Assembly: GCA_037176845.1 (NCBI GenBank)
Contig: JAYKXP010000182.1
Location: forward strand, 1-64,000
Source: Paramarasmius palmivorus
Lineage: Eukaryota > Basidiomycota > Agaricomycetes > Agaricales > Marasmiaceae
DNA length: 64,000 nucleotides
Direction of reading: 5' to 3'
In this document: one piece after another, positions 1 to 64,000 of the stretch
Position numbering within the stretch: position 1 is the stretch's first letter
Layout: every line of letters begins with the position of its first letter
Program-made: the position numbers and the translations under genes
The notes under the pieces: generated by a model
What the model saw: the letters and a program-made list of their open reading frames with translations, nothing else
Databases searched by the model: none
What the model was told of the DNA's origin: nothing

Positions 1-500
1 GCATGGCTAATATAGTCGTAGGGATCCGTCGGAGAATAGAGTAGCGACTATGGGGCTATAAAGTCAAAGAGAAGCGATTTTGGCATGGGGGTTGAGCACG
101 CCTTCGTTGAGGTATACATCCATCCTTTCTCACATGGATTCGACAGCATTGTCTGATTCTTCGTGTCTTTTTTGCAGGTTTATGCAACATCTCACCCATT
201 TTTGAACACGACCATGTCGAAGACACCACATTCTCTCTGGTCGTCTCTAGCGCCTTGTTGCTCAAAACGACCGCTCCACCAGTCCTGTATCCCTTTCTGC
301 TCAAGCTTCTCGGGTCCAGAAGTTAGTCACCAAACATCTCTCACCCAATTACCGTTCTCATTGCGCATCGGCAAACCTGAATCGACACCGTCACGATCTC
401 AAGGCATTCATTCGGTCCTTGTTCTTTAGGACAGTGCGAATATTGGGCGGCCGTCGTTAAGCTCTCTAGTGTCCCCCTGGCAACATTGGCAGCCATGAAT
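1..500 (+). repeat. dispersed repeat family R, copy a (partial at window edge)
   Basis: Near base 46 there is a 'ctatggggctataaagtcaaagaga' type block. It is followed by a 'ttgaggtatacatcc' block near 107 and a 'gacagcattgtctgattctt' block near 143. The same blocks in the same order recur at about 4780-4980, in a diverged form at 8410-8520, and in reverse at about 47,560-47,640 and 25,290-25,350. The copies are old and no long ORF is conserved between them. The 5' part of this copy lies outside the window. Confidence 0.6.
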
Positions 501-1371
501 GCTCTCGTTCTCACAGGAACATCGACTCTTTCTCAGTGACATCTTGACAAGTATGGAGAGCGAGAACACCAATCGGGTTCGATGCACCACAATACAAACG
601 TGTACGCCGTCTTTCCTTCTTACCGTTCCTCTTTCCTATTTTACTGAACTGCATTCACTAGCCCTTCACCTCATAGCTCGGATGCTTTGGGCGCAAACCA
701 CCAGTTTCCCAGTTACATGAAGACTCGCAATACACATCCAGATCCATCATGCCTCAGGAGCAGCTGCCGCTACATTCTCATAATCGCATGTATATCTACA
801 CGCTAGGATACCCAATTCGACGAACACATACTATCCGATGTACCGGCGCCGAGACTACTAGCCATATCTCGTTCCCCTAGCACCGTCCTAGCCTGGACGT
901 CTTGGTTCCAAATACGGAAAAGTGTTCCATAGACCCACACACGGCACTTGTTGAGACTTTGAGGCGCTCGCCGACGCGTACGGAAATCGAGGCATAGGTA
1001 GCGGGGTAGTCAAGGTAGTGGTAATGTGAATCTTGTATTCTTCTGTGGCGATAAAGTGGCTCACGACTGTCTCTTCAGGTCCCAAATGCAGATGCTAGTT
1101 ACTACCGAATACATCTTTGACTACTCATAGCTTTGAGGGACTATGAGACGCTGCTCCTTTTCAGCACCCGACGCTCAAGAACCTGTGCGTTGGCGGTTCT
1201 AGGTTCACGATCCTTTCTGGGATCCATAGGTCCACTATCTATCTTTTTTTTTGCTCATAGTCTCGCGAAAGCGACTAGTAAAGGCGGTCGTAACAATAAA
1301 TACATACAATCAGAATTAGTAATAAAAGAAAAGGAATGTCGGTAGCGCGCCATGTCTGCAGACGTACTCCG
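501..1371. other. no gene recognised; duplicated non-coding stretch
   Basis: I see no convincing exon. The part from about 840 to 1330 is similar in block order to 9530-9900, with shared phrases around 'cgtcctagcc' and 'aatacatctt'. This ties it to the duplicated segment that carries membrane-protein genes M1 and M2. The short ORFs here look like chance. Confidence 0.4.
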
Positions 1372-2948
1372 TTACACAATGGTAGAGGTCTCCTTCGAAT
1401 TCGCATTTCCTGCTTGCCCTTCGCCACCTTCGAAACCACCAGAGTTCCTGACAATCGATATCACCTGGGCCTGAGGCCGGATGGTGCTTGTACCTTGCTG
1501 TACGGGCTGGCTTGTGAAGCGGATATCGGAGACTACTTCCTGAAGGCTTTCGACGTTCTTGCCGAGCTTTGCCCGAACCATGATCAAAGCTGGGGCAATT
1601 CCCTAAACAAGAATTAGAAATTTGAAGGAACATTGAATCTATTGCTTACAGCACTAAGAACAACCAGGGGGAAAGGGTCAAAAAGGTATTTCCCGGGCTG
1701 TATGGCGTTCACAAGAATTAGATCCACTACGCTCATGAGAGGATAGATAATCCCAGACTCAAGTCTGCAAGAGGATTCGGTGAGATTGCTGAGTGATATC
1801 AAAGGTAGGCCACCTCACATGAATCTAGAAATGGACTGAACAAGTTTATCGCTTGTGTATCCACCTTGAGCACGGACTTGGCGGTGAATCCACCAAATAC
1901 GCCCAGCTACGTATATGTGAGGGATGTCATCGATTGTAGATCATGATCATGTCTAGACACTCACCGGTCAGTAGAGTAATGATGAAATTGTTCATGGGGC
2001 TGGCAATGCTGTATGCGTTCACCAAATGGTTCTCAATGACCAGCAGGTTCATAGCATTCGGGTCAGACACGGCAAATTTTGTTGCGGAGATGGATACCAT
2101 GATAGCATCAGCGAGACCGCAGGCTTTGAACATCCTTGTCATCATTAAATACCGCAAAGGCCTGAAGAAGCTCGCACCATTGGTAAGGATTGAAGTCACA
2201 ATCAGAGGAATAGCAACTAGCTTGTTAGAACCCCAGATAACGTAGCACCGGTGAATCTAGAATTCAGATGAGAATCAGCGAACATCGATCGAATGTAATG
2301 ACACGAACAAGCATCCACTCCGCCACGATACTGGCATTGATGATTCATGTCAGACAGTAGGAACATGCAGTACAAAGAGGGCCTACTTGAGGAATACGCT
2401 GAGAAACACTTCGGTTGAACTGGATGAAAACAGGACAAGGAATTAGTGCTGTTGCAAAACGAGGCAGAGGATACAAGCATTACTAGCCAAATCTCCTCTC
2501 AAAATCGTCAAAATTCTCGTATCGGTCGAGTAGGTCGTAATCTTCATTCTTGATGACATTGAAACGAACAACGGCACCATGGATATAGTAGGCGCTTTGG
2601 TTAACCACAAAGATTGTCGATAACACAAAGATAATCACGGTAAGGACGAGGTAGAGGCTCTGATTTCGCCTTCCAGCAGGCTGCTCGCGACTATGCATCA
2701 TATAGATTGTCCCGAAAAGCAGCACATAGATATCTGATGAAGAATTGTTACATCCTTGACCAAATAAATGGCATCTGCAACGTACTGTAAGCAGAGTACA
2801 TGACCTGATATAATGAAATGCGCTTCAACACGTCTGACGATCACAGTAGTAAAACTAGCATACTCACCAACAGAGTAGAAATTGGATAAATGACACTTTC
2901 TTCGACAGAAAGGTAGGCAAGTATGCTGTCAGGAACTGTGGATGACAT
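1372..2948 (-). CDS. M1: agaricomycete multi-spanning membrane protein, uncharacterised, nine exons
   Basis: An integral membrane protein of unknown function. The exons, all in phase, are 2868-2948, 2786-2804, 2484-2733, 2387-2419, 2309-2330, 1965-2256, 1819-1906, 1650-1764 and 1372-1602, giving about 376 residues. Hydrophobic segments alternate with short loops. Landmarks I recognise from this mushroom family are 'YVLLFGT' after the first helix, 'KNEDYDLL' in a loop, 'GRIWWIHRQ', 'LESGIIYP', and a soluble tail starting 'RAKLGKNVESLQE'. The start was chosen because exon 1 aligns with the N-termini of M2 (11,486) and M3 (16,792). All nine exons are open. Some donors are weak: GTAGGC after exon 4 and GTTCGT after exon 5. 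No catalytic motif is visible. Family membership rests on recalled pattern plus three mutually aligning paralogues; the function is unknown. Confidence 0.78.
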
Positions 2949-4340
2949 CGTTGTCATGAAAAGGGAAGCGTTCGAGCAAATTTATAGCTCTAAGCTCATC
3001 GCATTTGAATACGACAATACTGCCACCCTAGCCACAAGTTCAAACTGCAGTTCTGATTATCAGGTTACGCTCGACTCCACAACAAACGAAACAGATGATC
3101 TTGCCGTACTAGAAACCGGGAAAAGAGGTGTAGAGGGCACGATGCGATGCCTACAACGTACGTAAAACGGGGTTGGCGATGAACGAAGAGACGGCTTCAA
3201 CGCCTAGGGCTCGCCATAGATGGAAGTGCTAGCAAGTGCCACTGGCACGAATCACCGTCGATTTATATGGCAGAGGGAAATACATGAATAGGGCGCACCT
3301 CATGTCTTCGCAATCTTCCATGACATATCGCCGGATAGGGAAAGAAGGGCAGAAGATAAGACCTAGGAATTATCATGACCAACTCTGGCGGTACTGCTGA
3401 GAATTTTAATCAACGAATACGATGACTCTGTTCCGAAGAGGGCACTGCGATCATCATCGCAAATCTTTGAGCTGTTCACATCGCAGCGGCATCTGTTGGT
3501 GAAGATGGGTTCAACTTGATATCAATGTCAAGGGATGCAAACTGAGGGTTCGGCGTAGTGCTGTGATGAGTAATATAGATATTGCCGTACCTACAGCTTA
3601 GTGGCTCGGTGACGAGAAAGTGAGGGTAACTAGATGGTAAGAAAGGTTGCCACTGCTTAGTCTCCGTCACGGTCATACCATGGTATTTGCCGCGAGGGTC
3701 TTGAAGATATGGTTCTGCATTTGGCCAAGATTGCCGATTGACCTTTACCGTGTCCAACGGATTTGTGAAGGGGCAGGTCATGGTTTGATATTTTGGGACA
3801 CTGCTGCAACACAGAGATGTGGAGTGCACTCCCCGACGGCACGGAAAGCCTGACGGTCGTTCAGATTTCAGCGCTATCTATAGTACATCAGCATGGCGAA
3901 ATCAAAGCCCAAGATAACTGCTGTTTCGTGATCCAATGCTTCCTAAAAGGCACCTGCCTGGCTTGACGAAAGACAAGGCAATGTTCGTTATTTAATAAGC
4001 AAAAATGCGTGACTCACGAATCAGAGGTTCTGAGCTGGAACTAGAACATCAAGCTCTTTGCTTCAAGCGTTTCAATCAGTCAGTACTAGCTATACCCCTG
4101 AACCAAGATGTTAAGCACACGATGGTGAGAACTCGACAGACTAACGACCCCGAGCCAGATTGAACGGAACATTGAACATTCAGAGCTGAACGAGCAGACA
4201 TTAGTACCGGGGGTGAAATGAAACGGAGGATGGCAACACCTTTCTTTGCCTAGATCCGAATCGCGACGTCTAGGTCACTATGGGACTTCAATCACGCGTT
4301 CCTACTTCTTCGACGATTTGAATGAGTGTAGAGTTTCAGA
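2949..4340. other. intergenic, no gene recognised
   Basis: Several overlapping short ORFs on both strands (for example 3476-3829 and 3647-3853) are mutually antisense. They lack splice-supported extensions or recognisable domains. I see nothing else I can support. Confidence 0.4.
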
Positions 4341-5560
4341 CTGGGGGTCGTATGCGTGATGGTGGTTGTGAGGAAAACCTGGCAGATCCGGCCGCGGAGT
4401 TGCTTTTTTCCGATTCTTCCTCGACCACGATACTTCTCCTCTCAATCGTTTTCTCAGACCTCAATAACTCAGCGCTCAGCCTTACAGCCAAATACAAACG
4501 AGACACAAACCACAAAACTATCAAGCCAACTCTCCTTCCTGCTACTGTCTACTCGAATGTGAAGGTTATCGCCATGTTTTCCTCTTCCCAAACTACAAAT
4601 CCAACCTCCACATCATCCAATGTCTCGGCTCTCTTCGCTCTCTGTTGTCCCGAGCGCAGAATTAGGACCCCATCTGTCGCCCTTTTTACCTGCCCATCCC
4701 ACAAGCAATGATCCACAACTCCGAATTCCGGATTAGTATGCTCGATGTTTTCGTCAGGAATAGAGTAGCGGTTAGGGCTGGTTAGGGTTTATGGGGTCAA
4801 AGAGATGGCATGGGGGTATTGAAATCGAGCATGTCATCAACCAGGTTCAACGTCAGGCGCGCTACTTGGGTGGAGGAGTCGTGAAAGAGCACGATGCATC
4901 CCCAAGAACCCAAGTGTATTTCGTCGAGGTATACAGGTAGACATTCATTTTCATACAGACTCGACAGTCTTATCTGATTCTCCGTGTCCAGATTTATGCA
5001 ACGCCTCACTCGCTTTCGACATGGCCATATCGGAATCTTCTCTTGAGCGCGCTAGGAGGACACTCCTCGTTCGTCCCTTCCCAAAAACGACCGCAACAGA
5101 ACCTACACTATCCCGGCAGAGTCTTTTGACTCATTTCCACTCCAAGGTCCAGAACACGAGCGTCGACCCAGTTCTTATAGCATTGCGCTTGGCCACAGAA
5201 CCATCCAGCCTTTCTCTCTACTCTAAAGATCGTCATTGATTCATCACTGGCAAGTACGTGTCATCGACTCTCTTGATATTCCAATATTCAATTTCAGATC
5301 ACAGGTGTCCGTATACAGATTTGGCCTCATGTGAGCTCGCCAACAGTGGAGCGATCCGTCTTATCACAGGTACAGTTTGTTGATTCCTTGGGTGTCACAG
5401 CATTCAGATTTCTTGTACAGACACTAACAATCGACGCGTAGCATCGGTATTATCCTGGTCGCGCGAGGTAGGGCATTGGGAAACTGGAGTGCTGGATTTG
5501 GGAACGCAATGCGAAGATATGTCCAATTCGCGGTACAGACTGGGGCACGCGACCGATTGA
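4341..5560 (+). repeat. dispersed repeat family R, copy b
   Basis: The copy begins with the best-conserved core of the family. It reads 'tgatggtggttg', then 'aggaaaacctggcagatcc', then 'cggagttgcttttttccg' at about 4357-4422. The 'tatggggtcaaagaga' block follows at about 4790 and 'cgtcgaggtatac' at about 4923. The same succession occurs at 8116-8520 (c), and reversed at 25,590-25,290 (d) and 47,870-47,560 (e). The copy lies between M1 and the 5,680-7,230 gene. No conserved ORF was found. Confidence 0.6.
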
Positions 5561-5679
5561 TATTGGCTAGAGTTGTTACTGTAGAGTAAAAGAGTGTAAA
5601 GTAAGCGACACAGAAATGTAAACGTCCATCAGGGTATCATCATCTACAAGGGTATCATATATATCAGAATCGGTATCAG

Positions 5680-7230
5680 TTAGAAGAAACAGCGTCCATA
5701 ATCATCAACAACCAAGTCAAACGCAACTCTTTCCACAACTTCATCCGTTCCCTTCTTCAAATCCAAAACAAACCCTACAGCTTCACTCGATTTCTCCCTG
5801 TTCGTAAATCTTCTCGGCGGTGTTGGCGGTGTAAATCTAATCGTGGGTACTATGACCGACTTGCAAGGTTCAGAAGGGGTCGCGAGGGTCTTTGAGAAGA
5901 ACCGACGCTTGCTGATGGTACCCGAATGCTTCTTGACGTTTTCCTTATCGCTTTTCGATTCCTTTCGGCGGCTCTGCTGGGCTTTATTGCGCTTTTCGAC
6001 GATATGACGAAGCATAGATGACATCGACTGTGATGGGCGCTTTGGTCGAGATAGGTGAGGACGTCTGGAGTAGTACGTCTCATCATCCTCAGAGTCTGAC
6101 TCAAAGACGCTTTTCAGCCTCTCCTCAGGCTCGGATTCTTCAATGTGTTCTTCGACGGCGAATGGTAACGAGAAGGCGGACGATGGGGAAAGATACCGTG
6201 ATGTTCGTAATTGCTTGTGCTGGGTATCGTCGTCGATTCGCTCCTCGCTGTCCAATCTGGAGGCGTTTGTTTGAATATCGGTGGACAGAGTGGAACCATA
6301 ACGAAAAGACAACGAGAGTATAGGTTCGTCCTTGTTGTGCTGGGCGAGCCCATCCAGCAACTCGTGTGCAAGGATTATAGACGGGTCCTCGTTGGCCTCG
6401 ATGACGACGGGTGGTTCAGCGTCATCGCCGTCGAATTCTTCAGCGCATTCAGCAGCCAGATCCATAAGGGAAGGCGAGGCTACGAGGCTCGGTTCGGACG
6501 GTTGTTGATAGATATCTTCTTCGATTCGTGGTGATGGAGGAGTGACCATCATGTCGGGGATGACGGGTGTCTTGTACATGGTGTCGAATATGAATGGATC
6601 TTCTTCAAAAGTGTCGAGTGGTGTATAACGGAAAGGTGCAGGTGACGCGAACTCTGAGATGAGACCGCATAAGTTGGCAGCCCAAACTTCAAACGAAGAA
6701 GATGGGGCGAGGCCAGGCTCTGAGAATGATGCCTTTGGGCTACGATCGATGCCGGTGAATTCGTCGATGAGATCGCATAGGGAGGAGGCCCAAGCTTCGA
6801 ACGATGAGGAAGCGATGAGACCGGATTCTAAGGGCTGGACTGCCTTGGGAGGCTGCTCGATGAATAACGATTCGGGCCTCGCCAACCGCATGCCTTCTGA
6901 CCCAGTGTTGGGGTCGGTACCGGCGCGCACGTGAATGAGGCGGCCAAGGGTGTCTCGTAGAGCCATTTGGTGTCCATCGAATCCTAAACGACCGACAACC
7001 GGCACGAGTTGAGTTTGAAGTTGGATCATAGCGGCCTGGGGAGCAGAATGTTAGTTCAAATTGACCCCTATAATCTGAGACAACGACGAGCGACTCACCT
7101 CAACATCAACAGGGCGGGAAGCAGCCATCGAAGCCCTCAGTTTGAATAGAGCTAAGCCAGAGAGTGCGAAAAAGGCAACTGAAGCGAGGACGACGAAAAC
7201 GGGGGAGACGGCGAAAGCGAAAGGAGCCAT
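5680..7230 (-). CDS. uncharacterised protein with an N-terminal membrane anchor, two exons
   Basis: I do not recognise the family. Exon 1 (7099-7230) and exon 2 (5680-7035) join in phase across a 63-base GTGAGT...CAG intron to give 495 residues. I placed the start at 7230 rather than at the later in-frame ATG codons because it adds a hydrophobic stretch (about residues 3-29, rich in F, A, V and L) that reads as a signal anchor. A basic 'FKLR' follows it. The rest is predicted soluble, acidic and Ser/Pro-rich, with a 'SSFEVWA' / 'SSFEAWA' motif occurring twice. Polybasic stretches lie near the C-terminus. Polar composition and low complexity suggest much disorder. This is one of the few apparently intact host-like genes in the left half. 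Confidence 0.72.
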
Positions 7231-8109
7231 TTTGCCGAGACTGGTGGTGGTGCTTAATCAAGAAGTGAATACAGGGCAAGAATGGAAAGCATGGTTTATA
7301 TACCTCTCGATCGTGTTGGACTTTATTTGTCTAGGAATGCAGAAAATGGGCAACCAAAGCTGGGGTCATCGAAATCTTACTTGTTTAATTGAAGGAATTA
7401 ATATAAAATACAAATACCTTACCTGCATACTGCGGGGGGCTGGCACTTGTCCAAGAACTGTGTTCGGGGTGTCTCCGCCTCCCGGGTATCGGAACGCCTT
7501 TAGACGCGTGTAGATGTCGAAGGAACGAGCATTAGATCGTCGGCGTACAATGTTAGCGTGCCTGTCATGATGCAAGAACATCTCGGGTTCGACGAGGGTC
7601 CCTGGGATCTCTCCACAAGCTGTGTCGCATCCTCAGCCTGGGAAAGAGGCATGCCGAAATCCAGCCTAAGAACGAGAGATTCAGTAACAAGTTCACAAAA
7701 CAGAGAATCTCATAGTACGTACCGTTGCAACCAAATTGCCGTGTTCCTTCTCCGTGCACCATGTTAAGGATGGATATTGTCGGCTGAGCATTGAGCGCTG
7801 AGCATCCGATCGAAACAGTGAATCCAGCAGTTGTCAACTTGTATATCTTGTGCAAAAGCTCTAAGGTAAAAACAGATTAGAAGAGGACTTGGTAGCATGA
7901 GAACGGCCAAATATTCACAATTAAACGGTCACTGTTTCGTTTCTTCCTCTTTTGCTCGCGATTTAAGCTCTCCGATCATTGCAATAGTGTCGCTGGTGAA
8001 AGAACGCGACATCGAGGTCACTATGACTACAATCGCGCGTTCCTTCCTATTTATTCGATGAGCTGAAAGACTTGAGAGGATGTGAAACGAGCTCGAGCGT
8101 AGTCCTGGT
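7231..8109. other. upstream region of the anchored-protein gene, no gene recognised
   Basis: AT-richer sequence between the start of the 5,680-7,230 gene and R copy c. The short ORFs here (for example 7565-7855 on minus) have no paralogue support or domain. A minus-strand promoter for the anchored-protein gene should lie in the first few hundred bases, but I see no clear motif. Confidence 0.3.
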
Positions 8110-9330
8110 ATTTATGATGGTGGTTGAGAGGAAAGCCCAGAAAACAAGAAGCCGCGGCGGCGGAGTTACTTTTTTCCGGTTCACACCTCTTCCACCAACT
8201 TGAACCTCGAATGCGACATCGTTCTCTGATTCTCAGGTTCCTGTGACATACAACCACATTCGTATGCCGCTGACCTCCTTGGGTACATTTTACGCAAATT
8301 TGGAACGTCATGACTATTCTCCCTCGTCCCAACAACCCAAGCGATCATCCACAAGCCCAACCAACCTTCACTCGTCGCATGGATATCTCAGAGAATGGAA
8401 TGGCAGCTGTGAGGTCTATGGGGTTAAAGAGATGGCACGGAGGTATTGAGGCTTTGAATGGAAGAGTCGTGAAAGCGCCAGGTCCTCCAGCGAGACGATA
8501 CATCTTCCCAGTTTTCCTCTTTTCAATTTGGCGACCACTGTCCTCATCCCCGTGGTCTCCCTACGTCGTCAAACTTGCTCCACATGGACTGACATTTTCA
8601 TGAGTCTGGATCGCTTCACTCGTCTTTGGGGGGACCCAGTGAAGGATGCAAAGTTGAGGTGTGCGGTTGGAATCTGGATGGCCGGCGTGTAGAGTCGATG
8701 TAGAAGAATGAGCGTAATGGACAGCACTTGGCTTAAACCCCACGAAACCACCACATTCTGAGTAACCTTCCTTTGCCTGGATCAGTGCGTATGGATTCAC
8801 GCTATTCCAAGACGACGACCTCAGCCAAGCGCAAGGTCCTTGCCCTGAAATGATCCATCTTGTCCACCCCAATGAAGGATACACTCGGTGATTGGCTTTG
8901 CTACAGGTATGTGTCATTAGCTTTCTTATTTCTCATCCTAATATCCCAATGTTCACCCTCAGGTTACAGGGTAGCGCGTTCCACTCTACATCACAACCCG
9001 AAGCCCTCGTACTCGTACTTATCGTCGTTCTATGACCTTCTTCTGCCAAGCCGGTATACAACTGAACAGCCTGCTTGGTTCCACTACATTGAGCCTTGTG
9101 CATTTCATCTGCATGCGCTTGCTACATCACTTTCCTGTACAGGTCAAGTGCACTGTCTTCTCGCGGGTCAGTGATTAGGCATGTTTTGTCGGCGTCGAGG
9201 AGAGGGGAGCATTGGAATTGGGAAAATGCTGAGCATGGCGTCGCCATGCAGTTCTTTTCCGACACTTCGGCATACCAAATCATGTATGACTACCCTCTTA
9301 TCATAACTTTCGGTCCACTAATCCGCGGTT
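8110..9330 (+). repeat. dispersed repeat family R, copy c
   Basis: The core 'tgatggtggttgagaggaaa' at about 8115 leads to 'ggcggagttacttttttccg' at about 8157. 'tatggggttaaagaga' follows at about 8416 and 'gcgagacgatacatctt' at about 8490. The order is the same as in copies b, d and e. The last third (about 8900-9330) resembles the tail of b around 5250-5560. No ORF is shared by all copies. Confidence 0.6.
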
Positions 9331-9952
9331 GATAGGTAAACGTTCGCTATCGGAGTGGCTGTTGATGTTTTTGGTCACAACCCAATAGTGGCACGACCGA
9401 AATAGCACAACATTCTTTAAGGCCTGGCGCTGGGATGCCTTTCTCTTTGACCTTTGTTCCGACGAGCCTGATTTCTATCCAATTTCTATCGAAATCTGGA
9501 TCTGACACTAATATGTACCGACAGCAACACCAGCACCGAGACTAGCGTGCTCTTAGCATCGTCCTAGCCTTGATGTGTCGGCTATGGATACAAAGGGTTC
9601 CGCGTGAACTGATGTATATGATATTTGTTGTGAAGGGCTTCTGTCGTTGGAATGGCACAGAAATTAGGGATAGGGATCAGGACAGTCAACTTGAAGGTAA
9701 CGCAAAACTCTTGTTCTTGCGCTATGATAGCTCTAGGACCGTCTCTTTAGGTTCCGAATGGCCGTGTTGATCACAACTAAATACATCTTCAATGCGAGGT
9801 ATTACCAGCTCCATTGCCGCGCGCTTCTAATAGCGACAGCCGTGATAATAAATATATTCAGAATCAGTAAGGAAAAAGAAAAGAAAATTCGGGAGCGCAT
9901 CGTGCTGGCTACATATACTCCATCACACAACTACAGAGGTCTCCTTTGCATT

Positions 9953-11486
9953 TCATGCTTGCCCTTCACCGCCTTGGAAAACGTCAGAGTTCCTTGTGAT
10001 CGAGAGGACTTGCACCTGAGTTTGAGTGGTGCTTGTACCTCCAAGTCCTTGCCGTGCGGGCTGACTTGTGAAGCGAATGTCGGAGACCGCCTCCTGAAGG
10101 CTTTCGACATTCCTGCCAACTTTTGCCCGAACCATAATCAAAGTCGGAGCAATTCCCTAATAAATCAAATTAGGACATTGTAAACTGATGAGATTATTCC
10201 TTACAGCGCTGAGGACAGTTATGGGGAACGGGTCAAAAGGAGCATTTTTGAATGATACAGTGTTCACAAAGGTCAGATCTGCTATCATTACGACTGGATA
10301 GATCATTCCAGATTCTAATCTGTAATAAGAATTGATGAGATACTAGTCAATCTAAAAGGTAGGCCGTCTCACATGAGTCTAGAAATGGACTGAACAAGCT
10401 TATCGCTTGTGTATACACCTTGAGCACGGACTTGTCGGTGAATCCACCAAATACGCCCAGCTATATGTGCGAGATACAGTGAACCACGGAACACGATAAC
10501 GTCTGAACACTCACCAGTCAGTAAGGTAATGCCGATGTTGTTGACAAGACTGGCGATACCATATGCATCGTCGAAGTTGTTCTGGACCACCGACAGGTTT
10601 ACAGCGCTCAGACTGGGAGTAGTAAGGTTGGTTATCCCGATTGATTCCAGAATATAACTAACGAGACCCCAAGCTTTGGACAACCATGTCATCATTATGT
10701 AGCACAAAGGTTCAAAGAAGACTGCACCGTTGACCGAGATTGAGGCTATGATCAGAGTGCCAGCTATCAACCTATTGGAACCCCAGATAAGATAACACCG
10801 GTGAATCTAAAATTCAGATAGGAATCAGTTACCGTCAATTCAAAGTAAGTAATGGTACAAACTAGCATCCACTCCGCCGCGATACTAACATTGACAGCTT
10901 ATGTCAGAATAGAATATGCCGTTCACAGAGCACTTACTTGAGGAAAATGCTGATGAATCTTTCAGCTGAGCTAGGTGAGTAGTCAGTACTAGTCAGTGTT
11001 GCGGCAGCACAAGATTAAAAAATGTATGTATTACGTGCCAAGTCTTCTCTCCGAATTGTTGTTGGATAGATATCGCTCGAGTAGGTCGTAATCTTCATTC
11101 TTGACAACATTGAAGCGAACGACAGTACCGTAGACATAGTTGGCAGTGTGGTTGACCACAAAGATTGTCGACAATACGAATAAGACCACAGTGAGGATAA
11201 GGTAGAGTTTGCCAGTTTGTTTTTCGCCATTGCGACTACGCGTCATGTAGATGTATGTCCCAAAGATGAGGACATAGATACCTCAAGAAAGAATAAGCCA
11301 CCTATGACTACCCGATTAAGCCATCTGACATACCGTAGGTGAGGTACATGGTCTAATGTAGGGGAATGCAAAAGTTTTAGCCAATCTGGCGGCGTTAAAT
11401 GCTGATGACAATATACTCACCGATAAAGTGGTGATCGTGACGACGATGGTCGACTCGACAGAAAGGTAGGTAATAGTTGTGGACAT
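9953..11486 (-). CDS. M2: paralogue of M1, multi-spanning membrane protein with shortened C-terminus
   Basis: This has the same nine-exon architecture as M1, with hallmarks 'YVLIFGTYIYM', 'KNEDYDLLERY', 'GRIWWIHRQVRAQG' and 'RAKVGRNVESLQEAV'. The start at 11,486 aligns with M1 and M3. I found the homologous introns with usable GT/AG ends. In the paralogues, and in this gene's own downstream sequence, the tail runs about a dozen residues further. Here a GGA-like glycine codon has become TGA at 9953-9955, ending the protein early. All helices remain open, so the product is probably full-length apart from the tail. The gene lies about 8.5 kb from M1 in the same orientation, with matching flanking blocks, so the pair probably arose by segmental duplication. 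Function unknown. Confidence 0.72.
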
Positions 11487-11489
11487 CAC

Positions 11490-12660
11490 TATTATGGGAA
11501 GGGAGTTGGCCGTGCATATTTTATAGTCTCGTCGTTCACTAGCCGAGGGTCTGCTACCCTAGATGCAAGCTCAGTTTGCATCTGGATATAGTTCGTGGGT
11601 CTAGTTGGCAACAGAACTTGAGAGATCGCATCATGAGTCCAGATTCCGGTAAGACAGGATGAAGCGCTTACCCGTCATCAGCAAAGAACAAATGATGGTC
11701 GTAGGTAACTGGCCCGATTGCAGCATCAGCAGGGTTGAAAGGGTTGTTAGACTGCGTCGCAATATCCATAAAGCTTCGTTACGAAGATTTGGTATCAAGA
11801 TCATAATCTGGGATCAATGATATTATTCACTTACTTAGCAATCAAAGGTTCCTGGTCGATGAACGCAGGGGAGTAACGAGAGGAACGTTCATTTCGAAAG
11901 GGCGTTCTGGAGGCGTGACGGCCTTCCCATCCAAGCGCACGTCAATGGACTATCGAACATCAAGTTTTACTAGTAGGAGTAGTCAGAACGAAGCTTCTCC
12001 CAAGGACGTGACATATTGCTATACCTTCCCTTCCATTCTTCCCAATGCCCATTTTCCCTTCTGAACTTCCCGTCTTTGGTTTTATGTCTCTTTGTACCAT
12101 GTCGATGTAAAGTTCGCAGCCAGATGCATCGTTCGTACGCGCCAATACTGTTCCGGCGTGCAGTTGACCTGGTCGAGACCTGGTATTGAATCATAAGCAA
12201 ATAAGTATCAGTGGATACACTCACCTTGGTGTCATGAGCCATAACAACCTTTACAACTCGCGTCCTCAGTCCCGGTCTTTCAAATCCTTCATCTTACATA
12301 TCTGGGTTCCGACCTGGGATACGAAGTATGTTCTAATCGGCTTTGGAAAGTAGACAACTAAGCTCGAGTTTATGAACGCGATGAGATACATACCAAAGAG
12401 TCCTCAGGGAACCCAGAAGTCTATGCTAGGTAGATGACAGTTCGGAAACAAGAGAGTCGTTCGAGTCGGGCGCTTATTTCAGGATCCCGTCCTCGCATAC
12501 TACCTTCTGCACCACTCAAACGTCTCCCAGAGCTGGCAAACTCACCGGTTCATAGCTGACGCATAGCCTTGAAAGGCATACATTGAAATACCCAACAGAG
12601 AAATTACATGACTCGCGGATACACTACATACAAAGCAGCTTGTAGTTTACACATCAACAT
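11490..12660. other. no gene recognised
   Basis: Upstream sequence of M2 followed by low-information DNA. Minus-strand ORFs at 11,970-12,242 overlap each other in different frames and are not supported by splicing or homology that I can recognise. Confidence 0.3.
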
Positions 12661-13008
12661 TCATTCATTCACAAACACCGTCACCTCAAACACCCCCAAC
12701 CTGTTCACCTCCTCTACCGTCATCTTCTTCAACGCCCTCGTCAACGGCCTTCCCGACAAAGGCATGCCGTATACATTCTCCCGTCGCACTAATCGCTTCC
12801 TAGGCCGACCTTCCTGCTCAACAGCATCGATATCACGTAGCTTGACAGTGTTTAGAGTCATAGCGGATAGTTTGGCCGCGGTATCGGTGTCGATGTCGGT
12901 AGGATCCTCGTCCAGACCAGTCGAAAACTCTTCCTCCGCCTTCTCCATCTTCAAAAACCCATAACAATTCCCCACATCCGACTCTAACCCATACCCCGAC
13001 ATCACCAA
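12661..13008 (-). CDS. possible 3' exon of an unrecognised minus-strand gene
   Basis: A 115-codon open stretch, acidic in the first half (E/D-rich around 'KMEKAEEEF') and basic later ('RPRKRLVRRENVY'). It ends 'EVTVFVNE' before a stop. Its composition looks more protein-like than the antisense frame at 12,608-12,964. I cannot identify a family or find upstream exons with confidence. The divergent exon pair at 13,041-13,630 begins very close by, so the two may be neighbouring fragments. Confidence 0.3.
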   Translation of the reverse strand: MVMSGYGLESDVGNCYGFLKMEKAEEEFSTGLDEDPTDIDTDTAAKLSAMTLNTVKLRDIDAVEQEGRPRKRLVRRENVYGMPLSGRPLTRALKKMTVEEVNRLGVFEVTVFVNE

Positions 13009-13040
13009 GTGAATCGTCGTGATTCAATCCAACGCAAATA

Positions 13041-13630
13041 CCCAGAGCCCAAACGCCCATCGATGTATTGTTCGAGGAACGATTATGGACTTCGTATCGA
13101 TACGGACACCGCCGGAGTAGTTGGTTCCCAGATGGCAAAAGGGGGTGGAGGTTATACAGAGGCCGAGGCGGAACGGTCGGTTTGGATCATGATGACGCTT
13201 TGTGGGGATGGGGAAGGAGAGGACGAGAAGTGCCGAGTATCGTCATTGACTGCAGAATGAGTGAGTAATCCTAAGCTAAAACACGAGATAACGCGTCGAA
13301 TACTGACCATGATCGAAAAGCCTCGTATTAGGATCCACAAACGCCCATTCGATACCCCGTAATGACCACGAGGGTCGTCTAAAAGCCAACGCAAGCGTAC
13401 GGGAACGCCGTCGCTGGTATATTTGGTTTCTTCGCCCTGTCGACCGTGTTTTCCTCGAGCTCGTCAAGGAGTATGGCCGTGTTGTCTGGGTTTTCGACGA
13501 GAGCAAGATTCTTAAACGACGTGTAGTGTCCATAAGTGAATGGCGGTTTGTCCGCCGTGGGAATGAGACGAGCGATGAGGAAGGCTTGGTGGCTTTGAAG
13601 GAAGAGGAACACCCGAAAAGGGGTTTATAA
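13041..13630 (+). CDS. two-exon gene fragment, unrecognised
   Basis: An open stretch up to 13,260 is joined to 13,332-13,630 by an intron with a strong donor (GTGAGT at 13,261), a TACTGAC branch-like site and a TTAG acceptor. The spliced frame is open to TAA at 13,628. The C-terminal part is well-behaved protein sequence ('RRRWYIWFLRPVDRVF', then 'EYGRVVWVFDESK'). I do not recognise a domain. No credible start was seen, so this may be the 3' remnant of a larger gene. The antisense ORF at 13,379-13,612 is the main rival reading, but its intron signals are poor. Confidence 0.35.
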
Positions 13631-13639
13631 GCAGGCGGC

Positions 13640-14690
13640 AGAAGCATCACGTTGCAATCGCCGCGGTGTTATTCGCTTCATTATAAGGCGAATCGTTATA
13701 GCTGCATTCCTGAATGTTGTTCGAGTTTGATCCCGGAGATTAGAGTCTAGAGGGATAAGTTTGCGTACAGTCAGAATAGGATTCATTTGGAGAATGAAGA
13801 ACAACATACCACAAGTATGACTACGTTGAACAACATAATAAGTTTGGGATCTCGGATGTGTGTCGAAGGAGCAAAACGTTGTTGTGAGGTTGCGGGAGGT
13901 GAGCATGTCCGCAAAGTCATTGGGATCGACGATGCTCGAGCTCAGTGAAGGGAGAAGTGACAGGGAAATGTTTGGATATGCCCATCGTACCAGCGTCAAG
14001 GAGCTCGTGTGAGCGGTAGGCTGTGGGTCATGCCCAGGAAAGCAAGCCAGGTTCGGGATATAGATGTGCCAACGTTGAGGTTTGATTTAGGAGGTAGATG
14101 TGCTAATGATCACTCGTTCACGATTTCGACTGCACATCCCAACCATCCTATATCACTCACACGAATCCTACAACTCCCAAAAAACGAGATATCACCCAGA
14201 CGCATGAAAGGCTTCAACGATTCGTGGGGGAAGGATGTGACAGAAGTGAGGAGGAGGCGGATAAACGTGCCAGGGTCCAGGAGTCGGAACAGCGAAAACC
14301 GGACGATTAGAGTGTTGCTGCTGTGGTCGTTTTGGGAGGTGTCGGAGGATATTAAATCTGCAAAGAAAAGACACAAAGAATCAGATGATGCCTTCGAATC
14401 CATGCGAGAAAGAAGGATACATACCTCAAATTCGAAAGCTTGTTCGACTTTCTACACCACAATCACACCCCTCTGTTCAATTCAACATTCCATGACCTCC
14501 CATAACCAGGACTAAAAAAGCTGGTGAGTCCCAGAAGTCGACTGATGCGATTCAGGTGCACGAACAGCTTCAGTTCATGTGGAGGCGATGGGCGTGTCTG
14601 TCAAAGTTCATGAACACCATTGTCCAAAAGGACCCAAGGGGCGCATGTGAGCTGGGTGTATGATTATGAGGTCGCGATTCTGGATGCAAC
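13640..14690. other. ambiguous coding-like stretch, no gene assigned
   Basis: Both strands are open for 290-500 bases around 14,010-14,515. The minus frame ('FIRLLLTSVTSFPHESLKPF') and the plus frame ('SISRRMKGFNDSWG'-like) are both plausible. Neither carries a family signature that I recognise. It probably belongs to a decayed gene. Confidence 0.25.
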
Positions 14691-14699
14691 GGAGGCTAC

Positions 14700-15480
14700 T
14701 TGGGCCAGCAGGTCTGCTCGCTCGGAGGGGAGGAGTTGGAGAACCGGAAAAGGCAGTTCCGCGGCGGCTTCCTTCACGACTACCACCATCACGACCTCTC
14801 GACGCCAATTATGGCCTCAAGTGTTCACCATACTCATTGCAGAAATAAAAGATGTGATTTTAATCTCAACGGACCCTCGACGTCGCGTTTTTAGTAAGGA
14901 TAGATGTGTTGCTTTCTGTTCCACTCTAACGGTCGTTTGTAGAACAAAACTGCGTTGTTTCGGTCCCTTTTGTCGCTCACAAGCCTGAAAGATACTCGGC
15001 CTGGTACGTCCTCAAGTTCATCCCTACGTTGACTGGTAACCTGACCAGTGCTTTGCTCAGAACAGTCCGTTCGATTTCACCGCTGGACATACGCCAATCC
15101 GACGCCCGCATCGATGACCTACAACCGCCAGCATTTTCTTAGTCAGATAAAGTATCAGCGGTGTCTTCTCTTTCACTTCACGAACGAAGATGCTGTGAAC
15201 ATTTGGGATGGCAGGAAGCCTACAGAAACCTCAATGTCGACGAAAGGTATGTAGTTTTCCTCTCCACTCCAGTCTCTGACGACGCTAAACCATGCGTATA
15301 GTGTTGTTTCTGTATCGCTTTTGTTCTCGGAGGAGAGGCTCGGCCTTTGCTAGAACAGTGCGTCCTCAATTCAAACCATTCCTATATTTACTGTTGTTCT
15401 GATTGATACCGCAGGGATCATATCGACGAGCGTCGGGGAAGGTCAACTGGGGTCTTCATCTCAGCTCTGTTGAAGAAAGG
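14700..15480 (+). pseudogene. decayed multi-exon gene with an R-like core at its 5' side
   Basis: At 14,740-14,790 the reverse strand carries an R-type core ('gccgcggaactgccttttccgg'). Downstream, a 'ctggtacgtc...ttcatccctac...ctcag' intron-like block at about 15,000-15,060 matches blocks at 25,980-26,042 and 26,400-26,530. The following exon-like stretch to 15,247 is open ('RFHRWTYANPTPASMTYNRQ'). It is followed by a GTATGT donor and further possible small exons. I cannot assemble an uninterrupted product. It shares ancestry with the 25.0-26.8 kb region. Confidence 0.35.
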
Positions 15481-16791
15481 TGCTGAGTGGAAGACAGCCT
15501 TGGCCATGGCTTCCTCTTCCGCCGCCAACACGAGGAGATCACCATCTCATTCGGAACTATGGATCTTTCGAGCTCAATCCCATGTCACATAAGGTGGTTG
15601 AAGGATAAAGGTCGCGCTGCAAACCACTATCGGGACACTTGCTATCGAATTCTTGTAACGTACGGTTACTACATTCTGTTGCTGACACCCTGAAGCTGAA
15701 GCCTGTTCTTCGTTCTCAGCTCTAGACACGTAGTTGACGGAAATGTACGCTTTGACGATCGGCGTGCAATCCTGTGCACCCAAAGTTCATCTCGAACCCC
15801 ACTGTTCTCATTGCCGGACAAGTCTATCCTTATGACGAAGCCCGTGGCGTTCAAACTGAGGTCGATGTGCAAGTACGAAAGAGGGCTTGGGCTGTGCGGA
15901 GATCACAAAGCGGTGTGTATGATCATCTTGATACATCGAATTCTTTATGCTCATGTTGTCCTATATATAGACCATGATCGTGTTAGAACCATATGCTCCT
16001 CATCTCTGTAGACTACCGATATCCCGAAATGTGATAGTACCAACCTTCACAAGCCCGTTAAACGCCATAAAGGTTGTGCTATCGGTGGTTCCAACCTACT
16101 GGGAGAATCGTATCCTTAAGACCCTCACGACGAACATGATGGCGCGATGGTAACCCTTGATGCCATATTACCCCGCCTTCTCGCGTCCGAGTTGGTCTCA
16201 AGGCTCGGGCACGATGATATCTCTAGACCGTTCATCACAACGTTGATGTTACATCCTTTCGCGCACTGATCTCTATAAATATCTTTGTACGCTACAAAGA
16301 GCTTGGACAGCTCATGATTCACATTTGATGATACTAGGGCTCGGTTGCGATTATCTTGGACAGTCCCTGTTCAGTGGAGCGAGTTGTATATCATGCACCG
16401 GAAGGTCGTGAAATATGTAGATGGGCCGTATTCTATTCTTGTTTTAAGCTTGCTGAATTCCGGTGACGCATTGTAGCGTCTTTATTCAAGTTTATGGTGG
16501 ACCCCAGCTTTTCGGTATGCGCTTCAACTATCTCTTCTTTCATTTCCGTCATGGTCTGCTACGTTGCAGGCATCACACTAGGTGCATGTATCCACCATTC
16601 TTTCCTGATTATTTCGTGGATCTGAGCATGACACATCTGTTCATCTGTAACTGTTGTGGTGCCAACTGGACCAACAAACAATATGATATCCAGATGCAAA
16701 CTGAGCCTGCATCTAGGCTAGCAACATTGGCACAGTGAGCTATAAGACTATCCAAATACACTTGGACGTCACCTCCCTTGTCATACTAGTG
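15481..16791. other. no gene recognised
   Basis: Only short ORFs without splice or homology support are present between the decayed gene and M3. Confidence 0.3.
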
Positions 16792-18371
16792 ATGCCTTCC
16801 ACAGCTCCTGAAAGACGCTTCCTTGCTGCCCTTTCTGTTGAGCAAACTGTCATTGCACCTTGCTCTACATTACCAGTAAGTATCAAAACCAGAGTCCTCT
16901 GTTAACCAGCTGAAGCGGATTTTGTTTATCAGGCCATGTATTTTGTCTATGGTGTGTTGCATTCACCATTCATTTGGTTAGAGATTTAACGGTCTTTGAT
17001 TAGGTGTCTATGTCCTTCTCTTTGGGACATATCTCTACATGATGCGTAGTGGTAACCCAATTGGTGAAAGGCCAAGCAATAATCTCTACCTTGTCCTTAC
17101 TGTGATTTTATTCATCTTATCAACAATTTTCGTGGTCAACCATACCATTTACTTTGGCCATGGTTCTGTTGTTCGCTTCAGTGTTGTCAAGAATGAAGAT
17201 TATGACCTCCTTGAACGTTACCAGAATTTTGATGACTTTGAGAGGAGACTTGGCAGGTAATGCTTATATTTCCTGTCTTGTTCTGCAGTAGCACTGACTC
17301 TTTGTTGTGCATTTGCATAGCTCAACTGAAAGTTTCTTGTGTGTTTTCCTCAAGTGAGTATTCTCTGTACCACATGTTCCTGTTGTCTGATATTAATCAT
17401 CAATGCCAGTATCACTTCAGAGTGGATGCTGGTTTGTGCCACCACATTTGATTGATGACCACTAATTCCAATCTGAATTTTAGATTCACCGGTGCTATCT
17501 CATCTGGGGTTCCAACAAACTTGTATCTGTTCCTCTGATCATAGCCTCAACCTTGATTAATGGTGTGGTCTTCTTTGAGCCTTTGTGCTAGTTAATGATG
17601 ACATGGATGTCCAAAGCTTTTGGTCTTGCTGTTTATACTCTGCAATCAATCGGGACAACCAATCTTACTGCTCCCAGTCTGAATGCCATAAGACTGTTGG
17701 TGATTGTGAACAACATTGGTGGTGCATATAGTATTGCTAGTCTTGTCAACAATATTGCTATTACTCTACTGACTGGTGAGTGCCTAGACATTATTATGTT
17801 CAATGATTGACAGTATCTCACATGCATAGCTGGGCGTATTTGGTGGATTCACCGACAAGTTTGTGCAGAAGGTGTTTACACAAGTGATAAACTTGTTCAA
17901 TCTGTTTCTAGATTCATGTGAGATGGTACTCCCTTCATGTTAACACTTACTGAATTAAAAGTTCTCAGACTTGAGTCTGGTATAATTTATCCAGCCATGA
18001 GCATGGTAGATTTGATCATTGTGAACACCATATCAACTGAGAAGTATCCTGTTGACCTATTCCCCCTGGTCACACTCAGTGCTGTAAGGGAGAGATTTAG
18101 TGTTTTTCAGCTCTCTAGTTCTAACTTGGCTTATCAGGGAATAGCCCCAACTTTGATCATGGTCCGAGCAAAACTTGGCAAGAACGTCGAAAGTCTGCAG
18201 GAGGCAGTCTCCAACATTCGCTTTACCAGCCAACCAGTACAGCGAGGACTTGGAGGAACAAGCACTACTCAATCTTGGGCACAGGGCCTCTCCTTTGTCA
18301 GGAACTCTGGGGTTTTTGAAGGTGGTCAGGAGCAAGCAGGAAATGTTAGGGAAGCCTCTGTAGTTGTGTGA
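16792..18371 (+). pseudogene. M3: third paralogue of M1/M2, with an in-frame nonsense codon
   Basis: Nine exons join in phase: 16,792-16,875, 16,933-16,951, 17,004-17,256, 17,321-17,353, 17,410-17,431, 17,484-17,775, 17,830-17,917, 17,969-18,083 and 18,138-18,371. They would encode 379 residues. Every splice site is usable. In exon 6 the tyrosine codon seen in M1 and M2 (motif 'LRYLMM' / 'LCYIMM') is TAG at 17,589-17,591, codon 173. Translation would stop halfway through the membrane domain. The rest reads cleanly, including the 'GRIWWIHRQ' and 'LESGIIYP' motifs and the tail, so the lesion looks recent. The copy is AT-richer and visibly CpG-poorer than M1 and M2. Confidence 0.75.
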
Positions 18372-18545
18372 AGTGGAATGTCATCAGACATGATACTGAT
18401 CTTTATTTCCTAGTTTTGAATGTATTTATTATTGTGACTGTCATTACTAGAAGCATGCACCTCAAGGCTGCCAATAATGTTATCTGACATTGAAAATGTA
18501 TTGAGGATAGAGTAGCACAAAGATTTGGAAGCTATAAAGAGACTA

Positions 18546-18819
18546 CTGGGGTATTTCGATTGATTCGGACGGCCTGTGACCTGTGACCTCACCATCTGGA
18601 TTTCGAGGTTCGGATGGGGCGCTGGCGGTCTGTGACCGCTGAAATTTTTCGGATTTGGCGCCCAGAACCTGCCAAATTTGGACGAAAATTGGGCGCTTTT
18701 CGGAGGTCACATTCCAAGGCAATTCGGACAGACCCTCCGCGGCCTGTGACCGTCCGAAAAATTTCAGAAATTTTGACCCTTGTGACCTGTGACCATCCGA
18801 ATCAATCGAAATACCCCAG
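18546..18819. mobile_element. MITE-like non-autonomous DNA transposon, 274 bases, TA target duplication
   Basis: The terminal inverted repeats are about 24 bases. The left end begins CTGGGGTATTTCGATTGATT, and the right end is its exact complement for that length, continuing into CGGA. TA dinucleotides flank it at 18,544-18,545 and 18,820-18,821, as expected for Tc1/mariner-type insertion. The interior has repeated CTGTGACC words and an internal inverted pair, 'ctgaaatttttcgga' and 'tccgaaaaatttcag'. No ORF of note. It lies just downstream of M3. Confidence 0.75.
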
Positions 18820-18929
18820 TATCACAAGCTCAGAACATGAACCCTATGTCTATTATTGATACCCCAAGAACACAACCATTGGTCAAACCCCTCAGGATTA
18901 CTATATATCGGTCCATGTAAGACTACTTG

Positions 18930-19730
18930 TATCCAAAACTGAGACAATGCAAGATCCCAATGAAAAGCATGGCTCATTGGAGGTTAAAGGGAAGGACATA
19001 CCAGCGTGCAGATATGGTAATTAGGAAATGGGGGCAAGGGATGAGAGTGGCGGTATTGCTTGCCAAAAGCATCAGTAGTAGTACCAAATGTTTATCTATC
19101 CAACACTGTGAAAGAGAGTAACGAAAGAAGAACTGTGTACGGGGCACATTCGGTGTGCTCCTGATCCCAATGCTCCCATATCCTCGAGTGCGCAAAATAC
19201 AAACACATGACACCATGGCTCAAAGCAGTGGCGAGACCAAAACACTGCTCTGGGAAGACAAAGCCTTCTTCATTGCTACAGCGAGGGCATCCCAAGTGAA
19301 GTCACGAGGTGTATCCTGGCTTCGGTTTCAAGTTGAAGGATGGAAACTACAGAGTGACAGTAAGTACGAAGGCCTTCGGATTGTGATGAAGAGTAGAACA
19401 CAGTAGCCCGTAATCTGGTATCTGAACACTTGGGAATCAGAATTGGGAATGAGAAAGCTCAGGCTAACAACGCGCACCTAGATCCTTCATCAAGATGGTG
19501 ACAAACGGCAAAGGAACGTTGTCTTTTCCTGTTCATCCAGCGCAGGAGGGATATCTCGATATCTTGCACTCGGCTGAGGATATCGTACTTGAGGCTTGAG
19601 GGAATGGCATGAGTTCGTACATTGTGAGGCTTATAAAACGCTTGTGAACAAGCGAAATATATATGCCAAGTTGTGCAAGCAGGGTTCAACGTTGTCAAAG
19701 GATCTGTACAATCGACACAAGAAATCAACT
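18930..19730 (-). pseudogene. remnant of duplicated unknown gene G (copy 2)
   Basis: Blocks on the minus strand match, in order, the copy at 32,540-33,090. A segment around 19,500 ('RKRQRSFAV') resembles 'HERHSLVFV' there. A 'tgctac' exon-end block at about 19,270 and a 'gatcccaa(t/c)gctcccat' block at about 19,163 correspond to 32,690 and 32,578. Reading frames are interrupted and I recognise no domain. It is treated as a decayed paralogue. Confidence 0.35.
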
Positions 19731-19799
19731 AGCACACTAGTTGAACGTCTACAAATCACTAGGACACAAGGGAAGTGTACGAGCAATGAATGAAACAAT

Positions 19800-21340
19800 G
19801 TAATATGATAATATGGTCTCGATATGATCAAGACAATGCAAGCCAACCTATAAACCTATCTAAAACTATTCCTATACGTTCCTATGACGCAAAATAACCT
19901 ATCGAACCCAACAAGGGTAAAGACCTATTGTTCCTATGAAAGGCACTGGTTACACTAGTTGAACTAGCACAACAACCAGGCCACCTATAAGCTAGTGGGG
20001 CTCCACACTAAGCTTTAACGATCACTGGTGGGGCTCCACACCAAGTGAAAAGGGATCTAGTGGGGCTCCACACTAGTCCTGAAACAATCAATCCTATCCA
20101 AAGAGTCTAGATGAACTAGCTCTGTCCTATGGGTATCTCAAAGTTCTAATTTCACGACTCTAGCTCAATATAGAGAAGGGCTTTTCAAAGGTTTTATTTT
20201 CTAAGTTATTTTCTAAGCACACGTCGCCTCTATGGTCAACGATAGAAGACAAGAACTCTGCTATTGATGCACTAGGGCTACATATATAGCGGGGTAATTG
20301 CTTGAGAGCTTCCTAGGGGAAACCCTGCTGCTCATATACCCGCGAGCGTACATATTTTACATATAAGTGAAAGTGAACACAATAAAATAATAGTAACTAT
20401 GCAAGAAATGAGAACGAGGAGTGGATTCTGTCCATATGAAGTAAGTATCTACCTGAAAAGGAAGGTTTGGATATATATTGGTCGGAATTCAACATTATTT
20501 TGTAGGACTGCGAGTCATATTACTTTTTGGTTGCTAGGAAGTGGCGCGCGGAGGTGCTGTTCCACATGGTATATTCAGATATTGGTGCTAGGACATAGTT
20601 ACTCCACTCGAAAATTGCTAGGAGTCCGATCTCGACCGAAATGCTTCAGATTCATATCCGAGGAAGGTAGGCTCTGCGCCCTTGTAGTTCTATGTTATAT
20701 TTTCTATGTCCTAGGACAGTCCTGGCACAGAATCCCATCTGTTTCCTTGTTATAGGAATATATGTCCCTCGCTAGTGTCTGTACTAGCAGTAGGAATCCC
20801 AACTCGAAGCTCAAGGGATATTCCGATCGATATGGGAAAGCTGTTAAGCCCCCATATGGTCCTCGTATCGATGACCCGGTCACTCGGACATTTCTAATCC
20901 AGGTAACTCTGCTCTCGAAGGTGACTCGCACCTCCAGCTTCTACCATATTTGGTATATAGCTCTGATTCGTCCCCTAGGGTCCTTCTACGCTGTGGTAGT
21001 TGGTCCTCGTTCACTATTCCATCTCATATGTCCCATAGCGCGAGTGTAGTGTAGCCATATGACTAGGAAGTCTACCGTGTACAGTAGCATGTCCTTGTAA
21101 GGTTCCAGCCTGATAATAGAGTATAGATCTGGTCTACAGGTTTCGACGCATATCCTAGCGCAATCATATAGGGCTAACGACAACATCAATGTCTATGTGC
21201 GCGTAGCTAGTATTCACTACGCAGTGCATGCCTATCTTATTCTTCGTCATATGCGCACTACTAGGTTCCTAGCAATAATACCAAGTCCATATAGTACTTA
21301 GTATAATGTACTAGTGCGATTCTGAACACAACAATTAGTG
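19800..21340. repeat. probable solo LTR, about 1.5 kb
   Basis: AT-rich, ORF-free sequence laid out like the LTR-like block at 47.9-49.7 kb and the true LTR at 51.4-52.6 kb. A proximal array of short tandem words is followed by a 'tatatagc' type element and an 'aataaaataat' stretch. The array is GTGGGGCTCCACAC at 19,995, 20,028 and 20,060. I could not fix the exact ends or a target duplication, so the call rests on layout and composition. Confidence 0.4.
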
Positions 21341-22332
21341 TCAAAACGACTGTTTTTCAGCAATTTTGTTCTGGTACCCTCACAACGTGTTGGTAAGCCT
21401 AAGCAAAGAAAGCCTACCTAAAAGTTTAAGCTGAGTATTCCCATTCTACTCACCACCATCCTCGTCGCCGGCACTTACCATCCATCCATTCAATTATACA
21501 TCCTGACCCCACAGACAGATTATCACCCCTAGCACCTGTATGATGACAAAACGCTGAACGAATTCTGAGCTTCACCGAAACACAGAGAAGAGGCTTTGAA
21601 AGGTAACCTCGGTGCCCATGGCTTGGGGAAGTGAACCAGTATAACATGTCAAGGAAAAGGTTCAGGATATGTGTCAAGTCTGATGATGAGTAACGCTGTA
21701 TTGCAGAACCATCTGATGACGTCAAGGTTGGCATAGTGGTATTGAGGTAGTGAAAGAGATTGTTCCACGAAACAAGATACCATGCATGACATCGAGTCGT
21801 TGTTCGAAACACGATATCAGCCTGTGGTTGAACAAACAACCTCGACCCTGACACATCTATATCTCCATGACCTCAGCCCGAGAAAGTTAAACTCGTGCAG
21901 GGGAGCAATGCCAACGATGAGATGTCGACCTTCAATCTTGATCTGCACGTGAAAAGTTACCAATATACTTGAGTATGGTGTGTAGAAGGGTAGTGTCGGG
22001 TGAGGAACTCTTCAATGTGGGGGTGACCTGAACGCTATGAGGAAGCGGACAGACACAAGGCATAAAGAAAGGGGACGAAGATAAGAAGATACAAAGCGCC
22101 AAATCTGAGCCATCTCAGCATGCTGAGTTCTGGGTTGAGTAGTGGTAGCGACATGGAGACGGTCAACAATACTTGGGAGTGTAGGGAGGAGGTTGTGAGG
22201 AAAAAGGGAATCTGCCTGGGACACAGTGCGTTCTCAGCACGCCCAAAAAAAGAATCTAGCATGGCTGGATTCAGTGGTTGACGCATATGGGGTAGATGCC
22301 CTGAAGGGGAATGTGATGTCGATGGGCAGGTC

Positions 22333-22388
22333 AAGAGGTTCCAGATTTCCCAGATTCGTATACGCGAAGTTTTGCGTGGCAAGGTGAT
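22333..22388 (+). repeat. inverted repeat, left arm (56 bases)
   Basis: This arm pairs with the right arm at 23,294-23,349. It starts 'aagaggttccagatttccca' and ends 'ggcaaggtgat'. By eye 51 of 56 positions pair, and three of the five mismatches are CpG versus TpG/CpA. About 905 bases separate the arms. Confidence 0.7.
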
Positions 22389-23293
22389 AAGCGAGGCGGC
22401 AGCTCATGCCGGACAGCACATATCCCTTGTTTCTGTTTCTACACACAACCCATCTGTCTTCGAACATGAGGCCAATTCTGTCCCGGTAATAGTTTTTCGG
22501 CCACATACTGAGTTCACAATGAATATATGATTTCTGTATTCTTTATTGATTATCTATACATGACGTCTTCCCAAGTTGGGAACTACATATTATTCGAGCA
22601 GACATTCAGCAGCACCTCAAATGATCACTCTTTCCACCTCTCCTTGTGACTCAGTTACCATTCCTATTCCTTCAATAATGATTATAGCATGTCCGAGCTT
22701 TGCATTCCTTCAGGCTGACAGGCTAGCGAGTAGATGATGTTCCATGTAACCCTTGTGTGGGCAAGCACTGATGATAGTGACAGACTGCCCCACTCATCAG
22801 AATCTATTTCATGCTGTTCAGTCACATGAGCATCAGAGCTATGCTCATCCTGTTTAAACCATTTGAGTTCAACACTCAAGTATCATGTCAGAAAATGAGC
22901 AAATTGAAGATTGCATATATCAATCACACCTTGGAGGCCAGAGTCTGTGAATGCGAACAAAGATGACCGGAGTATATCAGAGCAAACCCACCATCATTAT
23001 AGTCTGGTTCACTGTCCCATGATACCACATCTGACCTCAACTTCGTAGCTCAATTGTACCAGTCACTCTGGAGCTTCAGTTTCAAAAAGAATGAACAAGG
23101 GTAGACTGAGAAATTTACTTCAATCAGCCTCTTGATTTTCTTTCTTGTACATGAATCTTGTATTTGCAGACGTGTGGAGGATGAGGATAGGAGGAAGTCA
23201 AGGAAAACAGGGTACATTGTAGTCTGCGATGACGGTGAAGGGGAAAGAAATATGCTGTTTATGTCATCGTCGGCATGACCTGCCGTCCCGCCA

Positions 23294-23349
23294 ATCACCT
23301 TGCCACGCGAAACTTTGCGTATATGAATCTGGGAAATCTGACACCTCTT
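23294..23349 (-). repeat. inverted repeat, right arm (56 bases)
   Basis: Reverse complement of the left arm at 22,333-22,388. The sequence between the arms has no convincing ORF. It could be an inverted duplication of a gene piece or the ends of an element. No target duplication is visible at the outer edges. Confidence 0.7.
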
Positions 23350-24000
23350 GGTGCAGGTGGTACTCGAGGAGGTGAGCCAGAGGAATTCAGAATGTCTTCA
23401 AGGAATCTTGGTGCTTCGGGAAGTGAGCCGGTCCATTAGGAAGAGGTTGGTGACAGCGGGGGTTGTTCCATGAAAGGCATTGATGAGGGTGAGTCCTGGT
23501 CATCATGCACGACATCGAGCCGTTGCTTGGAACGGTATCCTCATATTCTCATCGCTCTGCAACTATCAGACCAACGCCAACACCTTCAATCGCACATCCC
23601 AGTCCTCCTACATCACCACGAATCCCACCAGACGAGGCACCAGCTAGATGCATGGAAAGAGCAGCTGAAGCTCGAGTGTGATGTGTGTGAGGTTTGGGTC
23701 AATGGGGAATGAAATCTTGTCGGCGCGGTAATGGGCGTGAGCAATGTCAATGAAGCGCTATGAGGAAGGGGCTTGAAAAAGAAATACACTGGGTCTGAGG
23801 ATGGGTAGAAGGTCGTAATTATGATGAGGCTGTAGGGGTTGCCTTGAAGGAGATGCTCAGACGGACGCTGAACGTAGTGTCGTTGTCGTCATTGGAGTTC
23901 GCGAGCATTCGCGTAAGAATGTTCTGAGTAACGCATTATATTGGATCTAGGAAATCTGGGTAGCGAGATGGAGGCGCATGCGCCAAGGGGTGTTCACTGG

Positions 24001-25040
24001 GGTATTCGGTAATATCAACTGGTTGAGAGGGGTCGTGCGAACTTATGGCGGCAGGTTAACGGCAACTACGCGCGGCCTCGGCTTTGCGAACTGTGTTCTG
24101 CTTTTTGCTAGGACATTGTAGTCCCGCTGAGTCCTCGATATTCTTCTTCTGGCCTCTCTTGTTCTCAGCCTTAATCACAGAGTCACTCTTCTCCACCAGT
24201 TCCGCCTCAGATACCTCAATAGCATTACCATATCAAATTTCAATCGACAAGATCATGGTTTTCTAGGTATTTCTGCATTGCCGCTTCGTGGAATGGAGTA
24301 ATTCTAACCCATTGACAGACATTGGAATATAAAATGTGAGGCATGGAGGTTTAGTATCATCTGGTGGGAGACCTCGATGAAAAGCGCCAGTGAGAAGGTG
24401 TGCAATTGCCGTAGATTTCCAAAATGTGGTTCTGAATTAGAGTGTTTGTGCGATAGAAGTTACAGTTAGTTCATGGGGACTAGTCATCAGTAGTCTGTTA
24501 ATTGATATACGCGATTTTCCGGACTTTCCAACGACGAACCATGCGAACTTGTGCGAAGTAGGTGACCACTGACATGATTGAAATTCCAATCAGATCCGAT
24601 AGCGAGTAATGGAATTCCTCTCAGTAATGTCCTGGAATACTGTGAGTTGGTACGGAATGAAGTCAAAGGTTTACATTTACTGATTTGACTTGCCCACTGC
24701 TCTTTGAGATTTGATTACGCATATAGGAATGTAATGAACCTCCTCAGGCCACGTAAATGATACCCCTCCTATCTAAACTCAATGTATGACTTTTCAAAAA
24801 GCACTTCGGCTTGTTTCTACCACTACGAGTCCTCAGAACTCGTTACATGAAGATTATATGAGTCCGAGTCGTTCAGTCCGCCCGAGGTGTCACTAAGCAG
24901 AATATAACGCGGACCCATTGCCAATGGTGAGTACTTGAGTTGTTATAAGGCCCTCATGGTGATAGAAGTCCCAGCAGTTTTTGTAGGCATATTAAAGGAT
25001 AAGAAGAGGGATAATACGTTATTTACACGTTAGAGATGCA
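24001..25040. other. no gene recognised
   Basis: AT-rich sequence with only short ORFs. I see no repeat ends or coding signature. Confidence 0.3.
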
Positions 25041-25044
25041 TCCA

Positions 25045-25610
25045 CTACGAGTTATGCCGTCTCTGTGCCGAGTCTGACACGCGAGAGCGCCGATGAGGTG
25101 CTGCTGTAGATTCGCACGACCCCTCTCGACCAGTTGATATTACCGAATACCCCGGTGAACACCCCTTGGCATGCACAGAAGGGTAACGAATGGGAGATGG
25201 GCAAGGAGATTTGTGAATGGTAGGGATGACCGAGGCTTGGATGTAGCGTCTTCCTGGTGTGTTCGAAGGAAGATTAAAGCGGACAAGCTGCTGAAAAGGC
25301 CGTTTCAATGCCCATCTACTCTCTTTAACCCCATAGCCCCTGCTATACCGTTATACCGATCCAAGCCTATACGACGAAAACAAGCTGGACTTGCAAATGG
25401 TTGCGGGTGCTATCGAGGACGGTGTTGGCATTGTGATACCCTAATGCCTGATTCGTGGCTGGTTCGTCTTGCTCCTGAGGTTGCATGAGGGTGGTTTCTG
25501 GGTGGTTGATACCGCAAGAGGACAGAGAGCTTGGAAGCAGAAGCAGAAAAAAGTATGTAACTCCGGATCTGCCAGGCCTCTCCTCAACCATCATCACCAA
25601 CGCTGTTCGC
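25045..25610 (-). repeat. dispersed repeat family R, copy d
   Basis: On the minus strand it reads 'tgatgatggttgaggagagg', 'cctggcagatccggagttac' and 'ttttttctgc' at about 25,595-25,540. 'tatggggttaaagaga' follows at about 25,337 and a 'cgctacatcc' block at about 25,245. Order and spacing match copies b, c and e. The translated segment 'LPSNTPGRRYIQ' has a counterpart 'LLLNTPPRRYIL' in copy e. Confidence 0.55.
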
Positions 25611-25619
25611 TATCTCTAC

Positions 25620-26330
25620 ACTCGCTCCATGCCAACCATGCTTTCAAGTTTCTCAATTTATTGAACAAATTGGAAAGCTTGGTTGTAGCAATGCCCTGGA
25701 TATCGCGTTCCGGGCGATGAAAGGTACAGTACGCTATCTTCCATTTTCTGCGACAAGAATCCTCACCCTACTAACCCTGCTTACATCCTCTAGATATTCG
25801 TGCCAACCATATGGTCCATACCCAAACTCATTAAAGAAACAGAAACACGCTTCATCAGCTCGCAGGGACTTCACTTCCAAGGCACGTTGTCTTCTATGCC
25901 ATTCCATTGTCCATACTAAATCCTTTCTACAGATGCTACATGTTGCTTCTCATTCTTGGGCTCAAGAGGAGGATCCCAGCCTGGTACGTCTTCGATTTCA
26001 TTCCTACATTCACTGTTTAACTGACCCTGTACTATCACTCAGATTAGTTCATTCACCTCACTTCGCTGACCACTCGACGATATCTACGGCTACCGCTGTT
26101 TTCGAAGTTGACTCTACTCTCCCACTTTACGAACGTCAAACGAAGATACTTCGATCGGGGGTTACCAGCAAGCTCCTTGGCTGGAAGCCATTGGTCCACC
26201 GACACTTCAAAGCTCCAGTGTGCTCCACCATCGAGATATTCACAATCTTTGGGCTGCACCGCCTACAGATAGAGATTGACGTCCTACCCGTGAGTTTGGT
26301 GTTATAGATTCCCTCTTGCGATCCCTAACA
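25620..26330 (+). pseudogene. decayed multi-exon gene, first of two tandem pieces
   Basis: Several GT...AG pairs can be seen. They are a GTACAG...TCTAG intron near 25,730-25,795, one near 25,900-25,930, and a GTACGT...CTCAG intron near 25,983-26,042. The 196-codon open stretch at 25,717-26,307 runs through these apparent introns, so it is probably not the real frame. Blocks match 14,980-15,060 and the adjacent piece at 26,390-26,790. Product not recognised. Confidence 0.3.
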
Positions 26331-26389
26331 TTCAACAAAGTTGTCTAGATTGCAACAGGGAGAATGTATTCATCGTAGGAACTACACGT

Positions 26390-26790
26390 TACTCATCAGG
26401 CTCGTTGTTTTCGTCCCATTCTTACGCTCAGATGAGGCCCCGCCCCATACACGATCGATCTTATCCCCACATTGATTGCTGAACTGATCTAGTACTATAA
26501 ACTCAGAGCACTTTATTCACCGCGCTTCGCTGAACACAGGCCAATCCAACTCCCAAAGAAGGATACAGTCTCCAGCGTTCTCTTGATCTGCTCTACTCTT
26601 TCATCCACTCGGATACGTTCGGTCCTACCTCAGCCCCTCAAAAAAGGGATGTCTGTCTGCTCATAGGTGCTTCGGAGTCAACCTTGACTCGGATACCTGA
26701 TGCTTCAAGCTTCCATCTCACCATCAGATTGACGTTCTACCCGTGAGTTCGGTGTCATTGATTCCCTTGTGTACAAGAGCTAACATGCAA
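26390..26790 (+). repeat. diverged tandem duplicate of 25,960-26,330
   Basis: Shared ordered blocks are 'actcag' plus 'ttcac(c/t)(g/t)c(a/g)cttcgctga', and near the end 'gattgacgt(c/t)ctacccgtgagtt(t/c)ggtgt'. The frame is broken by stops. Confidence 0.45.
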
Positions 26791-26869
26791 CACCGGTGTC
26801 TAGATTACGACAGGGAGCAGGAACTACACGTTACTTATCGAATCGTGTACTAGCTAGCTAAGGATCGGC

Positions 26870-29480
26870 TCTATCCAACGTACTTGAGGATCCCGCGTTG
26901 TCTGGTCTCCAAGTTCCAGCTATGTAACCTCGAATCCCAATGCCTTTGTTTAATCGCCAGGCAATAGATTTGACATACGCCGCTCTTGTCAAGGAACAAG
27001 ACCATAGATGTTGCGTATGTATGTGAGCGTTCGAGGAAGACCCGCGAGAATACGATAGTCATACCGCTCTTGGAGCTCGGGAGCTTGTGTAAGGGCTCAC
27101 GGTCATTAGTTTGAAACCCTGACTCAAGCTTGTTCCTCAAGCCTCACCACGAAGGGAAGACATGATACTGGATAGTGGTACCTATCATTACTACAACAAG
27201 AACCGGCAGTGGAGCGTGAGCCTAGAATAATGGGCTACTTGGATAAAGACAAGTAAAGAAGAACTGTGGTCTATCTTGAACTTTCACCTTCTGATTCCTA
27301 GTTTTGAGATGGGATGTGAATAGAAGGTCGTGTCGGTGAAGATGCGGGACTTGTGCTCATGAATCGTTCAAGAATAGTAAAACCTGAATGAGGCCAGCTG
27401 ACTCCGGTTACCAAACGGAGCCTAAGCGTCTGCAACTTCAGGGACATCGGTGTTCTAAGCCTGAAGCTTGAGGTAAGTGCCTTACCGGAATGAACTTTTC
27501 CGCCATCGTTCTGTTCACCTTCATTGGTGTGCACAACATTACTAGGAACGACAATTGCAGTTTGTCGTACTCTGACTCTGCATGGATTTCTTCCACCCTC
27601 ATTCGTGTAAGATGAGATGGCGCTGAGGCACAACGAGGGACCGATTTTAGTACAACAGCTTCACCACAACATACTGACGGAGGCATTTGAGGTTAGCGCC
27701 GTCCAAGTCTTGGTACTCAATTAGAACACATCTGAAATGCACACAAGTACCCGGGAAGTACGGTGCAAACTTCACGAAGACTTCGGACGGTGGGCTTCCA
27801 ATCCAGGGGAATGGCAATGCAATAGGGTTTAGGTGCACATATCATACTGGCAGTCTAGCAAGCACTCAAGAATCATGAATCATTACCGGGGAAGTTCCCA
27901 GACTCCACAAGAGAAGCTCGTGGATGGCAATTAGGACAACTAGGTTTGACCCTTCATCAATCATACCTCACAGCAATTACCCCCACAGGCACCTTCTAGT
28001 TCTGTCGTCTGTCTCACTGTCCTTGTTTTACACCTGTGCCTCTCAGCTTGTTATCGAGTCATCGAGCTCCCCGATTGCGACGACTCTGCAGCAATTGTTA
28101 GGTGAACCAAGGAGAAAGGGCATCAAGCGTGTCACAGACTTCCTGTCGTTATGTGCCGATTCCAACAATGTCGGGTCAATGAGTACGCACTCTCCACACC
28201 TGATAATACTTTCCGGATTTGTACTATGTAATTGACACTGGACACGCAACGTCCTGGCTTTACAAGATAACAGGGTGTTCCACGCTCGGAGTAATACGTC
28301 GCCGATCCTGATATATGATCAATGATATCGGTGCTTGGATGCTCCATCGTAGAATGCGTTGAGAAACGGGGTTTGATTGTAGGCTTACAGGAGCTTTGGG
28401 TTCGCATGTCGGTCACAAAGTGATGAACGATATTTGACAATCAAGGTCAGGGTTACTGTATATCTGCAAGCATCTATAACAAGTTACAAATTATTGAGGT
28501 GGTCAACCAAGGATTTCCAGCAATGTAACTTACCAGTGTGCTGCTAATAACTCATATCAAGCAAGCTGTCGAGCGATAGTAGGTAATAGCACTGTGAGAA
28601 TTCCTCCACCCTCCGTTCAAGCATCTCGGAGCAATTCCCAGGCTGAAGTGATGGTGAATGTACACCTGAGCGGCAGAGCCGGTGTATGTCGAATGGCAAT
28701 TGAACGAGCTTATCAACATTGAATGTGTGTGATGTGCTAAAATCAGCAATGCCGGGGCGTAGAATAAACCATAGAAAAGTAGGTTACACACCTTCAAGCT
28801 GTCTGTCCAACATTCAGAAGCAGAAAAGTGGGGCGATGGTTCACCTTGTGCGTGTATCACCGTGAGTCATGGGGGTATGAAAAATCCTTTCTTCGGATAG
28901 GTACCAAATAGGTACTTGCAAGTTCTCCGAGAACGAGCGAGCGTCCTACAGAGCCCAGGTCATTCCGAGGCCGTTCGGCCCGAGCAATTGTACCTTGAAC
29001 AATCATGTGACTATGCTGAGACGAACGAGTATTACTGACTCTGAGCAAACTCTGAGAGCCTTTTCCCAATCATGCGACTTCTGGGACAAGCTGTACTGCA
29101 AAATGCTGATACTTTCACTACTTCATGGTTCTCTCATACTTGCCCCGATGCAACCAGCCGGGAGCCCATTCATCAGTCAACACGAGATGGAAAGAACCGA
29201 TCTCCGGGCATTTACTGCAGAATCTGAATCATAACCACGGACCCGATGCCCACGGCACAAGCTTACTGCCCCGAAGTCAACGATTTTTCAGAAGGATCTT
29301 AATCGACATCATTCTCGATGTTCTCGGTGTCAAAGGAATAGTTTGCTCGAAATGAATTGATAGGCAATGAGGCCTGAGGATTGGGCGCTGTGTTGACAAG
29401 CGCTCATGAGTTTCAATGTCTATGTCTGGGCAACTTCATCTCGTTCCTTTGTCCAAATCCAGATGGTTTCCCATAGGCAT
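26870..29480. other. no assembled gene; a few protein-like minus-strand stretches
   Basis: Minus-strand stretches at 26,871-27,140, 27,298-27,633, 27,647-27,838, 28,132-28,440 and 28,552-28,860 are open for 60-110 codons. Some read like protein ('PFPWIGSPPSEVFVKFAPYF' at about 27,770). I cannot join them with good introns or identify a family. This may be a decayed gene. Confidence 0.25.
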
Positions 29481-29558
29481 CATATATATATTGTACAGGT
29501 CATCCAAAGGTCATTATAGAACCTCCTACTTCTACTTCCCCCACTTTTACAAATCAGC

Positions 29559-31012
29559 ATGAGCTCAAGCGACGACAAGCAGCCTGGGGTTCCTCCCAAT
29601 GGCACTGGTGCAACCCACAACGATGACAAGCATCCTAAGGTTGATTCTAACACTGCTGTAACCCACAACCTGCCAAACGACTCGGACAAGCAGGCCACTG
29701 ACCTTGACCGGCATCAGGAAAAACCCAAAACCGTAATTTGAGAAAATTTGAGATAACCGAGCTAAAAACGTAATTGCAGTGAATTTCACAGATTTTCTTC
29801 CAATTTTAGACCGAACATTCTGGCAGGTTCGTAATTTGGTTAAAATATCTATGAATTATCTGCAATTATCTGATGAGCACGACAGACCTAGTCATGCAGT
29901 AGAAAGAGAGCGCACCTCTACTCTACACCTTACTTGCACCATATAGGAGGCCTGGTGAAGGGACATAGAAAGGAACGGCCAGTTATCGCGCGGTAGTTCT
30001 CGTCAGAAAATGGTAGGACCAATGACGTCACTGAGAGAATGTTCGGTGACATTCGGATAACGTAAGGTCTCTGTCTATATAACGGCCCAGTCCCCGCCGG
30101 TACCCATTATTGCTCGCACGTAAGTACTTCAAACTATGGGCTTCGAGTTCAAGACACGGTAAGACTCTATGCCAATTCCTATTCCCAATATATAGTACTT
30201 AGGTGAGTAAGCTTATTATACCTTGTGCTATACAGTATACTAACGCTGTGAGTAAAGTCAGCAACGCCTCAGTTCTCCGGACAACAACAGTCCTTCAATG
30301 CGTAACACATAGGCATGGTACCGTACACATTCTAGTAGATTGTACATTTGTATTCTTGTAGATAGTGCATATAATATGGAAATGGCATTCAGTATACATG
30401 TACAACGCAGTGATCACAGCTGAGACTATCCATTTTATGCATACAGTAGTAACCTCACGCTAATCGACAGAAATCAACTTGAAATCAACATGTAATTGGC
30501 ACTTTTTCGTCAAAATTAGCGATAATTTTTGGAGGGGGCTATCGAATTTGGATAATCCTCTAACCGGAGAAATTTCGAGAAATTAGCACATTTTTTGTGT
30601 TATTTCTACATATTTCTCATAATTAGCGTTTTGGGTTTTCCCTGATGGGGAGACTCTCAATCGCTGCCGTGTACATGAAGGTGAGTGACCTTCCTGTAAT
30701 ATTTCTTTGCTTGCTGTAACCTTTAACTGTTTCACAGTAGATGGCGTGGCACCGGCAGACCTCGAAAATCCTACGGCCATCAAACACTTCGTTACCTATA
30801 ACCACGTTAATTACGCTGTCACACATAACGATAGTGACCTCTTGATGACAGCGAATGTCATGCACCCAGTCAATGGGGTGCAATCGACTGATGTCAACCA
30901 TAGTTCACCCTCAAACGGTTCAGTGCCACCAGCGAACAGTACGGGCGCTCCCCAGGCGAATGGCCGTTCCTATTACACTCGCAACGGTTGGGACCAGTAC
31001 CCTGACCAATAA
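29559..31012 (+). pseudogene. hydrophilic Asn/His/Pro-rich protein gene interrupted by a TIR element
   Basis: The gene starts at ATG 29,559 ('MSSSDDKQPGVPPNGTGATH'). The exon is cut at 29,711 by the element at 29,712-30,647. It resumes after a GG pair, and removing the element plus one GG keeps the frame ('DLDR' joins 'ETLNRCR'). It then crosses a GTGAGT...CACAG intron at about 30,681-30,738 into the exon ending at TAA 31,010-31,012. The 'VTHN' motif is present on both sides of the element, which supports one original gene. The protein is low-complexity and hydrophilic with no recognised domain. With the element in place the first exon reads into a stop at 29,739-29,741. Confidence 0.5.
29712..30647. 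mobile_element. 936-base non-autonomous TIR element inserted in an exon
   Basis: The left end begins CATCAGGAAAAACCCAAAAC and the right end, reversed, begins CATCAGGGAAAACCCAAAAC. Similarity continues, imperfectly, for about 35 bases ('TAATT.TGAGAAA'). GG stands on each side (29,710-29,711 and 30,648-30,649). This could be a two-base target duplication or coincidence. The interior contains TATA-like and GTAAGT-like words but no ORF. Superfamily not assigned. Confidence 0.55.
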
Positions 31013-31079
31013 TGGCTTCGTGATACCTGGTGTGTTATTATCACTTCGTACTCATGAAGTTACAATACGAATAACTTTC

Positions 31080-31496
31080 TGTGCAGTGGCATACATGGAA
31101 CGTCGCCAGCAGCGTATTCAAGAACGCATCAGTGAGTCGATTAGTTTACAGCATGAAAAGACAACAGAACGTTCTCACTGACATCAATTCAAAGTGCGAG
31201 CAGCGGCCGAGGCAAAGGCCAAACAAGAACTAGCAGCTTCTCAGTCCGAGCCTGCTGCATCGTCGGTGCCTGCTGAGTCGTCGGTGCCTGCTGCATCGTC
31301 GGTGCCTCCTGCCTCCTCAGTGCCCCCAATGCCTGTTGCCTCCCCGGTGCCTGTTGCCTCCCCGGTACCTGTTGCCTCCCCGGTGCCTGCTGAACCGTCG
31401 GTGCCTGCTGCATCCCCGGTGTCATCCCCGGTGTCTCCTGCATCTTCTGTGTCTCCTCAAACCGATTCTGTACGTGCTCCGCATACTAGTACATAA
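31080..31496 (+). CDS. Pro/Ser/Val-rich repeat protein fragment
   Basis: Two exons join in phase. The first (to about 31,130) contains 'AYMERRQQRIQERI'. A GTGAGT...AAAG intron follows, then an exon 'RAAAEAKAKQELAAS' running into about eleven near-repeats of SVPA(A/E)S / SPVPVA, encoded by 15-18-base units with a gtgcctg(c/t)tg core. It ends at TAA 31,494-31,496. It may be the 3' end of the 29,559 gene in a shifted frame, since a GTGTGT...GCAG intron would connect them only with a frame change. No function is inferred. Confidence 0.4.
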
Positions 31497-32245
31497 CACC
31501 TAGAAGATTATGTTCAGTGACGCCTTTTGCAGCCTCCACCATACTCGCAAGTAGACGAACCGAGGGAGGAAGACTTACCTCTGGGATCGGAGGCGCAGCA
31601 GAAAACAGGCGAGAAACACTTACCTATGGGATCGGGGGTGCAGCAGAGCGATAGCAGAATTAGTGTCATTGCATAGGACGACAAGAGCGTAGATGCGAGT
31701 ACATTTCCTTCCAAAATAGTTAGTTAGTATGTAACCACCCAAATTGTTGTACGATTCTCTACGAATATCTCTTAGTGTTTGGGAAACGGGGATGGAACGG
31801 GTATTTGACACACCGGTAAAACGCTCAGTATCGCTCTTCTTCCAGAGTGTACCCTGTCACAACCTTCTTTGCAGCCAACTTAAACGACTTTCTTCTTAGC
31901 TTTTGAGAGCCGCGAGTTGTACTGATAAGTTGAGTTATCGATCACTTGCAAACGATAACATCGATACGTACCAGCGTGGCAACAAGCTGCAAAGGATCGA
32001 CATTCGCGACTTGTACGCTCATCATCGGTACTGGTCCTGGATAGCGTAGGGATGTAGTGGGGTTTAGTAAGAGTCTCTGGTGCAAAAGTTGTTGAGGCCA
32101 TGAATAATGAGAATTCCACATTCGACTATCAAAGCGCCGAAAATGCTGATGAGGTTCGAAAACCACATATCGGGGTATTGCTATTTAACGTCAACGTTTA
32201 TGGCGTCGACATTCCACAAGGTAGAACCCCCCTTCTCTTTGTAAC
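31497..32245. other. no gene recognised
   Basis: Short overlapping ORFs only. A near-duplicate pair 'ttacctctgggatcggaggc' and 'ttacctatgggatcgggggt' at about 31,574 and 31,620 suggests a small local duplication. Confidence 0.3.
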
Positions 32246-33480
32246 CTAGGTAAAGGTTTTGAATGTCAGCTTTAAGATGAATACTGTAGATAGAGCACAC
32301 CTGGAAGCTCGCACGCGTTGCAGCCAGCATCCTGAAGGTATACACTTGTCAACCTTGAGCCCGACGTCGCCGTATCGATGTCGAGTCTGACTATGGCAAA
32401 CTGTGCTAGACAGTGGTAGTGACCTGTTGAATTCGATAACCAAAGAGCAAGGGGCATTGGACCGAGACAATCTCGCCGTATAACACCCCTAGCACCAAAC
32501 TCACCGTAGACAACGACAACGATCCAAGCATCTGAACTATGAGTACATTTTGGGAACGGTACGTTCAGCGCGCTCCCGATCCCAACGCTCCCATCTTCTC
32601 CGGTGCAAGAAAACATCGACATGCAACATCACGGACGAAAGCAGCGGCGAGATCATGAGTTTCACGCTTTGAAAAAGCTGGCATTCTCCGTTGCTACCCT
32701 GCATGAGGATCGTGGATGCGACAAGGCCACGAGAGTTGGATCAGAGGTATATTGCCTTGAAACCTGGCTTGGATAGAAAAGCGTGCTTCGGTCATTCTGG
32801 GAATCTGGAGCCGAACAGGGCATCAGAATTAGGAACCAGTCTGGGCTATTAACACGTACCTGTGGTAGATCCTTCATCAAGACGAAGACTAAGGAGTGTC
32901 TCTCGTGGAAAGGAAGCGCTTTGCCATGCGCCAGAGGTACCAAGGTTCTCGCGCTTGGAAGTTGGGCGAAGTCGTCATCCTTGACGGGATAGTGTGACGG
33001 ATAAGCCGAGTAGGAGACGCCAATCTCGCCACCGTCTTCGTCACTGGAAGTAGTGCCCATGCGTTCATCCACATGTCGAGCATACATCCCAACCCTTCTA
33101 CATCACCCCTAAACCTAATACCTGTACAACGAGATCCGGAAACCTGAAAGGTCAAGATATGGAAGGAAATGTAGTCTTGGCGCCTGGGGAAGCGGTGGAA
33201 CACGGTGAGGAAGAAATTCAGGATATGCACCGAGATGACGATAGTGTGAATCTAACACATCCAGCTTGGTGATAGCGGGCAGAAGGCGTTGATGATCGAT
33301 GAGGCTGGGGATTCCTCGAGTCAATGCATGAAACAGTACGCCAACGTCTCTACCATGCAGAACCATGCCAACGAGTTTGACCACACATCTGCACGAGCTG
33401 CAGAACCCTAAAAGACGAGGTACCAGCCAGGCTCATGGGAAGCATCAACGTTTAACACGCGTGGATTGGATCGAGCTGCT
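32246..33480 (-). pseudogene. unknown gene G, copy 1 (probable multi-exon remnant)
   Basis: Open minus-strand stretches at 33,115-33,384, 32,662-33,087 and 32,272-32,622 have counterparts in the 18.9-19.7 and 21.5-23.7 kb regions. The 32,662-33,087 piece is acidic then hydrophobic ('RMGTTSSDEDGGEIGVSY' and 'HERHSLVFVLMKDLPQ') with a possible GTACGT donor after it. I could not build one uninterrupted model and recognise no domain. The copy ends about 90 bases before the left end of the KDZ element. Confidence 0.35.
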
Positions 33481-33566
33481 TGAAGCTCAAGTGCGGTGTT
33501 CACAGCTCGAGATCTCGAAGGAGAATGCGATAAGAGAACGGGTGTGATCCTCCACCCGCTCTGTCT

Positions 33567-33619
33567 GGGACTTTGCAAAGTCCCCCGCATACGAGCCCAT
33601 GGTCACTTTGCAAAGTCAC
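33567..33619 (+). repeat. left terminal inverted repeat of the KDZ element
   Basis: GGGACTTTGCAAAGTCCC at 33,567-33,584 and GTCACTTTGCAAAGTCAC at 33,602-33,619 are both perfect palindromes. Together they mirror the pair at 47,089-47,141. They are likely transposase-binding sites. Confidence 0.7.
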
Positions 33620-33780
33620 TGGTCATTCCCTGGGTAGCAACAATGGCCTGGAATCATTACCATAAATGGAACATTCTAAGAGATACAATTTGCGAATGCA
33701 TATCAAGGCCAATAATCCCCAATAAATTTAATTAAAATAAATAATCCATAAATTAATTAATACGGTACAATTCCACAGAT

Positions 33781-33798
33781 GCACTTTGCAAAGTCCCC
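33781..33798. repeat. third, subterminal copy of the TTTGCAAAG palindrome
   Basis: GCACTTTGCAAAGTCCCC lies 8 bases outside the transposase stop codon. It may be an additional binding site or part of the 3' end of the gene. Confidence 0.55.
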
Positions 33799-33805
33799 GG
33801 CAAGC

Positions 33806-36800
33806 CTAGAAGCCCAAATCTGATGCGCTTTCATCCTCCAGGCCTTCCTCGTCTGCATCGCTACCCACTTCAGCCATAGCTTCCTTGAGAGACACCCTTT
33901 TGCGAGGTGGAGGATCAGGTTTGGCCCATAAACGCACAAACTTCACCACAAGCTCTTGGCGAATTGCTGCTTGCCGCAATGCGTATGCAGACCGACCTTC
34001 GGCATCCACACTGCTCTCACATTCCTTTGCTCGCTCGCACCACAGCTGACCCTCGTACCTCAAGCTCTCTAACGTTCGGCGCATCTCCTCCTCTATCAAC
34101 TCGAGTTCTTCGTCCCAACGCCGTTTTCTAGCCCAGGTTTTACACCACTCAATCCTCACAGCATCCTGCATGGCATCCGAACCATCTCCCAAATCCACAT
34201 CCTTCCAGATCCATGACGTGACTTTCCTACTCTCCCCAGGACGTATCAGCGGTGGTTGTTTGTCCTTTTCTGATCTCCTCTCATCACCCAAAACCTTCCG
34301 TCGATTCTTCAGGGCGTGTGTATCCGCTTCATCCAGACAACGAATATCCTCATCTCTGAGCTTTGGGTAGCCCACACACTCCGTTCCCACCAGGCTCTCC
34401 AATGCGACCCAAGCGGCTCGGAACTTTTCCTTGAAAGCACGGATCTTGTCGTCGTTCCGGCTCAGAGATTGGCGTGCACGAGTGGAGTCCTTTTGATACC
34501 GGACTTGTAGGGAACGCTCAACGTGTAGCCTTGCCCTGACGAATAAATGCATGCATATATAATGTAGCGATGCACGAAGCTGTGCGTGCCGGAAATCGAT
34601 TTCCATCTCCACCCACTGCTTCATGCTGGGCTGCTTGCGAAGGGATTCCGGTAACAATGAGGGTAAGCCCACAAGCTTATTCTGGACCTCCTCTGAAGCA
34701 GCATTGCACTCTGCTGCGACACGGCTATCCAGGTACGAGAGAATGAGCGGGGTGTATGTTTGCTGAATGGTTCGCAACCGGGCCAAGGCACGGCTTAGCC
34801 GTGTACGACGATCGATCAAAGCGGTCTTCTGGTCTGGCGTGATAGCTTCTTTACTATCCAATTCAAAACGTAACTGGCGCCTTCACAGAAGTGAGCATTT
34901 CGTCATACAATGAGAAGAACATACACACTGTTGTTCCTCGATATCCAAGGCAAGAGTTATGAACGCACTCGGGCTAACTTCATGAAGTGCTGGTATGCCC
35001 AACTTCTCTTGTTCTTCCTCTTTCTCTGCCCACTTCAGACGGGTCTCCTGCTCAGCTGTACCATTATCTAAATGCACTAGTCAGAATTATGACTCATTAC
35101 ACAGGTCTGGAACGCTTACTCGATCTTGGCAAAGAATATGGGTTTTCATCACTTTCCCCAGACTCCCATTTTTGAACACACTCCATCCATTTCGAAAGCG
35201 AATCGGCGACACCACATGAAAAATCTAACAATTCAGCATTATGGATGTCTCGCTGCAGCCTAGCATCACGCCGGCGCTTGAATAGCAGCTCGCCTGTCAT
35301 ATCAATCAGCTATTGGACTACGACCTGAAAGAATCGTCTTACCTAGACGAGTTATCTTCAACCAATTCCACCATCCCAAGTGATCGTCAATTGTGTCTCT
35401 TCGATGCCCCGGACCCATCTCCTTGGTGCTAGTAGCAATAGGGCCTAAGTTTGCCCAATGTCTTTCAACTCCCTCTCCGTCTGTCTGTCCAGCGCCCAAG
35501 ATGAAGTTGAGGGCGAAGTTCTCCTGACAACTCCTTTCGTGCGACTGGATATGGAGCTTGGGAACGGCAAACTTCCAACGATCCGTGTGAAGTCCCATCC
35601 TAGCTGCCAAAGGAAGTCTTTCCATTCGCAGAAAGAACTTCTTGTAATATTGGCATGCTATGTCATAGCACAAAATCCGGAAAAGTCGAACGTGTCCGCG
35701 TCGTTGCGAACATCCAATGGCATAGTCAGAATACATGAATCTAGAATCAATGTTAGCTCACGTCGAAAGGAGGCAACGCTACACTCACTTTTCGCCCTTT
35801 GGTGTATCCACAGTACCGTTTGGTTCCACGATTTCGTGGCGAGCACAAAGGCAAAGGATAGCGCCGGTAGTAGCATACCCTTTGCTGTATTTGGTGTTCG
35901 CTTGCTCCATAGCGGCCAGTGAACTGCAAGTATTTGTCTAATGGCAACATTAGCAGGATTCTACGTGACAATAATGGTTAATTTACCTCCTTTTGTTCCG
36001 GAACCTCCTTCATCCAGCTCTGATACTCGATTTGAGGCACAAAGTATGCCAAACCACTGTACAGCCCCGGATCCTTCTTCTCGCTAGAAATTGCCCTACG
36101 TTTGAGGCGAAAACAAGCATCGATACTAATGAACTTATGATATAGGAACCTATTCCCAATCAGTAAGATGCCATCTCACGTCCATCAATAAAAAAAAACG
36201 TACTGCTTAGACAAAGGTGTTGAACTCTCCCAGTCGTCGGGCATGTTAATGCCAGGTCTTGGGCAGGCAGGGCACGCCACCGCAAGCCCACCAGGTGCGA
36301 TGTCGTCCAGAGGAACCTCGGGAGTATTTCCCATGCCACCACGCTTCAGTAACTTCAAGTAACGCCACTGTCGCATTACTCGAATGAAACACTCGTATCG
36401 ATCCTAAATATCATTCATCAGTTCCTCTCACATACCGAGAACAGTCTCAAGACCCGTACCTTTACTTCCACGACGCCGGTACCATCAGTCACCGTCTCCA
36501 GGGCATGGTAAAAGTCGTATAATGATACCTTTCCCTGTAGCGTCAAGGTATGGAACAGCGACAAGGTTCGAAAGGTGAAAGCGGTGCGGGGATCTTCGGT
36601 TGTTGCTGGATACAGCCCAAAGCGCATCAGCTGCTGCCAAAGATCCCCTATTACTCCCACACTTCGACACTGGCACTCGTTTATGCGCACATCCAGCACA
36701 CCATTCAAATCGACCACCACAAAACCTGTCCGAACTCGTTTGGGGTTATCGCACTGTTGGCCGACCGCATGCCCAAGCTGAATGACATGGCCCAATTTTG

Positions 36801-37507
36801 CTAGAGACCAGCGTTCGAAAAAAGATCCGTTCCATTTCTGCAAGCGACATCAATGGTTAGACATTGGTATCATACAAAGGGTAATACTCACCTCGATGAC
36901 ATCGAACGGTCGTCGTACATGATCCTCTGTAATGCATAAAGAACACCACAAATCACCCCCGCAACAGCTACGGCAGCGGTAAAGTTCCTCCGTCTCTGTC
37001 GAACACTTGCAACAACTACCTCTCTTGCAATCTCCTCGCCCTTCCCGGTGCATGAACTCTGCCAGGAATTTCGGGGCCAGAGACAGCCAGGCGGTCATAA
37101 GTTTGCTCTGTTCATAATACAGCCCCGTTCAGCGATCATATATTTGGCAGTAAATCATCACTTACCGCACAGGCACTAGAACGTGTCGCTTTCTTTGCTC
37201 TCTCTTCCCTCGTGCTAAAATCAACCGACCCCACTCCATCCCCCCCTTCTGAATCCCAGTTTGGAATGCATGAGTCATTGGACCAGTCGAAGTCCGAATG
37301 GTCGTGCATAGAAAGGACCTCGCTCAGTACGCTACCCTTGGCGTTCTTCTCTGGCGAAGGCGGTACAATGGGAATCCTCTTCTGCCGGATCCTTCGGTGG
37401 TCATTGGTCAAGGCTTGTTGAACGATAGTGGAGCTTGGATCATCGAGATGGAAGAAAGTTGTTTGAAGGTCACTGCCAGGCAGGGTGGAGGCTTTCCTTT
37501 TGGGCAT
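33806..37507 (-). CDS. KDZ (Kyakuja-Dileera-Zisupton) transposase with CxC2 zinc cluster, ten exons, apparently intact
   Basis: DDE-type DNA transposase. The exons are 37,166-37,507, 36,892-37,107, 36,460-36,837, 36,204-36,403, 35,987-36,149, 35,789-35,937, 35,343-35,740, 35,120-35,293, 34,925-35,076 and 33,806-34,873. Phases all agree, giving 1,079 residues with no stop. After a disordered N-terminus (about 1-125) comes the CxC2 cysteine cluster ('CCKCSTETEELYRCRSCC', then 'WCSLC', 'WNGSFFERWSL', 'IQLGH'). The RNase-H-fold core follows, with 'SIDACFRLKRR' (first Asp), 'CYDIACQY' (second Asp) and 'TDGEGVERHWANLGP' (catalytic Glu region), then 'STKEMGPGHRRDTIDDH'. A charged helical C-terminus closes it. 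Length and motif order fit the family. It is transcribed away from the TET/JBP gene, 412 bases apart. Confidence 0.92.
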
Positions 37508-37715
37508 TCACGCGACGCGCAGGTGGTGATCAACAAACAGAAAAGGTGTCACGTCAGTCACAGCGCGTTTGTCACTACATCGATCACATTGTTCATCAAA
37601 GTTCATTAAGCGCCGTTCTGCCACCTGCTTCGTACCACCATGTTAAACATCCCCGGTAAGCTCTAAGCTCCCCTCGTTCCCCTTCTTTCTCTCCAGAGGT
37701 TGAATGTTTCTCTTT

Positions 37716-37830
37716 CGTGGGTACCCTCGCAAGGGAACCCTGTGAAAGATAATTCTTCCGAGGTTGTTGTTTATTCAATCTTCGTCGCAGAGTCTCTTGT
37801 GGGTACCCTTGCAAGGGAACCCTGTGAAGG
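37716..37830. promoter_or_regulatory. paired near-palindromes between the divergent transposase and TET/JBP genes
   Basis: Two near-identical 31-base copies lie at 37,716-37,746 and 37,799-37,829. Each holds GGGTACCCT(C/T)GCAAGGGAACCC, which is close to self-complementary, followed by TGTGAA. Only these two genes flank the spacer. The TTGCAA core recalls the TTTGCAAAG palindromes at the element ends. A shared regulatory or transposase-binding role is inference. Confidence 0.5.
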
Positions 37831-37918
37831 AATTTGCACATACCTTTTCGTCCAAATTCTGTCTACCGCACTTTTATCCCCTCTCTACGCGACTCGATTC
37901 GTAAATTTACTAACACAC

Positions 37919-39626
37919 ATGTCTCACCAGATGCTCTCAAGCATCTGTTTGATGGGCGACAGGTAACTCGTCTTCTATTCATGTCTATCATTATTCACAA
38001 ATAATGCCTTCAACAGACTAGACAGAGTATTTTTTTCTCTCCTTTCCTGACCGGCACCGACGACCACATTGATGCGCTCCTTCACCGAGCCCTTTCGATT
38101 GCAGAGCATCCTTCTATCGAGACCGACTCCCCGCTCACAACACCTCCATCGACACCACCTTCTTCTCCCCCTGCCTCTCCTCACCTCGACCCAACCCCTA
38201 CCAGCATCTCGACTCCACCATCATCCAGGGGCCCAATTACTTCATCAGCAGCTAAACGAACGACCCGTACTCGGCGGGTGAACGTCGAACGGGACAAGCT
38301 CAAGAGCAAGAAGAATAAGCATCGTCAACGCCGAGCCAAACAGATTGCAATTTGTGTCAATGTCAGTGCGGCTCAGGCGCATCGACCATCGACATCTCTG
38401 TTTTCCTCTGCCGTCATCCTCCCAGAAGAACTCGGCCATGAAAGTATAACCCCCAGCTCCACTGGGTACATTGGAGTCGAAAAAGATCTACCCGAGAGAC
38501 GAGAGTACTCCCGCGAAGAATTACTGGCACTTGGGTTTCGCCTTCATGCACACAACCCGAAGTAAGTCTCACTTTCGGTATCTATTTCAGAATTTTGACA
38601 ACCCATCAGTGCTCCCTGCCCCATTCTGCATTCGCAAACCAATTCCGTTATGTGCCTTGTCCAGCCGGCTCCTCCATCCGACTCCACCTGGCCGCTTCTA
38701 GTCCGACATCTCAACCAGACAATTGAAAGGCTGCGGAGTCAATGCACGTTCAAGCCAAACCGTTTGACGGTGAAACAGCGTCGGCTTGCCCAAATGGGTC
38801 TCGGAGGTCCGTTCGCTCTAGCGGAGCGTCGCGGACGTTTTAATCATTTGACTTATGGCATTTCTTTTGGCAACGGGCAGAAGGTCAAGGCACATCAATA
38901 CTTGATAGATGGACTGAATTCTGATTAGCGTTACAGTTTCCACAGCTTCTGCGACATACGGCAAGAAACAAAGGTGTCGTTGAACAAATTCGGAACGATC
39001 CAATGTTTCAACGTCTCACGGGTTGGCTATCAGGTGCGTCTGGTTTGTTATTTGGTGTATATCTCATCTGACTGGACTTTCAAACAGTTGGCATGTTGAC
39101 TTGGGCACCCAAATTGTTCTTATACTATGTGCAAGTCATGGCGTCACTCCTCACTCGATATCCTCGGCTCCACCTCCCTTTCCAAAATTCTATATTCGCG
39201 GCTTTCACAGTCAACTTCGGTCCGGCTACTGTCTGCTTTCCCCATCGCGATATCAAAAACTTGGCGTTCGGTTGGTGTGCTATTACAGCCCTTGGAGATT
39301 ATGATTGGACACTTGGCGGTCATCTGGTCTTGTGGGATCTGAAGCTCATGATTGAGTTTCCGCCTGGGACCACAATCTACTTGCCTTCCGCCACTCTTTG
39401 TCACCTCAACACAACCATTCGGCCGCATGAGAAGCGCTACTCGTTTACTATGTTCTCCGCGGGTGGGCTCTTTCGATGGGTCGAGCATGGTTTTCAGACC
39501 GAAAAGGTATATTCGGCCACTGTGGCTGCGGCTCAGCTCGCAGCCGACAATCGGAAACGATGGGACAACGGGTTAGCCTTGTTTTCGACGCTTGCTGAAC
39601 TTCGTGGAGGTACCCATCATACGTAA
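37919..39626 (+). CDS. TET/JBP-family 2-oxoglutarate/Fe(II) dioxygenase, five exons, apparently intact
   Basis: The family oxidises 5-methylcytosine (or thymine in JBP) in DNA, using Fe(II) and 2-oxoglutarate, in the nucleus. The exons are 37,919-37,962, 38,022-38,561, 38,610-38,883, 38,937-39,033 and 39,088-39,626. All are in phase, giving 497 residues. The N-terminus is Pro/Ser-rich, then basic ('KLKSKKNKHRQRRAK'). The catalytic part includes 'RGRFNHLTYGISFGNGQ', the iron-binding HxD as 'FPHRDIKN', then 'GWCAITALGDYD', 'GGHLVLWDLKL', the distal histidine in 'SATLCHLNTT', and the 2-oxoglutarate-binding arginine in 'EKRYSFTMFSAGGLFRW'. All key residues are present. The start was chosen for the small first exon that splices in phase. 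Divergent pairing with a KDZ transposase is the arrangement known from mushroom genomes. Confidence 0.9.
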
Positions 39627-39844
39627 ATGTCTTTGTATTTTCGGACTCGAGTACTTAATATATCAGCGAACTTGAAATATCTAAACTGTGGCATCAGAAG
39701 AAAAATCACTGATAGACATGTGATAGACTTTATTACAGTAGCGCCACTTTCCCACATGGCCAAGTTCAGCCACCCTGTTTTTTTTTCCCCGAGAGATAAT
39801 GAATTGGGACTAATTATCTATGGTAACAAAGGTGTACAGCTACT

Positions 39845-40413
39845 CTAGACCCGATCTTCGCCTTCCGTGTCGTCAGACTGAGTGCGGATGTTATGCTTGC
39901 GCGCAAGTTCACGTTCGCGAAGTAACAGTTGACTAGCTCCCCCCGCCGCCGAGAAAGGCCCGTATAAAGCATCGATAAAGTTGTTTCTGAGAGCCCCCTG
40001 AACCATATCGAGACTGCTGTCGAGCGGGATGGCGACAGGAGCAGTGTACGGGCGACCGCGACTGAGAGACTGATCAGTGGAAACGAAATCGGAAATATTA
40101 CGGAAACTCACCTGGAAGGATTCCTTGAAGGAGACGGTACCGTCGTAACGTCGTAGGAAGCAATGTCCGACTCAGAGTCTGTCCCAGAGTTAGATTCCGA
40201 AGCATGAGGCTGGCTGCCAGGTTTCTCGGCTTTTTTGGTTGAGGTACTCTCGCCATTGTTAGGCTTGTCCTCTGTGCTATTTGATTCTAGATTAGGTTAT
40301 AATAGTGATAGATAAATCTGGGTCACTCACTTCTGTGCACTTGAGACCGGGGACTGAGTTGTGCCAGACGTCTGAGCTTGCGTCTGAGAGGTGTTCGACG
40401 AGGGCGAGGGCAT
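39845..40413 (-). CDS. small Ser/Thr-rich unknown protein, KDZ-element cargo
   Basis: Three exons (40,331-40,413, 40,112-40,276 and 39,845-40,061) join in phase to 154 residues. The start ATG at 40,413 opens a low-complexity 'SSNTSQTQAQTSGTTQS' stretch. The middle is charged. The C-terminal 70 residues are more ordered ('IPLDSSLDMVQGALRNNFID', then 'LLLRERELARKHNI'). No domain is recognised. It is convergent with the TET/JBP gene, 218 bases away. No stops, and each intron has GTGAGT. Confidence 0.65.
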
Positions 40414-40907
40414 GATGGCGGTAAGGAACAAAGAAAAATAACAATCAAATCTGGTCCAGACATACCTATGTGTGGGGTAATTGACAGGATGTTGATTTCT
40501 GCCCGGCAGAAAATCAGGACGACTGAAGTAGGTTATTCTCTTTTTTGGCTCTGTTAAGAGACGGGAAGGAACTCTGTGAGCTCGGAAGAGAAGTGGAACG
40601 GGCTCTAGAATATCTGGCTCTCACTTTGTTCACTCAGAATTTAATGTGGCCGGAGGAAACAATATGTACGAAGCAAACAAGGTGTGCGAACAGTCAATGG
40701 ACTAAAGACTGCACAGAGACAAAGGTGATCCATACTTTCGTCAATCAGTATCTGTTCCACATATAATATTCTGGGCTATGGGACTCATATTATTCATTAA
40801 TTGCTGATCTTCAAATCACACCAAAGATAGAACCCAGAAAACGCTATATTCGATCGTTGTACAATAGGACTACTATAATAAGGCAAATAAACTACGAGAC
40901 CATAGCT
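40414..40907. other. intergenic spacer within the KDZ element
   Basis: AT-rich spacer between two minus-strand genes. The plus-strand ORF at 40,545-40,766 has no support. Confidence 0.35.
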
Positions 40908-41692
40908 TCACTGATCAGCAGGCAGAAGGGATACTCGACCGGTTGAGAGCGCAAGCCTCCAGAGCTCTTCAGCCTTGTCCTTGGACCCCAATCGCTCAAC
41001 TCGTACCAAGGAATGTTGTCCTGCTGCTCGCTTCGCATCCGCCCTAAATACGTACCTCTGAGCTTGCTACAAAGTAAGGAAATGAAATCACTCACTCATT
41101 ATCATAGACACCAGGTGCTGCGCCCTTGACGACGACCCACCAAAATCGTCGCATCTTCCTCGCTGACTCTGCGACCTGTTCCTGCTTAATGTGACTTGAA
41201 CCGCCGACGAGAAGGTCGCCGTATCCTCGGATTTCCTGTTGCTTCGGTTGTGAATGCTTGAAAGAACTTGCTGACTTCTCACAGCCTGTGGGACCTTTTG
41301 GAGGATCCCCCACAATGGCTTTCTCGTTCGCCTCCTGCCATGCCTGTTTCGCTGACTCCACAGTAGGAAATCCACGAAAATTTTGGTTGCGAAATCCAGA
41401 AACGGAATGGTTACAAGACTCCCTGCAGATCTCAAAGTCAGCGACAGCGAGTGGAAATTCAAATAGAAACTCACCAGGTATAGTGCACTCCTTTGACACG
41501 ACCGTTAAATACCACGTAGGCGACACTTCCGCTATTAGTCTTAGTGGGCGAGAGACCAGCACCCCTGATATGATTGTGTGACGCTCGCACAAAAGGATCT
41601 TCCTCGCCCTCAATAACCTCTGGAGATTCGGAACGCGTGGATAACTGTGAAAATCGATGAAAGACTTCTTCGTCCGAGTCGAAATCTGACAT
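40908..41692 (-). CDS. protein with two viroplasmin / RNase H1 N-terminal-like domains, KDZ-element cargo
   Basis: Three exons (41,475-41,692, 41,096-41,422 and 40,908-41,043) give 226 residues with consistent phases. The first domain is about residues 55-105, with 'YVVFNGRVKGVHYTW', 'CNHSVSGF', 'FRGFPTVESAKQAW'. It matches the small fold found at the N-terminus of eukaryotic RNase H1 and in caulimovirus viroplasmin (consensus YVV.xGRxPGVYxxW..C..QV.GF..A.Y..F...EEA). A second, more divergent copy ends the protein ('FWWVVVKGAAPGVYDNE', then 'DKAEELWRLA'). In RNase H1 this fold binds RNA-DNA hybrid or dsRNA. No RNase H catalytic domain follows. The last intron uses the second AG (41,044), because only that one restores the domain frame. 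Confidence 0.72.
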
Positions 41693-42038
41693 ATCTGGCT
41701 TCTGAGATTAGTGAGCTATCAATTAATGTGAGTGGGGGGGATGCTGACCGTTCACCGTGTTTACAGGGGAAGGAATGGGTCTTGGGGAAGGAACAATAAT
41801 GGGCGTTTGTGTGAGCGTCGGCAACAAATCATTGAATGATTGAGTGATTGGCCTGTGAAATGATTGCCCGTTTGATCCACCAGTGTGACACTAGTGTGAC
41901 ATCTGTAGTTTTGATTTCTCGGACCATCGTCGGGACCTTTATGTACGTCCTCTAAGTCTTATCAGGCTGGTATGTTTGATTCTATTGCTATTTTATTGCC
42001 TAGAATGCCTGAGCTCACACTTACCACAAGATACACCA

Positions 42039-42624
42039 ATGACTCGCTCCGACCCAGAAAATATAGCGCGCCTTCGAGTACAAGGTAACCTCCATATTAC
42101 CGGGGAAGAGGAACAGGCCTGGATGCGGCAAAAATGGCCCCATCTTTCTGAGGAACACTTTCATGATATGACGATATCACGTCAACAGCGCCGTAGGGAG
42201 CTTAACAAGAGAGAGAGAGAGCATGCACGTTACCTTAGGTGCGTATCAAGTTCTTCGAAGTCCGAGCCGTTGCTGAGCCATATACTAATGTACGTCGTAT
42301 AAGCAGGAATAGAGACCAAAGGAAGGCGGCCGCAGCATTAAGGATCCAAAGGTACATCATAACAATGTCGTGTTGCCATACCAAATATCTGAAACGGGCG
42401 CCGCAGGAAAATGGAGGCTTTCAAAGATGATGTAGACGCGCTGGAGAAATTCAAGGAGGCACATCGTAATGCCCAAGGTCGGTATCATCAACGTAACAAG
42501 GAGCAAATCAACGCCAAGGCTCGGATCCGACGTTCTGAGGCCATGAAGAAGGCTAGGTATGCCCCCGTATCAATGGATTAACTTCTTATTCGCTCATGAT
42601 TGGAACGGTGACATTCATAGGTGA
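42039..42624 (+). CDS. basic coiled-coil protein, KDZ-element cargo
   Basis: Exons 42,039-42,238, 42,307-42,351, 42,407-42,556 and a tiny terminal exon 42,621-42,624 give about 132 residues. It is highly charged and helical: 'RQQRRRELNKREREHARY', 'NRDQRKAAAALRIQRK', 'RYHQRNKEQINAKARIRR'. The RY.xRN.ExINAKAR pattern recurs in many mushroom transposon-linked proteins as far as I recall; its function is unknown. An alternative last exon at 42,757-42,811 (acceptor TTTACAG) would replace the tiny one and add about 18 residues. The ATG at 42,039 is the first in frame after the upstream acceptor-like AG. Confidence 0.55.
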
Positions 42625-42920
42625 ATTCGATAGAAACCAATCTTCTGTAGGCCTAGTCAATGTATACAACGATGCAACTGAGCCCAACCTCCACTACTAT
42701 TAATGCCGAAATCCGTAAAAGCCATATCCGAATAAATCACGTTCACTCGTTTACAGTGACCCTTTCGCCGGTTCCGAAAAATGGGTGTACGAAAGGATTT
42801 CACTTGCTTGATTGTTGGCTGGAGGTTCGGCTGGGTAATATCATTCAGGCGGTGGCTGAGATCTCTGCAAATTGCAGGGATAATATAGCTCAGAATATTC
42901 CTGCCTGCAATCCACCAACC

Positions 42921-44172
42921 ATGCCTCTGGAAGACTCAGGACGGTCTAGCGTTGATGACGGTTTATCGACTGGTGAGCGTTTTTTCTGGACGGTGTGGCC
43001 TGTGGATACTGACCATGTGATGGGCGTCTCTGACAGGTGAAACAAACAGTCCCTCAAGCAAGATACGTGAAGAAATACCCCATGAATCGTTGTAGACACC
43101 AGAAGGTACGTCAAACTTGGTATCTCGTGTATAATTCTGATTAATTTTTTCTATAGAACCTAATGAAACGGACGACGCGTCGCGGTCATCAAACCTCGAT
43201 ATCCCGGGAGAAGGGCTCAAAAAGGCAGTAGGAGTACATCTGGGTAAGTATGTGTTTATCTCGAGTCATAACTACACTGACGTTCAAGCTATAGACGGTG
43301 GAGACGCATCTGGTGGAGCGGACCCTATGGCTTCGAGCTCGACCAACAATGCCGACACTGGCGCGTGGCAAGCACCCAGCCGTCCTTCGACAGGTCCAAA
43401 CTCGAACGCAGACCCTACTCCGACCTCCGTGACATCCTCGAATCAGGAGACCGCGAACCGACGGGGGAACCCAGGAAACTTTACTGGGGAACAGCTACAG
43501 TTCTTGCTCGACGCGTTTGCCGAGTACGACAAGTTACCCCGGCGAAGCAAGGAGAGTGGGGATTGGATGAGGGAGTTTATTCCAAAGTTCATTGCAAGAT
43601 TCCCTTTGGACAAGTATCCTCCACCATCAATTAAACAGATGTCACCACTCGAGGATGTCGACGTCAGTAAATTGAGCGCTAAAAAGCTGAAGGCTTATAA
43701 AAAACGGGTGGCCGCGCGCGAGGCCAACGAACGCCCGGAAGAAAGGCTCGCTACAGTAAGTTATTGTCGTGATATGCCCAGTGTGCTGCTGATATAGTGC
43801 TTTTGCAAGGCGATTCGGCGGTGGTTCTATTGGAAAGGAGGCGACATGAGGAAGAAGGACGATGAGTCAGTTGAGAAGTTCTTGAAGAGCATGAAGAAGG
43901 AAGCCAAAGCCCCTCGTCGACAGCAGAAGCAGAACTATCTCACCTCGAGTGAAGGATTCAGGAAGGCAGTCGAGGAGAAGTCGAATGAGACAGGACGTCT
44001 GGATCGACTCCCAAGTCGTCATAAAGCAGCAAATCAACTGTGGGGGGAGCTTGACGAGGACCAACAACAGGTGATTCTGGATGATATCGAGGCAAAATAT
44101 TCGGAAGCCTTGTCTGAGTGGAAGAAGAAAAAGGAAGGGGGTGTTGAGGAAGGGGCTCGTGACTCGATGTAA
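42921..44172 (+). pseudogene. unknown 'IRRWFYW' protein, KDZ-element cargo, one in-frame TAG
   Basis: Exons 42,921-42,972, 43,037-43,105, 43,157-43,243, 43,295-43,755 and 43,810-44,172 join with fully consistent phases, for 343 codons. One TAG sits at 43,093-43,095 in exon 2; the sequence reads on smoothly after it ('TPEEPNETDDASRSS'). If the TAG is a true stop, an internal start would be needed. The core has 'FTGEQLQFLLDAFAEYDKL', then a helix, then 'IRRWFYWKGG'. The C-terminal helical part has 'HKAANQLWGELDEDQQQ'. This matches the layout of a large agaricomycete family of unknown function that I recall (an N-terminal FTG..L.FL helix, IxxWF(Y/F) motif, late W..L...). The two other plausible readings are nonsense mutation or an unrecognised intron. 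Confidence 0.55.
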
Positions 44173-44401
44173 GGTTTACGTGCTGCTTTTGAAGATCTTC
44201 GTTGACGAGTTGGTCTCTAGAACTCGTCGCAGCGTTGGAAGAATAGTACAGCCGTTCATCGATGTCTTGCACCGGCGTACAGGCCTCTCGTGCGTGGTTT
44301 TTGTGGGTGAGGATGTAGATGGTCAGGGTAAATTCGACTCTGCGATGTAAGTGTTCAGCGTTTCTGTTTGGTTTGGATTGAGGCTCAAACGTGAAAACAG
44401 T

Positions 44402-46802
44402 ATGAGTGCTTCCCCACCAGGCACTCCGAAAATAACACAGTTCAACGTCGATAAATTCAATCCGTTTATCGAATTCTTCTACCGCTGGCTCCGAACGATC
44501 CGACAACACGGGGAAGAAGCGGGCAACTCACCAGCGCCTGAAGATTCAGCAACTTCAATGACATCTTCGCAGGGCAGTGGCACCTCGGCCTCTGCCTCGG
44601 TTTCAGCACAAGGCAGACCGGACTTGGATGCAAACACTCAAGGGTCCATCCCTATCTCTGGTATCAGCAAGAAACGCAGAAACAGGCGGAAGAAACGCGT
44701 GGGAGACGAGGAAGAGACGACGAGTAGCGATTCGGGTATGGGGAGTGGAGTTGGAGGCGACGATGACGCTTTTGGTGAGCAGGAAAGCGACTATGAGGAG
44801 GAATCTGAGGAGGAGGAGCCGAATGTTCCACAATTCAAGCCAGCACCGGGACCGTACGAAGCTCGTCGCGAGGAAAACATCAAAGCCAACCGCGAGCTTT
44901 TGACAAAGCTCAGGTTGGACAAGAGTATATTTGCCTCAACGAAGCCACCGAAGAGACCCAGTTCGTCCAAGGGTAAAGAATCAGGTCAAGATTCAGTTGA
45001 ACCTAAAAGACGTTCCTCGCGGCTGAAGGCTAGTGCACTGGTGCGTTTACTTCTATTGTTGTATGCTCTGATGCTTTACTGATATCCTTTCCATTAGGTC
45101 ACTGGTGAGAGGAGTGCCCAAGATTGTCAAGATCCTGCAAATCTGAGAGCAGATCAACCTGAGGTCAGTTGGCTTAATTTGATTGGTCTGTATCAAGCTA
45201 ATAGAGTTACATTAAAAGATCGATGTTGTCAACTTTCCCGTGGAGGATACTTACGACAAGTTGGTGACCGAATGCAATCGGTTCAAGGACGACCAAGAAA
45301 GTGTCGATGTCATGCAGCTGTGCGACTTAGTGATGGCAACAACGACCGAAGGCTCAGAGGCTCGAAATACGTGGATTGCCTATGTGTCTGCGTTATCCCA
45401 GGCTTGGTTGGATAAGAAGGAGAATCCATTACAGGATATAGCATGGCCATCAGTACGTTGTTTGTTTGGGGATTTATGGTTGACATATGTAACTAAACGG
45501 TTGTCTTATAGCTTCCCGACCGGAATATCGAAACCGGTTGCAAAACACAAGACCGTCACGAGGTAAGCTCTTTGATGAAGCAGGTAATGATTGATATTGA
45601 CCGAACGTTTGAATAGCCATCACCGGATGACAATGTGGAGGAAAGAGATCATCTGGCAGTCCGAATCGGCGATCCTATACCAGCGGATGACGAAAGGGGT
45701 GGTAACGGTGATGAAGTGAGTTGTGTTATATCATGATAATGGTCAGACTGATAAGATGAGGCAGGACGTGCAGCTTAGGGAAGAGTCGAATGACCAGCCT
45801 CGTCTGGATGGCATCAACGGTCCAGAACAAGGTCTTCAGATGGCGGGGAATGAGTTATCGAGCACGAAAATACCCTCGAGCACAGGCAGTTCCACTGTTT
45901 CACCTGATCTGACAGAAGCCATCAATTCGTCGCTTGATTCTATGCCGGATCAAATACCACAAGAACACCAATCTTCATCTTTGCCAGCCCTTGAGCTAGG
46001 AGTAGAGGGTCACTCCAAGTCCGAAGCGGTAGTCGCAGCTTACGCGACCGTCATGGTGTCACCAAGGTATACATATGACCCAGGAGAACATGATAGCGAC
46101 GTGATCTCATGGTTCGTGTCTTATCTTATGGGTAAGCCTACAGGATATCAAGGCCCAGATCGACCTCAGCTGTGGAGGTCATTGGTATACCTTTGGGCAG
46201 ACCTGCAGGAAAGCTGGGAAATGGTGCCGGGCTTCAAAAATAAGGTACTTGCTCGATCGAATGGGTTAGACAGGCACTGACCTCTTTGTTTAGAAAGCAC
46301 CTGGCAAGCCTGTTCGTCCAATATGCATTGAGCAATGGAACAAATATGGGCGGACTCGCAGCATGGCTTCTGGTGCACCTCCTGGTGCAACTCTAGAATG
46401 CCTACGTGCGGAATGGTGGTCGTGGTGGTCCTCGGCGAACCCCCCCAGCGTATCTCGCAGTGGCCACTTTGTTCTACCAGCTACCGAATCCGACGTCAAA
46501 GAAATGCACATGCGAGGCGAACATGGGATCGTACTGTTCTTGGTAGTACTCCGCTGGTGGCACGATGTGGGTGGCCATTCAGACGAAGCTAGTATGTGGG
46601 AAGAGGCAGTGAAGAGTATGTATTGTGCCATGGACCTCATGCTAAAGTCAATGTAAGCGTTGGTCTTCTTGAGAACATTCGGTTTATCTGACGTTTTGGA
46701 AACAGCGTTGAAACGTCGACAGTTAGCACAGGATGTAAGCGAAAGGATTTGGAGGAAGAGAACATGAGGGAGAGTAAGGTAGCAAAACGATCCCGGAAGT
46801 AA
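44402..46802 (+). CDS. unknown 674-residue acidic protein with a Trp-rich C-terminal domain, KDZ-element cargo
   Basis: Eight exons (44,402-45,040, 45,098-45,163, 45,219-45,452, 45,512-45,562, 45,617-45,715, 45,765-46,244, 46,294-46,652 and 46,706-46,802) all agree in phase and no stop occurs. The N-terminal third is Ser-rich, then basic ('KKRRNRRKKRVGDEEE') and strongly acidic. The middle holds repeated helical segments. The last 200 residues form a conserved-looking block: 'LWRSLVYLWADLQESW', 'IEQWNKYGR', 'LRAEWWSWWSSANP', 'VVLRWWHDVGG'. I recall that W..LV..W..LE / WW..L / LxWW block from many mushroom proteins of unknown function. A nuclear-localisation-like tail ends it ('CKRKDLEEE...KRSRK'). 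It lies 230 bases after the preceding cargo gene, in the same orientation, at the right end of the element. Confidence 0.72.
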
Positions 46803-47088
46803 TATAGCTATGTCTTCGTTGTGTCAGGTGCATTAGATATAAATGATACTAGTGTTTTATTGGACTTGAAGCTCTGAATGTGTGACTTATGTGTCCAGAA
46901 ATTGTGAGTGTGTGACACCGTTACAACACGGCATGAGAGACTATACTGGCAAAAATGGGCTCAGTTAAGTATTCTTGGCAGATATTGGGCTTTTACCCTA
47001 AGTATTTCTCTAAAAGGAAGGTAGATACCTACTTAAAGTGCGTTGCAGAGGATTGTTTACCCTTTAGAACCCTTGAATAACATTATCT

Positions 47089-47141
47089 GTGACTTTGCAA
47101 AGTGTACCTGGGGTTATTAGCAAGGGACTTTGCAAAGGTCC
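47089..47141 (-). repeat. right terminal inverted repeat of the KDZ element
   Basis: 'gtgactttgcaaagtgta' (47,089-47,106) and GGGACTTTGCAAAGGTCC (47,124-47,141) mirror the left-end palindrome pair, with near-equal spacing (35 versus 34 bases). One base in the outermost copy breaks perfect symmetry. Confidence 0.7.
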
Positions 47142-47149
47142 AACAAGAT

Positions 47150-47870
47150 CGGCTGGATCCTCATAGCCCAGAAAAACTGGTGTGAAGCGGAAGGCTGACC
47201 AGGATGCAGGATTTGGGAGAAGGAGATGAGTAGACTTGAGCTCCGGGTACTATGGATGGTTATGTTCGTGGAGCAGTCTTCTGGGGGTGAAGGGAGATTG
47301 TCGATGGGGTGCAATGCAGCCGCCCATCCAAACAAGGGCGCAATAGATGCCTTGGAGACGTGTGTGGGGTCGAGAACTGGGTGAAAGGGTGATTGTGTAG
47401 CGTCTCTCGCTGTCGTTTTTGGACAATGATCTTGTGAAGATGGTAGGGATGACCGAGGAGGATGTAGCGTCTTGGCGGGGTGTTCAAGAGAAGGATAAAG
47501 TTGACGAGAGAAGGGCATTGAAAATTAGACGATACTGTAGAAATGGGTATGAATGGATGTATACCTCGACCAAATTTAGTGCTCGATTTCAATGGCCCAA
47601 TGTCCTCTCTTTGACCCCATAACTGCTACTATACCGTTCTACACATCTGAGTCACTACGATGAGAGCAACCTGGGTTTGTGAACAGTTGCGGGGGCTATC
47701 GAGGACGACGTTGACATCGTAATACCCTAATGACCTGTGTGCGATTCGTGGCTGTTTCGTCCTGGTTCTGAGGTTGCTTGTCGAGGGCTACAAAAGGACC
47801 GAGTCAGAGAGCGCGGAAGCGGAAAAAGGTAACTCCGCGCTGAATGGGTTCAATTGGTGTAAGGCCGTCT
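47150..47870 (-). repeat. dispersed repeat family R, copy e, abutting the KDZ element
   Basis: On the minus strand it has 'cggagttacctttttccgc' at about 47,850, 'tatggggtcaaagagagg' at about 47,622, 'ggtcgaggtatacatccatt' at about 47,570 and 'cgctacatcctcctcggtca' at about 47,470. This is the clearest counterpart of copy b. It starts within about ten bases of the right end of the element, so the element may have inserted into or next to an R copy. Confidence 0.6.
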
Positions 47871-47899
47871 AGAGACAACAAAACACAACTCAACCTCTT

Positions 47900-49728
47900 T
47901 TGTGCGAGGATGGCTCGGCGTTGGCAAAGGTTCCGCACGGTAGTAAGATCAAGAAACGATGTATTATCGCTATAGACACTCTAGTACTCGATCTAGACCA
48001 ACGAACAACAAAGGTGCGTGGTATAGAGAAAGGTATAAGGTGTATATTCGTATCCAACGAACAAAGAAATCAACAAAATGCAACAGGATAGTGCCCAAGT
48101 GCAGCTAGCCTCTTCAATATCCAAACTGGATCGATTCCAAACAAGTTCAACAATGACCAATATATGGCAATGGGAGGCCCTCAGTCCTCAGTGCCAAAAC
48201 AATAAGTAAGGTGGCCCTCTGTCCACAATACTTCAGTTACAATAGATAAGGAGGCCCTCTGTCCTCTATATCTCAAACTTAGGTAGGAGGCCCTCTGTCC
48301 TCAGTACCTCAACTTAGGTGGGAGTCCCTAGTACTCCAAACCTCGGTGGTCAAGTCAAATCCCGTCTAGACGCAACTCAGTACGCTCTATTCAAGAGACT
48401 ACTGTACGCTTATCACAGCTATACAAGTAGCAAATCACTGACTCTGTGTCAGGTGGGGTATATTCTTAAATATTCTCTGAAGTCAAGTTCCAAAGTCGTT
48501 GATGGCTCTGTGCTATCTGACAGTGGGGGGATCTACTTGCTTGCCTTTTCGTATCGAAATGGGCCAGCTTATATACCCTCTAGCTGTCCTATTTACCCAT
48601 AATCTACAGATACATACTTCTAGCTATGATTCCGATGGCTCGCTGCCCATACAAGGTATAGAACTACTTAAGAAGGAAATGAAATATTCTTTTTAGACAA
48701 TCTTTCGTCCATATTCTGGGTTTATTCGCATTTTGGTCCTGAAAGCAGTTCCAAATATTTGGCTAGCTCCACGTCGGAAGTCGCTCGGTGGACTATCCTT
48801 CTTCCTTGTGCTGACTCACTCTTGCTAGACCGCATGGTACATAGCTGTTGAGCGGAGACGGCTCTCCTTGGTATCGGATATCGTCAGGAACTGCCTAGAC
48901 ATCTTCCCTTCGAGTCCCTCCCTTAGAGTCTATTCTTCTATATTCTTCTAGGTTCAAGAATGCGTAATTCTATCACCATTCCTAGCTAGTACTTCGTCTA
49001 GCCAGGGGAAAGGTACGGTCTCTCTTCTGAGATATAATTCTCTGGTTGGTTTCGGATCTACACCTTTCGGCGATGAGTCCGAAATGTCCTGGGCAAGTAA
49101 CTCGCTTGTAGTAAGCGGCTAGCGTAAAACCCTAAAACCTTGCTTGCTTATCAAGTCGATCTTCGGCCGTCTAGCTTCGGATCTCATCGATTTTACTAAG
49201 CTATGCTGAGAGCTTCGGATTAATCCAAGCTGCAACACGCGCGCTTCCTCCTAGAGCGGAAGATCCTCTTTCCATCATATCCTGCCAGCGTCTCGACTGG
49301 TCAGTCAACAATGTGTCTCTACGTCTATGCGTCTATTCTGTGCCAAGTTCGAATCCCCTTGGTCGCAGACATTATTCAAGGTCTCTAGTCGCAACAACTC
49401 TTCCAGATCAGTTGTATAGCCTCATAAGAAGTCTATAGCCAATTCCATAGCGTTTCTATAGATGACACGACAACCGTCTTTCTAGTATAGACAGTCCTAC
49501 AGTTTTCGGACACGTCTAGCATGCATGGCTAAGTCCCCAGCTACCATAGCCTGATCATACGATCCATGAACAAGCGTATAGACAACTAGTTACTCTTTGT
49601 TAGAGCCTAAGTCCGCTTTCACTAGCTGCTCGGGCTCACACTAGTGCTCTGTTTCCCTTATCAAGTGTATTAAAACTTGTTGAAGGCAAGAATATTCGTC
49701 TAGATATGCGATTTATATTTTGGACCAT
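47900..49728. repeat. probable LTR of a truncated Ty3/Gypsy-like element (element Y)
   Basis: ORF-free, AT-rich sequence ending at 'ggaccatatca', directly before the polypurine-like tract (minus-strand reading) at 49,731. Near its left side it has four copies of GGCCCTC(A/T)GTCC at 48,176, 48,213, 48,253 and 48,289, 36-40 bases apart. The layout parallels the solo-LTR candidate at 19.8-21.3 kb. I found no partner LTR in the window, so the ends are approximate. Confidence 0.4.
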
Positions 49729-49730
49729 AT

Positions 49731-49750
49731 CATCTCCCCCAAACCAAAAA
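49731..49750 (-). other. polypurine-tract-like site of element Y
   Basis: Minus-strand TTTTTGGTTTGGGGGAGATG. Near-identical tracts stand at 53,197, 57,704 and 59,871. In minus orientation each is followed by LTR-like sequence, in two cases starting TGATA(T/C)G. Confidence 0.5.
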
Positions 49751-50269
49751 TCTAGACCGTCCTCGGTCTCTGGTAAGGTCTCTCTTCGGAGCGGGCACTA
49801 AGTCCAAAATCCAAATCATGCATCAAAGCGTTCGACATCAATGATGACGACATTTTCATCAACTAGCGATCAATTGATGTTCCTTACAAGGAAATCAATC
49901 TTCTATTCGGAGTATAGCCGGTGTACAGTACTTAAATCGTCTTTAAGCACCTCTACTAGCCCTATTCTCAAGGTATATTCTTTGGGTAGTCAATTGCCTT
50001 GCTTGCGCACGGCGATCAAAGCCCTATTTCTTTATCGGGAATAGTGGGGATCTGCTGCGCCCAGGTCCGATGTGCTTCGATTCCTAAAGAAGTCGCCACG
50101 CGGGTGTGATCGGTCGTCTATATAGGTTATGGGTGGTTGGACTTAGAATTTTCATTCCTTTCCTCCCTTCCCCCTTCACCTATACGCCAAAACGTTCCCG
50201 TACTTCCCCCCGTATATTCCTCCAGACTCTCTTGACTCTTTCTTCGGCCGTGTTGCCCTAATCGACTAT
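49751..50269. promoter_or_regulatory. presumed 5' region of gene A
   Basis: No exon. It contains pyrimidine-rich stretches (about 50,150-50,240, 'cctttcctcccttccccctt') of the kind common ahead of basidiomycete start codons. The stretch before gene B (about 60,070-60,120) is similar in style. Confidence 0.35.
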
Positions 50270-51434
50270 ATGGCGCGAACAAAACAAGTCAATCGTTCTC
50301 CAACCGATGACCAGAAAACCGCCGCCGTCACCTCTGCGGAACATCAACGTCTCACGCAAATCGTTACAGCTGCTGGCCGGCTGCAGGCCAAGTTCCGACG
50401 CTTATACAACCAGCTTTTCGTTGATCACGACGACTCCATAAACGTCGACAAAGCTCTCGTTTGTTTTCGTTCGTCTTCCACCGCTTTGGTGAGTATATTT
50501 ATATTCTTGTTCTTTTCTTCTTTCTAATGTAGCCCTGGTTTCTAGCGCCTTCTACAACAGTCGTACATTGGTACCGACATGCCGCAATATTACCCAGCTT
50601 CCCAGGTTTTGGCAACTATCTCTCGCATGGGCCACATCATGGACGACCAAGGTCTCTTCACAGCTGCCGACCGCAAGCTAATTTGGACCAAGACCAGTCT
50701 AGCCGCTGCCCTCAAAGACGGCCTCACGGTACGCCCTTATATTCTTATTTATTATTTTCTAGCAGTCTAACATTGTTCGGTTTAGGAGTGGAACATGAAC
50801 GATGAAGTCCCCGTCCCAGCACATCCTTCCCCTTCAACATTCTCTGCCCCTAAACCCACGATTCACACATTTTCCGCCCCGAAAGCTCCTGCCGCTTCTT
50901 CCGCGTCGACATCCAAAGCTGGCGGATCGTCTAGCATCAAGATTAAGTTGGAACCAGGCTTTAAAATGGAATCTAGCACTAGTAAAAGTGCCGGGAAAAA
51001 GGTAATTCACGTTTATATTCTTAAGTCTTTCTTCTAGACACTGACTTGAGCTTGCTCTAGCGTGCTCGATCTGCGTCTGAGGCGTCTCTCCCAGAGATCA
51101 CTTACGTCTCGACAACGAAGCGCAAAAGCTCTCCCATTCCTCCTTTTGGTCCCGCTAGCAAAACCCAATCCTCCTCCAAGCGTCGACGTATCGTTACCTC
51201 GGATGGTGGATCCACCAGTCCGGAGCCAGAAGTCGTGAACGTCCAGGATGATGACGAGTCTGAGTCTGGGTCGGAAGATGAAGAAGAAGACGACGAGGAC
51301 GACAACGTATGTCATTCCTCCTTATTCTTATCTTATTTCTTATTTAATTCTTTGTCTAGGATGAGCTAGAGGTTGCGCCTGCACCATCTGCTTCGTCCAA
51401 GAAGACTACTTCCACTAAGTCATCAGCGACCACG
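50270..51434 (+). pseudogene. gene A, 5' half: nuclear-type protein encoded antisense to LTR elements, split by insertion
   Basis: Exons 50,270-50,488, 50,546-50,728, 50,786-51,001, 51,061-51,306 and 51,360-51,434 all end in phase 0. They encode about 246 residues. The order is a helical N-terminus ('HQRLTQIVTAAGRLQAKF'), a second helical segment ('YYPASQVLATISRMGHIM'), a Pro/Ser linker, then a basic plus acidic tract ('KRRRIVTSDGG', 'SGSEDEEEDDEDDN'). The next donor (G|GTAATG at 51,435) is at the exact left edge of the LTR at 51,436. The matching 3' half with a zinc cluster resumes at 58,378. The two halves resemble one gene class I recall from agaricomycetes (acidic linker plus Cys cluster). 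Confidence 0.6.
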
Positions 51435-51435
51435 G

Positions 51436-52565
51436 TAATGCGTCACAAACAACCTAAGTATAAGTGGTGGGCTCTGCGACTTTGGGTCACTAATAGAACT
51501 GTAGGACACAGCAGAAGCCTAATAAAAGACCACAAATACAAAGATTCAGTAGATGCTGGTTATGAACAGCAGCACACTAGTGGTGACTAGTTGTGCAAGT
51601 GTGGTTCGACGTGATCAGAGTTGCCGTACTTAGAATAGTACACAAACTATAGATCTGAGAGTGATGATATGCTCTTTGTTACTTCAAAAGCAATCGAGAT
51701 ACACCTTATATTAGGGGTGACTAAAGGTTACGAATGCTTATAATAGGGTAGGAAACAGTCCCAAGTGCTATAGGTAGCGACCTCGAGTTCAACCAATACT
51801 GCCTCAAGTGTACTGATCCTGATAGAATCAAATCAACGAACTGTGCGCAAGCAGGAATCCAACTGACTCTCCAAATGGTCAATCTGGGCCTCTCTACGTC
51901 ACTAAAGCTTATAAAAGCTAGTCCGAGGTCTGATCTCTACACAGAAACGCAATGCAACCAATGCTTAGAGCTACAGATCACAAGCCAAATACTTGATCTC
52001 TCTGCCAATACAACTTAAGCTCTTGTATACAGTAAGGTCTCAACTAGACTTTCAATCTAGGGCCTGTCCTGAGGAAGTGGAAGTGAATGCAAAGGTCGTC
52101 AATAGATCAACCAGGTCTGATCAGAGGTCGACTCGTAACAAGCATGAAACACCACTGGATCAACTTATATAAGAGGTCCAATCGAAATGCACATGTGCCA
52201 GCAGATCAACTATCAGATCAAAGAGGTCTATTCGAGCGACAGCCACATACAACCTAATGATATGGGCTAACAGTACACTCTCTCTTCGTCTTCTCTGCCC
52301 TTCTACCTACAAACTGCAAGCCTATATATACTGTCCAGAAATATAAGTAAAGAAATATGTAATAAAAGATGGAAAACAGACGGAACGCAAGCGGAATAAG
52401 TGAGGAACAGAGATAGTCCATAGGAAATATACAAATCAGGGAAATATGACAGTCACAACATCCACATAAGTCATTTATGCGTGACCAATAAATAGGAATT
52501 TCTATCTTTAGACTCAGGAGTTGAATCCTGTGCCTGCGGGTTGGCGTTTAGCCTAGTAAAATTTA
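51436..52565 (-). repeat. LTR 1 (3' LTR in element orientation) of element X, 1,130 bases
   Basis: A direct repeat of 55,866-56,995 with equal length. It begins 'taatgcgtcacaaacaacct' and ends 'gcctagtaaaattta'. By eye about 16 substitutions separate the two, all transitions and most at CpG. Target duplication is not clear. The tract at 53,197 suggests the original LTR may have extended further right than the part shared with LTR 2. Confidence 0.85.
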
Positions 52566-54140
52566 AGGCTAATACAACAATGGTTGAGCATTGTACATCT
52601 GATTATCAACACAGATGCTAACTCCAGCTCTTGTTGTAACCTTCTGTCTATAATCATCTGTCAATCTTGTCTAGGATTGCTCAAGAACATCAAGGCTTTG
52701 TCTATCAATCAACAATCTAGCCATCTATGATCTGCTCTTTTCAATCTCAAGACTTGATCTTGCTTTTATAAGGTTCTTTTGATGTCTTACAACCTTAATA
52801 TGCTGTTCATTGTGTCAAGCATCGTCTTGTAATACTGCATCTACTGCATGAATCACAATCTATAGCTTTTACAGATTCTAATAGCTTCATTAAGTTGCAT
52901 TCTCTCTATTGCACAAGTCGAACTAGTAATATAAGTCTTTTACTAGCCCTTAACTTGTAAGGTTTTGAATGTATAGCAGTCATACTACTTGTATACATTC
53001 GTTTACTATCCCATCAACTCTAACTTCTGCTTGTGGGTGATCTGAGTCTTCAATCTAAGTAAAGCAATAATACAGCATCGACATTTCATGCTTATATTAG
53101 CTCTATCTTCGTTTACTCTTGATCTGAGGTTGCTCTAATACTCTGTGATTGATACAAACTTGTAAATCGCAAAAAGTCCAGATGGCTAAACCTCCTTCTC
53201 CCCCCAAACAAAATGAAATATCAACATCCTTGTTGATTCTCATATATCAGAGTTAGGATTCTTGTTTTCGCTCTATAGCAAGCTTATATAAGGTCAAGAG
53301 ATCATAGAATTGTATTGAAATTGTAGTCGTCTTGTCAAGTTGTAGCTTATACAAGCCCATAAACTACTTTCAATAACTGCAATTCCACTCTAGCTGATAG
53401 TCTCTACCTTATACAAGGTTACTGTCATTCTATATGTCTTTCAAATCATAAGTGAAAGCAACACCAATAAGGTTCACTGTTGAAATGCTTCTCCAAACAT
53501 TTACTAGAGCTTTGAGAACATAAATACAGATATCCTGCCATCGTCTCAAGCCAGTCATATGTTCTAGCATTGCTGAACAGCTTGCTTCCCTTTCTATATG
53601 CTGTAATTCAGCTAAATCCATCATTTATAGGTCTTATAGAAGGTCTCATCAGATAGATGCAATCGTTGTATGCATGTACAAATCAATCAACTAAGCTTCT
53701 GAGTCACATTGCCCTATGTTAATCTGGCTAATGATTATACTCATAGCTTCTAATAGCTGTTTGTAGTCCTGCTTTCAAGTATACTGCTTTGAAAAAACAA
53801 AGCAAGCATTTGCATATATCCAATCTAATGTCTTCTAGATAGTATATCTTTCATATATGCTACATATGTTGACTGCTTTAACAGCTCTTTCAACTATATG
53901 TGCATTGCTATTCTGGTTTTTAGGTCAGATTAATAGCTTATACAAGCTATCAACTGCTGTTCATTCTAAGGTTTTTAACATAACCCAGTTCAATATCATG
54001 AAACCAAGCGTATGTATGCAATTAAAGCTTTGGATAATGGTTTTAGAAGCCTTTTGTATTATTGCCTGGCCTAATAAATAATGATATGTGCTTTTATAAG
54101 GGTTTTATAGGCAGACATAGGCTAATACTAGGTCTTCCAA
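52566..54140. other. internal sequence of element X without pol
   Basis: AT-rich with no ORF over about 65 codons. The polypurine-like tract is at 53,197-53,214. In minus orientation pol should lie here, downstream of gag, but no protease, reverse transcriptase or integrase motif is visible. Element X is therefore non-autonomous as it stands. Confidence 0.6.
53197..53214 (-). other. polypurine-tract-like site of element X
   Basis: Minus-strand TTTGTTTGGGGGGAGAAG. The same class of tract occurs at 49,731, 57,704 and 59,871. Confidence 0.45.
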
Positions 54141-55232
54141 TTATTCGACGTCTACTTGCTCAAGACAGGGTGCTTGTAGTAGCCCAGGAAGATCATCCAG
54201 AGCCTGCTTTATACTCTGTACCTCTTCCAATAGACCACCTACTTGCGCAAAAGTCTCTCTAAGTGAGCTTGACTCCTGTTCTCTTTTCTGCAAAGTAGCT
54301 GTATATGCTTCACATATAACATCACCATCATCATCACTAATGTCATATTCATTGAAGTAAGCCTTATAGACATCCTTCTCTATGCTTTTCAAGTCTCTAT
54401 CAAGTGCTTCTGACCTTGTATAAGTACTAGAGGAAGCCACATGAAACAATTCAGCCTGAATAGACGACTGGGATAAAGTCTGAGATGGTTTTCCCTGCAA
54501 GCTATCTTCTATAAGCATGTCTGCTAAAGATAAATCATTCATCTTCATGTAAACATTGCTTTCTTCAGATGCCATTAAGTTCTCCATTTCATCCATAACA
54601 TCCTCAAGTCTCCAAGGATCATCAAGACGTCTCCTTGTCTTTTTAGACTGAGATTGATCATTCTTGATCTTTTCATGGGTTATATTAGCCATTACTTCAA
54701 CCAAACGACCTCTCCAATACTCATTCAGTCCACTTAAATAGTACTGAACAGCATGATAATTGTTCACAATCACTGGCTCTTCCATAAGCTTGTTAACTTC
54801 AAGCCTGAAGGCACGATTATAGGCTTTCAACTTCTCTAGGTTATCTATATCATTCTGATGATATCTTTGAATGATTTGCCTCAAACAGCTAATAGAACCA
54901 CTTTCACTACAAGCTGCTACAGGGAAATCATCAAGAATCATCTCTTTAAACTTATAATAGGAGTGTCCTAAAACAATTTCTCTGGACTCTATCTCCTTTC
55001 TATATGATCTATCACATTTGCTCATTGCAAGGTAAATCTTGGCTGACTCCTCCCTTATATTAGCAGCTAGGAAGGCTATTTCTAGCTCATCCAACCAATC
55101 AAGCAATAAGTCAGACTTATCAGGATCAAATGCACTCAAATCCTTAAATGTCTGTCTTATATTAGCCTTGCTAATCTCAGCTGCTGCCTCTTTAGATAGA
55201 GTTTTCCATGAAGAACGCAATGAATGTGCCAT
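54141..55232 (-). CDS. gag-like capsid protein of element X
   Basis: A single 363-codon ORF. The N-terminal two thirds are helical, with the signature style of agaricomycete Ty3/Gypsy gag: 'FDPDKSDLLLDWLDELEIAF', then 'YYKFKEMILDDFP', then a 'CLRQIIQRY' helix and 'AFRLEVNKL'. The remainder is charged and acidic, ending with a coiled segment. No CCHC zinc knuckle and no protease follow. It lies about 630 bases from the 5' LTR (right side) in minus orientation, as expected for gag. Confidence 0.7.
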   Translation of the reverse strand: MAHSLRSSWKTLSKEAAAEISKANIRQTFKDLSAFDPDKSDLLLDWLDELEIAFLAANIREESAKIYLAMSKCDRSYRKEIESREIVLGHSYYKFKEMILDDFPVAACSESGSISCLRQIIQRYHQNDIDNLEKLKAYNRAFRLEVNKLMEEPVIVNNYHAVQYYLSGLNEYWRGRLVEVMANITHEKIKNDQSQSKKTRRRLDDPWRLEDVMDEMENLMASEESNVYMKMNDLSLADMLIEDSLQGKPSQTLSQSSIQAELFHVASSSTYTRSEALDRDLKSIEKDVYKAYFNEYDISDDDGDVICEAYTATLQKREQESSSLRETFAQVGGLLEEVQSIKQALDDLPGLLQAPCLEQVDVE

Positions 55233-55844
55233 TCTTGTCTATACGACTATAGATTTATCAATTCTAAGGGTTTTATAAGCTTATAATAGCTTCAAATGTA
55301 GACAAAGTCCACAAAAAATTGTTGCCTAAGGTAGCAGGATGTTCAGATGTAGATAGAGGAAGTATTCAAGCACACTCTGCTCTAGAGTCAATAAACTCGT
55401 TGAACAAAGGACCTCAGCACTCAAAGTCTCCTCTAAATGACGATTCCAAACTTTTGAGAGCTAGTACTAGGGTAATAAACACTTGTACTAGTAGCGTAAT
55501 TGGCACAAATGAACTTGGTACCAACAACAATAGCTTGGCTAAGAGTTACAAGCTCAAGCTAGATGTGTATCAAGGCAGATGAAAGAAACCTCTGAGGTAT
55601 CAAATGCTCCAAAGGCTTCTATAAGCAACTGCTACACTTTTAATCGAAAACCACACTCAATCTAGTGACTAAATGTGGGGTTTCGATAGAAGTACTTGTC
55701 TAACTTCAATCAAGATAGATGGGGTTGTAAACCTCGTCAAGGTCTACAAGTAAATGAATGGAAAGGTGCAAATATGAAGCTAATAAAGCTTCTAAAAGGT
55801 ATCACTTTGTCTCAAATCCACAATCTATGACAATTCTAGAACCA

Positions 55845-55865
55845 CCCCTCGCGGTGGGCTCCAGA
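55845..55865 (-). other. putative primer-binding site of element X
   Basis: On the minus strand, two bases after the LTR end, TGGAGCCCACCGCGAGGGG begins with the TGG expected to pair with a tRNA CCA end. The same bases form a hairpin (CCACC-loop-GGTGG). I cannot name the primer tRNA. Confidence 0.45.
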
Positions 55866-56995
55866 TAATGCGTCACAAACAACCTAAGTATAAGTGGTGG
55901 GCTCTGCGACTTTGGGTCACTAATAGAACTGTAGGACACAGCAGAAGCCTAATAAAAGACCACAAATACAAAGATTCAGTAGATGCTGGTTATGAACAGC
56001 AGCACACTAGTGGTGACTAGTTGTGCAAGTGTGGTTCGACGTGATCAGAGTTGCCGTACTTAGAATAGTACACAAACTATAGATCTGAGAGTGATGATAC
56101 GCTCTTTGTTACTTCAAAAGCAATCGAGATACACCTTATATTAGGGGCGACTAAAGGTTACGAATGCTTATAATAGGGTAGGAAACAGTCCCAAGTGCTA
56201 TAGGTAGCGATCTCGAGTTCAACCAATACTGCCTCAAGTGTACTGATCCTGATAGAATCAAATCAACGAACTGTGCACAAGCAGGAATCCAACTGACTCT
56301 CCAAATGGTCAATCTGGGCCTCTCTATGTCACTAAAGCTTATAAAAGCTAGTCCGAGGTCTAATCTCTACACAGAAATGCAATGCAACCAATGCTTAGAG
56401 CTACAGATCACAAGCCAAATACTTGATCTCTCTGCCAATACAACTTAAGCTCTTGTATACAGTAAGGTCTCAACTAGACTTTCAATCTAGGGCCTGTCCT
56501 GAGGAAGTGGAAGTGAATGCAAAGGTCGTCAATAGATCAACCAGGTCTGATCAGAGGTCGACTCGTAACAAGCATGAAACACCACTGGATCAACTTATAT
56601 AAGAGGTCCAATCAAAATGCACATGTGCCAGCAGATCAACTATCAGATCAAAGAGGTCTATTTGAGCGACAGCCACATACAACCTAATGATATGGGCTAA
56701 CAGTACACTCTCTCTTCATCTTCTCTGCCCCTCTACCTACAAACTGCAAGCCTATATATACTGTCCAGAAATATAAGTAAAGAAATATGTAATAAAAGAT
56801 GGAAAACAGACGGAACACAAGCGGAATAAGTGAGGAACAGAGATAGTCCATAGGAAATATACAAATCAGGGAAATATGACAGTCACAACGTCCATATAAG
56901 TTGTTTATGCGTGACCAATAAATAGGAATTTCTATCTTTAGACTCAGGAGTTGAATCCTGTGCCTGCGGGTTGGCGTTTAGCCTAGTAAAATTTA
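55866..56995 (-). repeat. LTR 2 (5' LTR in element orientation) of element X
   Basis: Direct repeat of LTR 1. Immediately after 56,995 the sequence differs from that after LTR 1, and a degraded, pol-like minus-strand fragment begins. Confidence 0.85.
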
Positions 56996-57400
56996 TCTTT
57001 TCTTTGCGCCAAGGCGCTTTTCCACCAATGAGAGTCGTTTCCGACTTCTCCACACACCGGAATGCTCAGTCATCCATGTTCTGGACCTGGCATATCTTTT
57101 TACAAGTCTCCACGTCCACAAGGAACACTTCTATAAGCAGTTTATCTTCTATATCCGCCTCCGTACCATGACAACCATATGCGTCACAGTTCTACAGCTT
57201 TGCCTCCGTGTCCGATCAATAGGAACAACTATGGCCAACAATTCTAGACTCGGCAAGTGCCTTTCATATGCTCTTGGATCATATCTGCCGATGAAGCCGT
57301 CCTCTACATCAACTTGGATTGTTCCCTTGAACCCGCTCATCTCTTTGGTTGGTCATGAAAAGGTATTAAAAGTGTTTAAAAGCAAATAGTCCCTTTAATA
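56996..57400 (-). pseudogene. degraded retroelement fragment
   Basis: The minus-strand reading at 57,149-57,340 ('FKGTIQVDVEDGFIGRYDP') has the character of the region between protease and reverse transcriptase in fungal Gypsy elements. It is broken by stops on both sides. Weak evidence. Confidence 0.3.
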
Positions 57401-58377
57401 TGTCTTAGACCTTGCACAGACGGTGTACCAGTTGTGATCCAACATAGTACAGCTCCCTACAGTTTTCAGGAAAGGGTCTGCATTGACAGAACCACTAATA
57501 TAAGCTATAGCAGTGGCCAGATACCCATATAAGGCGTACCATGTAACCATATACCTGCTAATATAAGTGCATCTGACAAGTCCTTGACTTTGACTAGCTA
57601 TTCAGGGCTCATACTAGTCCTTCAGAGTCCCAATTATAGCATAACAGAATATAAAAGTGCAATAATGCGTTAGAATAAAAGGTATTAAAAGTCAGGCGTA
57701 TCATCTCCCCCCAAACAAAATGAAGGATTGTCCTCAATCCATCCACTTGCTGGTAGATTCAAAGACGAACAACAAGACTGAATGACCACCATTACAAGAT
57801 ATTCTCTTGGGTTTACTTTGGGTTACCAAGATTGTGCTAGTGACTAAGGTCTTTTGCATCTAATCTTTTGGCTAACAAAGTTCTGTCTCTCCAGATCAAG
57901 TAACACTGAAACTGCTATACACCTCGTGTTCAAACACACTTTTAAAGGTGCTGCAACTGCATGTTCTTGGTAGGCTATGTTCTTTCAATTTCTGAGTGCT
58001 TCAGCCATGTGTAACACCCATATTTACTAATATAAGATTGTAGGGGTCTGGGTTCAATGAAATTCATCCATCCCATCCTACTTTCTTGCTTTTCAAGTCT
58101 TTAGGTAAGTGTTCCCTTCTTTTTCGTCTCCTCAATATATCTGGGTAGACTAATATTAGGTACTAACATTTCCTGTTATCTTTTATAAGGTCCATTCTGT
58201 ACATCTTTCATCTTGTACTAGGTCATCTCTAGCTTTGGTACCTGGCAGGCTGCCAGTTCGAGCTTTGAACCTTAGCAATCATCAAGATTACTCTGCACTC
58301 TTCTTCTAAATTCGTTAAGTATACTAGTACTAGCCAATCTGATGTCACATTCTGAATGCTTCAGTCAGATCCTCTAG
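57401..58377. repeat. AT-rich LTR-like debris with a polypurine-like tract
   Basis: No ORF. The tract at 57,704-57,720 reads (minus) TTTTGTTTGGGGGGAGA and is followed by TGATACGCC, which looks like an LTR start. The right limit is set by the gene A exon at 58,378. Confidence 0.4.
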
Positions 58378-59482
58378 CTATCTGAAATCCCTTCGAGAAC
58401 TGCCCCATTACGTCGACGACAGCATCAGTAAGTCGTCTAGCCTTCTGCTCATCCCTTAGATTCTTATTCGTTTGTCTTCTAGACATGCCAGGGAAGATCT
58501 ATGTCCCTTCCGACCCCGAGATGGGACTTACTCACAAAGAGGTGTCGATGGCAACGTCTCTCTTCACTCGAGTAAGTGTCTAGAAGCCATTCTCTCATGC
58601 CCATTTTACTGATACAAGTGCTTTCTTATTAGCCTTCGAACGCCACGTTCAATTGCTCGCGTTGTTCGTCCTTGGCTCTCCCTTGCGCCCCCAATACGAC
58701 TGGAACCGGTCCACATAAGTGCCATCAATGTGCTCAAGGCCGTCAACGTTGCTCTCTAGACATGCCTATCGCTACCATTGTGGAGTCCTATGACAACCTC
58801 TTTCAGCTAGGGTTGCAAGGTGAAGCAGGTAAGCTACCTTGTTCTTTATTCTGGGTTTTATTCTGATTCTATTCTTTATCTAGGTCTCTTGAGCATGTTG
58901 GAACATCGTCGAGAGATCATCGCCTCTCAAAAGCGTCTCGTCGAAGTCCACAACACTGCCGTGGCTGCTCTCAAAGAGTCGGACCAACGTCTAGACGACC
59001 TGGCTGCTCAGATCCGACGTGCTACGCGTGACCCTCGCATCCTCATTCATATTCTTCGCAAGGCTGACCCCGAAGGCTTCTCCTACACCGAAGACCACAT
59101 CAACTGCCTCATCGCTTCACTGAGCTGGCCCACAGACCAGTTCAACTGTCGCGACTACGAAGTCAAGTATGTTAATGGACGTCTAGAGGTCGTCGCTCTC
59201 GATGACCAGAGTATTCTCGCCAGTAAGTCCTAGCTATATCTTTTAGATATCGTCTAGCTCATACTGAATATTCTTTTCTTACAGCCGTCGTTCCTCCTAT
59301 GTCGCTCGAGGACAAGGCCGAGTCGTCCGACGCAGAGTCCGAAGCACCAGCTGAAGCATCAACTTCTGCTGCCGCTGCCAAGGCTTCTACCGTCGACAAG
59401 GCTGTAAGTTTTTATTCTTGTGTTATTCTTCTCGATGCTAACCCTCGTCTAGCCTGCTGAGGACGCCGAGGACGCCAACTAG
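58378..59482 (+). pseudogene. gene A, 3' half: Zn2Cys6-like cluster protein
   Basis: Exons 58,378-58,427, 58,483-58,571, 58,633-58,828, 58,884-59,222, 59,285-59,403 and 59,453-59,482 join in phase. The cysteines are spaced CX2CX6CX11CX2CX6C ('CSRCSSLALPC' and 'CHQCAQGRQRC'). This is the spacing of the fungal Zn2Cys6 binuclear DNA-binding cluster. A helical segment follows ('EHRREIIASQKRLVEVHNTA'), then a compact region with 'ADPEGFSYTEDHINCLIA', and an acidic Ser/Ala tail. ATG 58,485 could serve as an independent start, making about 256 residues. The first exon expects a phase that the 5' half at 51,434 does not supply directly, so at least one middle exon seems lost or displaced by the insertion. 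Confidence 0.6.
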
Positions 59483-60140
59483 CTGGCTGGTGGGGGTTGG
59501 TCAACGTCGTCGTGGACGTTTTTGTTTTTGTATACGTATTCATATCGCATCGCATCGTAGTCTAGAGTGCTGAGAAGCACTATAAAAATATCTCTGCTGT
59601 ACTCGTGCCCTAGTGCACAAATTTTTACATTCAAAAGGTCACTTGGACCTAAAATAAAATGTAGTTCTCGTTTCTGCACTTGTGTGACCCTTGAAAATTA
59701 TCCTAAGTCCTCACTCGACATCGAGTATTCAGCTAGATCGTGTAAGATAGCCTTTTAGGCAGCATTTTGACAATCTAAGTTGCCATCATCAGCCTCTAGC
59801 CGAGTGGAACTTAGTAATTCTCATCAAAAATGCGCTGCATCGGCCGAAAAATACGCGGATTAAGCGTATCCCTCCCCCAAACCAAAAACTTTCAACCTCC
59901 TGGTTGAATTATCTTGCATGGAGTCCACACGATCTCAAGATCCGACGTTGCCAAGTCACCTAGCCACCATATGGTTGCTTATCCTAGCAAAATCCGGTCT
60001 TGTAAAATTTCTCTTGCAATGAGGCACGTCTAGCGATATAAAAAGGAGTCCCGAGTCCTCAGGGCAGTTTTCATCCCTTTCCTTTGGACCTTCATCTCCA
60101 AGCTACTCTCTAGCTGCGTTCCTCATCGTCTATATTCGCA
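59483..60140. repeat. LTR-like remnant with polypurine tract of element Z, and 5' region of gene B
   Basis: No ORF. The tract at 59,871-59,887 reads (minus) TTTTGGTTTGGGGGAGG and is followed by GATACGC. In minus orientation this should be the 3' end of element Z, whose gag-pro-pol starts beyond the right edge. Pyrimidine-rich sequence precedes the gene B start. Confidence 0.45.
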
Positions 60141-60883
60141 ATGGCATCTTCTAAAAAATCCGCCGCTCAAGCTAGTCCCGCTCCAGGTGCCTGGAAGGAT
60201 AAAGCTGCTTGGATTCAAGACACTCTTCGTGAGGTCGGCGCTGCTAAGGACGTTGTCAAGAGTCCTAGCAAGGGTATCCGTGCTGCTGCTGTCAAAGACT
60301 TGATGGATCACTTGGTGCGTCCACCACACTCTTTTCGTTCTTCAGCTCGCTGACTAGATCCCAGCGTCGTCCCCTCAATGTTCATCATGTCGCTCTAGAC
60401 GACGAAGGATACAAGCTATACGGCCAGGCCCTCGATCTCGTGGAGAAGCTATGCGCCCCAGGCGATCTGAACCCTAATGTTCCGCAACTTCTGTCCCTGC
60501 GCAACTTTAAACGCACCATGGACGAGCTGAGGGAACCTCCTCCCCCTAAACCATCCAAGGTTCGTGTCTAGTGACGTCTATTCTTTGTTATATTCTTATG
60601 AGTGACCTCTAGGCCAAATCTCGTCGTCCTAAGTCCGCTCCTACTGTTGAAGACAGTGATGACGCCGACGCTGACGATGAAGTCGTCGAGGTCGTCGACC
60701 ACGATGTCTCAGTACGTCCCTAGTAAACCATTCTTTGTCTATGATCACTCATGGGTACTCTAGATGAAGGAACCCCAGGGTCTATCTGCCTCTATTCACG
60801 CCAAAGGTGCCAAAAAGGCTCGTCTTTCGCATTCCTTTCAACCAGACTACCCACTGAAATTCTTCTCAACCCAAGGTGTATGA
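60141..60883 (+). pseudogene. gene B: truncated relative of gene A, antisense to element Z
   Basis: Exons 60,141-60,314, 60,365-60,559, 60,613-60,711 and 60,764-60,883 are in phase. They give a basic N-terminus, helical segments ('AAWIQDTLREVGAAKDVV', 'GYKLYGQALDLVEKLC'), a Pro/Lys linker and an acidic tract ('DSDDADADDE'), followed by 'KGAKKARLSHSF'. Layout and intron phases mirror gene A's 5' half. No zinc-cluster half follows. The last codons overlap the end of the minus-strand pol ORF (stop at 60,847), so the gene appears joined to element Z pol by a deletion that removed its 3' half. Confidence 0.5.
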
Positions 60884-62094
60884 GGTACTACAGGAAATTT
60901 TACTGGAGGAAAGAACTCCCTCTTGAAAGTTCCACCTTCAGATGCTTCCCAAGCGAAAGCTTTCTCCTGTATTTTCATGAACTCATGCAACAACTTGCGT
61001 TCTTCAGGCCATAGAAAGTCCCCTGCATGGTTCTTCTCTATTATAGCCTTTCTATCTTCAGTATAGCGTTCCCCAGGAGTCCATTCTGATGGAAACTGAG
61101 TAGGTAGGGTAGGTAGCTCGGCTAGAGGATCGCCTGTGATATTGCGTTCCACTCTAAACTCTGCTGGTAAAGTCGTCTTGACAGGTTTCACCTTGACAGC
61201 CACAGGTTTGTACTTATAGACGTCTGCGACTTCATTTACAAGGGTCTCCTTGACTGCAGCTGTAGCTAGCTCATGTTGCTGCGCTAGAGCGTTGCACCTT
61301 TCCCTAAACCATTCTACACCGAACTCCTCGATGTCTTTGCGTAGTCTAGATCTAGCAGTCGGCCCATATATCTTCGTCCAATAATGAATGTAGCCTGGGT
61401 GTAGTTCTTCCATTAAGTGTAACTCCCAGTCTAGATCACTATAAGGCTTCAGTTTCTGAGTTCTAGACTTTCGATCTGTGTCTTCACTTGACATCTCAGA
61501 CATAAGATCACTGTTTCGACTCTGAATATTGTCTAGCAGTGTCTCAACATACTTTTCCGCGAATGAATCAGGTCCAATCTGTTTGAACTCATTCATCATC
61601 ACATACTTAGCATGTACACCATGAACAGGCTTCCAGGCATTTGCAAACTCGTCGTTAGCAATTAATGCCGTTGTTGTTCTAAATGGCAAATGTTTTTCGT
61701 ACCACAGAGCTTTGTACACCGGATCTAGAGCTAAGTCCTCGGTTGCCTTTGTGTCTTTAGACTCTGTGTGAGGTTGGCTGTCATCTAGAGTGGACGTATC
61801 CGTACTCAGATCTTGACGCCATAGGCTATACGTCTTCGTATGCCGTTCCTCAGTATTCTTAAGTAGAGCACCATCATTGGTGTCTGGGCTATTCTGGTTT
61901 AATTCTATATTTTCATTTTCTTTATCATTTTCGTACGCTAGCACAAATGCTTCGGCTAGCTCTTCTTTCACAAAGACCCCATCATCTGGAAGCTTGTAAC
62001 CCTCAATGGACAAGTTTCCCTTCTCATCACAAGCAATCTTCAGCGCCACCTCTCCATAGTCTTTGACTATCTCCTCAAGGGTGTCTGAAAATTT
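60847..62094 (-). CDS. element Z: start of pol (protease-RT linker), truncated
   Basis: An open frame from the -1 shift site at 62,088-62,094 to a stop at 60,847. The first 300 residues are the charged linker typical of agaricomycete Gypsy polyproteins. The end has the recognisable pre-RT block 'NHAGDFLWPEERKLLHEF', 'EKAFAWEASEGGTFKREFF', 'VVPHTPWVEKN'. In intact relatives the reverse transcriptase starts just after this. Here the frame ends three residues on and gene B sequence begins. RT, RNase H and integrase are absent. Confidence 0.75.
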   Translation of the reverse strand, partial: KFSDTLEEIVKDYGEVALKIACDEKGNLSIEGYKLPDDGVFVKEELAEAFVLAYENDKENENIELNQNSPDTNDGALLKNTEERHTKTYSLWRQDLSTDTSTLDDSQPHTESKDTKATEDLALDPVYKALWYEKHLPFRTTTALIANDEFANAWKPVHGVHAKYVMMNEFKQIGPDSFAEKYVETLLDNIQSRNSDLMSEMSSEDTDRKSRTQKLKPYSDLDWELHLMEELHPGYIHYWTKIYGPTARSRLRKDIEEFGVEWFRERCNALAQQHELATAAVKETLVNEVADVYKYKPVAVKVKPVKTTLPAEFRVERNITGDPLAELPTLPTQFPSEWTPGERYTEDRKAIIEKNHAGDFLWPEERKLLHEFMKIQEKAFAWEASEGGTFKREFFPPVKFPVVPHTPWVEKNFSG

Positions 62095-63491
62095 GCCGAC
62101 TCTACTTTAGCATGATTGGTCTCGCTAGACGTACTTGCAGCTTGAGCGTTCTGTTCCATCGGCTCTAGCTTGGGTTCCGTCTCTGTGCGAACCTTCTTGC
62201 CACCTCCTCTAGGATAAGTACCTATGGTACACTTCATCCCACTATTTGGACAGGTAATAGTTACTAACTGATCACCATCCGGAAAGTTCTGTATGGTCGA
62301 TGATGTTAGGACATCAAATGGACGTCCTAGCAGTACTTGAAATGGTGGGTCGTCGACTATATGCACTTGTAAGTACACAGTAATCTCCCCAAACTCAAAA
62401 GGAACATTTCTAGCCAGTCCCTTGGTACGTTTGAGCTGTCCATTCGCACTCTGCATATGCAAAGTGGTACCAGGATCCCAAGTAAGTCCAACACCAACTG
62501 CTACAAGTGTAGACATGACCACTATTTGTGAACCGCAGTCTTTAACATTCTCTATCTCTTCTTTGGAGCCATTTATCCGAGGATAGACGACTCTAAGACC
62601 ATCAGAGTTTCGTCCTACGATCACAATCTTTCTCTTTTCTTCCTGGGACAGATCCTGTTGATATATCTCAACTGGATCCTTGTGTACGATTGCGCCCTTG
62701 GGTAAACTTCCCCTTGGTTCGTCTAGCACTTCATACACGTCCTCTATAGGCAAATCATCCACATCCACAACATACACATCTCCAGTCAAAATCTCTTGAC
62801 TCTCCTCTGGTATAGCTTCGCTGCATTCTACAGCTAGCTCCGCTAAATACGCAGAGGCACGTTTCTTTCTGACACCTTGGTGTCTAAGTTTTCTTAGCAA
62901 AATCTTTCTGACTGCCGGCGAAATGCTCGCTACGTCGTCTAGACTAATGCTTATAGAGTTCCGGAAGAACTGCTCAGCGATATCTTCGTCAGTGCCTTCC
63001 AGACTCGTTTTCTTAGGTAGAGGCTGCTTGTCTAGAGTACTGGGCTCCTTTCTAGCAGCTCCTCCCTTGCGTAACAAATCAGATGTAGACGTATCTGCAC
63101 TGATCTGTCTTGTGGCAGTTATACCACTTTTCTCTAAGACATGATTCTGAGGTATAGGTGGTCTAGCCACCGATTGAACCTTGTCAAAGGGTCTACTTGT
63201 CACTACTTTAGAGAGATCAGGTCCCGATTCGTCATCACCTGAATCTAACTCCTCAATAGTAACTGTAGGTTTTCGACTTAAACCGTCCAGCAGTCTAGCC
63301 GATGATTCTTTATATTTATTCTTTTCTAAAGAGGACAGAGAGGGTATATGCACTTCCATTCGTCGTGACGATGGTCCAGGCTTTGGTCTAGTTGGCTCCG
63401 TTTCGTTTAGGAGTTCCTCAAGGTCTGGCAGGGGTATAGAAGCCTTCTTTGCTTTTCCACCAGTACCTATCCTTGGAATGACTAGTTTTTT
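62067..63491 (-). CDS. element Z: aspartic protease domain ORF (pro)
   Basis: Read in the -1 frame from the heptamer at 63,485-63,491 to TAG at 62,067-62,069. Retroviral-type protease: the active-site loop is 'DCGSQIVVMS' (family form D-x-G-S-Q-I) and the flap/second motif is 'VHIVDDPPFQVLLGRPFD'. 'MQSANGQLKRTKGLARNVPF' between them is characteristic of the agaricomycete Gypsy clade. An acidic N-terminal linker precedes the domain. It ends 20 bases after a second slippery heptamer. Confidence 0.82.
   Translation of the reverse strand, partial: KKLVIPRIGTGGKAKKASIPLPDLEELLNETEPTRPKPGPSSRRMEVHIPSLSSLEKNKYKESSARLLDGLSRKPTVTIEELDSGDDESGPDLSKVVTSRPFDKVQSVARPPIPQNHVLEKSGITATRQISADTSTSDLLRKGGAARKEPSTLDKQPLPKKTSLEGTDEDIAEQFFRNSISISLDDVASISPAVRKILLRKLRHQGVRKKRASAYLAELAVECSEAIPEESQEILTGDVYVVDVDDLPIEDVYEVLDEPRGSLPKGAIVHKDPVEIYQQDLSQEEKRKIVIVGRNSDGLRVVYPRINGSKEEIENVKDCGSQIVVMSTLVAVGVGLTWDPGTTLHMQSANGQLKRTKGLARNVPFEFGEITVYLQVHIVDDPPFQVLLGRPFDVLTSSTIQNFPDGDQLVTITCPNSGMKCTIGTYPRGGGKKVRTETEPKLEPMEQNAQAASTSSETNHAKVESANFQTPLRR
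62088..62094 (-). other. putative -1 ribosomal frameshift heptamer, pro to pol
   Basis: Minus-strand A AAT TTT in the zero frame (X XXY YYZ). The stop TAG at 62,067-62,069 is 18 bases downstream. Shifting by -1 continues exactly into the pol frame. A short perfect hairpin, ATAGTC-AAA-GACTAT, spans the stop. Confidence 0.6.
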
Positions 63492-64000
63492 GAACCTAAG
63501 GACGCAGCTTGACGCGTAGATCGTCTAGCCTTCTCCTCAGCTATCAAAGCCCATGCTTGTGCTACCTTTATAGCTCTATCATCTTCTTCCTCCTCAGAGT
63601 CAATCGCTAGATCTTCAAACTCTTGAGTTGGGACTTCATCTATATCGAAGAGATAACTGTCTGGATGGTATCCTTCCGATCCAGGCCACTTTCTGCGAAC
63701 AGCTATTTCCTCAATGATTTCTTTTCGAGATCGAGTGTCTCCAGGTGCAAGAGAAGGTAGTCTAGATCCGTCGTACATCACTAGACGTCCCCCTTCAGGA
63801 CCTTCCTTCAGCCACTTCAATTCTCTAAATTTCGCTTGGGCAGGACAGTCATTAATAAAATGATCTGGTTTCTTGCACATAAAGCATTCTCTACGTAGCG
63901 GTTGGCCAATCATCGCTGTCCCTGGCTTGCTAGCCATGCCCATAGTTGAGCTAGAGGGAGTTAGAGGTCTTGCCTGAGAATAGGTCGGCGCGCGAGCGGT
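63482..64000 (-). CDS. element Z: gag with CCHC zinc knuckle (5' end outside window)
   Basis: Open from the window edge to TAG at 63,482-63,484. It holds the nucleocapsid knuckle CX2CX4HX4C ('CFMCKKPDHFINDC', about 63,850-63,890). An acidic stretch and a basic tail follow. The frame is open upstream of ATG 63,943, so the true start is outside the window. Confidence 0.82.
   Translation of the reverse strand, partial: TARAPTYSQARPLTPSSSTMGMASKPGTAMIGQPLRRECFMCKKPDHFINDCPAQAKFRELKWLKEGPEGGRLVMYDGSRLPSLAPGDTRSRKEIIEEIAVRRKWPGSEGYHPDSYLFDIDEVPTQEFEDLAIDSEEEEDDRAIKVAQAWALIAEEKARRSTRQAASLGSKN
63485..63491 (-). other. putative -1 ribosomal frameshift heptamer, gag to pro
   Basis: Minus-strand A AAA AAC, in the zero frame, directly followed by the gag stop TAG. 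After a -1 slip the next codon is CTA and the frame runs open through the protease. Confidence 0.7.

Follow-up and report, generated by a model that had tools for sequence, protein, structure and literature searches.

The window analysed here, a stretch of 64,000 nucleotides from the palm-associated mushroom Paramarasmius palmivorus (Agaricales, Marasmiaceae; contig JAYKXP010000182.1), contains a KDZ transposase gene, a TET/JBP dioxygenase gene and further genes lying between similar, oppositely oriented ends. This arrangement raises the question of whether the locus is one complete transposon, and whether that transposon has moved recently, as a first-pass annotation of the sequence had proposed.

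Limits and terminal structure of the element

We delimited the element by its target-site duplication (TSD) and its termini, as follows:

33553..47155, no strand: whole element, 13,603 bp, 5'-CACCCG...CGGCTG-3'
33546..33552, no strand: left TSD copy, GATCCTC, 7 bp
47156..47162, no strand: right TSD copy, GATCCTC, 7 bp
33553..33627, plus strand: left terminal inverted repeat (TIR), CAC-type end, two palindromes 35 bp apart, 54/75 positions matching the right end
47081..47155, minus strand: right TIR, CAG-type end, two palindromes 35 bp apart
33784..33793, no strand: third CTTTGCAAAG palindrome, left side, just beyond the KDZ stop codon

Both termini, CACCCG from 33553 on the left and CGGCTG up to 47155 on the right, lie flush with a copy of GATCCTC, and all 7 of the 7 TSD bases are intact. 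The limits first assigned, 33567 and 47141, fall 14 bp short on each side of those given by the TSD and the CA..TG terminus. The mirror-image ends with paired palindromes were confirmed, with a spacing of 35 bp on both sides. The TTTGCAAAG palindromes occur as CTTTGCAAAG at 33571 and 33606 on the left and at 47093 and 47128 on the right; counting both strands there are 10 matches against 0.65 expected, a number reached in 0 of 100 shuffles. The ends form inverted repeats with 87-nt arms at 71% complementarity, the 75 terminal bases matching in register at 54 positions, and the left end, aligned with the reverse-complemented right end, shows homology extending beyond the palindromes. The third palindrome is absent at the same place in C244 and C41, and C188 has one similarly placed (C188:31473). 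The left end showed no remarkable single-strand folding (z -1.56), and a tRNA search of the window found none. The right flank (window 47190-47724) is repetitive, being ~72% similar to C9:83485-83977 and, in part, ~76% similar to window 25303-25487.

We also looked for an empty site, and found a diverged, apparently unoccupied paralogous site on C9, whose match to the left flank is modest (26 vs. 21.5 for the best of 200 shuffles). Together with the flush TSDs, this site strengthens the original proposal, itself well supported, that the KDZ-TET/JBP element is complete, looks intact and has mirror-image ends. Judged by its sequence, the P. palmivorus locus is very probably a cut-and-paste DNA transposon of the TET+ Kyakuja (KDZ) class, and a complete one, the Kyakuja name resting on the 7-bp TSD and the 5'-CA..TG-3' termini, both of which are present.

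Gene content and its conservation

The following genes and intergenic features lie between the ends:

33806..37507, minus strand: KDZ transposase, 10 exons, 1077 aa, CxC2 cysteine cluster and KDZ domain
37508..37639, no strand: head-to-head gap between the KDZ and TET start codons, 132 bp
37640..39626, plus strand: TET/JBP dioxygenase, 6 exons, 500 aa, identical to VNI00_017636, with H374, D376 and H427
37719..37740, plus strand: leader motif copy 1, near-palindromic (GGRTACYCNCGCNNGGGAAYC), in TET intron 1
37801..37822, plus strand: leader motif copy 2, 1 mismatch, in TET intron 1
39845..40413, minus strand: possible but doubtful small Ser-rich gene, 3 exons, 154 aa
40908..41692, minus strand: gene for a 226-aa protein, the same as VNI00_017638, with a hybrid-binding domain of the RNase H1 N-terminal type (Cauli_VI)
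42039..46802, plus strand: 1182-aa cargo gene, VNI00_017639, a single gene of 16 exons with no Pfam domain found

The ten-exon transposase is, as first described, open with GT-AG introns, and carries a KDZ domain (PF18758, E 3.3e-57) and a CxC2 domain (PF18803, E 4.8e-37); we take D389, D509 and E572 to be its putative catalytic residues. The 132-bp gap that separates it from the TET gene is presumed to be a two-way promoter. For the TET gene, the earlier reading of an open frame with HxD..H residues stands, with its start corrected to 37640 and six exons in the deposited model; the window DNA spliced by that model reproduces VNI00_017636 exactly, and a start at 37952 was dropped after comparison with deposited proteins. 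H374, D376 and H427 are invariant in 37 of the 37 TET sequences compared. As a query on its own, the window TET names no Pfam or PDB family, and the family was named via its relatives (6/37) and via its fold: sequence searches of solved structures gave no relevant match, but the fold did match, placing the HxD..H iron triad in a TET-like dioxygenase fold. The window TET is 14-15% identical over 275-295 aligned residues to CcTET of Coprinopsis cinerea (PDB 8jkk, 7w5p, 7vpn), with no match at the sequence level. AG-type TETs, as characterized in passages of Kojima 2025 (PMC12730594), have Asp at the CcTET D337 position and Gly or Ser at G331; by gapless count from the HxD, CcTET not being alignable by sequence, the residues of the window TET at these places would be C385 and N379.

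Downstream of TET, the gene set had been over-split: the further plus-strand genes proposed as separate units are one 16-exon gene (an alternative division into two was likewise dropped after comparison with deposited proteins), and the TAG previously seen as a defect of a fifth gene disappears on this model, whose spliced DNA equals the deposited 1182-aa protein (P0121) exactly, with no stop. Both minus-strand models are open, as had been noted, with the 154-aa Ser-rich one doubtful, since no convincing relative of it was found in C244, C41 or C188. The 226-aa protein has a hybrid-binding domain (PF01693, E 1e-13, 51.7 bits vs. a curated cut-off of 21) with a weak second copy, and matches PDB 1qhk (E 0.0034) and 3bsu (E 0.018) weakly; no RNase H domain was found in it.

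The gene order of the window element is repeated between similar ends in C244 and C41, and wider searches of the genome, which scored the best 84 of 469 KDZ and 150 of 159 TET candidates and thus give lower bounds, revealed recurrent arrangements. Comparing the first 80 of 150 TET matches with 101 rows from a list of 159 KDZ matches, we found that, of the 30 TETs closest to the one in the window, 25 have a listed KDZ no more than 10 kb away, divergent from TET every time; the next 50 TET loci comprise 8 with a divergent KDZ, 6 with a same-strand KDZ and 36 with no listed KDZ within 10 kb. Placement relative to TET was counted against 55 TET rows. By this count the hybrid-binding-domain gene lies downstream of TET on the opposite strand in 8 of 8 places (23 rows), and the 1182-aa gene, at 40 places (79 rows), lies downstream of TET on the same strand in 24, near TET in another arrangement in 2, and with no TET within 12 kb in 14.

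The leader motif, a 21-bp near-palindrome detected by comparison of C244, C41 and C188, was placed in the same way (all 36 rows). At up to 1 mismatch it has 22 matches genome-wide, every one upstream of TET on TET's strand; the four loci from which the pattern was built account for 6 of them, and the independent ones are upstream of TET in 16 of 16 cases. Allowing 2 mismatches adds 14 more, 7 upstream of a same-strand TET and 7 without TET within 12 kb, and the control gave 3 matches.

Against relatives, pN is low and pS saturated, with pN reaching 0.42 against C188. Saturation of synonymous sites (dS in all but one comparison) prevented the calculation of dN/dS for most genes, and the removal of poorly aligned columns lowers pN, so that the constraint suggested for the element's genes is long-term and approximate.

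Copies elsewhere in the genome and the age of the insertion

A search with the end pattern (up to 2 mismatches) returned 52 matches genome-wide vs. 1 in a reversed control, about nine of these ends having defined the pattern. From the end searches we selected 10 end pairs, leaving out other ends that face each other on one contig (C116, C155, C285). Exact 7-bp TSDs flank 8 of the 10 (the window element, C244, C9, C127, C188, C211, C176 and C240); the other two, C41:92772-107813 and C89:67410-79489, have matching ends and no TSD, and are perhaps rearranged or chimeric elements. All 10 pairs combine one CAC end with one CAG end, an outcome that the pattern, which allows C or G at this position, does not force.

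That the wider family has moved recently finds support in a pair of autonomous elements on C33 and C232 and in three non-autonomous copies with exact TSDs, described below. Where the autonomous pair was compared, identity is 99.9-100%; the right ends are the same and the right flanks differ. Both appear to start inside the element, with their left ends out of view, and when the left partner of the C232 TSD was sought, 4 matches were obtained vs. 5 in the control. Match offsets place ~6.4 kb extra between the TET and hybrid-binding-domain genes in C232.

The first suggestion, that the window copy itself was recently active, found no support: a 134-bp left-end query found only itself, and the closest full-length TET relatives among the matches listed are 64-70% identical. 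Both observations would fit an old, immobile Kyakuja insertion whose genes are still open by chance or through host domestication, a reading that we consider possible though unlikely, given that the TSD retains 7 of 7 bases, all gene models are open and pN is low against saturated pS. That KDZ and TET merely sit beside unrelated cargo, with coincidental palindromes, is scarcely credible; TET, KDZ and the 1182-aa gene do also occur apart in the genome, but such a chance cluster would leave unexplained the flush TSD and terminal repeats, the excess of end matches over the control and the recurrence of the gene order in C244 and C41.

Relation to known elements

Marasmius oreades is a marasmioid mushroom, kin of the window species. 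Passages of the work on this host (PMC8290104) describe KDZ elements as abundant there and the TIR motifs of KDZ and Plavaka elements as characterized by the authors, in a supplementary figure. Agaricomycetes are already known to have TET+ Kyakuja elements whose TSDs are 7 bp long and whose ends are CA..TG, with 46 Kyakuja-associated TET genes in Coprinopsis cinerea, according to sections of Kojima 2025 (PMC12730594), and the window element has in common with them the KDZ transposase, the TET/JBP gene, the 7-bp TSD and the 5'-CA..TG-3' ends. Two L. bicolor Kyakuja families in that source lack TIRs, in contrast to the imperfect TIRs of ~75 bp and paired palindromes seen here; the passage states this absence for those two families, not as a definition of the Kyakuja lineage. 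In the portions of its text considered we found neither the hybrid-binding-domain gene nor the 1182-aa gene mentioned, and no palindromic non-autonomous copies or unlike ends; "cargo" and "nonautonomous" each occur 0 times in the main text.

More distant comparisons are likewise drawn from parts of their sources. KDZ1-3 of Cryptococcus neoformans (PMC12810828) share the KDZ transposase and TIRs and were seen to move; they have CxC1 and TSDs of 8 bp (KDZ1) or 4-8 bp (KDZ2, KDZ3), as against CxC2 and 7 bp in the window element. The capE gene of helpo1.3 in Pleurotus (PMC4289320) likewise places a Cauli_VI-domain gene in a mobile element, which is however a Helitron, unlike the window element, and KDZ and TET go unmentioned in the passages concerned. 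A literature search on non-autonomous or palindromic Kyakuja elements surfaced no Kyakuja paper among those listed, the search being too broad to show the new points unpublished, and one on the host species, including its older name, listed no paper with a transposon title.

Proposed mechanism

As a complete Kyakuja transposon, the window element would work as follows. The transposase may bind the paired subterminal TTTGCAAAG palindromes, bring together one CAC-type and one CAG-type end, cut at the CA/TG termini and insert with a 7-bp stagger. The putative TET would counter methylation silencing by oxidizing 5mC on the element or close to it, as passages of Kojima 2025 (PMC12730594) propose for the TET of this class. 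More tentatively, the hybrid-binding-domain protein might protect against an RNA-based silencing step, and the leader motif is a candidate binding site that could coordinate the two divergent genes, KDZ and TET. The element probably lifts its own silencing besides transposing. It is delimited by exact ends and a 7-bp TSD, its genes are open, and the genome also has non-autonomous relatives of it; it offers what an excision assay needs. It also allows tests of whether carrying TET benefits the transposon itself and whether unlike ends are required by KDZ transposases.

Non-autonomous relatives with mirrored arms

Three of the flanked end pairs enclose palindromic elements:

C127:111546-114690: non-autonomous palindromic element, exact 7-bp TSD
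C188:36899-40077: non-autonomous palindromic element, 3.2 kb, TSD TCACCAT, inside the TET/JBP gene of another KDZ-TET element
C211:27870-31155: non-autonomous palindromic element, exact 7-bp TSD

The first-pass annotation had held that end palindromes without KDZ genes between them would count against its proposal. That arrangement does occur, in these 3.1-3.3-kb elements; since they have the same termini and TSD length, we read them as non-autonomous relatives and not as a refutation.

The three are 95.5-97.4% identical to one another, and have in common with the window element only terminal stretches of 65-86 bp. Within each, the first 1,480 bp of the two arms differ by substitutions at positions 3, 7, 10 and 11 only, with 2 gap columns besides in C127; further differences lie towards the centre. 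Substitutions between copies in this stretch are mirrored in both arms in every case (43/43, 35/35 and 32/32), which suggests that arms are homogenized within each copy, unlike the tips, whose differences persist. With an arm piece as query (best 40 of 227 candidates), facing pairs were found on 15 contigs, the two arms scoring equally in 13 of the 15.

An assembly or polishing artefact could produce such mirrored arms, as polishing with ambiguous short reads might make them base-identical at all compared positions except four. We regard this as improbable: a fold-back read would mirror the flanks too, whereas the flanks differ and carry the TSD, the copies differ by 32-43 substitutions per arm, and 2 of the 15 arm pairs differ in score. 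If the arms are genuine, these palindromes are a natural experiment on how identity between inverted arms is maintained. A broader scheme, speculative and in our view unlikely to hold in full, would have Kyakuja transposition require unlike ends (CAC and CAG), a rule that would hold the four tip differences open against conversion or fold-back copying of the ~1.5-kb arms. Under the same scheme, autonomous elements would escape silencing at two levels, with TET acting against DNA methylation and the hybrid-binding-domain protein against RNA-directed silencing (e.g., from hairpin transcripts of the giant palindromes), and the leader motif would put both divergent genes under a regulator that the element encodes.

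Facing arm pairs with part of the palindrome arm in common were also observed on C1, C12, C17, C28, C80, C102, C158, C171, C193, C210, C265 and C291. Finally, elements at C176:49837-53160 and C240:5986-9494 have TTTACAAAG/TTTGTAAAG-type ends and exact TSDs, and possibly represent a second non-autonomous family.
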